A DNA stretch of 44,231 bases from Alphaproteobacteria bacterium (GTDB taxonomy: Bacteria > Pseudomonadota > Alphaproteobacteria > DSM-16000 > Inquilinaceae). A program made the translations under genes and the position numbers. Of the stretch, positions 1-44,231 are shown one piece after another. Below the pieces are notes generated by a model. The model did not search any database and was not told the DNA's origin. It saw only the letters and a list, made by a program, of their open reading frames with translations. The DNA is taken from the NCBI GenBank assembly GCA_009909005.1, contig JAAAOG010000090.1:1-44231 (forward strand), in the 5' to 3' direction. Position 1 is the stretch's first letter, and every line of letters begins with the position of its first letter.

Positions 1-558
1 AAGGCGCTGCTTGTAGGCGGCCTGCGAGATTTCGAGGCCGCCGAACTGGCGCAGATGATCGGTCATGAACTGGGTGTCGAGCAGCACGAAGCCGCCGGCC
101 CGCAGCTGCGCCACCAGATGAACCAGCGCCACCTTGCTGGCATCGGCCGCACGGCTGAACATGCTCTCCCCGAAGAACGCGCCGCGCAACGATACGCCGT
201 AGAGCCCGCCGAGCAGCTGCCCCTCCGTCCAGCATTCGACGCTGTGAGCGTAGCCCGTGTCCGCCAGCGCCCCGTAAAGACGGCGGATGCCATCGTTGAT
301 CCAGGTCTTGGGCCTCTCCTCCGTGGGTTCCGCACACGCCTCCAGCACGGCCGGAAAGGCGGAATCATAGCGGACCTCGAACCGGCCCTGCCGGACCACG
401 CGGCGCAGCTTGCGCGGAACATGAAACCGGTCGAGCGGGATGACGCCGCGCCAGGGCGGGTCGTACCAGTACAGCTCGTCCGACTCGGCCGAGTCGGCCA
501 TGGGAAAAAATCCGCAGGCATAGGCCCGCAGCAGCAATTCCGGCGTAATCTCGTCCAT
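1..558 (-). CDS. aat: Leucyl/phenylalanyl-tRNA--protein transferase, 3' end beyond window
   Basis: Transfers Leu or Phe from aminoacyl-tRNA to N-terminal Arg/Lys of proteins, making them N-degron substrates for ClpS/ClpAP in the cytoplasm. The visible 186 residues start [20 protein letters not shown], the usual N-terminus of the short alphaproteobacterial form, and continue with family-typical stretches: a [11 protein letters not shown]-like segment, a [14 protein letters not shown]-like segment, an HSVECW motif, [19 protein letters not shown], and [16 protein letters not shown] near the edge. The ATG at 558 is chosen because the family begins there; an in-frame GTG lies 39 bases further upstream. 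The gene runs off the left edge, so its C-terminus is not seen. It follows aroQ by 80 bases on the same strand. Identification is by motif recognition and is secure. Confidence 0.93.
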
Positions 559-638
559 GCAATGCCGATCGTTGCGGCCGAAAACAAGCCCCCGCACCTC
601 GTAGCACGGGTTGCCGGCAGGTGCGAGCCCCGGGCTCG

Positions 639-1094
639 TCAGGGCGGCTCCGTACGCACCAACCGGGCCATGGCATCGAGCGCCAGGAGATAGCCGTGCG
701 CGCCGAACCCGCAGATCATGCCGACGGCAGCCGCGGATACATAGGAATGATGGCGGAAGCTTTCACGTCGAAACAGGTTCGACAAATGGACTTCGACGAC
801 CGGAAGGTCGCAGGCCAGCAGGGCATCGAAGACGGCAATCGAGGTATGGCTGTAGGCCCCGGCGTTTATGATGATGCCGTCATGAACGTCCCGGGCTTCC
901 TGAACCCAGGTCACGATTTCCCCCTCCAGATTGCTCTGGCGGAAATCGATGGCGAGGCCCAGCGCTTCGGCCCGTTCGCCGCACCAGGCTTCGATATCGC
1001 CGAGCGTTTCCCGCCCATAGATATCCGGCTCGCGGACGCCGAGCAGGTTCAGATTGGGTCCGTTGATGATCAGAACGACCGGTTCGACGCTCAC
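639..1094 (-). CDS. aroQ: Type II 3-dehydroquinate dehydratase
   Basis: Catalyses 3-dehydroquinate to 3-dehydroshikimate, the third step of the shikimate pathway, as a cytoplasmic dodecamer. The protein carries the type II signatures: [18 protein letters not shown] (catalytic Tyr and the Arg-containing lid), a QSNLEGEIV segment, [17 protein letters not shown] (substrate-binding Asn and Ser/Thr), and EVHLSN (catalytic His). A GTG start at 1094 is chosen because an AGGGGAA ribosome binding site lies about 8 bases upstream and it gives the usual length of about 150 residues. The longer in-frame form from 1181 adds 29 residues that look like random reading frame. In many alphaproteobacteria aroQ is followed by accB, accC and aat; here aat follows directly. 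Confidence 0.93.
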
Positions 1095-1246
1095 GGCCCG
1101 ATTCCCCTGCCGCCGATAGGCCGACGACGGCGGCAGAGCGGCCCGCAGACGGCTCCACCCGCCGTCCCGGCGCGATGACACGGCGACGAAACTAGCCGCT
1201 CACCGCCCTCCTCTCAACCCGTCACGGCCGAGGAGCACCGCCGGGG

Positions 1247-1786
1247 TCACTCGTCTTCGTCGCCGACATGCTCGGCCATCCGGCCGATACGCTCCTGCAA
1301 CCGGCAGGCCAGCACTTGCAGCGCATCGATCTCCCGGTCTTCGAGGTCTGCCAGTATTTCCGACTCCAGGTCCAGCAGTGCCGGCACGATGCGGTCGTGC
1401 ATCGCCCAGCCTTCCGGCGTCAGGGTAAGGACCGAGCGCCGGCGGTCGCTGCGGTCAATGGCACGGCGAACCAGTCCGGCATCCACCGCGCGGGACACCG
1501 CCCGGCTGACCCGCACCTTGTCCATGTCGGCGTAGCTGGCGACCGCATTGGCCGACAGAGCGCCGTACTGCGCCAGTATGGCCAGCAACCGCCATTCCGC
1601 CGTCGTCAGCCCGCATTCGTCCTCGCATCGGTGCGCCAGAATGCGGTTCATGCATTGCGCCAGCACGGCAAGCCGATGCGGCAGAAAATGTCCCAGATTG
1701 AGCCGGTTTCCGGATCCGTTCCGGCTCGGTACCGCCCTCATGCCCTCATGCTGGACCAAAGGCTCGTCCAACGTCAGGTTCGTCAT
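1247..1786 (-). CDS. MarR-family winged-helix transcriptional regulator
   Basis: A 179-residue DNA-binding regulator, probably a dimeric repressor. After a 30-residue variable N-terminus, residues about 35-150 follow the MarR fold: LTTAEWRLLAILAQYGALS (helix 2 and the start of the HTH), ANAVASYADMDKVRVSRAVSRAVDAGLV (recognition helix), RRAIDRSDRRRSVLTLTPEG (beta wing with the conserved DxRRR motif), and a long amphipathic C-terminal helix used for dimerisation. The ATG at 1786 has AGAAGGGG about 6 bases upstream. It stands alone, with about 150 bases before aroQ downstream and about 300 bases without a gene upstream. Its ligand and targets cannot be read from the sequence. Confidence 0.9.
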   Translation of the reverse strand: MTNLTLDEPLVQHEGMRAVPSRNGSGNRLNLGHFLPHRLAVLAQCMNRILAHRCEDECGLTTAEWRLLAILAQYGALSANAVASYADMDKVRVSRAVSRAVDAGLVRRAIDRSDRRRSVLTLTPEGWAMHDRIVPALLDLESEILADLEDREIDALQVLACRLQERIGRMAEHVGDEDE

Positions 1787-2084
1787 GGCCTGCCCCTTCT
1801 TTTCTCAACCCGATGTCCTCGCAACGCCTCTCATTTCACGGGCGCTGTTGCGGCGGTTCGGTCGATCGGGACCGATCCCTCCCACTTTCCATGTTAGTGG
1901 CTCTTTAGCCTGATAAGAAGTAGGGATTTGGCCACAGCGAAAGTGTTTCGGGGGTCCTCAATCGCCTCGGGCCAGCGAGAGACTTGCTTTTGCAACATAT
2001 TCTGGAGAGGCCGGGTCGGCCGGCGGCAATCGGGAGCTTGCTGCCGATTGACGCACGCTGGAATACTTCAAATTACGCTGGCGA
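1787..2084. other. Intergenic region ahead of the MarR gene
   Basis: 298 bases without a convincing gene. It must hold the marR promoter and the 3' end of the HAD transcript. It is more AT-rich around 1890-1930 than the flanks. An imperfect inverted repeat (CAATCGG at 2027-2033 with CCGATTG at 2044-2050) lies just beyond the HAD stop, but no T-run follows on the minus strand, so it is only a weak terminator candidate. No clear operator dyad was identified. Confidence 0.5.
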
Positions 2085-2706
2085 TCATCCGCGTCCCGGG
2101 CTGGGCAGATCCCAGGATTGAAGAGCATTCTCAAGTTCTTCCGGCGACCGATAATGGTGGGCTGCCATGCCGCACGCCCGGGCCCCGGCGACGTTCTCGA
2201 TCCTGTCGTCGATGAACAGACAGTCCCCGGGCTCAAGGCCATGGGTCCGGCAGAAATATCGATAGATGCCCGCGTCGGGCTTCAGGATGCCGATATCGGC
2301 AGAGAGCACCACCCCGTCGAAAAGGTTGAGAAAATCCCAGCGCCGCTGCTCCAGGGAGAATTTCTCGGCGGAGAAGTTGCTTATGGCATAGAGCGCGCAA
2401 CCGGCCGATTTGAGCGACCGCAGGCAGGCGACGGCGCCCGGGATCGGACCGGCGACCATCTCCTGCCAGCGCTCGTCATAGGCGCGAATGGCCGCTTCAT
2501 GGTCGGGGAAAGCCGCCGCCCGCGCGGCGACGGCCTCGGCGAACGGGACGCCCGCGTCCAGAAGCCGGTTCCAGGATGGCGGGCAGACCCTCGCGAGGAA
2601 ATCCTCCACCGCGGCCTCATCGGCGAAAACTTTCCGGTAGAGGTGGCGGGGATCCCAGTCCAGGAGCACCCCGCCGACGTCGAAGACCGGGATTGGCCTT
2701 CGCCGC

Positions 2707-2726
<20 letters not shown>
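2085..2726 (-). CDS. HAD-superfamily hydrolase (YihX-like phosphatase)
   Basis: A 213-residue haloacid-dehalogenase-fold enzyme. Motif I is VFDVGGVLLDWDP near residue 15 (nucleophile Asp), motif II is in a YAISNFS segment (Ser/Thr), motif III is the Lys of GILKPDAGIYRYF, and motif IV is the FIDDRIENVAGA acidic pair. The order and the alpha-helical cap between motifs I and II match the subfamily that includes YihX and 2-haloacid dehalogenases; a sugar- or nucleotide-phosphate phosphatase role is the most likely. The start is GTG at 2726, 20 bases inside the lon 3' end, with GGGAGG upstream, so translation is probably coupled to lon. The exact substrate cannot be assigned. Confidence 0.88.
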
Positions 2727-5088
<2,362 letters not shown>

Positions 5089-5117
5089 GGATCGCCTTTC
5101 TCTTGCGCGTCAGCGTA

Positions 5118-5522
5118 TCAAGACTTGAGGAGATTGAGCCACAAACACCCATGGGCCATTTCCTTGCGGGCGATGTCGAGATGGACGGCCGGCAGTTCGA
5201 TGCGCCGCTCGAACCGGCCGTGCGGGATCTCGAGCCGCCGGATGACCGGCGCGTCGCTGGCCACGGGCATGCGGCGGTCGCCACGGATGATCAGCGCATC
5301 GCTGTCGATGACGATTTCGACCCGCTCCGGTTCGACGCCGGGTAGCGCGACGACGATCAGCACCTCGCGCTCGGTCTCGTAAATATCGATTGGCGGTTCC
5401 CAGGCCGGCCGGCGCTCCGGCGAGCGCGCGACACGGAAGAATTGGCGATGGATCCGGTCGGCCCGATCCAGCATGTCACAGGCTTCAGCCCACATCCGCG
5501 CTTCCAGGTCTCGCGAGGGCAT
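5118..5522 (-). CDS. Small heat-shock protein, Hsp20/alpha-crystallin family
   Basis: A 134-residue holdase-type chaperone. Residues about 42-125 form the alpha-crystallin beta-sandwich: IDIYETEREVLIVVALPGV, VEIVIDSDALIIRGDRR, then IPHGRFERRIELP with the conserved FxRxxxLP pattern. The C-terminus ends LWLNLLKS directly after the domain, so the I-x-I tail that drives higher oligomers in most Hsp20 proteins is absent. It lies 29 bases before lon on the same strand, consistent with cotranscription of a holdase and a protease. The ATG at 5522 has AGGGAG about 10 bases upstream. Family assignment is firm; heat induction is not shown by the sequence. Confidence 0.9.
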   Translation of the reverse strand: MPSRDLEARMWAEACDMLDRADRIHRQFFRVARSPERRPAWEPPIDIYETEREVLIVVALPGVEPERVEIVIDSDALIIRGDRRMPVASDAPVIRRLEIPHGRFERRIELPAVHLDIARKEMAHGCLWLNLLKS

Positions 5523-5569
5523 GTCTAGCGGCTCCCTGATTTCCGAAGCTGTCGATCGCTTGACCGGGC

Positions 5570-5598
5570 TAGATAAGACCGGAGCCGGGCCGGGGCAA
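5570..5598 (-). promoter_or_regulatory. Candidate sigma-70-like promoter for hsp20-lon
   Basis: On the minus strand TTGCCC (5593-5598) and TATCTA (5570-5575) are separated by exactly 17 bases, about 50 bases before the hsp20 start. I see no typical heat-shock sigma (RpoH) promoter here. This is a pattern match only. Confidence 0.35.
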
Positions 5599-5610
5599 AG
5601 ACGAGCCCCG

Positions 5611-6012
5611 TCACAGTCGCCCGACGGAAAGCTCCGTCACCGGCTGGCCGAGCGCCGCCATCCCCTCTTCCAGATAGTCACCCAGACGCGGCGTGCCGAT
5701 GAGATAATGCGCCACCCCGCGATCCGCTTCGTCGCGGGCCAGGGCGACCGCCTCGTCCCACTGGTCCGGCAGAAAGTCGCCGCGGCCGATCCAGAAGATC
5801 GCGAGGAGCGACAGCGTCTCGTCCTCGTTCAATGCGTTGATCGCGCTGGCCAGCTCTTCCTGCGCGGCATCGTCCGGATTGAGCTCCAGCACATCGGCTT
5901 CGAGGTCGTCCGCCGGACTGGAGGCGCGGTTCTGTTCGGCCGTGACGTCCTTGACGTCGAATTCGCGCGCCTTGACGGTGATGAAGAAGACCTTTTGCGG
6001 GTCGATAGCCAT
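5611..6012 (-). CDS. DUF3775 family protein
   Basis: A 133-residue cytoplasmic protein of unknown function that matches the DUF3775 family by its layout: an N-terminal VFFITVKAREFDVKDV segment, an acidic middle (DDLEADVLELNPDD), then LASAINALNEDETLSLLAIFWIGRG, a WDEAVALARDE helix and a HYLIGTPRLGDYLEEGMAALG C-terminus. The last part is a conserved block in this family. The ATG at 6012 is preferred over an in-frame GTG at 6033. The gene lies between the hsp20-lon pair and a membrane stress protein on the same strand, so a role in stress adaptation is plausible but only by context. Confidence 0.82.
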   Translation of the reverse strand: MAIDPQKVFFITVKAREFDVKDVTAEQNRASSPADDLEADVLELNPDDAAQEELASAINALNEDETLSLLAIFWIGRGDFLPDQWDEAVALARDEADRGVAHYLIGTPRLGDYLEEGMAALGQPVTELSVGRL

Positions 6013-6045
6013 TGCGTATTCCGTGCCTCGCACGCCCGGCGCCCG

Positions 6046-6612
6046 TCAGGCAGGCTCCCGGCGATCGTGAACATGGACATCGACGGCGCCATGGCCACTG
6101 AGGATTTGTGTGGCCCGTGCCTCGTGTTCGGGACTGCGCGTGCGCACCCAGAGCAGCAAACCGCCATGGGCGAGCTGTGTTCCAAGCCGCGCGGCCTGCC
6201 GACGCCCGAGACGCCGGGCCAGGGCCCAGCCGGCAAGACCGCCCGCCCCGCCGGCCAGCAGGGCCGCAATCAGGGTGCCCGTCAGCGGCAGGCCCAGCAG
6301 CAGGACGCCGCCGGCCCCGGCCATGGCACCGACATAGCCCAGCCCGCCGATCAGCCCGCCCTGGGCGTCCCCCAGCGACTCCTTTGAGTGATAGGAGGCG
6401 CGGGCGACGCCCTCGTCATCCTCCAGCTCCTTCACGCCGCGCCAGGCATGGCCCAGGCTGCGCTCAACCGCGGCCTCGTCGGCCAGCAGGCTCAGCTCGG
6501 CCCGGTCGAAGCCATGGCTGAGGAGGGTGTCGATCGCCTGCTGCAAACTCTCCGGGTCGCGAAAGACACCTACGGCCTCGCGGACCTTGCGGCCGGTCCA
6601 GGTACTCGTCAT
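6046..6612 (-). CDS. Stress-type membrane protein with glycine-rich hydrophobic core
   Basis: A 188-residue protein. Residues about 10-45 (REAVGVFRDPESLQQAIDTL) resemble the N-terminal fold of general stress protein 17M-like proteins. Residues about 82-132 form a glycine-rich hydrophobic segment (GLIGGLGYVGAMAGAGG, then LLGLPLTGTLIAALLAGGAGG) that should span the membrane twice as glycine-zipper helices. The C-terminal part (LAHGGLLLWVRTRSPEHE to VHVHDRRE) looks like a second small alpha/beta domain. No enzymatic motif is visible. It starts 33 bases beyond the DUF3775 gene and shares its strand. The function is unknown; the assignment to a stress-related group is by resemblance and neighbours. 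Confidence 0.7.
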   Translation of the reverse strand: MTSTWTGRKVREAVGVFRDPESLQQAIDTLLSHGFDRAELSLLADEAAVERSLGHAWRGVKELEDDEGVARASYHSKESLGDAQGGLIGGLGYVGAMAGAGGVLLLGLPLTGTLIAALLAGGAGGLAGWALARRLGRRQAARLGTQLAHGGLLLWVRTRSPEHEARATQILSGHGAVDVHVHDRREPA

Positions 6613-6695
6613 TGCCGTTCATTCCCATGGTCTCATGGCCCATTTAACCACGGCGACGGCGGGGAACAGGGTCCCGGCTTTCGCGCCGGCCGGGC

Positions 6696-8063
6696 TCAGC
6701 GGGCGGCGCGATGCCGCGCCACGGCGCGCTCGAGGAGAACGCAGAGGGCCGTCAGCCCCAAGGCCGCGACCAGAAGGGCCGCCGCCGTCAGGGCATTGGA
6801 CACCAGATGCGGCGCGACCAGCAGCACGGTCCCCAGCCCGGCCATCATCAGGCCGGAGAGCAGCTTCAGCACCCGGCCCTCGTGCTCGCTCAGCCTGCGG
6901 GCGCCAAGGGTGACGGTGAAAACGACGACGATCGCCAGCAGCGGCAGAACATAGACGGCATTGTAGAGGACGAGATACAGATAGTATTCGCTCGGAGCGA
7001 GGTCTCGCAGCGTCAGGATGCGGGTATAGACCAGGGGAAAGCCGCTGGTGCACAGCAGCTCATAGGTGTTGGCGGCGATGGCCAGGGTCACGGTCCCGAC
7101 GAGCAGCACCGGCAGCCGCTCGGCGGCGAGGAGTCCGCGCATGCGGGCGAAGAGGCCGGGCTTGGCGCTCTCCGGTATCGCCAGCGTCGGGCCGCGGTGA
7201 AAGCGGACAAAGTCCTTGATGTTGAGCGCGCCCACGACGAGAGCGACGAGGCCGGCCACCGCGGTGATCCACGACAATCCGCCGACCACCAGGAACAGGT
7301 TCAACCACGCCGCCATGAAGGCGAAATAGGCAAGCCCGGAGATCAGCACGAAGACACCGCCGATCAGCGCCATGCGCCGCCGGCTGCGGGCATGCACCAT
7401 CAGGCTGAGCAGGAATAGCAGCACGAAGAAGGCGCAGGGGTTGAAGGCGTCGAGCCCGGCGAGAACGACGGTGAGGGCCGGCAGCGTCCAGGCCGCCGGA
7501 TCGATCGGCCCGAGGCCGGGAAGGTCGACGGCGCGGTCGGAGACGGAGTCGGACCCGGTGGTGTCGGTTTCGCCGGCCGGCGATACCGACACCGCGGGGG
7601 CCGACTCCTGCCCGATCGCCGTCGCGGCGCGAGCCCGGCAGCGCTCGGCCTGACGGGCGATGCGCGCACCCATGCCCTCGGCGTCGTCATAGCCCACCAG
7701 CATATGGCCGCAGAGAAACACCGTGGGCACGCCCTGCACCGGGTTGCCGGTGCGCGCGGCCAGCGCCCCGAACCAGTCGCGATTAAGCGGCGACCCGGAG
7801 ACCTCCAGAAAAATCGCCTCCAGCCAGGGACGCGCGGCGGCCAGCGATTCGAGAAAAGGCCGGGCATGGGCGCAGTGCGGGCAGCCTTGCGACCAGAAGA
7901 CATAGAGTTTCACGGTCACGGCCGGCTGCCCGTCCTGCTCATCAACCGCGTACCAGAGGGGATCGAGCTCAGAGTCGACCGCCGGAGCCGCCGACACGAC
8001 AGCGGCGGCCAAGGCCAGCACGAGGCAAAAGACGGGCAGCGCACGGGTGACAATCTGAGCCAT
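6696..8063 (-). CDS. Thioredoxin domain fused to DsbD/CcdA-like membrane electron carrier
   Basis: A 455-residue thiol-disulfide relay protein. It has an N-terminal signal or anchor (residues 1-28). A periplasmic thioredoxin-like domain at about 45-150 has the active site C61-P-H-C64 and a cis-Pro loop GVPTVFLCG. A polar linker (about 150-190) follows, then at least six transmembrane helices. The membrane part carries two cysteines in DsbD-like positions: C210 in FNPCAFFVLL and C338 in YELLCTSGFP. DsbD family members pass electrons from cytoplasmic thioredoxin through such a pair. Here the soluble thioredoxin lies on the N-terminal side, the reverse of DsbD's C-terminal one. The partner substrate is unknown. 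No good ribosome binding site is seen before the ATG at 8063. Confidence 0.82.
   Translation of the reverse strand: MAQIVTRALPVFCLVLALAAAVVSAAPAVDSELDPLWYAVDEQDGQPAVTVKLYVFWSQGCPHCAHARPFLESLAAARPWLEAIFLEVSGSPLNRDWFGALAARTGNPVQGVPTVFLCGHMLVGYDDAEGMGARIARQAERCRARAATAIGQESAPAVSVSPAGETDTTGSDSVSDRAVDLPGLGPIDPAAWTLPALTVVLAGLDAFNPCAFFVLLFLLSLMVHARSRRRMALIGGVFVLISGLAYFAFMAAWLNLFLVVGGLSWITAVAGLVALVVGALNIKDFVRFHRGPTLAIPESAKPGLFARMRGLLAAERLPVLLVGTVTLAIAANTYELLCTSGFPLVYTRILTLRDLAPSEYYLYLVLYNAVYVLPLLAIVVVFTVTLGARRLSEHEGRVLKLLSGLMMAGLGTVLLVAPHLVSNALTAAALLVAALGLTALCVLLERAVARHRAAR
7560..7593. repeat. 34-base near-perfect palindrome in the linker of the DsbD-like fusion
   Basis: GGTGTCGGT (7560-7568) pairs with ACCGACACC (7585-7593), and the centre TCGCCGGCCGGCGA (7570-7583) is a perfect palindrome. 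Only one T:T mismatch (7569/7584) interrupts the arms. It encodes part of the flexible linker between the thioredoxin domain and the membrane domain. Confidence 0.85.
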
Positions 8064-8169
8064 CGGTCGAGGATGCGAATCGACGCCGTCTTCTGGATTT
8101 GGCGTATCTCTTCAGTATCCGCGACCGTCCCGCGTCCCATGGCAGGCCCGCCCCCCGGTCATGGGTCGA

Positions 8170-9018
8170 TCAATGGGCCAGCAGCACCGGCAATCTCGCT
8201 TCGTTCAGCACGTGCTGCGTTGCACCGCCGAAGATCAGTTCGGCGAAGCGGTGGTGCGTATAGGCCCCCTTGAACAGCAGATCGGCTCCGAGCTCATGAC
8301 ATTCGGCGAGGATCGTCTCGCCATGCGAGCGGCCGTCCGGACGGGCGATATGGGCGATAACGTCCAGGCCGTGCCGGCTCAGGTGCTCGGCCACCCGCTT
8401 GCCCGTGTGCGGCGGCACCAGCCAGCCCTCGACCGTCAGGACCACGACCCGCCGGGCGCGTTCCAGGAGCGGCATTCCCAGCCCGATCGTCCGCGCCGTC
8501 TCCGTGCTGCCGTTCCAGGCGATGACCACGGTTCCGGGCAGGGTCTCCGACGTCGCGGGGGCGGCCAGCAGAACCGGCCGTCCGCTTTCGAACAGGGCGG
8601 CAGAGGCCGTCGCTTGCCAGTCGGGAAAGCGGGTGCTCTCGCGCCGGCCGATAATCGTCAGGTCGCAAAGACGGGCATAGTCGGCCACGACCCGGTCTTC
8701 GCGGCCTTCCTGTTCCTGCCAGCTGGCGCCGGGCCCGTCGCCATCCCCCTCGACCTCGCGCTGCGGCAGCCCCAGGGCATCGATGCGGTCGAGAAAGCGG
8801 CTGCGCGCACGGTCGGCCGCTTCGCGCCACTCCCTGGTCAGGGCCGACATCGAATTCGGCGGCACCGTGGCGTAGTGCTCGCCGACCCAGACGGAGGGAT
8901 TCTGCAGGCAAAGCAGCCCCTCGACATGGCCGCCAAAGAGGCGGGCCAGCTGGGCGGCCGTGGCCAGCGCCTTTTCGTCGGCGGGATCGGCCTGGAACGG
9001 CACGAGCATGGTCTTCAT
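8170..9018 (-). CDS. Universal stress protein, tandem UspA domains
   Basis: A 282-residue cytoplasmic protein made of two UspA folds. The N-terminal domain starts MKTMLVPFQADPADEKAL and has a degenerate nucleotide loop (IIGRRESTRF). The C-terminal domain starts VVIAWNGSTETARTIG and ends with the ATP-binding pattern GAYTHHRFAELIFGGATQHVL followed by LPVLLAH. A strong AGGAGG sits 9 bases before the ATG at 9018. It is divergent from a second tandem USP gene across about 307 bases. USPs of this type commonly promote survival under starvation or low oxygen; the specific trigger is not visible here. Confidence 0.92.
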   Translation of the reverse strand: MKTMLVPFQADPADEKALATAAQLARLFGGHVEGLLCLQNPSVWVGEHYATVPPNSMSALTREWREAADRARSRFLDRIDALGLPQREVEGDGDGPGASWQEQEGREDRVVADYARLCDLTIIGRRESTRFPDWQATASAALFESGRPVLLAAPATSETLPGTVVIAWNGSTETARTIGLGMPLLERARRVVVLTVEGWLVPPHTGKRVAEHLSRHGLDVIAHIARPDGRSHGETILAECHELGADLLFKGAYTHHRFAELIFGGATQHVLNEARLPVLLAH

Positions 9019-9325
9019 GGGGCGGTCCTCCTGTTGTTGTCCGATTCACCGAGGGCGATTACGCCCTTGCCTCCCCTTTGCATGTGAGACTCCGGCGCCG
9101 GACGCACGGCCCCTGCCGGCCTCGGGGGCCTGCGCCATGCTGTCGCACCCGGGCGTCGCCGCCGTCATGACCCTTCGGATGGATCGGATTTTCTGCCCGC
9201 GGCATGCCGCCCCCGGGCCGCGGGATGTACTTTCCGAAATAAAAGTTCCCACATCTTAGAGGAGGTTTTGTCGAAGGCGTCCGCTGCCGGGCGCCGGACA
9301 ATCCATGTGTCGAGGAGAGGCGGCA
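9019..9325. promoter_or_regulatory. Divergent intergenic region between two universal stress protein genes
   Basis: 307 bases that must hold promoters for both USP genes. It contains an inverted repeat CCCGCGG (9196-9202) with CCGCGGG (9218-9224), a small hairpin AGGGCG/CGCCCT (9052-9067) in the minus-strand leader, and an AT-richer stretch at 9232-9260. I looked for an FNR-type TTGAT-N4-ATCAA box and did not find one. No -35/-10 pair is convincing. Confidence 0.4.
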
Positions 9326-10150
9326 ATGGCGATCACGACGCTGCTTTTGCATATGGCCCATGATCGGGCGCGCCTGGTCCGCTTCCGGATCGGTCTCGCC
9401 CTGGCGCAACGCTACGGCGCCCATCTGGCCATGACTTATATGACTTCACCCGCCCATTTGCCGGCCGAAGTGACGGGCCGGGCGGCGTCGGCCGCCTATA
9501 TCGCCGAGCAGACGGCGATCGCGCATGAAAAGGCCGATCATGTCCTGACGGAGATTTCGGAGGAGGCCGACGCCGCCGGCATCAGCTGGGATTGGGAGGT
9601 TCTGGAGGACGATCACAACCAGCTGCTGGCCGAACGCAGCCATTACGCCGATATGGTGATCGTCTGCCAGGGCCATGGCGGCGTTCCCGAGGGGCATGTC
9701 GGGCTGCACCACCCCGACGATCTGCTCTTCATGGCGTCATGCCCGGTCCTGGTCCTGCCGCAGCACTGGACGTCGGATGAGATCGGCCATCGGGTGCTGG
9801 TCGCCTGGAAGGACACGCGCGAAGCGGCACGCGCCCTCCGCGACAGCCTGCCGATCCTGGAGAAGGCGGACGACATCTTCGTCCTGACCTGCGATCCGCC
9901 GCATCACCGCTTCGACGCGGGCGTGGCGGCCGTCGCCTTCCTGGGCCGGCACGGGCTCCGCGTGGAGCAGGTCAGCGATAGCGCCAACGGCGATGTCGGC
10001 GATGTCATCCTAAGCTACGCCAAGGATCTGAGGGCCGACTTGCTGATCATGGGTGCCTATGGACACTCGCGATTCCGCGAAATCATCCTCGGCGGGGTGA
10101 CGCAGCATGTGCTGCGGAACATGGCACGGCCGGCCCTTATGGCGCATTGA
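9326..10150 (+). CDS. Universal stress protein, tandem UspA domains
   Basis: A 274-residue tandem USP and one of only two plus-strand genes. Domain 1 begins MAITTLLLHMAHDRARLVRF and ends with LVLPQHW; domain 2 begins VLVAWKDTREAARALRDSL and ends with the ATP-loop pattern MGAYGHSRFREIILGGVTQHVL and a PALMAH tail. The ATG at 9326 is chosen because AGGAGAGG lies 6-13 bases upstream; an in-frame ATG at 9305 has no such site. It is divergent from the other USP gene, and the two share the C-terminal motif closely, suggesting an old duplication. Its role in stress survival is inferred from the family. Confidence 0.92.
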   Translation: MAITTLLLHMAHDRARLVRFRIGLALAQRYGAHLAMTYMTSPAHLPAEVTGRAASAAYIAEQTAIAHEKADHVLTEISEEADAAGISWDWEVLEDDHNQLLAERSHYADMVIVCQGHGGVPEGHVGLHHPDDLLFMASCPVLVLPQHWTSDEIGHRVLVAWKDTREAARALRDSLPILEKADDIFVLTCDPPHHRFDAGVAAVAFLGRHGLRVEQVSDSANGDVGDVILSYAKDLRADLLIMGAYGHSRFREIILGGVTQHVLRNMARPALMAH

Positions 10151-10186
10151 GGCCTCTAGATATTGAGGCCCAGTGCAATTGAGGCC
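10146..10186 (+). repeat. Three ATTGAGGCC direct repeats at a 16-base period
   Basis: ATTGAGGCC occurs at 10146-10154, 10162-10170 and 10178-10186, exactly 16 bases apart. The first copy includes the stop codon of the upstream USP gene. No function is known. Confidence 0.8.
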
Positions 10187-10224
10187 GGGTGTCGAAGAGC
10201 GGAAGACCGGCAGCGGTGCCGGGC

Positions 10225-10248
10225 GGCGGGCGCCATGACGCGCCCGCC
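10225..10248 (+). terminator. Probable terminator after the plus-strand USP gene
   Basis: GGCGGGCGC (10225-10233) pairs perfectly with GCGCCCGCC (10240-10248) around a 6-base loop, followed on the plus strand by TCTTTGGTCTG. The T-run is short, so termination may be partial. It lies between two convergent genes. Confidence 0.5.
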
Positions 10249-10265
10249 TCTTTGGTCTGTCGCCC

Positions 10266-10583
10266 TTACTCCGGAAGGTGATCGAGCGGCGGCTCTTCAT
10301 GCTTTACCGGATTGAGCAGCTCTTCGAGCTTGAAGAGCCGAAAGGCGCGATCGCCATTGATATCCAGAACGCGCAGGTCGTCCGTTTCCTTCAGGCTGTG
10401 CATGACGGTGTCGTAATGATGGCCATAACGCTCGGCCACGATGTTCATGGGAATCTCATAAGCGATGAACTTCGGAATGCCCTTGGCGCGCAGCAGCTCC
10501 GTCACCTTCGGGTGTTCGAGCGAATCATAGGACGTGACGATCACGATGGGGCCGGTTCCGGTAAATAAAAATGCGGCTTTCAT
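10266..10583 (-). CDS. Conserved small protein of unknown function
   Basis: A 105-residue cytoplasmic protein beginning MKAAFLFTGTGPIVIVTSYDS. I recall similar proteins of the same length in alphaproteobacteria with the blocks KFIAYEIPMNIVAERYG, HYDTVMHSLKETDDLRVLD and GDRAFRLFKLEELL; none has an assigned function. The ATG at 10583 is chosen because GGAGG lies 9 bases upstream and the conserved part begins there; the open frame extends 42 codons further without similarity. It is convergent with the USP gene and faces the end of the pha operon terminator. Its placement beside stress and PHA genes is the only clue to its role. Confidence 0.72.
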   Translation of the reverse strand: MKAAFLFTGTGPIVIVTSYDSLEHPKVTELLRAKGIPKFIAYEIPMNIVAERYGHHYDTVMHSLKETDDLRVLDINGDRAFRLFKLEELLNPVKHEEPPLDHLPE

Positions 10584-10745
10584 GGGAACGCCTCCGAGCT
10601 GAGCAAGCGGGCCAAAGAGCGGTGGAACACCGCGGCTGTGATAGCGATTTCGCCGATGCGGTTCAAGCGATTCCGGCTCGATGGACCAGATGGCGTATCG
10701 CTGCTGCAAAAAGGCACGCGAGGGATGTGATCCATAAACGACGAA

Positions 10746-10769
10746 AGCCCCTTCCCGAGGGAAGGGGCT
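10746..10769 (-). terminator. Rho-independent terminator of the pha operon
   Basis: AGCCCCTTCCC (10746-10756) pairs perfectly with GGGAAGGGGCT (10759-10769), an 11-base stem. On the minus strand it is followed by TTTCGTCGTTTAT. It lies about 35 bases past the phaB stop, so it should end the thiolase-phaA-phaB transcript. Confidence 0.82.
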
Positions 10770-10804
10770 CGCCGGCGCGACACCGCGCGCACCCGATCAT
10801 CGGC

Positions 10805-11527
<723 letters not shown>

Positions 11528-11656
11528 GTTTTCCTCCAGTTTAATCTTCACTCACGCTCGGGAGTGACCGGGCGGTTCCTGGCCGGAAGCCGCCCGCGCC
11601 TCTTGGGGTCTCGTGTGTTTCGGCAGCCGGAGCCGGCTTCGGCCCGCCTGCCCTCC

Positions 11657-12829
11657 TCAACGCTCCACGCACATGGCGATCCCCATGCCGCCGCCGATGC
11701 ACAAAGTGGCCAGCCCCTTGCGGGCATCGCGCTTTTGCATCTCGTGGAGGAGCGTAACCAGAATGCGGGCCCCCGATGCGCCGATCGGATGGCCGATGGC
11801 GATGGCGCCGCCATTGACGTTCACCTTGTCCGTATCCCAGCCGAGCTCCTTGTTAACGGAGATCGCCTGCGCGGCAAATGCCTCATTCGCCTCGATGAGG
11901 TCGAGATCGTCAATCCGCCAGCCGGCCTTTTCCAGCGCCTTGCGGCTTGCCGGGATGGGGCCGGTGCCCATGATGGTCGGCTCGACGCCGGCCGTCGCCC
12001 AGGAGGCGATGCGCGCCAGCGGCGTCAGCCCGCGGCGCTCCGCCTCGGCGGCGGTCATCAGCACCAGCGCCGCCGCGCCGTCATTGATGCCGGAGGCATT
12101 GCCCGCGGTCACCGTGCCCGCCTTGTCGAAGGCCGGGCGCATCTTGCCGAGCGACTCGAGGGTTGTCTCCGGCTTGGGGTGCTCGTCGGTGTCCACGACC
12201 TGCTCGCCCTTGCGGGTCTTGATGGTGACCGGCGCAATTTCGTCCTGAAAGCGGCCACCGGAGAGCGCCGCGCCGGCCTTGCGCTGCGAGTCGAAGGCGA
12301 ACTGGTCCTGGTCCTCGCGGGTGATCTGCCATTTCTGGGCGATGTTCTCGGCCGTCACGCCCATGTGGTACTGGTGAAATGCCTCGGTCAGGCCGTCGAC
12401 GATCATCGTGTCGACCAGCTTGGCGTCGCCCATCCGGGTACCGCTGCGGAGATGCATGGCGTGCGGGGCCTGGCTCATGCTCTCCTGCCCGCCCGCGATC
12501 ACCGCCGCCGAATCGCCGCAGGCGATCGCCTGGTAGGCGAGGGCCACGGAGCGCAGGCCGGAGCCGCAGACATGGTTAAGGCAGAACGCCGTCTTGTCGA
12601 CGGGGATGCCGGCATTGATCGCCGCCTGCCGGGCCGGGTTCTGACCCGCACCGGCGGTCAGAACCTGCCCCAGAATGACTTCATCGATCTCTTCCGCCGC
12701 CATGCGCACGCGCGCAAGCGCCTCGCGAATGGCAATTTCTCCCAGCGCATGAGCCGGCAAAGAGCTCAGCGTTCCGTTGAATGACCCGACCGGGGTCCGG
12801 CAAGCCCCTGCAATCACGACGTCCGACAT
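11657..12829 (-). CDS. phaA: Acetyl-CoA acetyltransferase (beta-ketothiolase)
   Basis: Condenses two acetyl-CoA to acetoacetyl-CoA, the first step of PHB synthesis. The protein has 390 residues and starts [19 protein letters not shown]. All thiolase residues are visible: nucleophile Cys88 in [12 protein letters not shown], the NEAFAAQ segment, His in [18 protein letters not shown], and the acid/base Cys in [18 protein letters not shown] lies about 9 bases before the ATG at 12829, which is preferred over in-frame starts further up. phaB follows after 129 bases, and a second thiolase gene lies upstream on the same strand. The assignment to PhaA rests on the classical motif set and on adjacency to phaB. 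Confidence 0.94.
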
Positions 12830-12975
12830 GGTCCTCATCTCTCCCTTTATGGCCCCGCTCGCCGGCGCTGCGACCGGGCCGAACGGCAAAACCCAGATGA
12901 GTTGTCAGGATACGGGGCAGCTTGCTGCAGTGCAATGCGGCCGGTCACCCTGTACGATCCCGGCCCGGATCCCCT

Positions 12976-13011
12976 GTCGGGCCTCCATGGCGGAACTCCA
13001 TGGAGGCCGAC
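12976..13011. other. Stem-loop between the two thiolase genes
   Basis: GCCTCCATGG (12981-12990) and CCATGGAGGC (12998-13007) form a perfect 10-base stem with a 7-base loop; a further four pairs extend it after a single bulged G. There is no T-run on either strand, so it is more likely an RNA-processing or attenuating structure than an intrinsic terminator. Confidence 0.55.
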
Positions 13012-13048
13012 GGGCTCCGGGCCGGTTGTCACGGCGAACCGCCCGGGC

Positions 13049-14260
13049 TCAGATATTGCGGGTCCACAGAGAGGCCATGGAGGGCCCGCCGCCGACGCAG
13101 AGCGAGGCACCGCCCGTCTCGTAGTCCAGGCGCTCCATCTCGTGATACAGGGTCACGAGAATCCGGAGGCCGGTGGACCCGACCGGGTGGCCGAGCGCAA
13201 TGCCCGAACCGTGGTGGTTCACCTTCTCCATGTCGATGTCGATGTTGTGCTCGTTCTTCAGCACGCGACCGACGCCCAGCCACTGCGCGGCAAAGGCCTC
13301 GTTGATCTCCCAGTACTGGATGTCGTCCCAGGTCAGGCCGGCCTGCTTCAGCGCCTTCGGGATCGAATAGGCCGGGCCGATGCCCATGACTTCCGCCGGG
13401 CAGCCCTCGGTGCAGATGCTGACCAGCTTCATCAGCGGCTTGATGCCCAGCTCGTCGGCCTTCTTCTTCGACATCAGGACAGCCGCAGAGGCGCCGTCAT
13501 TGATGCCCGACGCATTGCCGGCGGTGACCACACCGTCCTTCTTGAAGGCCGGGCGCAGGGCCTGGAGGCTCTCGATCGAGCAATCGCGAATCAGGTGCTC
13601 ATCGTTCTCGAAGGCCTGGGGACCCTTCCTCGACTTCAGCGGCACCGGCACGACCTCTTTCTTGAAGTAGCCGCCGTCGATGGATTCCTTGGCCCGCGTA
13701 TGGCTCAGGAGGGCGAGTTCGTCGCATTCCTGGCGGGTGATCTGGTAGCGCTCGGCGACGTTCTCCGCCGTCAGGCCCATATGCCCCGGCACGAGTTCGT
13801 CAACCAGGCCGTCATGCAGCATGCTGTCTTCGATCTGGCCCGGACCCATGCGGTAGCCCATGCGGGCATTCGGGATCATATAGGGCGCATTGGTCATGCT
13901 CTCGACGCCGACCACCAGGCCGATATCGGTCTTGCCCAGAATGATGTTCTGGGCGGCGATCTCAGCCGCCCGCATGCCGGACGAGCAGTTCTGGTTGACG
14001 GAGACCGCGCCGGCGCGATCGGGCAGGCCGAGGCGCTTGCCGACCTGGTTGGCGGGCAGCGAGCCCTGCAGTCCGGTGTAGAGCTGGCCCATGCAGATCT
14101 CGTCGATCTGGTCGGCCGGCACGCCCGAACGCTCGATCGCCTCCTTGCCGGCGGTCATCGCCAGCTCGCGCGCCGTGATATCCTTCAGGCTGCCCATAAA
14201 CTTGCCGATAGCGGTGCGGCAGGCACTCACCATCACGACTTCGTTGGTATCCGTGGCCAT
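13049..14260 (-). CDS. Thiolase family protein (acetyl-CoA acetyltransferase type)
   Basis: A 403-residue thiolase distinct from phaA. The nucleophile Cys is in VNQNCSSGMRAAE (classical enzymes have CGSG), the NEAFAAQWLG segment is present, the His lies in GIALGHPVGSTGLR, and the C-terminal Cys in LCVGGGPSMASLW. Just before the GHP motif it reads VNHHGSG where PhaA reads VNVNGGA. These substitutions in the active-site loops suggest a different acyl-chain preference, so beta-ketothiolase or acetoacetyl-CoA thiolase both remain possible. The ATG at 14260 is chosen over a GTG three codons upstream. It lies 219 bases before phaA on the same strand and probably shares its transcript. Confidence 0.9.
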   Translation of the reverse strand: MATDTNEVVMVSACRTAIGKFMGSLKDITARELAMTAGKEAIERSGVPADQIDEICMGQLYTGLQGSLPANQVGKRLGLPDRAGAVSVNQNCSSGMRAAEIAAQNIILGKTDIGLVVGVESMTNAPYMIPNARMGYRMGPGQIEDSMLHDGLVDELVPGHMGLTAENVAERYQITRQECDELALLSHTRAKESIDGGYFKKEVVPVPLKSRKGPQAFENDEHLIRDCSIESLQALRPAFKKDGVVTAGNASGINDGASAAVLMSKKKADELGIKPLMKLVSICTEGCPAEVMGIGPAYSIPKALKQAGLTWDDIQYWEINEAFAAQWLGVGRVLKNEHNIDIDMEKVNHHGSGIALGHPVGSTGLRILVTLYHEMERLDYETGGASLCVGGGPSMASLWTRNI

Positions 14261-14700
14261 GATTCTCACTCTTCTCAGTCAAGAGTTTCGGATGAAACTA
14301 TCGTCCGCCGCGGGAGGTCAAGGCCGTCCCGAGACGGACAGGCAATCGGCGGCCCCGAGCCGGGGCCATCAGCGAGAGGCACGACCCCGGCAGGGCCGGC
14401 GTCTCGCACGGGGATTGACCGGAAGGCGGCCGTCGAGCACCGAGCTTTGACCCGCGCGAAGATCAGCATGCGGGCGAAACGCCGGAACCGGGAGCCCGGA
14501 TCAAGGATGGCTGTGCGTGAGACGACATGGACGCGCTCCCCCGGGGCGTGTTGCTCTCGTCTTGCGACTTTTTGTGCTCGGACCCGACCGGTGCGAAACC
14601 GATCGCGACACCCCGCCGCACTAAGACCGAGCGGCGGCTTCGGCGCATTGATCTGGCGCAAAGGCCCCCCGCCGCCTTCGCATCGTGACCGCCGGCCGCC
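14261..14700. other. 440-base gap between phaC and the thiolase gene
   Basis: No convincing gene was found. An open frame at 14275-14661 on the minus strand has no recognisable family features and an arginine-rich, random-looking composition. The gap probably holds the phaC 3' end and a promoter for the thiolase-phaA-phaB transcript, but no clear -35/-10 pair was found. Confidence 0.5.
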
Positions 14701-15921
14701 TCACCGGGCCGCCAGCCAGGCGGCCAACGGCTCCCAGACGGCCTGCCGGGCACCGCCGCCGACCATCATGCCGATATGTCCAAGCGGCGGCTCCAGCCGC
14801 TCGCTGCCCGGCATTGCATCGGCCAGGGCCCGGGCACTGTCCGGCGGCACGATGCGGTCCTGGCTGGGAATGACGTGCAGGCTCGGACGGCCGATGCCCG
14901 CCGGTCGCACGGGGCGGCCGGCGATCCGCCAGGTGCCGCGGGCCGGACTGTTGTCGCCATACCAGCCGCCGATGCAGTCGACGGCAACGCCGGTCGGCAG
15001 CGGCACGCCGTCATTCAGCCAGTCCTCCAGTGCAACGAAATCCACCGCCTTGGCCGAGCCGGTCCCGGCTCGCCCGAAGGCCGTGAACTTCTTTGCGGCG
15101 AGAAGCGGATCGAGGCTGGTGAACAGCGCCTGCAGCATGTCGACCGGCATTTCGCCCCACAGCGACAGCCAGGGCCGGAGCGCAGTGATCAGCGTCGCCT
15201 TCAGGCGGACCTGCTCGGCGTCCTCGGCGTGGAAATCCCAGGGCGTGGCCAGCGCGACCACCGCGCTGACCGCGTCCGGCCGGCGCTCCGCCGCCGCCAC
15301 GGCGAGCAGTCCGCCCATGCAATAGCCGACCAGCGGCATGGGGCCGCCCGTCAGGGCCGTCATCGCATCGATGGCCCTGACCAGCCGGCCGGCAATATAG
15401 TCTGTGAGGTCGAAACGCCGCTCGGTGTCGCCCGGCTCGCCCCAGTCCAGCAGCAGCGGGCGCAGGCCCTGGCCGGCCAGCCAGCGCAGGAAGCTGCGGC
15501 GCGCCGACAGATCGAGGATATAGGCCCGGTTGACGAGCGACGGCACGAACAGCACCGGCAGCCCGCGCCCCTCGCCATAGTCCCGGATGACGCTGGCGCC
15601 TTCCTCCCAAAGGGCCGGCGGCGGCGGCAGGTCGCGGTGATAGGGGTGATGGCGGTAGGCCTCGATCCCGCGCAGCATCGCCGCCGAGCGCCGCAGCATT
15701 TCGGTCCCGACGGCCTCAGCCAGCCTCTCGGTCGGATGTCTGGCGAGTTCCGCCGTCAGGGCCGTCATCGCCGCGTTGAGCTTCCAGTCGTGCGAGCCTT
15801 TCTTCAATAGCGGCAAGGCGGCGAGCGAACTCATCCAGGCGCTGTGCGCCGCCAGCAGATGCAGCGGCAGCGGCCGCGGCCCCAGCCGTGCCGTCGTCGG
15901 TCCGGTCGTCGCTTGGCTCAT
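14701..15921 (-). CDS. phaC: Poly(3-hydroxyalkanoate) synthase, class III-like PhaC
   Basis: Polymerises (R)-3-hydroxyacyl-CoA into PHA at the granule surface. The protein has 406 residues with an alpha/beta hydrolase fold. The catalytic triad of PHA synthases is visible: Cys201 in the lipase-box-like GYCMGG, Asp354 in IPSQDRIVP and His381 in LGHIGMMVGG. RPLLLDWGEPGDTERRF and DLTDYIAGRL are typical of the short, two-subunit synthases. The length is well below class I (about 560-600), which also points to class III or IV. A strong SD (GGAAGGAG) lies just before the ATG at 15921, inside the upstream PhaE-like gene, with which it overlaps by 206 bases. Binding to that small subunit is inferred. 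Confidence 0.88.
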   Translation of the reverse strand: MSQATTGPTTARLGPRPLPLHLLAAHSAWMSSLAALPLLKKGSHDWKLNAAMTALTAELARHPTERLAEAVGTEMLRRSAAMLRGIEAYRHHPYHRDLPPPPALWEEGASVIRDYGEGRGLPVLFVPSLVNRAYILDLSARRSFLRWLAGQGLRPLLLDWGEPGDTERRFDLTDYIAGRLVRAIDAMTALTGGPMPLVGYCMGGLLAVAAAERRPDAVSAVVALATPWDFHAEDAEQVRLKATLITALRPWLSLWGEMPVDMLQALFTSLDPLLAAKKFTAFGRAGTGSAKAVDFVALEDWLNDGVPLPTGVAVDCIGGWYGDNSPARGTWRIAGRPVRPAGIGRPSLHVIPSQDRIVPPDSARALADAMPGSERLEPPLGHIGMMVGGGARQAVWEPLAAWLAAR

Positions 15922-16216
15922 GCTCTCCTTCCGCTGCGGCGCCGCCTCCTTGTGCGAACGGAACCCCGGCGTCGCGGTCGGCGATTCGCGTCATGATGGC
16001 AGCCATGTGCTCGCCGACCATGCTGTAAAAGCGGGTCATCGATTCCGCCGTGCGCGGGTCGAGCAGCAGGGAAGACCAATGGTCCTGCCAGAGATCGAGA
16101 TACCGCTTGGCGAGGTCGGCCAGGTCGGGAGACTCGGGCGTGTCCGAAGCCGAGCCCGATGCCGTGCCCGAAGCCGGGCCCGATGCCGTATCCGTATTTT
16201 TGTCCGTGTCGGCCAT
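15716..16216 (-). CDS. Putative small PHA synthase subunit (PhaE/PhaR-like), overlaps phaC
   Basis: A 166-residue protein immediately ahead of phaC. Residues 1-30 (from the ATG at 16216) are a Ser/Ala/Gly repeat; about 30-85 form helices with two Trp (LAKRYLDLWQDHW, then MTRFYSMVGEHMAAIMTRI); a low-complexity Ala/Gly/Asp stretch follows; and residues about 126-147 are a heptad helix, LDEFARRLAAIEERLARLEA. A Trp-rich helical body with a C-terminal coiled coil is the layout of class III/IV synthase partners (PhaE and the Bacillus PhaR). The last 68 residues lie in a different frame over the start of phaC. There is no clear ribosome binding site; a TATAGT at 16224-16229 is only 7 bases before the ATG, compatible with a near-leaderless transcript. 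Homology is inferred by pattern only. Confidence 0.6.
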   Translation of the reverse strand: MADTDKNTDTASGPASGTASGSASDTPESPDLADLAKRYLDLWQDHWSSLLLDPRTAESMTRFYSMVGEHMAAIMTRIADRDAGVPFAQGGGAAAEGEHEPSDDRTDDGTAGAAAAAAASAGGAQRLDEFARRLAAIEERLARLEAQRGDDGPDGGTRQTSDREAG

Positions 16217-16330
16217 AGGTGACACTATAGCGCGGCGGATGCGGTCGTGGCCAGGGGGGCATCGGCGCCAATTTCATCCCTGTCACGGTCCTCTGCGACG
16301 GTAAGGGAGACGGCTTTTTCGGACTAATCC

Positions 16331-16372
16331 TTGACAAAGGGGTGTCGGGGAGTGACGTATTGCCGGTATAGA
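16331..16372 (+). promoter_or_regulatory. Candidate phaR promoter
   Basis: TTGACA (16331-16336) on the plus strand lies about 60 bases before the phaR start. The -10 is uncertain: ACGTAT at 16355-16360 has an 18-base spacer, while the better hexamer TATAGA (16367-16372) lacks a good -35. No clear PhaR-type TGC-rich dyad was found. Confidence 0.3.
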
Positions 16373-16393
16373 AATCGCTTAGATGTTGGTGTG

Positions 16394-17098
16394 ATGTCGA
16401 GCCTCAGGACCGGCGACGCGGCGCCGATCAAAGTCAAGAAGTACGCGAACCGGCGCCTCTACAACACGGCGACGAGCAGCTATGTCACGCTGGATCATCT
16501 GAGTCAGATGGTCAAGAATGGCCAGCAATTCGTCGTTGAGGATGCCAAGACTCACGAGGATATCACGCGTTCCGTTCTGACCCAGATCATCGTCGAAGAA
16601 GAAAGCAAAGGCCACCATCTCCTGCCGATCAGCTTTCTGCGGCAGCTGATCAGCCTTTACGGCGATAATCTGCAATGGATGGTGCCGAATTATCTGGAAT
16701 ATTCTATGCAGGTCTTTTCCCGAAACCAGGAACAGATCCGCCAGTATTTCCAGGAAGCAATGACCGGCCTTTTTCCCTTTGGAACTATCGAAGAGGTCGG
16801 CAAGCAGCAGATGGCAATGTTCGAACGGGCGCTGAAAATCTTCTCGCCGTTCCCGGACGAACTGCCGAGCAGCGGCGAATCGGCAAGCCAGCAGCGCCGG
16901 GTCGAGACCCGCGAAGCGGCAGCCGACCTGCCGCAGCCGGAACACAGCCCCGGGAGCGATCAGTCGATTGAGGACTTGCAGAAACGCCTCGAAGAACTGG
17001 AAGCGCATCTCGAGGATCTGGGCAAGAACGCCCTCAATCTGGGCGAGCGCCCGCCTGAGACACGCGGCACCACCCCTGCCGGCGGCGAAAACGAGTAG
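16394..17098 (+). CDS. phaR: Polyhydroxyalkanoate synthesis regulator PhaR
   Basis: A DNA-binding repressor that also binds PHA and represses phasin and its own gene until polymer appears. The 234-residue protein has the family hallmark PIKVKKYANRRLYNTATSSY at about residues 11-30, the rest of the DNA-binding domain to about 75, then the PHB-binding repeat-type domain (LPISFLRQLISLYGDNLQW, YLEYSMQVFSRNQEQIRQYF). The C-terminal tail is polar and ends with a coiled coil (SIEDLQKRLEELEAHLEDL). The ATG at 16394 is chosen because the conserved part begins soon after; the frame is open 21 codons further up without similarity. It is divergent from the phaE-like/phaC pair, the usual place for phaR. 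Confidence 0.94.
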   Translation: MSSLRTGDAAPIKVKKYANRRLYNTATSSYVTLDHLSQMVKNGQQFVVEDAKTHEDITRSVLTQIIVEEESKGHHLLPISFLRQLISLYGDNLQWMVPNYLEYSMQVFSRNQEQIRQYFQEAMTGLFPFGTIEEVGKQQMAMFERALKIFSPFPDELPSSGESASQQRRVETREAAADLPQPEHSPGSDQSIEDLQKRLEELEAHLEDLGKNALNLGERPPETRGTTPAGGENE

Positions 17099-17166
17099 GC
17101 CGGCCGCTTAAGGCGGGACGCGTAAGGCCAGCCGCGCACGGTGGAACGGCTCCCGCCATCGCCGCC

Positions 17167-17191
17167 CCGGTGTGCCATCGGTGCACACCGG
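17167..17191. other. Stem-loop between convergent phaR and bfr
   Basis: CCGGTGTGC (17167-17175) pairs perfectly with GCACACCGG (17183-17191) around a 7-base loop. It lies between the 3' ends of two convergent genes. There is no T-run on either side, so bidirectional termination is only possible, not shown. Confidence 0.45.
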
Positions 17192-17220
17192 AACAGGATG
17201 GTGGTCAGGCGGTTAGTCGA

Positions 17221-17709
17221 TCAGCCTTCCTCCTCCTCACCGCCGAACATCTGCTCCTGCTGATAGTTGGCAAGGCCGACGCGGTTGAGAAGGTCCTGCT
17301 GGGTTTCCAGCCAGTCGATGTGCTCCTCCGTATCCTCCAGGATCTTTTTCAGAATATCCCGGGAGACATAGTCGGAGGCGGTTTCGCAGGCGGTGATGGC
17401 TTCCTTCAGGCAGCTCTGATTGAGCGTCTCCACACCGAGATCGGCGGTGAACATCTCCGGCACCGACTCGCCGATGCTCAGCTTGTGCAGATCCTGAAGA
17501 TTCGGCAGGCCGTCGAGCATCAGGATGCGCTCGATCAGCATATCGGCGTGTTTCATTTCGCCGATCGACTCGTGGTACACTTTGTCGGCCAACCGCAACA
17601 GCCCCCAGTCCTTCAGAATGCGGGCGTGAAGAAAGTATTGATTGATGGCCGTCAGCTCATTCTTCAGAATCGTATTCAGGTGCTGAAGAACGGTCTTGTC
17701 ACCTTGCAT
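17221..17709 (-). CDS. bfr: Bacterioferritin
   Basis: A 162-residue subunit of the 24-mer iron-storage cage. The ferroxidase ligands fall at their canonical places: Glu18 in [12 protein letters not shown], Glu51 and His54 in IGEMKHAD, Glu94 in a CETASDY segment region and the [11 protein letters not shown] motif (Glu127, His130). Met52 is the haem ligand. The C-terminus ends in an acidic EEEEG tail. The ATG at 17709 has AGGAGG 8 bases upstream; the longer open frame reaching 17910 is spurious. It lies 142 bases past malQ on the same strand, so read-through from the glucan genes is possible. No adjacent bacterioferritin-associated ferredoxin gene is present. Confidence 0.96.
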
Positions 17710-17851
17710 CGCTGGGTCCTCCTGCGGCTGGGCGTGCGTTATACAGTGATGTGGCTCCGGACGCGGTCCCGGAAAGCGTCGGAACGCAAAGACCGGGCCG
17801 TCGTTGGAAGCGGCCTCGGAGAACCCGCGGCCCGGCCCCCCGCTCGCCCGC

Positions 17852-20056
17852 TCAGGAGCCGCGGATTTCCCGCACGGCCGCCAGGATGCGGCGCGCCAGA
17901 GGCTCGGCAAACACCTTGTCGACGGGCTTGCTGAGCTTGCGCCGCCAATTGGGGTGTTCGAGCACGGTGCCGGGCAGGTTCATCTGCTCGACCTGCCCAA
18001 GAAGGTCTTCGATGGCGACCAGCATCACCGAGCAGGGCGTGCGCGCCAGAAAACGGTAGATCGCCTCCGCCATGGCCTCTTCAAAGGGCAGTGTGTCGGT
18101 ATCGAGCCAGGGCTCCTTCGCCCATTCCTGGCCGTATATCAGCGCATCCAGCAGGCGGCGGCGGTCGACGCGGCGGTTCTCGACATCCTGGTCCCTGGCC
18201 TCGGCGGACGGATAGAGATTGATTTCCTGGCGCCATTCCAGATCCCGCCCGACCCAGTAGCCGGCCAGCGGCGAGAGATCATGCGTCCCGGCGGTGACCA
18301 GCGCGTCGCGCGGATACTCGTCCGGCTGCTTGAACAGGCCGCCGTCGAGGCGTTCGAACAGCAACACTTTGTAGGAGAGGATACCGGCGCTGCTCATCGC
18401 CGGCCGGAATCCCTCGGGCACGGTGCCCAAATCTTCGCCAATGACGATGCAGCGCTGACGGCGCGATTCCAGCGCCAGGATGCGGACCATCTCCTCGAAC
18501 GGATATTTCACATAGGACCCGGCGGCTGCCGAATCGCCCTCGACCACCCAATACAGGTGCATCAGCCCCATGACGTGGTCGATCCGCAGCGCCCCCGAAT
18601 GGCGCATATTGGCCCGGATCGCGGCGATATAGGGTCCAAAGGCAAGCTGGCGCAGCATCAGCGGGTCCAGCGGGCTCAAGCCCCAGTTCTGGCCCAGCTG
18701 GTTGAAGGGATCGGGCGGCGCCCCCACCGAGACGCCGCGCACCAGGGAATCCGGCTCGCTCCAGGCCATGGCACTGGCCGGACTGACGCCGATCGCCAGG
18801 TCGCGATAGAGCCCGATGCTCATGCCGCTGTCCTCGGCCTTCGCCGCGGCGGCCTTCACCTGCTCGTCGCTGATCCATTGCAGATAGGTATGGAAGCCGA
18901 TCTCGGCTTCGTTCTCGCGGGCGAAGGCGGCGACCGCGGGCGAATCCGGCCGGTGAAACTCTTCCGGCCATTTCCGCCAGTCGAGACAGGCCGGGTCGTC
19001 CTTGGCCAGATGGCCCTGCAGCGCGAGAAAAGTGGCGAAGCGGACCAGCGAGGGCTGGCGTTCGGCACAGAAGGTCTCGAAGGCCCGGGCCCGCTCGGTC
19101 CGCTTGGCAGCATGTTTCTTCTGGAAGCTGTCGTGCAGCACCCGGAGCACCGGAAACACGATCTCCGCCACCGTCGCGTAATCGACCAGCTCGGTGCTCC
19201 GCGCCTTTTCGAGCCGTTTCCTGAACAGCGGCTCGCCGATCATGCGTTGCGCGTCCGGCGATTCGGCGAAATCCGGAACCGCCTCGACATCGATGGCCAG
19301 GACATTGAGATAGTCGCGGCTGGCCGGCGAATAGGGGCTGGCGTCTTCCGGCTGGGCCGGGTAGAGCGCGTGCAGCGGGTTGAGCCCCACCAGATGAGCC
19401 CCATCCCGGCGGGCATAATCGACCAGGGTCAGCAGATCGCCGTAATTGCCGATTCCCCAATTGCGCTCCGACCGCAGGGAATAAAGCTGGCACGAGATGC
19501 CCCAGAAGCTGGCATTCGTCCCGATGTCGTCCGTCGTCCAGCAGCGCGGCGGGGCCACGATCAGGGTCGCCGCCTGTCCGGCCGCGAGGGGATCGGCGCC
19601 CGGGCTCAAACGGCCGAAGCGCAGTTCGTGATAGCCTTCCGGCAGGGCCAGCGGCAGCGGCACATCCCGCGCCTCCATCAGACGGCCATCGACGTCGCGG
19701 CTCTCGACGACCGGCAGGGAGTCCAGCTCGACCTCGCCCTCATGGACGGCGCCGCTTTCCTCGATAATCGTCCAGGGCAGCGGCCGGCCGGCCTGGCCGG
19801 CGACGGTGCGGACGATGATGCTTCCCGGCTGGTCCTCCGCCTTGATCACGCTGACCGGATCGATCATGGCCCGCCAGGGCCGATGCTCCAGCGCCTGAAG
19901 GCTCGCTTCCTGCTGCGCCTCGGTGCCGGCCGGGTGGCCGAGCGCCTCGAGGATGGCGATCTTCGTCGGGTCCGGCACGGAAACCCGGTCGCCCCAGATC
20001 GAGTAATAGGAGGGCTCGATGCCGGCGAGGTCCGCGAGGCGATCCAACATTTCCAT
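17852..20056 (-). CDS. malQ: 4-alpha-glucanotransferase (amylomaltase)
   Basis: A GH77 enzyme that disproportionates alpha-1,4-glucans, moving maltodextrin segments and releasing glucose. At 734 residues it is full length with an N-terminal extension domain (about 1-150) as in Escherichia MalQ. Catalytic motifs: [16 protein letters not shown], the nucleophile Asp in [15 protein letters not shown], the acid/base Glu in [12 protein letters not shown], and the downstream [14 protein letters not shown]. The ATG at 20056 has GGGAG about 10 bases upstream and only 5 bases separate it from the glgX stop, so glgB-glgX-malQ is one operon. Together with glgX it would turn over the glucan made by glgE and glgB. 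Confidence 0.95.
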
Positions 20057-20061
20057 AAGAC

Positions 20062-22203
20062 TTAAGACTCCCGAACAAGGCGGTAGACACGGACGGATCG
20101 GGCATCCACGGGCACGACCTCTTCGAACTCTGCGACGGACGAGCCCGGCTCCCGATCGACCTTCGCGGTGTCGATTTCCAGCGACCAGCGGCGCCCGGTC
20201 GACAGGCGGGGGATACGGAACGGCACGTCACCGATATGCGCGTTGAAGATCAGGAACAGGGAATCGGCTTCGACAGGCGTCCCGTCCGGCTGAAGTTCCG
20301 AGCCGGCATCGCCGGCAAGCAGCACGCCGAGGCAGCGGGCGTAGAAATCCTGCCACTGCTCCATCGTGACCGGCGCGCCGTGCGGCGAATACCAGCTGAT
20401 GTCGGGAGTGCCGTCCGGCGCCTTGACCACGCCGTGCAGATGCCGGCCGCGGCGCAGAACGGGCTGCGCGCGGCGGAACGCGATCATCCGGGCGGTCAAG
20501 GTCTGCAAATCCGCGTAGCGGGGCGAGCGCAGCCGCCAGTCGACCCAGCCGACCTCATTGTCCTGGCAATAGGCATTGTTGTTGCCGTTCTGGGTCCGGC
20601 CGAACTCGTCGCCCGCCCAGATCATCGGCGTTCCCTGGGAGAACAGGATGGTGGCGAGCATATTGCTGATCTGGCGGACCCGGATCGAATCGATGTGCAC
20701 GTCGTCGGTCAGCCCCTCATGACCGTAATTGTCGCTGCAATTGTCGTTATGACCGTCACGGCCGCCTTCTTTGTTCGCCTCATTGTGCTTGGTGTTGTAG
20801 GCGACCGTGTCGAACAGGGTGAAGCCGTCATGGCAGGCGGCGAAATTGATACCGCACCAGGGACGCCTTCCATTGTGCTCGAACAGGTCCGCCGACCCGC
20901 TCAGCGCCCGGGCGAGTTCCGGCAGCATGCCGTGATCGCCGCGCCAGAAGCGGCGCACCGTATCGCGATAGCGGTCATTCCATTCGGCCCATCCGCCCGG
21001 AAACTGGCCGAGGCGGTAGCCGCCGGGGCCGATGTCCCACGGCTCGGCGATCAGCTTCACCGTCGCCAGCACCGGGTCCTGACGGACGGCATCGAAAAAG
21101 CCCGAGCCGGTATCGAATCCCTGCACCTCCCGGCCCAGAGTCGTCGCCAGGTCGAAGCGGAAGCCGTCGACATGCATCTCCGTCACCCAATAACGGAGAC
21201 TGTCCATGACCATCTGGAGGACGCGAGGATGAGACAGGTTGAGCGCGTTTCCGCACCCCGTCTCGTTTAGGTAGTAGCGCGGATTGCCCGGGTCGAGGCG
21301 GTAATAGGAGGCATTGTCGATACCGCGGAAGCTGAGGGTCGGCCCCACCTCCTCGCCTTCGCAGGTATGGTTGTAGACCACGTCGAGGATGACCTCTATC
21401 CCGGCTGCGTGCAGCCGTTTGACCATGGTCTTGAACTCTTCGACCCCGCCTTCGCTTTTGCCGAGATAGCGCTGCTCCGGCGCAAAAAAGCCGAGAGTCG
21501 AATAGCCCCAATAGTTCCGCAGGCTGCGGTCGACGAGGAACTTGTCGTCGACGAAGGCATGCACCGGCATCAGTTCGATCGCCGTCACCCCGAGCCGGGT
21601 CAGATAGGCGATCACGGGCTCGGAGGCGACCGCAAGGAACGTCCCCCGCTCATGCGCCGGAATATCCGGGTGCAGCATGGTCAGGCCGCGGACATGCGCC
21701 TCGTAGACGATCGTGTCCTGCCACGGGACGCGCGGCGGCGTGTCGTCGCCCCAGTCGAAGGTCGACGCGACGACCCGGCCCTTCGGCATCACCGGCGCGC
21801 TGTCCTGGCCGTCGAAGGACAGATCCTGGCGGTGGGAATTGCCCTCATAGCCCTTATGGGCCTCCGACCAGGCGATCTCGCCGACGATCTCCCGCGCATA
21901 GGGATCGAGCAGCAGCTTGTTCGGATTGAAGCGGTGCCCGCGGACCGGATCATAGGGCCCATAAACCCGGTAGCCGTAAAGCACCCCCGGCCGGACATCG
22001 GCCATATAGCCGTGCCAGACCTGATCGGTCCGTTCGGGCAAGGCGACCCGGCGGACCTCGATCTGCCCGGTGACGTCGAACAGGCAGAGCTCGACCTTCT
22101 CGGCATGGGCCGAGAAGAGCGCAAAGTTCACGCCCTCCCCGTCCCATGTCGCCCCCAAAGGATAGGGTCGACCGGGCAGCACCGCGCCTTTCGACAGCTC
22201 CAT
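20062..22203 (-). CDS. glgX: Glycogen debranching enzyme (isoamylase type)
   Basis: A GH13 enzyme of 713 residues that hydrolyses alpha-1,6 branches of limit dextrins. It starts with a CBM48-type domain (GATWDGEGVNFALFSAHAEK). The GH13 motifs follow: VVYNHTCEGEEVGPTLSFRG, nucleophile Asp in GFRFDLATTLGREV, Glu in IAEPWDIGPGGYRLGQFP, and the late CHDGFTLFDTVAYN. The NNNAYCQDNEVGWVDW stretch is typical of GlgX and of TreX. Its ATG shares one base with the glgB stop (TGATG), so translation is coupled. It acts in the cytoplasm on the glucan made by the neighbouring genes. Confidence 0.95.
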   Translation of the reverse strand: MELSKGAVLPGRPYPLGATWDGEGVNFALFSAHAEKVELCLFDVTGQIEVRRVALPERTDQVWHGYMADVRPGVLYGYRVYGPYDPVRGHRFNPNKLLLDPYAREIVGEIAWSEAHKGYEGNSHRQDLSFDGQDSAPVMPKGRVVASTFDWGDDTPPRVPWQDTIVYEAHVRGLTMLHPDIPAHERGTFLAVASEPVIAYLTRLGVTAIELMPVHAFVDDKFLVDRSLRNYWGYSTLGFFAPEQRYLGKSEGGVEEFKTMVKRLHAAGIEVILDVVYNHTCEGEEVGPTLSFRGIDNASYYRLDPGNPRYYLNETGCGNALNLSHPRVLQMVMDSLRYWVTEMHVDGFRFDLATTLGREVQGFDTGSGFFDAVRQDPVLATVKLIAEPWDIGPGGYRLGQFPGGWAEWNDRYRDTVRRFWRGDHGMLPELARALSGSADLFEHNGRRPWCGINFAACHDGFTLFDTVAYNTKHNEANKEGGRDGHNDNCSDNYGHEGLTDDVHIDSIRVRQISNMLATILFSQGTPMIWAGDEFGRTQNGNNNAYCQDNEVGWVDWRLRSPRYADLQTLTARMIAFRRAQPVLRRGRHLHGVVKAPDGTPDISWYSPHGAPVTMEQWQDFYARCLGVLLAGDAGSELQPDGTPVEADSLFLIFNAHIGDVPFRIPRLSTGRRWSLEIDTAKVDREPGSSVAEFEEVVPVDARSVRVYRLVRES

Positions 22204-24938
22204 CAGCGCTTCGTCCCGCCCGGCTTGGTGTTGCGCCCCGCACTACCGGCCCCGGAGCCGGACCGCCCCGGACCCGAATCTTTCCCCGAACCGTTCCCCG
22301 AATCGTCCCCAGCCGTCTTCCCGGACGACCGCCCCGAACCGGAATCGTCCCCAGCCGTCTTCCCGGACGACCGCCCGGAGGGGCTCGTTTTCGACGGTTC
22401 GGACGGCGCCGTCCCGGGGGCCGTCTTGCCGGCGGGTTTCGTTTCGGGAGCCGGCGCGGCAGTCCCCTTGACGGTATCCGCCTCCGCGGCCTCGCCGGGC
22501 TTCAGACCGGCGGTTGTGCCTTCGATCGTCGCGGCAGTCCCGGTCGGTTTGGTCTCCTCGACCGCCGCCCGCTCGGCTTGCGCCTCGTGTTCGACCTTAA
22601 GGACGTCCTTGGGCGGCGTCTGCGGCTCGACCGGCGTTGGCTCGACCACGGCGGTTGCGGCGATCTCCGCCTCCGTCGCCTCGTCCTCGCGGCGCTCCAG
22701 CTCGTCCAGCAAGGCCTGGGGCGCCAGGACGATGGTGCCCAGCGGCGGCAGCGTGAGGTTCAGCGAATAAGGCCGTGCCTGACTGGCGATTTCCTCGGCC
22801 ATGAGACCTCCGCCATTGCCGGCATTGCTGCCGCCATAGAGCTCGGCGTCGGTGTTGAGGATCTCGACCCAGAAGCCGCCCTCGGGGACGCCGGTGCGAT
22901 AGCCTTCGCGCACGACGGGCGTGAAATTGCAGACGATCAGCACCGGCGGCGTCTCGTCGTCGCTCTTGCGGATATAGGCGATGACGGAATTGCCGACGTC
23001 ATTGGCCTCGATCCACTCGAAGCCGGTATGTTCGCAGTCCACCCGATGCAGAGCCGGAAGCTTCTTGTACAGCGCGTTGAGATCGCGCACGAGGCTCTGC
23101 AGGCCGCGATGCCGGTCATACTCCAGCAGGTGCCAGTCCAGGCTCTCGTCGTACTGCCATTCCCGCCATTGTCCGATCTCGCCACCCATGAACAGCAGTT
23201 TCTTGCCGGGCATGGTCCACATGAAGGCGTAATAGGACCGCAGATTGGCAAATCGCTGCCATTCGTCGCCCGACATCTTGTCGAGCAGCGACCCCTTGCC
23301 ATGCACGACCTCATCATGGCTGAGCGGCAGGATGAAATTCTCCGTGAAAGCGTAGAGCAGCCCGAAGGTCAGGTCGTTGTGGTGCCAATGGCGATGGACG
23401 GGGTCCTTCTGCATATAACGGAGTGTATCGTTCATCCAGCCCATGTTCCACTTGTAACCGAAACCGAGGCCGCCCGCATAGATCGGACGCGACACGGCCG
23501 GCCAGGCGGTCGATTCCTCGGCCACGGTGATGGCGCCGGGGAACAGGCCGTAGACCTCGGTATTCATGCGCTTGATGAAATCGATCGCTTCGAGGTTCTC
23601 ATTGCCGCCATACTGGTTCGGGATCCATTCCCCGTGCTTGCGGCTGTAATCGAGATAGAGCATCGAGGCCACGGCATCGACGCGGATGCCGTCGATATGG
23701 AAGGTCTCGAACCAGTAAAGCGCGTTGCCCAAAAGGAAATTCCGCACCTCATTGCGGCCGTAATTGTAGATCAGGGTGTTCCAGTCCATGTGGAACCCCT
23801 TGCGCGGATCGGCATGCTCATAAAGGTGCGTGCCGTCGAACATGCCGAGCCCGTGCTGGTCGGTTGGGAAATGGCCCGGCACCCAGTCGACCAGCACGCC
23901 GATATTGTGCTTGTGGCACGTGTCGATGAAGTACTGGAAATCCTCCGGCGGCCCGAAGCGGCTGGTGGAGGCGTAGAGACCGATCGGCTGATAGCCCCAG
24001 GAGCCGTCGAACGGAAACTCGCAGACCGGCATCAGCTCGATATGGGTAAAGCCCATGTCGGCGACATAGGTCACCAGCCGGTCAGCCAGCTCGCGATAGG
24101 TCAGATAGCGGCCCTGCTCTTCCGGCACCCGTTGCCAGGAGCCGAGATGGACCTCGTAGATGGAAATCGGGGCGCCACGGGCATGCGCCTGCCAGCGGGT
24201 GTCCATCCACTCCTTGTCGGTCCAGTCATATTTCGGAATGCCATGGACGACGGAGGCGGTTTTCGGCGGCTGCTCGGAATAGAAGGCATAGGGGTCGGCC
24301 TTCAGCGGCATCAGCTGGCCGCGGGCGCCCCGAAGCTCGAACTTGTAGCGTGCCCCCTCCTGGACGCCGGGGAGGAACAGCTCCCAGATGCCGTTGCCCA
24401 TATGCAGGCGCATCGGGTTGACGCGGCCATCCCAATTGTTGAAGTCGCCGACGACGGAGACCCGCTGGGCATTGGGCGCCCAGACGGTGAAGCAGGTGCC
24501 CGGCACGCCCTCCAGGCGGATGGGATGGGCGCCGAGTCGTTCGAAGGCGCGCAGGTGCAGCCCCTCGCCGAACAGATGCAGGTCCAGCTCGCCAAGCGCG
24601 GTCGGGAACCGGTAGGCGTCCTCGATGACCGACACCGTCTCCGGAAACTCGAGTCTCAGCCTGTAGGCGAATCGCTGCCGCTTCTCCGGTATGACGCCGT
24701 GGAAGAAGCCCTGCTCGTGCGCCCGTTCCAGATCGCACAGCTCGCGGCCGCTCGCCGTCTCGACCACGGTGACCCGATTGGCCTGGGGCTGGATGGTCCG
24801 CACGACGACCTCGCCTTCGGTCGCCTGCGGCGCATCTTCGCCATCGACGCGCAGGTGCAGGCCCAGGACCCGGAAGGGATCGTTGTGCCGCGCCTGAACG
24901 ATGGCCTCGATGTCAGACTTGTCCGTTACAGGTCCCAT
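22203..24938 (-). CDS. glgB: 1,4-alpha-glucan branching enzyme with disordered C-terminal tail
   Basis: Transfers a cut alpha-1,4 segment to a C6 position, making alpha-1,6 branches. Residues about 1-730 are a standard GlgB: N-terminal domains, the CBM48 segment with [21 protein letters not shown], the GH13 nucleophile Asp in [16 protein letters not shown], Glu in [13 protein letters not shown] and the [15 protein letters not shown] motif. A tail of about 180 residues rich in Thr, Pro, Glu, Ser, Gly and Lys follows, including two copies of the 14-residue repeat [14 protein letters not shown]. Most GlgB proteins end near 730, so this 911-residue form is unusual. It lies 110 bases past treS and is coupled to glgX. 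Confidence 0.95.
22300..22380 (-). repeat. 42-base direct repeat in the glgB tail
   Basis: Two nearly identical copies begin at 22300 and 22342, a period of 42 bases (14 codons), coding for the Ser/Gly/Lys/Asp-rich repeat at the end of GlgB. The repeat is in frame and is likely to vary in copy number between strains. Confidence 0.8.
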
Positions 24939-25048
24939 TCTTGTTTACTCCGTTGGGGGCTTGGGACCTCCAGTTCCTCAAAGGTCACCAGGAGCGGGGC
25001 GGTCAGCCCTGTCGCGGCACCTCGCCGGAAGCCCGCACCGACCGCCGT

Positions 25049-28000
25049 TCATCCGGCCGGGAATACGGCTTCGCCCTGGGGCGCATCAAGCAGTGCGATG
25101 ACACCCGCGGTCGGGATCGAAAGCCAGCCCGGTCGGTTTGCGGCTTCATAGTTGATTTCGTAGAGCGCCTTTTCGAGAATCAGCAAGTCAAGCAGCTGCT
25201 GTGCCACGGCGGCATCCGGGGGAAAACTGACGCAGTCGCCGATGAAGGCACGATACGCGCCCAGGAACGCCTCCGTCGCCAGACGCCGCCACGTCATGGC
25301 CTGACCCAGAAGCTCATCATACCAGTCCGGGCTGGTTTCGGCAGCCGATTTGGCACCCGCCCAGGCGGCGTAGTCGAAGGAGCGGACCATCCCGGCCACG
25401 TCGCGCATGGGGCTTTTCTTGGCGCGCCGTTCGGCCAGGCCCCGCCGCGGTTCCCCCTCGAAGTCGACCAGGATGAAATCGTCGCCGGCGACCAGGACCT
25501 GGCCCAGATGATAGTCGCCATGATGGCGCGTCTTCGCCGCCTCGGGGACCACGGAAACGAGTTTCCGGATCAATGCCTGGCAGTCATCCCGCCGCTCGAT
25601 CAGCCGCGAGACCAGGGCACCGACGCCGGCAGACAGCGTCGGCCGGACCTGTTCCAGGGTCGAGAAGGCGTGGTTCGCCTGCTCCAGCACGTCGGTCTCG
25701 ATTCCCGCCATGTCGTCGGCGGTCATCGGCTCGGGATCGAAATTCGGGTTGCCGGTGTCCAGGGCCAGGGCGCGATGCAGTTCCGCCGTGCGCCGGCCGA
25801 GCGTCGCCGCCTGCTGCAGATAGACGGCGTGCCGCTCCTCCATCGACATGTCCGGGCCGCCGATGCCAAGGCGCATCTCCTCCAGGTGGCGCTGGAGATA
25901 TTCGAGCGTGTAGTCCCAGCCATTGCCCTGGCTGCGCTCGAAGCGCTGCAGGATGGCGAGCGCGGTCGGCGTGCCGTCCCCTGACACATGCACCACCGAC
26001 CCCAGCAGCGCCGGCGTATTGGCGTAACCGGCCACTTCGGTGAGGAAACGGCCCATTTCGACTTCCGGATGGATGCCCGGCGACAGGCGGCGATAGGCCT
26101 TGAGGATCATCTTTTCGCCGACGATGATCGAGGTGTTGCTCTGCTCGGCGCCGAGTCGGCGCACCTCGTCGGCATCCTCCACGGTGACGGTTTCCAGCTC
26201 CGACCCCGGCTCGAAACGCCAGCGGCCGGTCTGGCCGTCGACCTCGGCCCCGGCGCGGATCGCCTGCACCATAGCGGGCGCGAAGCTGGGATCCGCCGCC
26301 GCATCGATCAGGGCGCCGAGTGAGGGGCCGCGGCGGATCTTGGCGAGCGTATAGGGCAGCAGGGCGGAGACGGTGGTGGCAGCCGTCTCGTCCCAGCGCG
26401 AGGCCACGGGCAGGAAATAGCGCTGCGATTTTCCGTAACCGCGCAGGTCGGTCTCGACAATCAGCGAGAAAAGATGCTGGCCGGCACCGGGGATGCGTGC
26501 CCCGTCGATCACGCGGATGCCGGCGATGCCCGCGTCCTTCGCCGCAAACCAGCGCTGATTTGCGACATAGGGCGGAAGGACCTCGCGCACGAGCTGTTGG
26601 CCCATCCGTCCTTTCGTCAGGCTGTTCCAACCCTCGGACATGACGAGTGTGATGAGATCGGGCATCGGCTCCGGGATCGGTTCGTGCCAGCGCGGCAGTT
26701 CGGCTTCCGCCTCCAGGAGGAACCAGTAGAAGGCGTAGGGCGGGGCCGTCAGAAGATACGGCAAATCGCCGATCGGCGGAAAGGTGCTGCGTCCCAGCAA
26801 TTCCACCGGCACCCGTCCCTTGAAGCGCGACAGGTCGAGCTCCACCGCCTGCGCCTGGCGCGACAGATTGGCCACACAGAGGATGATCTCGTCCTCCAGC
26901 TCGCGCAGATAGGCCAGGATCTTGCGGTTGCCGGGATAGAGGAAGGTCTGGCTGCCGCGGCCAAAGGCGCGGTGCTGCTGGCGCACCGCGATCAGGCGCT
27001 TCATCCAGTTGAGCTGGGAGGAGGAGCTGCGCTGCTGCGCTTCGACATTCACCGCGTCGAAGCCGTAGATCTGGTTCATGATCGGCGGCAGGTAGACCCG
27101 GGCCGGGTCGGCCCGCGAGAAGCCGCCATTGCGGTCCGGCGACCATTGCATCGGCGTCCGCACGCTGTCGCGGTCGCCCAGGAAAATATTGTCCCCCATG
27201 CCGATCTCGTCGCCGTAATAGATGATCGGCGTGCCCGGCATGGAGAACAGCAGGCTGTTCATCAGCTCGATCTTGCGGCGGTCGTTTTCCATCAGCGGCG
27301 CGAGGCGGCGGCGGATCCCGAGATTGAGGCGCGCCCGCGGTTCCGCCGCGTAGAACCGCCACAGGTAATCCCGCTCCCGGTCCGTGACCATTTCCAGCGT
27401 CAGTTCATCGTGATTCCGCAGAAAGATCGCCCATTGGCAGGTCGAGGGAATGTCCGGGGTCTGCCGCATGATGTCGGTGATCGGAAAGCGGTCCTCCATG
27501 GCGATGGCCATGTACATGCGCGGCATCAGCGGGAAGTGGAACGCCATGTGGCATTCGTCGCCATCGCCGAAATAGGGGGCCGTGTCCTCCGGCCATTGAT
27601 TGGCCTCGGCCAGGAAAAAGGCATGCGCGTGCGTCTCGTCGAGCGCGCTGCGCAGCTGCTTCAGAACGTGATGGCTCTCCGGCAGGTTTTCGTTCGAGGT
27701 GCCGTCGCGCTCGACCAGATAGGGGATGGCATCCAGCCGCAGCCCGTCGACGCCGCTGTCGAGCCAGAAGCGCATGACCTCGGTGACCGCCTCCACCACG
27801 CGCGGATTGTCGAAATTGAGGTCCGGCTGGTGGCTGAAAAAACGGTGCCAGTAATATTGCTGTGCCACCGGGTCCCAGGCCCAGTTCGAGACTTCGGTAT
27901 CGGTGAAGATGATCCGGGTCTCCGGCCAGCGGCGGTCATCGTCCGACCAGACGTACCAGTCCCGGTGTTTCGAGCCCTTGCGGGCCTTCCGCGCCCTCTG

Positions 28001-28360
28001 GAACCAGGGGTGCTGGTCCGAGGTGTGATTGATGACGAGCTCGGTAATGACCCGGATACCGCGGGCATGCGCCGCTTTCACAAAGCGCCGGAACTCCCCC
28101 ATCGTCCCGTAACTGCTGTTGATATTCTTGTAGTCCGAAATGTCATAGCCGTCGTCTCGCAGCGGCGACGGGTAGAATGGCAGAATCCAGACCGCGCTGA
28201 TGCCGAGATCCTTCAAATAATCCAGTTTTTCCGTCAGCCCGCGGAAGTCGCCGATCCCGTCATTATTCGAATCGAAGAACGCCTTGACATGAAGCTGATA
28301 GATGATCGCGTCCTTGTACCAAAGCGGGTCGGACCGGTCGATGGTCGTGCTGGCGCGCAT
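25049..28360 (-). CDS. treS: Trehalose synthase-maltokinase fusion
   Basis: A 1103-residue two-domain enzyme. Residues about 1-560 are trehalose synthase (GH13): WYKDAIIYQLHVKAFFDSN, nucleophile Asp in GLRLDAIPYLVERDG, Glu in FFLAEANQWPED and the RNHDELTLEMV motif; this interconverts trehalose and maltose. Residues about 590-1103 are a maltokinase of the aminoglycoside-phosphotransferase-like fold, with HGDYHLGQ (catalytic Asp), ILVDFEGEPRRG and KKSPMRDVAGMVRSFDYAA, making maltose-1-phosphate with ATP. The product feeds GlgE, encoded just upstream. The ATG at 28360 is chosen because the conserved part begins there; the frame is open 35 codons further. About 272 bases without a gene precede it, with a TTGACA at 28479-28484 (minus strand) but no good -10. 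Confidence 0.95.
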   Translation of the reverse strand: MRASTTIDRSDPLWYKDAIIYQLHVKAFFDSNNDGIGDFRGLTEKLDYLKDLGISAVWILPFYPSPLRDDGYDISDYKNINSSYGTMGEFRRFVKAAHARGIRVITELVINHTSDQHPWFQRARKARKGSKHRDWYVWSDDDRRWPETRIIFTDTEVSNWAWDPVAQQYYWHRFFSHQPDLNFDNPRVVEAVTEVMRFWLDSGVDGLRLDAIPYLVERDGTSNENLPESHHVLKQLRSALDETHAHAFFLAEANQWPEDTAPYFGDGDECHMAFHFPLMPRMYMAIAMEDRFPITDIMRQTPDIPSTCQWAIFLRNHDELTLEMVTDRERDYLWRFYAAEPRARLNLGIRRRLAPLMENDRRKIELMNSLLFSMPGTPIIYYGDEIGMGDNIFLGDRDSVRTPMQWSPDRNGGFSRADPARVYLPPIMNQIYGFDAVNVEAQQRSSSSQLNWMKRLIAVRQQHRAFGRGSQTFLYPGNRKILAYLRELEDEIILCVANLSRQAQAVELDLSRFKGRVPVELLGRSTFPPIGDLPYLLTAPPYAFYWFLLEAEAELPRWHEPIPEPMPDLITLVMSEGWNSLTKGRMGQQLVREVLPPYVANQRWFAAKDAGIAGIRVIDGARIPGAGQHLFSLIVETDLRGYGKSQRYFLPVASRWDETAATTVSALLPYTLAKIRRGPSLGALIDAAADPSFAPAMVQAIRAGAEVDGQTGRWRFEPGSELETVTVEDADEVRRLGAEQSNTSIIVGEKMILKAYRRLSPGIHPEVEMGRFLTEVAGYANTPALLGSVVHVSGDGTPTALAILQRFERSQGNGWDYTLEYLQRHLEEMRLGIGGPDMSMEERHAVYLQQAATLGRRTAELHRALALDTGNPNFDPEPMTADDMAGIETDVLEQANHAFSTLEQVRPTLSAGVGALVSRLIERRDDCQALIRKLVSVVPEAAKTRHHGDYHLGQVLVAGDDFILVDFEGEPRRGLAERRAKKSPMRDVAGMVRSFDYAAWAGAKSAAETSPDWYDELLGQAMTWRRLATEAFLGAYRAFIGDCVSFPPDAAVAQQLLDLLILEKALYEINYEAANRPGWLSIPTAGVIALLDAPQGEAVFPAG

Positions 28361-28632
28361 CTTGAAGCTCTCGGGCGGAAGACACGGGGACGGACGGCAG
28401 GACGATCGCCGGCCGGTTCCTTCTTCGTTTTGCGCTGAAGCAGCGAGGTGAAAGCAGCCAATCAAGCCCGTCCCGGCCTGTCAAGGCTTTGCGGGGTACG
28501 CTGCCCGATTACCGCGTGCATTCCTCCCATGCCCGGAACGCGGGGTACGGCACGGCCGGCCGGGCGCCGGAAAGCCCCTCGCCTTCCGCCCGGCGGCCGT
28601 CTCCGCTTTAGCCTGCCGGCTCCCCCTCAGGA

Positions 28633-30927
28633 TCAGGCCGGCTTGACCCGCCAGAAGAAGGCCGGAAGATTGTTGTCGATCCAGATCTGCTGATTCTTGC
28701 CGGTCCAGGTGAACTCGACGCCGCTCATCAGATCCTCCATATGGGCGGGGGCCCAATCCGGGAGGTTGAATTCCCACAGCGGCAGTTCGAGCGGCCCTTC
28801 CTGCGGGTGGTACGGGTCGAGATTGACGGCGACCAGGACAAAATTGGACTTGTCTTTGGTCATCTTGCCGTAAAGCAGGATGTTTTCGTTCCCACAGCTG
28901 TAGAACTTGAGATTATCGTATTCCTGCAGGGCGGGATTGTTGCGCCGGATCATGTTGAGCTTCTTGATCCAGTCGCGGATATTGCCGGGCCGGTCCCAGT
29001 CCCAGACCTTGTACTCGTACTTCTCCGAATTGATGTATTCTTCCTTGCCGGGCACGCCGGCGTTCTCGCAAAGCTCGAAGCCGTTATACATGCCCCACAG
29101 GCTGTTCAAGGTGGTCGCCAGCGCCGAGCGAATGAGGAAGGCCGGCCGGCCGCCCTCCTGCAAATGGAAGGGCAGGATATCCGGGGTATTCACGAAGAAA
29201 TTCGCCCGCATATATTCCTTCGCCTCGCCCTGGCAGAGCTCCTGCAGATATTCCGTGAACTCGGCCTTGCCGGTCCGCCAGGTGAAATAGCTGTAGCTCT
29301 GCGTGAACCCGACCTTGGCCAAGCCCTTCATCAGTTTGGGTCGCGTGAAGGCCTCGGACAGGAAGAGCGCATCGGGATGGCGGTCCTGGATGTCGCGGAT
29401 CATCCACTCCCAGAACGGGTAGGGCTTTGTGTGGGGATTGTCGACGCGGAAGATCTTGACGCCCTGATCGATCCAGAACTGCACCACGTCCCGCAGTTCG
29501 ATCCACAAATCCCGCTTCGGCGTCACGCCGTCGGCCTCGTAAAACTCGACATTGACGATGTCTTCGTACTTCTTCGGCGGGTTCTCGGCGAAACGGATGG
29601 ACCCGTCGGGCCGCCATTTGAACCACTCCGGATGCTCCTTCACCCAGGGATGATCGGGCGAGCACTGGATGGCGAAGTCGATCGCCACCTCCATGCCGTG
29701 CTTTTCCGTCTCTTTGACGAAGCGGCGGAAGTCTTCCAGCGTGCCCCATTCCGGATGCACTGCCTTGTGCCCGCCCTCCTCGGAACCGATGGCATAGGGG
29801 CTGCCGGGGTCCTCCGGCGCCGCCCGCAGGGAATTGTTGCGGCCCTTGCGGTTGGTTTTGCCGATCGGGTGGTGAGGCACCAGGTAGACGACATCGAAGC
29901 CGAGGTCTTTGATATACGGGAGCCGATCGATGCACTCGTCGATGGTCGCGCCGCGCATGGGATTGGTGCCCTGCGAGCGCCAGAACATTTCGTACCAAGA
30001 AGCGAAGCGCGCCGCGATGCGATCGACAGTGACCTCCAGCTCTTTGTAATGAGTCTGGCCGGCCCGGACCTGGCAGCGCCGCATGGCTGAAACCGTCGAT
30101 TTGGCCAGCAGCAGGTCCATCTTGGTGACGGTGTCGGTCCCGGCCTCGTCCAGCGCCTCCAGGAGTTTGGTGAGGGTCTGGCGATCGGGGCCACGGGCAT
30201 TGCCCAGCGCCTGCTCGACCAGCGAGCGGACCTCGATCAGGTCGACTTCGACATTCTGGTGCGCCTCGGCTTTCTTGACGGTGTCGGCCATCAGAGTGCC
30301 GAAGGCATCGAAATAGGCCTCGACCGTGTAGCGGTAGCGCGTGTTGCGCTCCACGGTGAACGAACCAGAATAGCGGTCGTTCTCGACGAAGCGCATCGGG
30401 ACCTCATGCCAGGTCCCTTCGTCCTCGGCATGATAGAGCACCGAGGCGATGATCTGGCCATGCCCCTGGAAGACGATATCGGCGCTGACGGTGATTTCGT
30501 CGCCGACTTCGCGCTTGATCGGATGCCGCCCGCCGTCGAGTTCCGGCGTCACGCCGGTGATGACGAAGCGATGCGGCGCCAGCGCCTTGAGGCGCGCTTC
30601 CGATTCCGGGGTCAAAGCCCGCGGGGCGGGTTTCGCCGGACCGGCCGGAGCCTCGGTTTTGGCAGCAGGCGCGGGCTTCGTCCCGGCGGTCTTGTCTTCG
30701 GGCGCCCTGGCTTCGGGCGCCCTGGCTTCGGACCCTCTGGTTCCGGACGTCTTGGCCTGAGCCGTTCCGGTTTCGGCCGGACCTTTATCCGCGGGCCTGG
30801 TCGCGGCCGCCGGTGCTTCGCCGGCCTTGCCCGCCGGTGCAGGCTTTGCCGCCTCCGACGATTTTGCCGTGTCGGCGGTCTTGCCGGTTTCGCCGGTCTT
30901 GCCCGTTTTGGTTGGAGCCGTGCTCAT
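28633..30927 (-). CDS. glgE: Alpha-1,4-glucan:maltose-1-phosphate maltosyltransferase
   Basis: Transfers maltosyl from alpha-maltose-1-phosphate to the non-reducing end of alpha-1,4-glucan. The 764-residue protein has an unusual N-terminal segment of about 105 residues rich in Lys, Ala, Thr, Pro and Gly, then a normal GlgE: the N-terminal beta domain (RFVITGVTPELDGGRHPIKR), an alpha-helical bundle (DLIEVRSLVEQALGNARG), and the GH13 core with the nucleophile Asp in FRVDNPHTKPYPFWEW, acid/base Glu in LFLSEAFTRPKLM, and the maltose-phosphate-binding NPPKKYEDI region. The ATG at 30927 has GGAGA about 8 bases upstream; an in-frame ATG 24 bases further up lacks one. It leads the glgE - treS - glgB - glgX - malQ series. 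Confidence 0.95.
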   Translation of the reverse strand: MSTAPTKTGKTGETGKTADTAKSSEAAKPAPAGKAGEAPAAATRPADKGPAETGTAQAKTSGTRGSEARAPEARAPEDKTAGTKPAPAAKTEAPAGPAKPAPRALTPESEARLKALAPHRFVITGVTPELDGGRHPIKREVGDEITVSADIVFQGHGQIIASVLYHAEDEGTWHEVPMRFVENDRYSGSFTVERNTRYRYTVEAYFDAFGTLMADTVKKAEAHQNVEVDLIEVRSLVEQALGNARGPDRQTLTKLLEALDEAGTDTVTKMDLLLAKSTVSAMRRCQVRAGQTHYKELEVTVDRIAARFASWYEMFWRSQGTNPMRGATIDECIDRLPYIKDLGFDVVYLVPHHPIGKTNRKGRNNSLRAAPEDPGSPYAIGSEEGGHKAVHPEWGTLEDFRRFVKETEKHGMEVAIDFAIQCSPDHPWVKEHPEWFKWRPDGSIRFAENPPKKYEDIVNVEFYEADGVTPKRDLWIELRDVVQFWIDQGVKIFRVDNPHTKPYPFWEWMIRDIQDRHPDALFLSEAFTRPKLMKGLAKVGFTQSYSYFTWRTGKAEFTEYLQELCQGEAKEYMRANFFVNTPDILPFHLQEGGRPAFLIRSALATTLNSLWGMYNGFELCENAGVPGKEEYINSEKYEYKVWDWDRPGNIRDWIKKLNMIRRNNPALQEYDNLKFYSCGNENILLYGKMTKDKSNFVLVAVNLDPYHPQEGPLELPLWEFNLPDWAPAHMEDLMSGVEFTWTGKNQQIWIDNNLPAFFWRVKPA

Positions 30928-31056
30928 GCGTCTTTCTCCGAAATCCGTCATCGCAAGCGCCGCCCGGGCACATCCGCGAGCGTAACGCGGTCACCGTGTG
31001 ATGATGCCGGGGCCTGGGCGGCCAGACGCCGAGCCCCGGGTTCAGTCGCGACGGTG

Positions 31057-32310
31057 TCACTGATCTCCGTCTGGCGGGTCAGAGGGCTCCGCGGTGCCGT
31101 CATCATCCGCACTTGGCGGGTCGGCCGGCGCCTCTTCGGCAGGGTCCCCCTCCTCCCGGCCCGCGCCGGCCGCCGGGGTCTCGCCGCCGGCAGCGTCGCC
31201 ATTGCCCTCACCGGTCCCCTCACCGCCCGGCGTGCCGTCGCCGGCCGCCGTTCCGTCGGCAGACTCCTCGGCCAAGCTGCGGACGACCTGCCGCACGCCT
31301 TCCGTCGCGTCGATGGCCTGCTGCTGGTTGGCGGCGCGGGTCTGGTGGAAGAACACGGAATAATTGAGGTCGTCCAGCGCGAAGAGGAGAGAGACGAAAT
31401 CCGCGTCCTCTCCATCACCGCACCGCACGGTTGCCGATTTCAGGGCGTAGATCTCGCGCAGGACAGTGGTGCCCCCCAAATCCGCTTCGAAATCCGCGGA
31501 GCACAGTTCTTCGAACCGGCTGACATAGTCGAGCGCGAATTCATCGATCCGGATCTCTTCACCGCGCGGCTGCTGGTGCAGGCCACCGACCATGGCCTCG
31601 CCGATGCGCCAGATATGGTGCAGGTCGAGTTCATTGTCGGGCACATCTTCCGGCCGCATGAAAGCGAGGTCTTCCAGCCCGGCGCGGTTCAGGATTTCCG
31701 CCAAGGCCCGCAGCGACAGCCGCGAGTCGCTCGGCATGGCACTTGGCGGTGCCGCCGTCAGGTCCGGGTTCTGTTCGATCAGACGATTGGCCGTCTCGAT
31801 GCACTGCCGCACCGTGCCGAAGGCCACGGAAGTCCCGGACAGCGGAAAGACGAAGGAGTCCGTCCGCGTTTGCACCGTCAATTCGCGGCCCTGGCGCAGC
31901 AGCCGGAACAGCTCCTCATTGTCGCCGACGGGAATCACCATCACCGTCTGCTCGACAGGGACGGCCGGGAACTGGGCCCGGTACTCCTCATCCACCGACA
32001 ATTGGACAACCGAGCGCTGGTCCGGCTCCAGGGTCCACCCCTCGTTCACCAGCGCGATATTCATCTGATAGGCAACATCCATCGACAGGATGAAGCGCAC
32101 GCCCTCCTCGTCGAACGTCCTCTCGACCCCGCAATGGCTGAACTGCCCTTCCTCATTGGCGAAGGCGCCGCCTTCCCAGCCCCTGTGCTGGATCGAGAAT
32201 TCCGGCGGCTGCTGGGCCAGAGCCGGCGGATGCGGGCCGGCGACCAGCAGAAAGGCGAGCAGCACGACGGCGGCGAGAAAGCGGGGCAAAGCCATGGTGG
32301 ATCGCGTCAT
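31057..32310 (-). CDS. Secreted protein of unknown function with acidic C-terminal tail
   Basis: A 417-residue protein. From the ATG at 32310, [22 protein letters not shown] forms a signal peptide with a likely cleavage at ALA|QQ near residue 32. The mature part has no family I recognise; it looks like two alpha/beta stretches with four or so cysteines ([33 protein letters not shown]), which could form disulfides in the periplasm. The last 60 residues are a Gly/Glu/Ala/Asp-rich disordered tail. It lies between purH and glgE on the same strand, 129 bases before glgE. Neither neighbour suggests a role. Confidence 0.72.
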
Positions 32311-32430
32311 GTCCGTTTCGGGATGGTGAAAATACCCATGCTCCGGCCAACCGGGAACCGGCTGCCGGGTTCCATACACCGGGGGCAGCGGCGATACACT
32401 CTTGCACGTCGCCCGTTGCTGTCAACCTTG

Positions 32431-32470
32431 CGCGCCGCAGCATAGCACTGCGCCGGCAGCGTGCGGCGCG
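32431..32470. other. Stem-loop just past purH
   Basis: CGCGCCGCA (32431-32439) pairs perfectly with TGCGGCGCG (32462-32470), 13 bases beyond the purH stop. The loop of 22 bases can fold further. There is no T-run on the minus strand, so it is a transcript-end or stability structure at most. Confidence 0.45.
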
Positions 32471-32482
32471 TCATGCCGGTCT

Positions 32483-34066
32483 TCAATGCCGGAAATGCCG
32501 CATGCCGGTAAAGACCATCGCGATATTGTGTGCGTTCGCCGCCTCGATCACCTCATTGTCGCGGACCGAGCCGCCGGGCTGGATGACTGCGGTGGCGCCG
32601 GCCTCGACAGCGGCGAGCAGCCCGTCGGCAAAGGGAAAGAAGGCGTCGGACGCGACGACAGACCCGGCCGTGCGCGGGGCGGTCTCGCCGGCCTCCGCCC
32701 CGATCTCCGCCGCCTTGCGGGCGGCGAGTCGGGCGCTGTCGACCCGGCTCATCTGACCCGCCCCCACGCCGACCGTGGCCCCGTCCTTCGCATAGACGAT
32801 GGCGTTGGACTTGACGTACTTGCAGACGGTGAAGCCGAAGAGCAGGTCGGCCATTTCCCGCGCATCGGGCTCCCGCCGGGTGACCACCTGCAGCGTGTCG
32901 GCGGTGGCCCGGCCGGCATCGCGCGACTGCAGCAGCAGGCCTCCGGCGACCGAGCGCAGGGTCATTCCCGCCTGCACCGGGTCGGGCAGCCCGCCGGTCA
33001 GCAGCACCCGCAGTCCCTTGCGCCCGGCCAGCGCCGCACAGGCGGCCTCGTCGGCCTCGGGCGCGATCACCACTTCGCAGAAAATCTCGGCGACGGCATG
33101 CGCGGTGGCCGCATCGAGCGGCCGGTTGACCGCGACGATGCCGCCAAAGGCGCTCACCGGGTCGCAGGCCAGAGCCTTGTGATAGGCCTCGGCCAGGCTG
33201 TCGGCCACGGCGACGCCGCAGGGATTGGCGTGCTTGACGATGACCACGGCCGGCGCGGCGAACTCGGCCACCAGTTCGAAGGCCGCATCGGCATCGCCGA
33301 TATTGTTGTAGCTCAGCTCCTTGCCCTGCAGCTGCCGGGCACTGACGACGCCCGGCCGCACCTCCGGCGTGCGGTAGAGCGCCGCCTGCTGGTGCGGGTT
33401 CTCGCCATAGCGCAGGGTGAACAGCCGCCGGCCGGAGAGAGACAGCGTATCGGGGAAGGTCTCGCCCGCCTGGCCGGCGAACCAGCCCGCTATGGCGGAG
33501 TCGTAGGCCGCCGTACGGGCGAAGGCCGCCGCCGCCAGCCGCTCCCGCAATGCCGCAGAGGTGGCGCCGTCATGCGCCGTCATGTCGGCGACAACCGCGT
33601 CGTACTGGCCCGGCGCCGTCACCACGGTGACGAAGGCATGGTTCTTGGCCGCGGCGCGGATCATCGCCACGCCGCCGATATCGATGTTCTCGATCGCCGT
33701 GACCGGATCGGCACCGCCCGCCACCACGTCTTCGAAGGGATAGAGGCTGCCGACCAGCAGGTCGATCGGCGCGATGGAATAATCGGTCATCGCCTCGCGA
33801 TGCTCGTCGCTGTCGCGCCGCGCCAGCAGGCCGCCATGGATCTTCGGGTGCAGCGTCTTGACCCGGCCGTCCATGATCTCCGGAAAGCCCGTATAGTCGG
33901 AGACCTCGCGCACCGCGACGCCGGCCTCCGCCAGCGCGCGGGCCGAGCCGCCGGTCGACAGGATTTCGACGCCGCGCTCCCCCAGGAACCGGCCGAATTC
34001 GACGATCCCGGTCTTGTCGGCCACGGAGATCAGGGCGCGTCGGATAGGCGTGGCGGCGGTCGGCAT
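32483..34066 (-). CDS. purH: Bifunctional AICAR transformylase/IMP cyclohydrolase
   Basis: Carries out the last two steps of IMP synthesis: formylation of AICAR with 10-formyl-THF and ring closure. The 527-residue length is standard. The N-terminal MGS-like cyclohydrolase domain (about 1-195) shows [30 protein letters not shown] and [13 protein letters not shown]. The transformylase domain shows [41 protein letters not shown] and [10 protein letters not shown]. The ATG at 34066 has GAGGAG 9 bases upstream. In related genomes purH follows rsmB and a heparinase-like gene; here the same order holds with two coiled-coil genes inserted between. Confidence 0.96.
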
Positions 34067-34211
34067 GGCGGCGGCTCCTCTTTTCGGCTTGGTGTTTGGC
34101 GATGGACGCAGGCGGATTGCCGGCCGCCATTTAACGGCCTTTGTCCGGGCTTGTCGAACCCGGACAGCCGCACCGGCCGAACGAGACGGGCCGGGATCAG
34201 GGCTGGAGAGA

Positions 34212-34571
34212 TCAGGGCTGGAGATAGGGGGCCAGGGCGATGCTGCCGATCACCAGGCCGACCACGCCGATGACCGTGCTGACGACGATGCCGACCACCG
34301 TCGCCGTCCGGGGCCGCTCGCCCATCTGAACAGTCAACGTCGTCACACCCTTGGCCAGTTCCGACACATTGTGCTCCACGAACAGAAGGCGCCTGTCGAG
34401 CCGCTTCTCCGTCTCTTCAATGCGCAGCTCGAGGCGCTTCTCCATTTCCTCGAAGCGCTGGTCAATTCGCTTTTCCAAACCCGTCAGCCGCTCGTCCATA
34501 CGCGCGATCTGCGGCAGCAGCTGATCGCGGATCAGGCTTTCCAGGCGGCTTTCGGTATCGACGGCGGCCAT
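34212..34571 (-). CDS. Membrane-anchored coiled-coil protein, short paralogue
   Basis: A 119-residue protein: residues 1-70 are highly charged helix ([19 protein letters not shown], then [20 protein letters not shown]), predicted coiled coil, and residues about 88-116 are one hydrophobic segment ([19 protein letters not shown]) ending in APYLQP, so it should be tail-anchored with its helices in the cytoplasm. It is a tandem paralogue of the next gene upstream: the first 19 residues are identical, and the C-terminal 38 or so are also identical, but it holds one copy of the internal ETEKR 11-mer where the other has eight. The function is unknown. It lies 145 bases before purH. Confidence 0.8.
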
Positions 34572-34637
34572 GGGCGTCTTTCCCTTCTCCCGTCAATTTC
34601 GGCTGTTGCGGCGGTTTTGGCAAAGAAAACCGGTCCC

Positions 34638-34673
34638 TCAGTCCTCACTGCCGGCTTCCGGGCCAAAGCCGCC
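34638..34673 (-). pseudogene. Duplicated scrap of the heparinase-like gene's 3' end
   Basis: The sequence here closely matches 35398-35433, the last codons and stop of the heparinase II/III-like gene, and is followed in both places by the same TTTTGGCAAAGAAAACCGGT stretch (reading the plus strand leftwards). It sits between the two coiled-coil paralogues and marks the edge of the segment copied in the tandem duplication. Confidence 0.75.
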
Positions 34674-34710
34674 GGGAGCGGCCGGCCCGGCGCTATGACA
34701 CGCGCCGGGA

Positions 34711-35322
34711 TCAGGGCTGGAGATAGGGGGCCAGGGCGATGCTGCCGATCACCAGGCCGACCACGCCGATGACCGTGCTGACGACGATGCCGACCACCGT
34801 CGCCGTCCGGGGCCGCTCGCCCATCTGAACGGTCAAGGTCGTGACAGCCTTGGCCAGCTCAGCCATATTCGTTTCGACAACGGCAAGGCGCCTGTCCATT
34901 GCGTTGTCACGATCTTCAGAGCCCTTTTCAGTGCCCTTGATCTGCTGATAAAGGCGCTTTTCCGTCTCCTCGATCTTCTGGTTAAGACGCTTCTCGGTCT
35001 CCGCAAGCTGCTGTGTAGACCGCTTCTCGGTCTCCTCGATCTTCTGGTCAAGGCGCTTCTCGGTCTGCGCGAGGTGCTGTGCAAACCGCTTCTCGGTCTC
35101 CTCGATCTTCTGGTCCAGGCGCTTCTCGGTCTCCGCTAATGTCTGCTCCAGCTGCTTCTCGGTCTCCTCCATCCGAAGCTCAAGGCGCTTGCCGATTTCT
35201 TCGAAGCGCTGGTCGACGCGCTTTTCGAACGCCGCCTGGCGCTCGTCCATGCGCGCGAGCTGCGGCAGCAGCTGATCGCGGATCAGGCTTTCCAGACGGC
35301 TTTCGGTATCGACGGCGGCCAT
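34711..35322 (-). CDS. Membrane-anchored coiled-coil protein with 11-residue repeats, long paralogue
   Basis: A 203-residue tail-anchored protein. After a shared N-terminus ([19 protein letters not shown]), eight tandem 11-residue units start at residues 53, 64, 75, 86, 97, 108, 119 and 130, each reading close to ETEKRLDQKIE. An exact 11-residue period with hydrophobic residues in fixed positions is a hendecad coiled coil, which forms straight or slightly right-handed rods about 13 nm long for this length. The C-terminal hydrophobic segment (about 172-198) anchors it in the membrane. It lies 75 bases past the heparinase-like gene. No family was recognised; a scaffold or spacer role is inference. 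Confidence 0.82.
   Translation of the reverse strand: MAAVDTESRLESLIRDQLLPQLARMDERQAAFEKRVDQRFEEIGKRLELRMEETEKQLEQTLAETEKRLDQKIEETEKRFAQHLAQTEKRLDQKIEETEKRSTQQLAETEKRLNQKIEETEKRLYQQIKGTEKGSEDRDNAMDRRLAVVETNMAELAKAVTTLTVQMGERPRTATVVGIVVSTVIGVVGLVIGSIALAPYLQP
34924..35166 (-). repeat. 33-base tandem repeats encoding the hendecad rod
   Basis: In-frame tandem units of 33 bases code for the eight 11-residue repeats. Alternate units are more alike (66-base higher-order period: DQKIE and QxLA forms alternate), suggesting growth by duplication of pairs. Confidence 0.8.
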
Positions 35323-35397
35323 GGGCGTCTTTCCCTTTCCCCCCTTTCCCCGTCAATTTCGGCTGTGGCGGCGGTTTTGGCAAAGAAAACCGGTCGC

Positions 35398-37140
35398 TCA
35401 GCCCTCACTGCCGGCTTCGGGGCCGAGGCCGAGGGCGGATCCAAGGAACCCGCGTTTCAGCGACCAGGTCAGTCGTGCGGTCTCCTGCCGGTCCGACGCG
35501 CCGGAGAGGACCAGTTGCGCCGTCCGGCGGTGCTGCGTGCCGCTGCCGACATAGACGCTCTCCGCGACGGCGACCGGACCGCTTTCCGAGCGGAAGACCC
35601 AGCCACCGCCGCTGGCCAGGCGCAGGCCGACGGCTGTCCCTTGCGCATCCGGCGTCGCCGTCACATCGGGGTGGAGGTGAAAGCGGGCCGCAAAGCCGAC
35701 CGTCTCGCCATCCGGCCGCCCCGTCGGGATCAGCAGATCCTCCCCCCGGATCTCGCCGCCGTCCTGGCTGATCCACAGGCTGCGCTCGTGCCGCAGGCCG
35801 AAGAGACGGCCGTAGAAATCATGGCTGGCCTCGATATGCACGCCGTCGGCCTCGGCGACGCGGGAGATGGTGACGCGGCCGGGCCGCCCGGCAAAGCCGC
35901 CTTCCGGCCGGATGGGCAGGGCATTGGTCTCACCGACGGTCACCGTCGAATGCGCCGCCGTGCCGCGCAGGGCGGCGTGCCAGGATCCGGTGCCGTCCGC
36001 CTCGGCGCCGTCGGGATAGGGCCAGGCGCCGCAATTGACGACCAGCCGCTCGCGGCCGTCCGACATCTCCAGGCTCAGCGGCCCGGCATGGCCGTCACGG
36101 TCGTGGCCGAGCGGCGGCGGTGCGCCGACATCCATCAGCAGCAGCGTCCGGCCGGCCAGCACCCGCTGATAACCGAGCCGCCCGGCCGATTTCAGCGGTT
36201 TTCCTCCGGCACCGGTCTGCGACAGGACCGCCTCGATCAGCGCCGGATCGCCTTCCTGGCTGCCGTTGAACAGGGCCAGCCGGCCATCGCCATGGCGCAG
36301 CAGGCGCAGACCGGGCACCAGGCGGTCGATGCCGTCGCGCAGCAGGTCCATGGCGGGCGACACCGCCTCGTCTTCGACCCCGATCGCCGACTGCGCCATG
36401 TTCAAGGCCGCGCGCAGATCGGCAAGATCGCGCAGCACCAGCAGCAGCATTGCCGGGTTGCGGCCGAAGGCGCCGCCATCGCCGGACAGCTGCTCGGGCA
36501 GGTCGCGCCGCAGCCGGGCGAGGCCGGCGCTCAGCCGGTCCTCGTGCCCCGGCAGCGCCAGGGCGCCGACGACCAGCCCTTTCACCGCCGCGATCAGCTC
36601 CGGTCCCGGCCGTGCATCGGCAAGGGTCCGCGACAAGTGTCGGGTCTGGCGGGACAGGCTGGCAAACACGTCCTCGCGAAAACCGTCATCGGCGCTGAGG
36701 CAGAAGAAATCGTGCAGCGCAATCCAATTGGCGATCCGCCGCCCCAGCACGTCGGGCCGCCAATAGACCGGGTGCCAGCGGTCGCAGGTCTCCAGCCACT
36801 CGTCGACGCGCTGCCGCGCCGTGCGCCTAGCGTCATCGCCGCCCGCCGCCCGCAGATCGCGCAGCCAGGCGAAACCTCCGAGGTCCGCCTGCGCGTCCGC
36901 GCCAAGCGCCGGGTCGCCGAAGACCGGGGCCTCGGGTCCGCGCGGCTCGACCACGCCGCCGAACCGCCCGGCCACGATCTCCGCGCCATGCCCGGCATCG
37001 CCCGGCCAGGGATCGGGCGGCACCAGCCGCAGCGCCCGGATGCGCGGGGTCCGCAGCGTCCAGCCATAGAGCCCGCTGGCAAACAAGGCGCGACGCAGGC
37101 GGGCGCCCAGAGTCGGAACCGCAAAAGCACGGTCGCCCAT
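35398..37140 (-). CDS. Heparinase II/III-like protein
   Basis: A 580-residue protein with an alpha/alpha-toroid N-terminal part (about 60-290: RFGGVVEP, then WHPVYWRPDVLGRRIANWI) and a C-terminal beta-sandwich of the heparinase II/III family (about 320-570: GYQRVLAGRTLLLMDVGAPP, GTAAHSTVTVGETNALPI, HIEASHDFYGRLFGLRHERS). The His in AAHSTVTV and the Tyr in HDFYGR are at positions used in the lyases. No signal peptide is seen, so a secreted polysaccharide lyase role is doubtful; many alphaproteobacteria carry this form next to rsmB and purH with no known substrate. The ATG at 37140 is chosen over a TTG at 37158 because GGGAGG lies 9 bases upstream. Confidence 0.85.
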   Translation of the reverse strand: MGDRAFAVPTLGARLRRALFASGLYGWTLRTPRIRALRLVPPDPWPGDAGHGAEIVAGRFGGVVEPRGPEAPVFGDPALGADAQADLGGFAWLRDLRAAGGDDARRTARQRVDEWLETCDRWHPVYWRPDVLGRRIANWIALHDFFCLSADDGFREDVFASLSRQTRHLSRTLADARPGPELIAAVKGLVVGALALPGHEDRLSAGLARLRRDLPEQLSGDGGAFGRNPAMLLLVLRDLADLRAALNMAQSAIGVEDEAVSPAMDLLRDGIDRLVPGLRLLRHGDGRLALFNGSQEGDPALIEAVLSQTGAGGKPLKSAGRLGYQRVLAGRTLLLMDVGAPPPLGHDRDGHAGPLSLEMSDGRERLVVNCGAWPYPDGAEADGTGSWHAALRGTAAHSTVTVGETNALPIRPEGGFAGRPGRVTISRVAEADGVHIEASHDFYGRLFGLRHERSLWISQDGGEIRGEDLLIPTGRPDGETVGFAARFHLHPDVTATPDAQGTAVGLRLASGGGWVFRSESGPVAVAESVYVGSGTQHRRTAQLVLSGASDRQETARLTWSLKRGFLGSALGLGPEAGSEG

Positions 37141-37148
37141 GCCGTCAG

Positions 37149-37167
37149 CCTCCCGCAATCCGGGAGG
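37149..37167 (-). promoter_or_regulatory. Hairpin covering the ribosome binding site of the heparinase-like gene
   Basis: On the minus strand CCTCCCG (37161-37167) pairs perfectly with CGGGAGG (37149-37155) across a 5-base loop. The second arm is the GGGAGG ribosome binding site of the ATG at 37140, so the mRNA could hide its own start. Confidence 0.6.
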
Positions 37168-37260
37168 GCGTGAGGATGCCGCCCATCCAATCGTGAAAGA
37201 CAGTGCGCCGCATGATCGACCGTGCCCGACCGGCCCCGTTTCCTGAGCCGGCTTAGCAAG

Positions 37261-38589
37261 TCAGGACGATCGCCGCAACCGACTGATATGGAAGCCATCC
37301 AGGCCGCCCCAGGCGGCGGCGTGGCAGGGGAGGCTGCGGATATCGCCGGCGGGGGTGAGAATGTCGTCGAAGCCCCCGACCTCGTCCGGCCGGACCGGCG
37401 CGCGCCGGACATCCGGCGCCGCGGCCAGGGCATGGGCAATCTGCGCCTCGCCCTCTTCCGGCTGCAGCGAGCAGGTGCACCAGACCAGCACGCCGCCCGG
37501 GGCGAGCAGGTCCAGCGCCCGGGCCAGCAGCCGGCCCTGCAGATCGGCCATGCGGGCGACGTCGGCCGGGCCCTTGAGGCGCTGGATGTCCGGATGGCGG
37601 CGGATCGTGCCGGTGGCGGTGCAGGGCGCATCCAGCAGCACCGCCGCAAAGCGTTCGCCCGGCTCCCACGCCTCGACATCGGCGGCGACCACGTCCACGG
37701 ACAGATGGAGGCGCTCGAGATTCTCGCGCAGCCGGTCGCAACGCCGCGGCGAGCGGTCGACCGCCGTCACCAGCGCCCCGGACGCCGCCAGTTGGGCCGT
37801 CTTGCCGCCCGGCGCAGCGCAGAGATCCGCGACCCGCCGGCCATGAACATCGCCCAGCAGCCGGGCCGGCAGGGCGGAGGCGGCATCCTGCACCCACCAG
37901 GCCCCCTCGTCATAGCCCGGCAGCGCCGAGACCGGTCCGCCGACCGGCCGCCGCAGGGAGCCGGTGGGCAGGACCGTCGCGCCCAGGCGCGCCGCCCAGC
38001 CCTCCGGATCGGCGCGGACGCTGATGTCGAGCGGCGGCTCGTCGAGATGGGCCGCGGCGATCGCCCGCGCCGTGTCCTCGCCATAGGCCCCGGCCCAGCC
38101 TTGCCAGAGCCAGTCCGGCGTGTTGAGGCGCGGAGCGTCCTGTCCCTCGAGCACCGTCGCACCGTCGGCCGCCACCCGCCGCAGCACGGCATTGACGAGC
38201 TTCTTGTAGGCCCCCTGCCCGACCGCGCCGGTCAGCGCCACCATGGTGTCGACGGCAGCGTGCGCCGGGGTTCCAAGGAACAGGATTTGCGCGAGGCCGA
38301 GGCGCAGGATATCGCGCACGGTGGTCGCGCGGCGCGGCAGGCCGCGGCTGAGCCGGGTGCGGATGACCGCGTCGAGCTGGCCCAGCCGCCGCAGCACGGT
38401 GGCCGCCAGCAGCCGGGCGAAGGCCCGGTCGCGCGGGTCGAGGATCCCGAAAGCCGGGTCCTCCAGCGCCTCGTCGAGCGGCCGCTTGCGCGCCAGCACG
38501 GCCCGCAACACGTCCAGCGCCGCCTGCCGCGCCGCCAGCCCGGCGCCAGGCGGTGGCTTTATGCCGGCCGACAGTGCCCCGTCCGTCAA
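37261..38589 (-). CDS. rsmB: 16S rRNA (cytosine(967)-C(5))-methyltransferase
   Basis: Methylates C967 of 16S rRNA with SAM. The 442-residue protein has an N-terminal NusB-like RNA-binding domain (RQAALDVLRAVLARKRPLDE, then LLAATVLRRLGQLDAVI) and a C-terminal Rossmann domain with DLCAAPGGKTAQLAA (SAM loop), the motif IV Cys in LLDAPCTATGTIRRHPDI and the catalytic Cys in WCTCSLQPEEGE. No ATG or GTG lies ahead of the conserved start, so the TTG at 38589 is chosen; it overlaps the cueR stop as TTGA. The open frame reaching 39078 is antisense-free noise over cueR. This overlap makes rsmB the third gene of the copA-cueR transcript. Confidence 0.93.
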   Translation of the reverse strand: MTDGALSAGIKPPPGAGLAARQAALDVLRAVLARKRPLDEALEDPAFGILDPRDRAFARLLAATVLRRLGQLDAVIRTRLSRGLPRRATTVRDILRLGLAQILFLGTPAHAAVDTMVALTGAVGQGAYKKLVNAVLRRVAADGATVLEGQDAPRLNTPDWLWQGWAGAYGEDTARAIAAAHLDEPPLDISVRADPEGWAARLGATVLPTGSLRRPVGGPVSALPGYDEGAWWVQDAASALPARLLGDVHGRRVADLCAAPGGKTAQLAASGALVTAVDRSPRRCDRLRENLERLHLSVDVVAADVEAWEPGERFAAVLLDAPCTATGTIRRHPDIQRLKGPADVARMADLQGRLLARALDLLAPGGVLVWCTCSLQPEEGEAQIAHALAAAPDVRRAPVRPDEVGGFDDILTPAGDIRSLPCHAAAWGGLDGFHISRLRRSS

Positions 38590-38984
38590 GATGCGGCCGA
38601 GCCCGCCAGATCCTCGAGGATCGGGCAGTCCGGGCGGGCGTCGCCGTGGCAGCGCTCGATGAGGTCGAGCAGGGTCGCCCGCATGCTCTCCAGCTCGGCG
38701 ATCTTGCGGTCGATCTCGGCGACGCGGGAGCGCGCCAGGGCCTTGACGTCGGCACTGGCGCGCTGCCGGTCGCGATAGAGCGACAGCAGGCCGCGGCAAT
38801 CCTCGACCGAGAAGCCAAGGCTGCGGGCCCGCTTGAGGAAGCGCAGCACCGCCACGTCCTCCTCCGCATAGTCGCGGTAATTGTTGCCGCGCCGGCTGGC
38901 CGGGGCGACCAGCCCGATATCCTCGTAATAGCGGATGGTCTTGGCCGGCACGCCCGATTGTGCCGCCGCCTGGCCGATATTCAT
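38586..38984 (-). CDS. cueR: Copper-responsive MerR-family activator CueR
   Basis: A 132-residue MerR regulator that activates copA at a 19-base-spacer promoter when it binds Cu(I). [25 protein letters not shown] is the winged-helix [17 protein letters not shown] follows, a long dimerisation helix spans about 75-110, and the metal loop is [16 protein letters not shown] with Cys112 and Cys120, the same positions as in Escherichia CueR. It overlaps the copA stop by 4 bases (ATGA) and the rsmB start by 4 bases (TTGA). Ag(I) and Au(I) may also be sensed. The extended reading frame upstream of 38984 lies over copA and is rejected. Confidence 0.93.
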
Positions 38985-41290
38985 GCGATCGCCCGTTCCG
39001 GCTGTTCCTGCTGTCCGCGGTCCCTGACGCCTGCCGCCCGTTCGATTTGGGGGCGCCAGCGCCGCAGCAAAAGCGCATTGCTCACCACGCTGACGCTGCT
39101 GAGCGCCATGGCGGCCCCGGCCACCGCCGGGTTGAGCAGGCCGAGCGCCGCCACCGGCAGGGCGATGACGTTGTAGGCGAAGGCCCAGAACAGGTTCTGC
39201 CAGATCTTCGTCCAGGTCGCCCGGGCGACGTTCAGCGCCTCCCCGGTCAGGCGCGGGTCGGGCCGCATCAGCGTGATCTTGGCCGTCTCCATGGCCACGT
39301 CGGTGCCCGAACCCATGGCCATGCCGACATCGGCCGCCGCCAGGGCGGGCGCGTCGTTGATGCCGTCGCCGACCATGGCAACGACCCGGCCCTCGTCCTG
39401 CAGACGGGCGATCGCGTCCGCCTTCCCCTCCGGCCTGACCGGCGCCATGACCGTCGCTATGCCGACCTGGTCGGCGATGGTCCGGGCCATGGCTTCTGTA
39501 TCGCCGGAGAGCAGCACCGTCTCGATGCCGCGGGCGCGCAGGGCCGCCACCGCCGAGGCCGAGGCCGGACGCACCGGATCGGCGACGGCGATCAAGCCGG
39601 CGATGCGGCCGTCGACGGCCACCCACATCACCGCCAGGCCGCGGTCCTGCCAGTCGGCCGCCACCGGCTCCACCGACCCGCTGTCGACGCCCTCCTCGGC
39701 CATGAAATCGGCGCTGCCGATCGCCACCGGCCGGCCGTCCACCGTCCCGGTCACGCCGAGGCCGGTGACGGCGCGGAATCCGTCGACCGGCTGCAGGGCG
39801 AGGTCGCGCTCGCGCGCCGCCGCGACCACGGCCCGGGCCAGCGGATGCTCGCTCGCCTGCTGGGCGGAGGCGGCCAGCCGCAGCAGCGCCGTCTCGTCGC
39901 CGACGACGGCATGGCTGTCGACCAGCCGCGGCCGGCCCTCGGTCAGGGTGCCGGTCTTGTCGAAGACGACCGTGTCGACGCGGTGGGCACGCTCCAGCGT
40001 CTCGATATCGCGGATAAGAATGCCGGCGCGCGCCGCCGCGCCGGTGCCGGCGACCAGGGCGGAGGGAGTCGCCAGGCCGAGCGCACAGGGGCAGGCGATG
40101 ACCAGCACCGAGACGCCGGCAACCAGCGCCGTTTCCACCCCAAAGCCGGCCAGCAGCCAGGCGAGCGCCGCCACAGCGGCGATGGCCAGGACCGTCGGCA
40201 CGAAGATCGCACTGACCCGGTCGACCAGCCGCTGCACCGGCGCCTGGCCCGCCTGCGCGGCCTCGACCAACGCCACGATGCGCGACAGGGTGGAGTCGGC
40301 GCCGACTGCCGTCGCCTCGACCCGCAAAAAGCCGGGACCGTTGACGGCGCCGCCGGTGACGGCCTCGCCGGGCCGCCGCGTGACCGGCAGGCTCTCGCCG
40401 GTGATCAGCGACTCGTCGATATCGCTTTCGCCCTCCAGAATCCGGCCGTCGACGGGGATGCGTTCGCCCGGGCGCACCAGCACCGTCTCACCGCCCTGGA
40501 CCTGCCCGACCGGCACCCGCCGCTCTTCGCCGTCGCGCAGCACCGTGGCCTCGTCGGGCCGGAGCGCCATCAGCGCCCGCAGCGCCGCCGTGGTGCCCTG
40601 CTTGGCCCGCGCCTCCAGCCATTTGCCGAGGAGGACCAGAGTGATCACCATCACCGAGGCCTCGAAATACAGCTGCCCGGCCGCGGCATGGCCCTGGCTC
40701 AGCACCAGAACGAGGCTGTACAGGAACGCGGCGCTGGTGCCGAGCGCCACCAGCGTGTCCATGGTGCCGGTGCCCTGTTTCGCCGCCTGCCAGGCGCCCT
40801 GATAGAACCGCCAGCCGAGCCAGAACTGCACCGGCGCCGCCAAGGCGAGCTCGGCCCAGACCGGCATGTGCCAGCCCAGGCCCAGCGCCATGGCCAGCAT
40901 CTGCGCCAGAAACGGCAGGGCCAGGACGGCGGCAATGGCCATGTGCCGCCGCTCGCGCTGCCCCACCGGCTGGCCGGCCGCATCGGAGTCCTCGCCGGCG
41001 GCGGCCGAACCGGTCTCGTCGGGGAAATGCGCGGTGAAGCCGGCGCGGTCGACCGCCGCGCCCAATGCGCCGGGATCGACGGAATCGGGATCGGCCACCA
41101 CCTCAGCACGCTCGGTCGCAAGGTTCACCCTGGCGTCGCGGACGCCGGGCACCCGCGCCAGCTGCGCCTGCAGCCGGCTGGCGCAGGACCCGCAGACCAT
41201 CCCGCTCACCGCAAAGCGATGTGTCGTGGTGTCGGGCGACCGCGACCCGCCCTGCGCCTCGTCCGCCGTCAGGACCGCCGCATCATCCAT
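38981..41290 (-). CDS. copA: Copper-exporting P1B-type ATPase
   Basis: An inner-membrane ATPase that exports Cu(I) from the cytoplasm. The 769-residue protein has one N-terminal heavy-metal domain with [15 protein letters not shown] (CxxC), then transmembrane helices, the actuator TGES motif ([12 protein letters not shown]), the CPC transport site in [14 protein letters not shown], the phosphorylation Asp in DKTGTLTEG, the HP motif [11 protein letters not shown] and the hinge [18 protein letters not shown]. The final helices hold the P1B-1 residues [11 protein letters not shown] and [10 protein letters not shown]. The ATG at 41290 follows a CueR-type promoter by about 35 bases. cueR overlaps its end. 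Confidence 0.96.
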
Positions 41291-41326
41291 GATGCCCTCC
41301 GCATTCCCGGTTGTCCCATATCCGCC

Positions 41327-41357
41327 GATATGGGGTTTCCAGCAACTGGAAGGTCAA
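41327..41357 (-). promoter_or_regulatory. CueR-type operator/promoter of copA
   Basis: On the minus strand TTGACC (-35, 41352-41357) and CATATC (-10, 41327-41332) are 19 bases apart, the long spacer of MerR-family promoters, with the dyad CCTTCCAGTTGCTGGAAACC in between. This is nearly the known CueR site upstream of copA genes. A further inverted repeat CCCATATC/GATATGGG (41315-41334) overlaps the -10. Confidence 0.85.
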
Positions 41358-41397
41358 GAGGACCGGACCACCGCGCCCAGTTGGATATTCGCACGTC

Positions 41398-41460
41398 CAA
41401 ACAAAAAAATTTCACCACCAAATCACAAAAACACAAAACAATTTGTGTTTGACAAGCCAG
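41398..41460. other. AT-rich stretch between copA and the REP array
   Basis: About 60 bases dominated by A and C (for example CAAACAAAAAAATTTCACC), very unlike the surrounding high-GC DNA. It starts the accessory segment that holds the REP array and transposase. No gene was seen; the base composition suggests acquired DNA. Confidence 0.55.
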
Positions 41461-41493
41461 CTGAGGACAAAATATGTGGTTTGGTGTCTTAGG

Positions 41494-41827
41494 CATCGTA
41501 GGGTGAGCTTTGCGAACCCCAACTTTGGCCACATCAGAACGAAATTATGTTGGGGTTCGCTTCGCTCACCGCCAACCTACCACAACTGTTTTCACTGCAA
41601 GACATCGTAGGTTGGGGTGAGCTTTGCGAACCCCAACTTTGGCCACATCAGCACGAAATTATGTTGGGGTTCGCTTCGCTCACCGCCAACCTACCACAAC
41701 TGTTTTCACTGCAAGGCATCGTAGGTTGGGGTGAGCTTTGCGAACCCCAACTTTTGGCCACATCAGCACGAAATTATGTTGGGGTTCGCTTCGCTCACCG
41801 CCAACCTACCACAACTGTTTTCACTGT
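41494..41827. repeat. REP array: three tandem units of paired palindromes
   Basis: Three units of about 109-114 bases start at 41494, 41603 and 41717. Each holds a plus-strand REP (41498-41523, 41607-41637, 41721-41751) starting with GTAG and ending in GAACCCCAAC, and a minus-strand REP (41549-41580, 41663-41694, 41778-41809), starting GTAGGTTGGCGGTGAGC on the minus strand. The two lie in inverted order, like BIMEs. The 5'-GTAG foot is the usual mark recognised by REP-associated tyrosine transposases, one of which is encoded next door. Confidence 0.88.
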
Positions 41828-41861
41828 CCGCTTTGCAGCTTTTGAATCCCAACATACTGCT

Positions 41862-42404
41862 TCATTCGCCGACCACGGTTTCAAGGGCTGAGGGGTCCCT
41901 GCCGCCCGCCCAGGCGGCCGGATAGGTCCCGATCCGGGCATGATGATGGAAGGTCGAATGTGGCCATTCCCAGACCTCCGAGACGAGCCCGTGCTTTACC
42001 GGATTGAAGTGGATGTAATCGAAGTGGCGGGCGAAATCCTCCTCGTCTCGGAGCCGATGTTCCCAAAAGCGTCTCTGCCAAATGGAGCGCTCGCCCTTGG
42101 ACAGGCGAGACGACGTCTGGCAAGGCTCGCCAGAAAAGTGGAACCCACGGCTGAAACCCGACTTGATGAGCGACCAGCGGACTGAATAGTCCGCATCGCC
42201 CTCCGGCATGGTCCAAATGGCGTGCATGTGATCCGGCAAACTCACCCAGGCCTCTATTTGGAAGGGATAAGCCCCGCGGACTTGCCGGACGACTTGGCGG
42301 AGCAGATCGACGGCTCCGGTCTGAGCAAAAACCCGGCGACGCTGATGCGTCACGGCGGTGAAGAAAAAGCAGCCGCCCGGTGTGCGGTCGCGTCTGTAAC
42401 GCAT
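41862..42404 (-). CDS. REP-associated tyrosine transposase (RAYT)
   Basis: A 180-residue single-domain Y1 transposase of the IS200-like fold. The HUH motif is LPDHMHAIW (His59, His61), and the catalytic Tyr130 lies in FDYIHFNPVKHGLV, with WQRRFWEHRLRDEEDF just before it, a typical RAYT block. The N-terminus shows the GGCFFFTAVTHQRRRVF strand-turn that opens this family. These proteins bind and nick REP hairpins next to a GTAG foot and are not flanked by inverted repeats of their own. REP sequences lie on both sides here, so the enzyme, its targets and its own promoter region form one unit. Nothing suggests it is broken. Confidence 0.9.
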   Translation of the reverse strand: MRYRRDRTPGGCFFFTAVTHQRRRVFAQTGAVDLLRQVVRQVRGAYPFQIEAWVSLPDHMHAIWTMPEGDADYSVRWSLIKSGFSRGFHFSGEPCQTSSRLSKGERSIWQRRFWEHRLRDEEDFARHFDYIHFNPVKHGLVSEVWEWPHSTFHHHARIGTYPAAWAGGRDPSALETVVGE

Positions 42405-42416
42405 GATTCTGGTCGC

Positions 42417-42591
42417 ATGTCGGGATGTTGGGGTTCGCTTCGCTCACCGCCAACCTACCGCAAGATACTGGCCCGTCACGACGGGCGCTGCACCCGTACT
42501 TAACCATGTCCGGATGTTGGGGTTCGCTTCGCTCACCGCCAACCTACCGCAAGATACTGACCCGTCACGACGGGCGCTGTACCAGTAGCTA
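42417..42591. repeat. Two REP units upstream of the RAYT gene
   Basis: Two 89-base units begin at 42417 and 42506. Each holds one minus-strand REP (42427-42458 and 42516-42547), identical in core to those in the left array, followed by CAAGATACTG and a small hairpin CCCGTCACGACGGG. The second unit ends at the alcohol dehydrogenase stop codon. Confidence 0.88.
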
Positions 42592-43611
42592 AGCTGTTTT
42601 CAGCACCGCTGCACCATGAACGCGGCCGTCGCGTAGGGCTGACAGCGCCTCATTGGCCTTTTCCAGCGGCCAGGGCTCGACCGTGGTGCGTACGGGCACC
42701 TTTGGGGCAAGGGCGAGGAACTCCTCCCCGTCCGCGCGGGTGAGATTGGCGACCGAGACGATCTCCCGCTCCATCCAGAGGATGTCGTAGGGGAAGCTGG
42801 GGATGTCGCTCATGTGGATGCCGGCGCAGACGACCCGCCCGGCCGGCCGGACCGCGCGCAGCGCCGCCGGCACCAAAGCGCCCACCGGGGCGAAAAGGAT
42901 GGCCGCATCCAGCGGCTCGGGCGGCGATGCGTCCGACGGCCCGGCCCAGACGGCGCCGAGGCTGCGGGCGAAATCCTGCGCTGCCGTGTCGCCGGGCCGG
43001 GTGAAGGCATAGAGCGCCCGGCCCTGCCAGGCGGCGACCTGGGCGACGATATGCGCCGCCGCACCGAACCCATAGAGCCCCAGCCGCGCCGCCTCGCCCG
43101 CCTTGCGGAGCGCGCGATAGCCGATCAGGCCGGCGCAGAGCAGCGGTGCCGCCTCGATGTCCGTATAGTCGCCGTGGATCGGAAAGGCGTAGCGCTGGTC
43201 GACCCGGACATGGTCGGCATAACCGCCGTCGATCTGGTAGCCGGTGAAGCGGGCATCTGGACAAAGGTTCTCTCGGCCGGACCGGCAATACAAGCAGTCG
43301 CCGCAGGTCCAGCCCAGCCAGGGCACCCCGACCCGCTCGCCCGGTGCGAAGCGATCGACCTCCGAGCCCAGCGCCGCCACCCGCCCGACCACCTCGTGCC
43401 CCGGCACTATCGGCAGGCGGGGCTCGGTCAGCTCGCCGTCGACAACATGCAAGTCGGTGCGGCAGACGCCGCACGCACTCACCTTGACGATGATCTCGCC
43501 TGCCCCGGGCTCCGGCACCGCATGGTGCTCGAGACGCAACGGCCGCCCGGCCGCCGCCAGCACCATCGCCCGGGAGCCCGCCATGTCAGGGCCGGCCGGG
43601 TTAGGCGCCAT
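42589..43611 (-). CDS. Zinc-dependent alcohol dehydrogenase
   Basis: A 340-residue medium-chain dehydrogenase. Zinc sites are complete: the catalytic Cys in VSACGVCRTDLHVVDGEL, His in VPGHEVVGRVA, and the four-Cys structural site CGDCLYCRSGRENLC. The cofactor fold contains GLYGFGAAAHIVAQVA, typical of the AdhA-like branch that oxidises short alcohols with NAD(P). The ATG at 43611 overlaps the antitoxin gene's stop by 11 bases; later in-frame ATGs (43584, 43566) have no better ribosome binding sites, so the start is not certain. The stop is in the last REP unit. Confidence 0.9.
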   Translation of the reverse strand: MAPNPAGPDMAGSRAMVLAAAGRPLRLEHHAVPEPGAGEIIVKVSACGVCRTDLHVVDGELTEPRLPIVPGHEVVGRVAALGSEVDRFAPGERVGVPWLGWTCGDCLYCRSGRENLCPDARFTGYQIDGGYADHVRVDQRYAFPIHGDYTDIEAAPLLCAGLIGYRALRKAGEAARLGLYGFGAAAHIVAQVAAWQGRALYAFTRPGDTAAQDFARSLGAVWAGPSDASPPEPLDAAILFAPVGALVPAALRAVRPAGRVVCAGIHMSDIPSFPYDILWMEREIVSVANLTRADGEEFLALAPKVPVRTTVEPWPLEKANEALSALRDGRVHGAAVLKTA

Positions 43612-43846
43612 CAGTCCCGGTCTTTAAGTTCTTATGCTGACGCGGAATGACCACACGCGCATTGTCCGGAATGTCGGTGTTCGTGCCGTCCTCCACAGCC
43701 ATGGCCTCAATCTCATCTTCCGTGAATCGATCGATCGCATTCAAGTCTGTCCGGCTTTCAGACTTTCGCCAGACACCGTCACCGCGATTCACATAAAGAA
43801 TCCCGTCGACAACCTTAGCAATCGTCAGCCGCTCTGGCTCGCTCAT
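43601..43846 (-). CDS. Probable antitoxin partner of BrnT
   Basis: An 81-residue protein encoded right behind the BrnT-like toxin, overlapping its end by 32 bases, in the usual toxin-first order of brnTA. Its middle, SRTDLNAIDRFTEDEIEAM, resembles the SRTDW...DEDI segment of BrnA, but the ribbon-helix-helix C-terminus of BrnA is missing; the protein ends NARVVIPRQHKNLKTGTDGA. DNA binding and self-repression may therefore be lost or done differently. GAGGG lies close before the ATG at 43846. It could also be a short unrelated regulator; the assignment leans on position. Confidence 0.65.
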   Translation of the reverse strand: MSEPERLTIAKVVDGILYVNRGDGVWRKSESRTDLNAIDRFTEDEIEAMAVEDGTNTDIPDNARVVIPRQHKNLKTGTDGA

Positions 43847-44093
43847 AACCCTCGACCTCGTTTTTCCGCGCCGGCCTCATTGAGATAATCCGACGCCGGT
43901 CACCCCGATCGACGTATATGATGGTAATATATCGTCCCTTAAGCACGCCCACGGCGGCTCTTCGAGCCTCTCCCTGTCTGGGCGCATCCCATTCCAGGGT
44001 AAAGGATTCGAACACGGACTTCGCATCCTCAAAATCGAGTTCGCGGTCTGCAATTGTCTGCAGCCGCTTTTTTTCATCCCACTCGAACTCCAT
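43815..44093 (-). CDS. brnT: BrnT-family ribonuclease toxin
   Basis: A 92-residue toxin of the RelE-like BrnT family, which cleaves mRNA and stops growth when free. The start MEFEWDEKKR, the central SVFESFTLEWDAPRQGEARRAA and GRYITIIYVDRGDRRRIISMRPARKNE strand pair, with the RRIISMR and YERAR C-terminal residues, match the family closely. The order toxin then antitoxin on the same strand is that of brnTA. No clear ribosome binding site is visible before 44093. Activity depends on the neighbouring 81-residue protein, which is not a typical BrnA. Confidence 0.85.
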   Translation of the reverse strand: MEFEWDEKKRLQTIADRELDFEDAKSVFESFTLEWDAPRQGEARRAAVGVLKGRYITIIYVDRGDRRRIISMRPARKNEVEGYERARAADDC

Positions 44094-44138
44094 GAAACCC
44101 GGACGGATCCTGAGGGGCGCTACCGTTCACCGAAAAAC

Positions 44139-44231
44139 CTACACCACCGCGTCGCCGAGGCCGTGTTTTTCGAGGAGGGTGCGCTGGCGTTCGGCCATGC
44201 GGTCGGCCTCGAAATCGGCCGACACCTCCTC
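44139..44231 (-). CDS. Unidentified gene, 3' end only
   Basis: Thirty codons reading ...ADRMAERQRTLLEKHGLGDAVV and a TAG stop at 44139-44141; the rest lies beyond the right edge. The reading is helical and plausible as a protein C-terminus, but too short to assign a family. It could instead start at the ATG inside it and be noise. Confidence 0.35.
   Translation of the reverse strand, partial: EEVSADFEADRMAERQRTLLEKHGLGDAVV

Follow-up and report, generated by a model that had tools for sequence, protein, structure and literature searches.

A tandem pair of hendecad rod genes with a predicted membrane tail and its dispersed paralogues in an alphaproteobacterial genome

The rod locus and its tandem duplication

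The window, that is the whole 44,231-nucleotide stretch of contig JAAAOG010000090.1 that was analysed (assembly GCA_009909005.1, Inquilinaceae), carries two adjacent genes for coiled-coil rod proteins between purH and a heparinase II/III-like gene, all on the minus strand. The features of the locus are as follows.

35398-37158, minus strand: heparinase II/III-like gene (Hepar_II_III_C), open reading frame with Pfam PF07940 at E 1.2e-56
35398-35434, minus strand: last approximately 37 nt of the heparinase gene, source of the scrap (repeat comparison)
34675-35434, minus strand: duplicated unit, long copy, with heparinase 3' end, intergenic sequence, long rod gene and a short downstream stretch (outer borders by eye)
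34711-35322, minus strand: long rod gene, 203 aa, with head 1-28, stalk 29-169 and membrane tail 170-203 (open reading frame, AF2 model)
34921-35217, minus strand: nine hendecad units of the long gene (residues 36-134), higher-order period 66 nt
34709-34830, minus strand: putatively homogenised tail tract of the long copy, partner of 34210-34331
34638-34674, minus strand: scrap, repeating the heparinase 3' end together with its stop codon, here at 34638-34640 (31/37 nt identical)
34167 (approximate start)-34674, minus strand: duplicated unit, short copy (outer borders by eye)
34212-34571, minus strand: short rod gene, 119 aa, with head 1-28, stalk 29-85 and membrane tail 86-119 (open reading frame)
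34401-34466, minus strand: residues 36-57 of the short rod, comprising two hendecads
34210-34331, minus strand: putatively homogenised tail tract of the short copy, 122 nt identical to 34709-34830
32483-34066, minus strand: purH, downstream neighbour of the rod pair

The tandem duplication postulated by the original prediction is borne out by ungapped repeats joining the two genes (196, 188 and 90 nt long, with 87%, 90% and 91% identity, respectively) and by a perfect match of 122 nt (34210-34331 and 34709-34830) that covers both rod-gene ends, lengths at which chance is excluded. Equally, the duplicated unit does start inside the heparinase gene as had been proposed, with the scrap inside the 90-nt repeat agreeing with the heparinase 3' end at 31 of 37 nt and the stop codon at 34638-34640 corresponding to the heparinase stop codon at 35398-35400. 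In the two proteins, the termini that had been described as shared are identical over the first 21 and the last 44 residues. No intrinsic terminator was found in the surroundings of the pair; one promoter-like site lies nearby on the other strand, and a GC hairpin 3' of the long gene stands out only mildly in stability from shuffled sequences (z -1.97).

Hendecad repeats, also claimed beforehand, are recovered in both proteins by autocorrelation, with lag 22 at the top and lag 11 next in the long rod (0 of 500 shuffles as high) and lag 11 at the top in the short rod (3 of 500 shuffles), and Tandem Repeats Finder reports a period of 33 at 34935-35190 and of 66 at 34955-35173. The repeat counts given originally, eight versus one, hold if only ETEK-type units are counted, but become nine versus two in the full hendecad register. 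With an 11-residue periodicity over several units, the pair belongs to the hendecad coiled coils; the two stalks differ by 84 residues, and would reach about 8.5 nm (short) versus 21 nm (long) if fully helical.

The predicted tail anchor is supported for both proteins by the hydropathy of a C-terminal membrane helix, which in an AF2 monomer run on two sequences is of low confidence in the long protein (pLDDT about 40-63 between residue 139 and the C-terminus). Charged residues, one E and two R, precede this helix and none follows it, a positive-inside trend which suggests a cytoplasmic N-terminus and stalk. The rods presumably homo-oligomerise.

Mosaic divergence of the two copies

Divergence between the copies is distributed as a mosaic. 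In the tail, the last 37 codons plus stop are identical at 114 of 114 nt, with none of the 32.7 synonymous sites of the last 36 codons changed, and head codons 1-28 show a dS of 0.16. In the stalk flanks, on the other hand, about half of the synonymous sites differ, with dS 0.89 and dN 0.13 for codons 22-58 and dS 0.85 and dN 0.18 for the 24 codons before the tail. The contrast in synonymous change is pronounced for the tail (Fisher p 3.7e-10) as well as for the block from the intergenic region to codon 21 (Fisher p 2.8e-6), each against the stalk flanks, with block edges chosen after the alignment had been seen. The change is abrupt at 34331/34830, where identical sequence gives way to sequence approximately 75% identical. 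The scrap, a short stretch outside the rod genes, has diverged too (6 of 34 coding nt). The tail is not generally frozen, as the short copy and the dispersed paralogue C75 differ there at 23.2 of 31.2 synonymous sites. Identical rod-gene ends thus call for homogenisation or stalk replacement and not for recency alone, and end conversion between the two genes is the favoured reading of the mosaic. Judged by dN/dS of about 0.15 and 0.21 in the two stalk flanks, both copies look functional.

A dispersed family and its relation to known coiled coils

Three dispersed paralogues, C75, C148 and C137, have head and tail in common with the window pair and form with it a five-gene family, seen among the genomes sampled only in this one, the source assembly being fragmented (230 contigs) with 3.02% contamination. 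All five genes have intact reading frames, a C-terminal membrane helix (hydropathy 2.45-2.71 over 19 residues) and a family head with a consensus around LIRDQLLP; in C148 and C137, one R follows the membrane helix. The stalks differ in period (11, 11, 11, 13 and 20 across the family), and periods of 11 (long rod, 22 then 11), 11, 20 and 13 exceed shuffled controls. The stalks with periods 13 and 20 (C137 and C148) carry MATKDD-type repeats in heptad-plus-six spacing. Insertions of this type can form beta-layers in coiled coils (PMC4786415); the heptad-breaking alpha/beta motif, [aliphatic]-A-T-K-[polar]-[DE], is present in C137 and C148 and not in the window pair, and the beta-layer motif counts five copies in C137, three in C148, one in C75 (by a widened pattern) and zero in the pair. 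Family members with the MATKDD-type repeats would likely form a trimer. C137 matches the Thermosinus Tcar0761 construct 5apz at E 1.1e-10, and the MATKDD-type repeats are common to both; Tcar0761, however, carries 14 nonads MATKDDIAN, C137 and C148 instead repeats of 13 and 20 residues, and the window pair none.

Constraint on head and tail throughout the family is not supported by the dN/dS test, as dN of the distant paralogues lies near or above dS over few codons (C148-C137 head dN 0.86, dS 0.61; C75-C137 head dN 0.60, dS 0.63); between the heads of the short copy and C75, dN is well below dS. A second private family of head-stalk-anchor layout comprises four genes, two of which (C64 and C165) score above the PF07798 cut-off over stalk and anchor, and two further genes have a CCDC90-type head (C27 above cut-off, C136 below), so that the genome holds at least 11 head-stalk-anchor genes of three head types (five, four and two). 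Spread of the rod family by the REP-associated transposase of the window was considered and rejected, its REP motif having no exact match in any of 98 loci, which are short stretches around the paralogues.

Among 16 relatives, 12 keep heparinase and purH at most 1.7 kb apart, and no rod gene was seen between them in these 12 (two gaps partly read), which fits the order of events proposed below for the pair. Candidates elsewhere were rejected upon inspection: a Desulfobacterales protein of rod layout (L008, 28% identity) has a heptad period and a different head; two further proteins of this layout (G003 C126, period 14; G002 C59, period 16, weak tail match at E 0.0013) lack the family head; a weak profile match in G004 C91 (E 0.0079) contains an internal stop, with no open reading frame of rod layout there; eight weak head matches, read in frame, fall into unrelated or antisense-looking frames; and a weak head match in G011 (E 0.032) has no open reading frame of at least 90 aa on its strand. 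A further weak profile match, in G060 C44 (E 0.0071), lies within a 728-aa frame.

The family had been called unrecognised, which stands in so far as the pair stays below the cut-off in every Pfam and NCBIfam match listed (for the long rod, the best 25 of 26 in Pfam and the best 25 of 28 in NCBIfam), but not for the head-stalk-anchor kind as such, known from DUF1640/CCDC90, the Tcar0761 type and Borrelia Bdr. Against Pfam, NCBIfam and PHROGs (the latter without curated cut-off), the five proteins gave only sub-threshold or weak coiled-coil cross-matches, and a search by kind of protein found no literature on this family. A survey of hendecad families has reportedly been published by the Lupas group.

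The CCDC90-like/DUF1640 family (PF07798) includes MCUR1, CCDC90B, yeast Put6/Put7 and prokaryotic homologues; a study in Structure in 2019, cited in PMC7519068, is said to have treated MCUR1/CCDC90B as one family with conservation extending to prokaryotes. To our knowledge, prokaryotic head-stalk-anchor coiled coils (DUF1640 and kin) have no established role. CCDC90/DUF1640 and rod proteins are alike in their order of N-terminal head, coiled-coil stalk and C-terminal membrane helix; the rod head, however, differs from the CCDC90 head, the window pair is devoid of the CCDC90-style beta-layer motif, and all five proteins remain under the gathering score. C75 comes closest with 17.2 bits at E 0.0049 (15.1 bits in a second search) against a gathering score of 33.5, aligned to profile positions 84-171 of 175 only; C148 and C137 have no match at E<=0.5, and the pair none among the matches listed at E<=1 (best 25 of 26 for the long protein). 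The first 33 profile positions, the head, match C27 and C136 and none of the five.

Borrelia Bdr proteins, encoded by several paralogues per genome, resemble the window rods in their 11-residue repeats, which read alike (EKRLxxKIxx), and in having a single membrane helix at the C-terminus; identity is 24% over 181 columns. The N-terminal domain of Bdr is different and its phylum unrelated, and the likeness is probably convergent. The Bdr domain NF040499 and the KID repeat PF02524 are absent among the matches listed for the pair (for the long rod 25 of 28 and 25 of 26, respectively); by comparison, a Bdr of Borrelia coriaceae reaches 96.1 bits with NF040499 and 20.1 versus 20.8 bits with KID. 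FilP and Scy of Actinobacteria have a DivIVA-type N-terminus and are not known to be tail-anchored, with Scy exceeding 1000 residues. As in the rods, their long hendecad coiled coils have expanded within the family (PMC9858780). Resemblance of the long rod to apolipoproteins (E 7.4e-10 but 39.3 versus 90 bits; ApoE in PDB at E 3.7e-5) and 13 plasmid matches (10 Thermus, 2 Borrelia, 1 Nonomuraea; all below 60% identity, none covering 80%) were rejected, since the amphipathic composition of 11-residue repeats explains them.

Origin and possible role of the rods

Probably, the tandem pair is a duplicate of one member of a small family of tail-anchored rods, private to this species so far; gene conversion kept the ends of the two copies alike while the stalk grew by repeat amplification, and the products would be posts of the inner membrane. 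The duplicated unit reached from about 37 nt before the end of the heparinase gene to a point shortly past the rod-gene stop codon. The copies would then have diverged under constraint at the protein level, with gene conversion meanwhile keeping their ends alike; the 84-residue difference is proposed to have kept conversion out of the stalks. Amplification of a 66-nt double hendecad would have lengthened the stalk of the long copy. In each rod, a short helical head would be followed by a cytoplasmic coiled-coil stalk and a single C-terminal helix spanning the inner membrane.

Against this, it is considerably less probable that the duplication is recent and that one copy acquired a foreign stalk from a diverged allele or paralogue by recombination, its flanking ends staying near-identical to those of the other copy. 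The sharp identity boundary at 34331/34830 and the separate evolution of stalks and ends in the paralogues agree with such a replacement, but both stalks begin with the same two hendecads in register and are therefore homologous, and the divergence of the scrap outside the gene is not predicted by a purely recent duplication. Somewhat more doubtful still is a true CCDC90/DUF1640 membrane protein, highly diverged and now lacking the family head. The common head-stalk-anchor order, the weak C75 match over stalk and anchor, the presence in the genome of C27, C64 and C165 above cut-off and C136 with the head but below, and a MATK-type motif (PMC4786415) in three of five genes (C75 by widened pattern only) are set against sub-threshold scores in the entire family, a window pair with neither a listed match (long protein, best 25 of 26) nor the motif, and sub-threshold PF07798 matches likewise in 9 of 14 control genomes.

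That the genes are non-functional repeat carriers, spread and expanded without selection, is improbable: private occurrence, dispersal, labile repeat number and a dN near dS among distant paralogues would fit, but dN is well below dS in the stalk flanks of the pair and between the heads of the short copy and C75, and frames and membrane helix are intact in all five genes. Least credible is descent from a phage holin accessory protein of XhlA type, which has a single membrane helix after its coiled coil; the weak match of the short protein to XhlA (E 0.11) and a weak match to a PHROG annotated as 'hemolysin' (phrog_1193, E 8.4e-5) are countered by an XhlA score of 13.1 versus a cut-off of 34.7 bits, by the lack of matches among 50,697 phage records, by a pattern-led scan of IMG/VR in which none was confirmed, and by phage genes being absent by eye around the pair in the window and in the flanks of approximately 1.5 kb of three paralogues.

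For tail-anchored posts homogenised at their ends, a job as membrane spacer or scaffold with a reach set by stalk length may be envisaged. Coiled-coil spacers tend to hold their length while their sequence drifts (review PMC5082667); the freely varying length of the rod stalks, unlike such typical spacers, disfavours a strict ruler. Tentatively, and with less confidence than the origin of the pair, the genome might possess a private kit of membrane posts with heads and anchors kept and stalks free in length and coiled-coil grammar, in which posts of unequal length would, by virtue of their common ends, be able to bind the same partners or assemble together and the cell would set membrane stand-off by its choice of post, in parallel to Borrelia Bdr.

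With two private families in which the ends are conserved while the stalks change freely, the genome represents a natural experiment on stalk length versus ends. The tandem pair is its cleanest case, as head and anchor are near-identical and identical, respectively, and mainly 84 stalk residues differ. Equally, one family displays swaps between all-helical hendecads and beta-layer repeats. If true, the kit of membrane posts would be a standing generator of spacer lengths.

Tandem gene pair between a heparinase-like gene and purH

The window corresponds to the complete contig C128 of a 4.23 Mb genome in 230 contigs, and two rod genes are located there, flanked by purH and a heparinase II/III-like gene:

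34711-35322, minus strand: long rod gene, 203 codons
34212-34571, minus strand: short rod gene, 119 codons
34638-34674: copy of the heparinase-gene 3' end between the two

Repeats of 196, 188 and 90 nt with 87-91% identity join the rod genes, and the inter-gene copy takes in ~37 nt from the 3' end of the heparinase gene, stop codon included (31/37 nt identical). Repeats and copied 3' end together indicate tandem duplication of a single unit that began within the heparinase gene and extended slightly beyond the rod gene, as the original prediction of a duplication that carried along a scrap of its neighbour had rightly stated. At and just beyond the stop codon of the short gene, a perfect 15-nt tandem copy (GATCAGGGCTGGAGA) occupies 34195-34224; the unit is present only once in the long copy.

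Both proteins are composed of a 28-residue N-terminal head, a charged coiled-coil stalk of nine (long) or two (short) hendecads, one C-terminal membrane helix and a short APYLQP tail. Autocorrelation peaks at lag 22 and then 11 in the long protein (reached by 0/500 shuffles) and at lag 11 in the short one (3/500), and the 84 residues by which the proteins differ in length can be read as seven hendecads and, at a Gly-Ser step, a further piece of seven residues. AlphaFold2, run on the long protein as a monomer with two sequences, predicts a single helix at residues 2-131 (pLDDT mostly >90), a break at the Gly-Ser step (132-138) and, at low confidence, helices at 139-167 (pLDDT about 50-63) and a membrane helix at 171-201 (about 40-59).

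Elsewhere in the window, a locus that by its look belongs to the GlgE glucan pathway, a mobile element and a toxin gene are found:

25049-30951, minus strand: GlgE-type maltosyltransferase and adjoining alpha-amylase/maltogenic-amylase family gene (1138 codons)
41862-42404, minus strand: REP-associated tyrosine transposase (NF047646, 197.6 bits)
41501-41826 and 42416-42587: flanking REP-like arrays, with eight copies of a 22-nt motif at up to 3 mismatches (0 in 100 shuffles)
43815-44093, minus strand: BrnT-type toxin gene (PF04365)
43601-43846: small gene adjoining the toxin gene, no Pfam match at E<=0.01

Block-wise divergence of the copies

Residues 1-21 are identical in the two proteins, as are the final 44, and the nucleotide differences between the copies are distributed in blocks, with 6/34 in the heparinase-derived coding stretch, 5/129 in the intergenic stretch and codons 1-21 together (not counting a gap of 9 nt), 23/111 in codons 22-58, 18/72 in the stretch before the tail and 0/114 over the final 37 codons and the stop. 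Fisher tests of the block contrasts give p values of 3.7e-10 and 2.8e-6, which are somewhat flattering because block edges were picked after the alignment was seen. Synonymous change shows a matching pattern: dS is 0.16 in the head (codons 1-28) and reaches 0.89 and 0.85 in the two flanks of the stalk, and 0/32.7 synonymous sites changed over the final 36 codons. Such identity is not a general property of the tail: in comparison with the paralogue on contig C75, 23.2/31.2 synonymous sites differ.

One duplication date for the whole unit would not give this pattern. The simplest account of the mosaic is gene conversion, which would have kept the ends of the copies alike while the unequal stalks blocked conversion in the middle; as a rival, replacement of one copy's stalk would have left the ends alike. 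For the flanks of the stalk, dN/dS is about 0.15 and 0.21, indicating that both copies have been maintained as proteins. Comparisons among the distant paralogues give dN close to dS or higher over the few codons compared, so that the test is silent on them.

Shared ends, two apparent coiled-coil grammars and further families

Head and tail of the pair are common to three more genes, on contigs C75, C148 and C137, with unrelated neighbours (for example, named by eye, an apt-like and a phosphoesterase-like gene on either side of the C75 gene and an mnmA-like gene adjoining the C137 gene), and profile searches of the genome with head and tail each retrieve exactly these five genes. In overlapping drawn samples, own genome not counted, nothing convincing was found with the head in 16 order, 384 class and 397 phylum genomes or with the tail in the 16 order and 384 class genomes. 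A weak head match in one order genome (G011) came without a matching ORF and seven from the class and phylum samples were spurious once read; the one weak tail match (G002, E 0.0013) is a protein that shares the layout but has repeats of 16 residues and a different head. The window family is not yet represented in the libraries searched and, in the samples searched, is private to this genome; the head-stalk-anchor kind is already known.

Stalk periods are 11 (short, long, C75), 13 (C137) and 20 (C148). According to Hartmann et al. (PMC4786415), a hendecad represents heptads with a 4-residue insertion, and insertions of 2 or 6 lead to short beta-layers, shown with the motif MATKDD. MATKDD-type motifs occur five times in C137 and three times in C148, and none was seen in the window pair's two proteins; both paralogues match the solved Tcar0761 construct (E 1.1e-10 and 7.4e-4, respectively). 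With these motifs, periods 13 (7+6) and 20 (7+7+6) fit the beta-layer insertion rule. This therefore appears to be one family with common ends and two coiled-coil grammars, the beta-layers themselves being predicted from sequence.

A Pfam CCDC90-like search (E<=0.1) gives nine matches on seven contigs of this genome and four in 3/16 relatives, of which those below the cut-off mean little because 9/14 control genomes also give them; C27, C165 and C64 in this genome and C50 in relative G003 exceed it. Further head-stalk-anchor genes are:

C223, C64, C165, C20 (L080, L081, L078, L088): second family, head MTSAVQLYEAL...
C27 (L074:1264-1947): CCDC90 head, 22-residue repeats, over the cut-off
C136 (L087:2006-2233): CCDC90 head, 76 residues, almost no stalk, 25.9 bits against a cut-off of 33.5

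In the four second-family genes the stalk repeats most strongly at 18 or 43 residues (with 25) and a hydrophobic stretch lies at the C-terminus; two of the four exceed the cut-off, through stalk and anchor rather than the head. Across 386 genomes, among them all 16 relatives, their head profile has no genuine match outside this genome (the sole other hit, in G370, is spurious). Profile comparison with the window family brings up only weak similarity, confined to the membrane helix (probability 65%).

Gain or repeated loss at a variable spot and possible role

The heparinase gene is present in 15/16 relatives (no match in G007) and purH in 16/16, on one contig and <=1.7 kb apart in 12; the genes are 54 kb apart in G008 and on separate contigs in G003 and G006. 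No rod gene was seen in these 12 gaps (for G002 and G014, in the initial 1,500 bp of a gap of about 1,660 bp), two being too small for one (100 bp in G005, 218 bp in G010) and ten having other genes or no clear gene; the rod gene was therefore gained here in the window's lineage or lost many times. The gap is a variable spot among relatives, with, by eye, acetyltransferase-like, cyclase-like and esterase-like genes and a membrane protein (L039-L046, L048-L051).

In repeat wording, the nearest look-alike is a Borrelia Bdr protein (24% identity), although its N-terminus differs from the head. On Borrelia coriaceae plasmid cp29 (L098), a Bdr gene with EKRLEEKIDGV-type hendecads lies between phage terminase and portal genes.

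We infer that the rod protein is a tail-anchored, probably oligomeric inner-membrane post whose stalk determines the distance at which the head is held. Free stalk-length change speaks against a strict ruler, as coiled-coil spacers tend to conserve length (review, PMC5082667). Known cousins such as Put6/Put7, yeast CCDC90 relatives that assemble into a hetero-oligomeric complex serving proline use (PMC7519068), suggest a scaffolding role. The part worth attention is that the ends are conserved while the stalks change.
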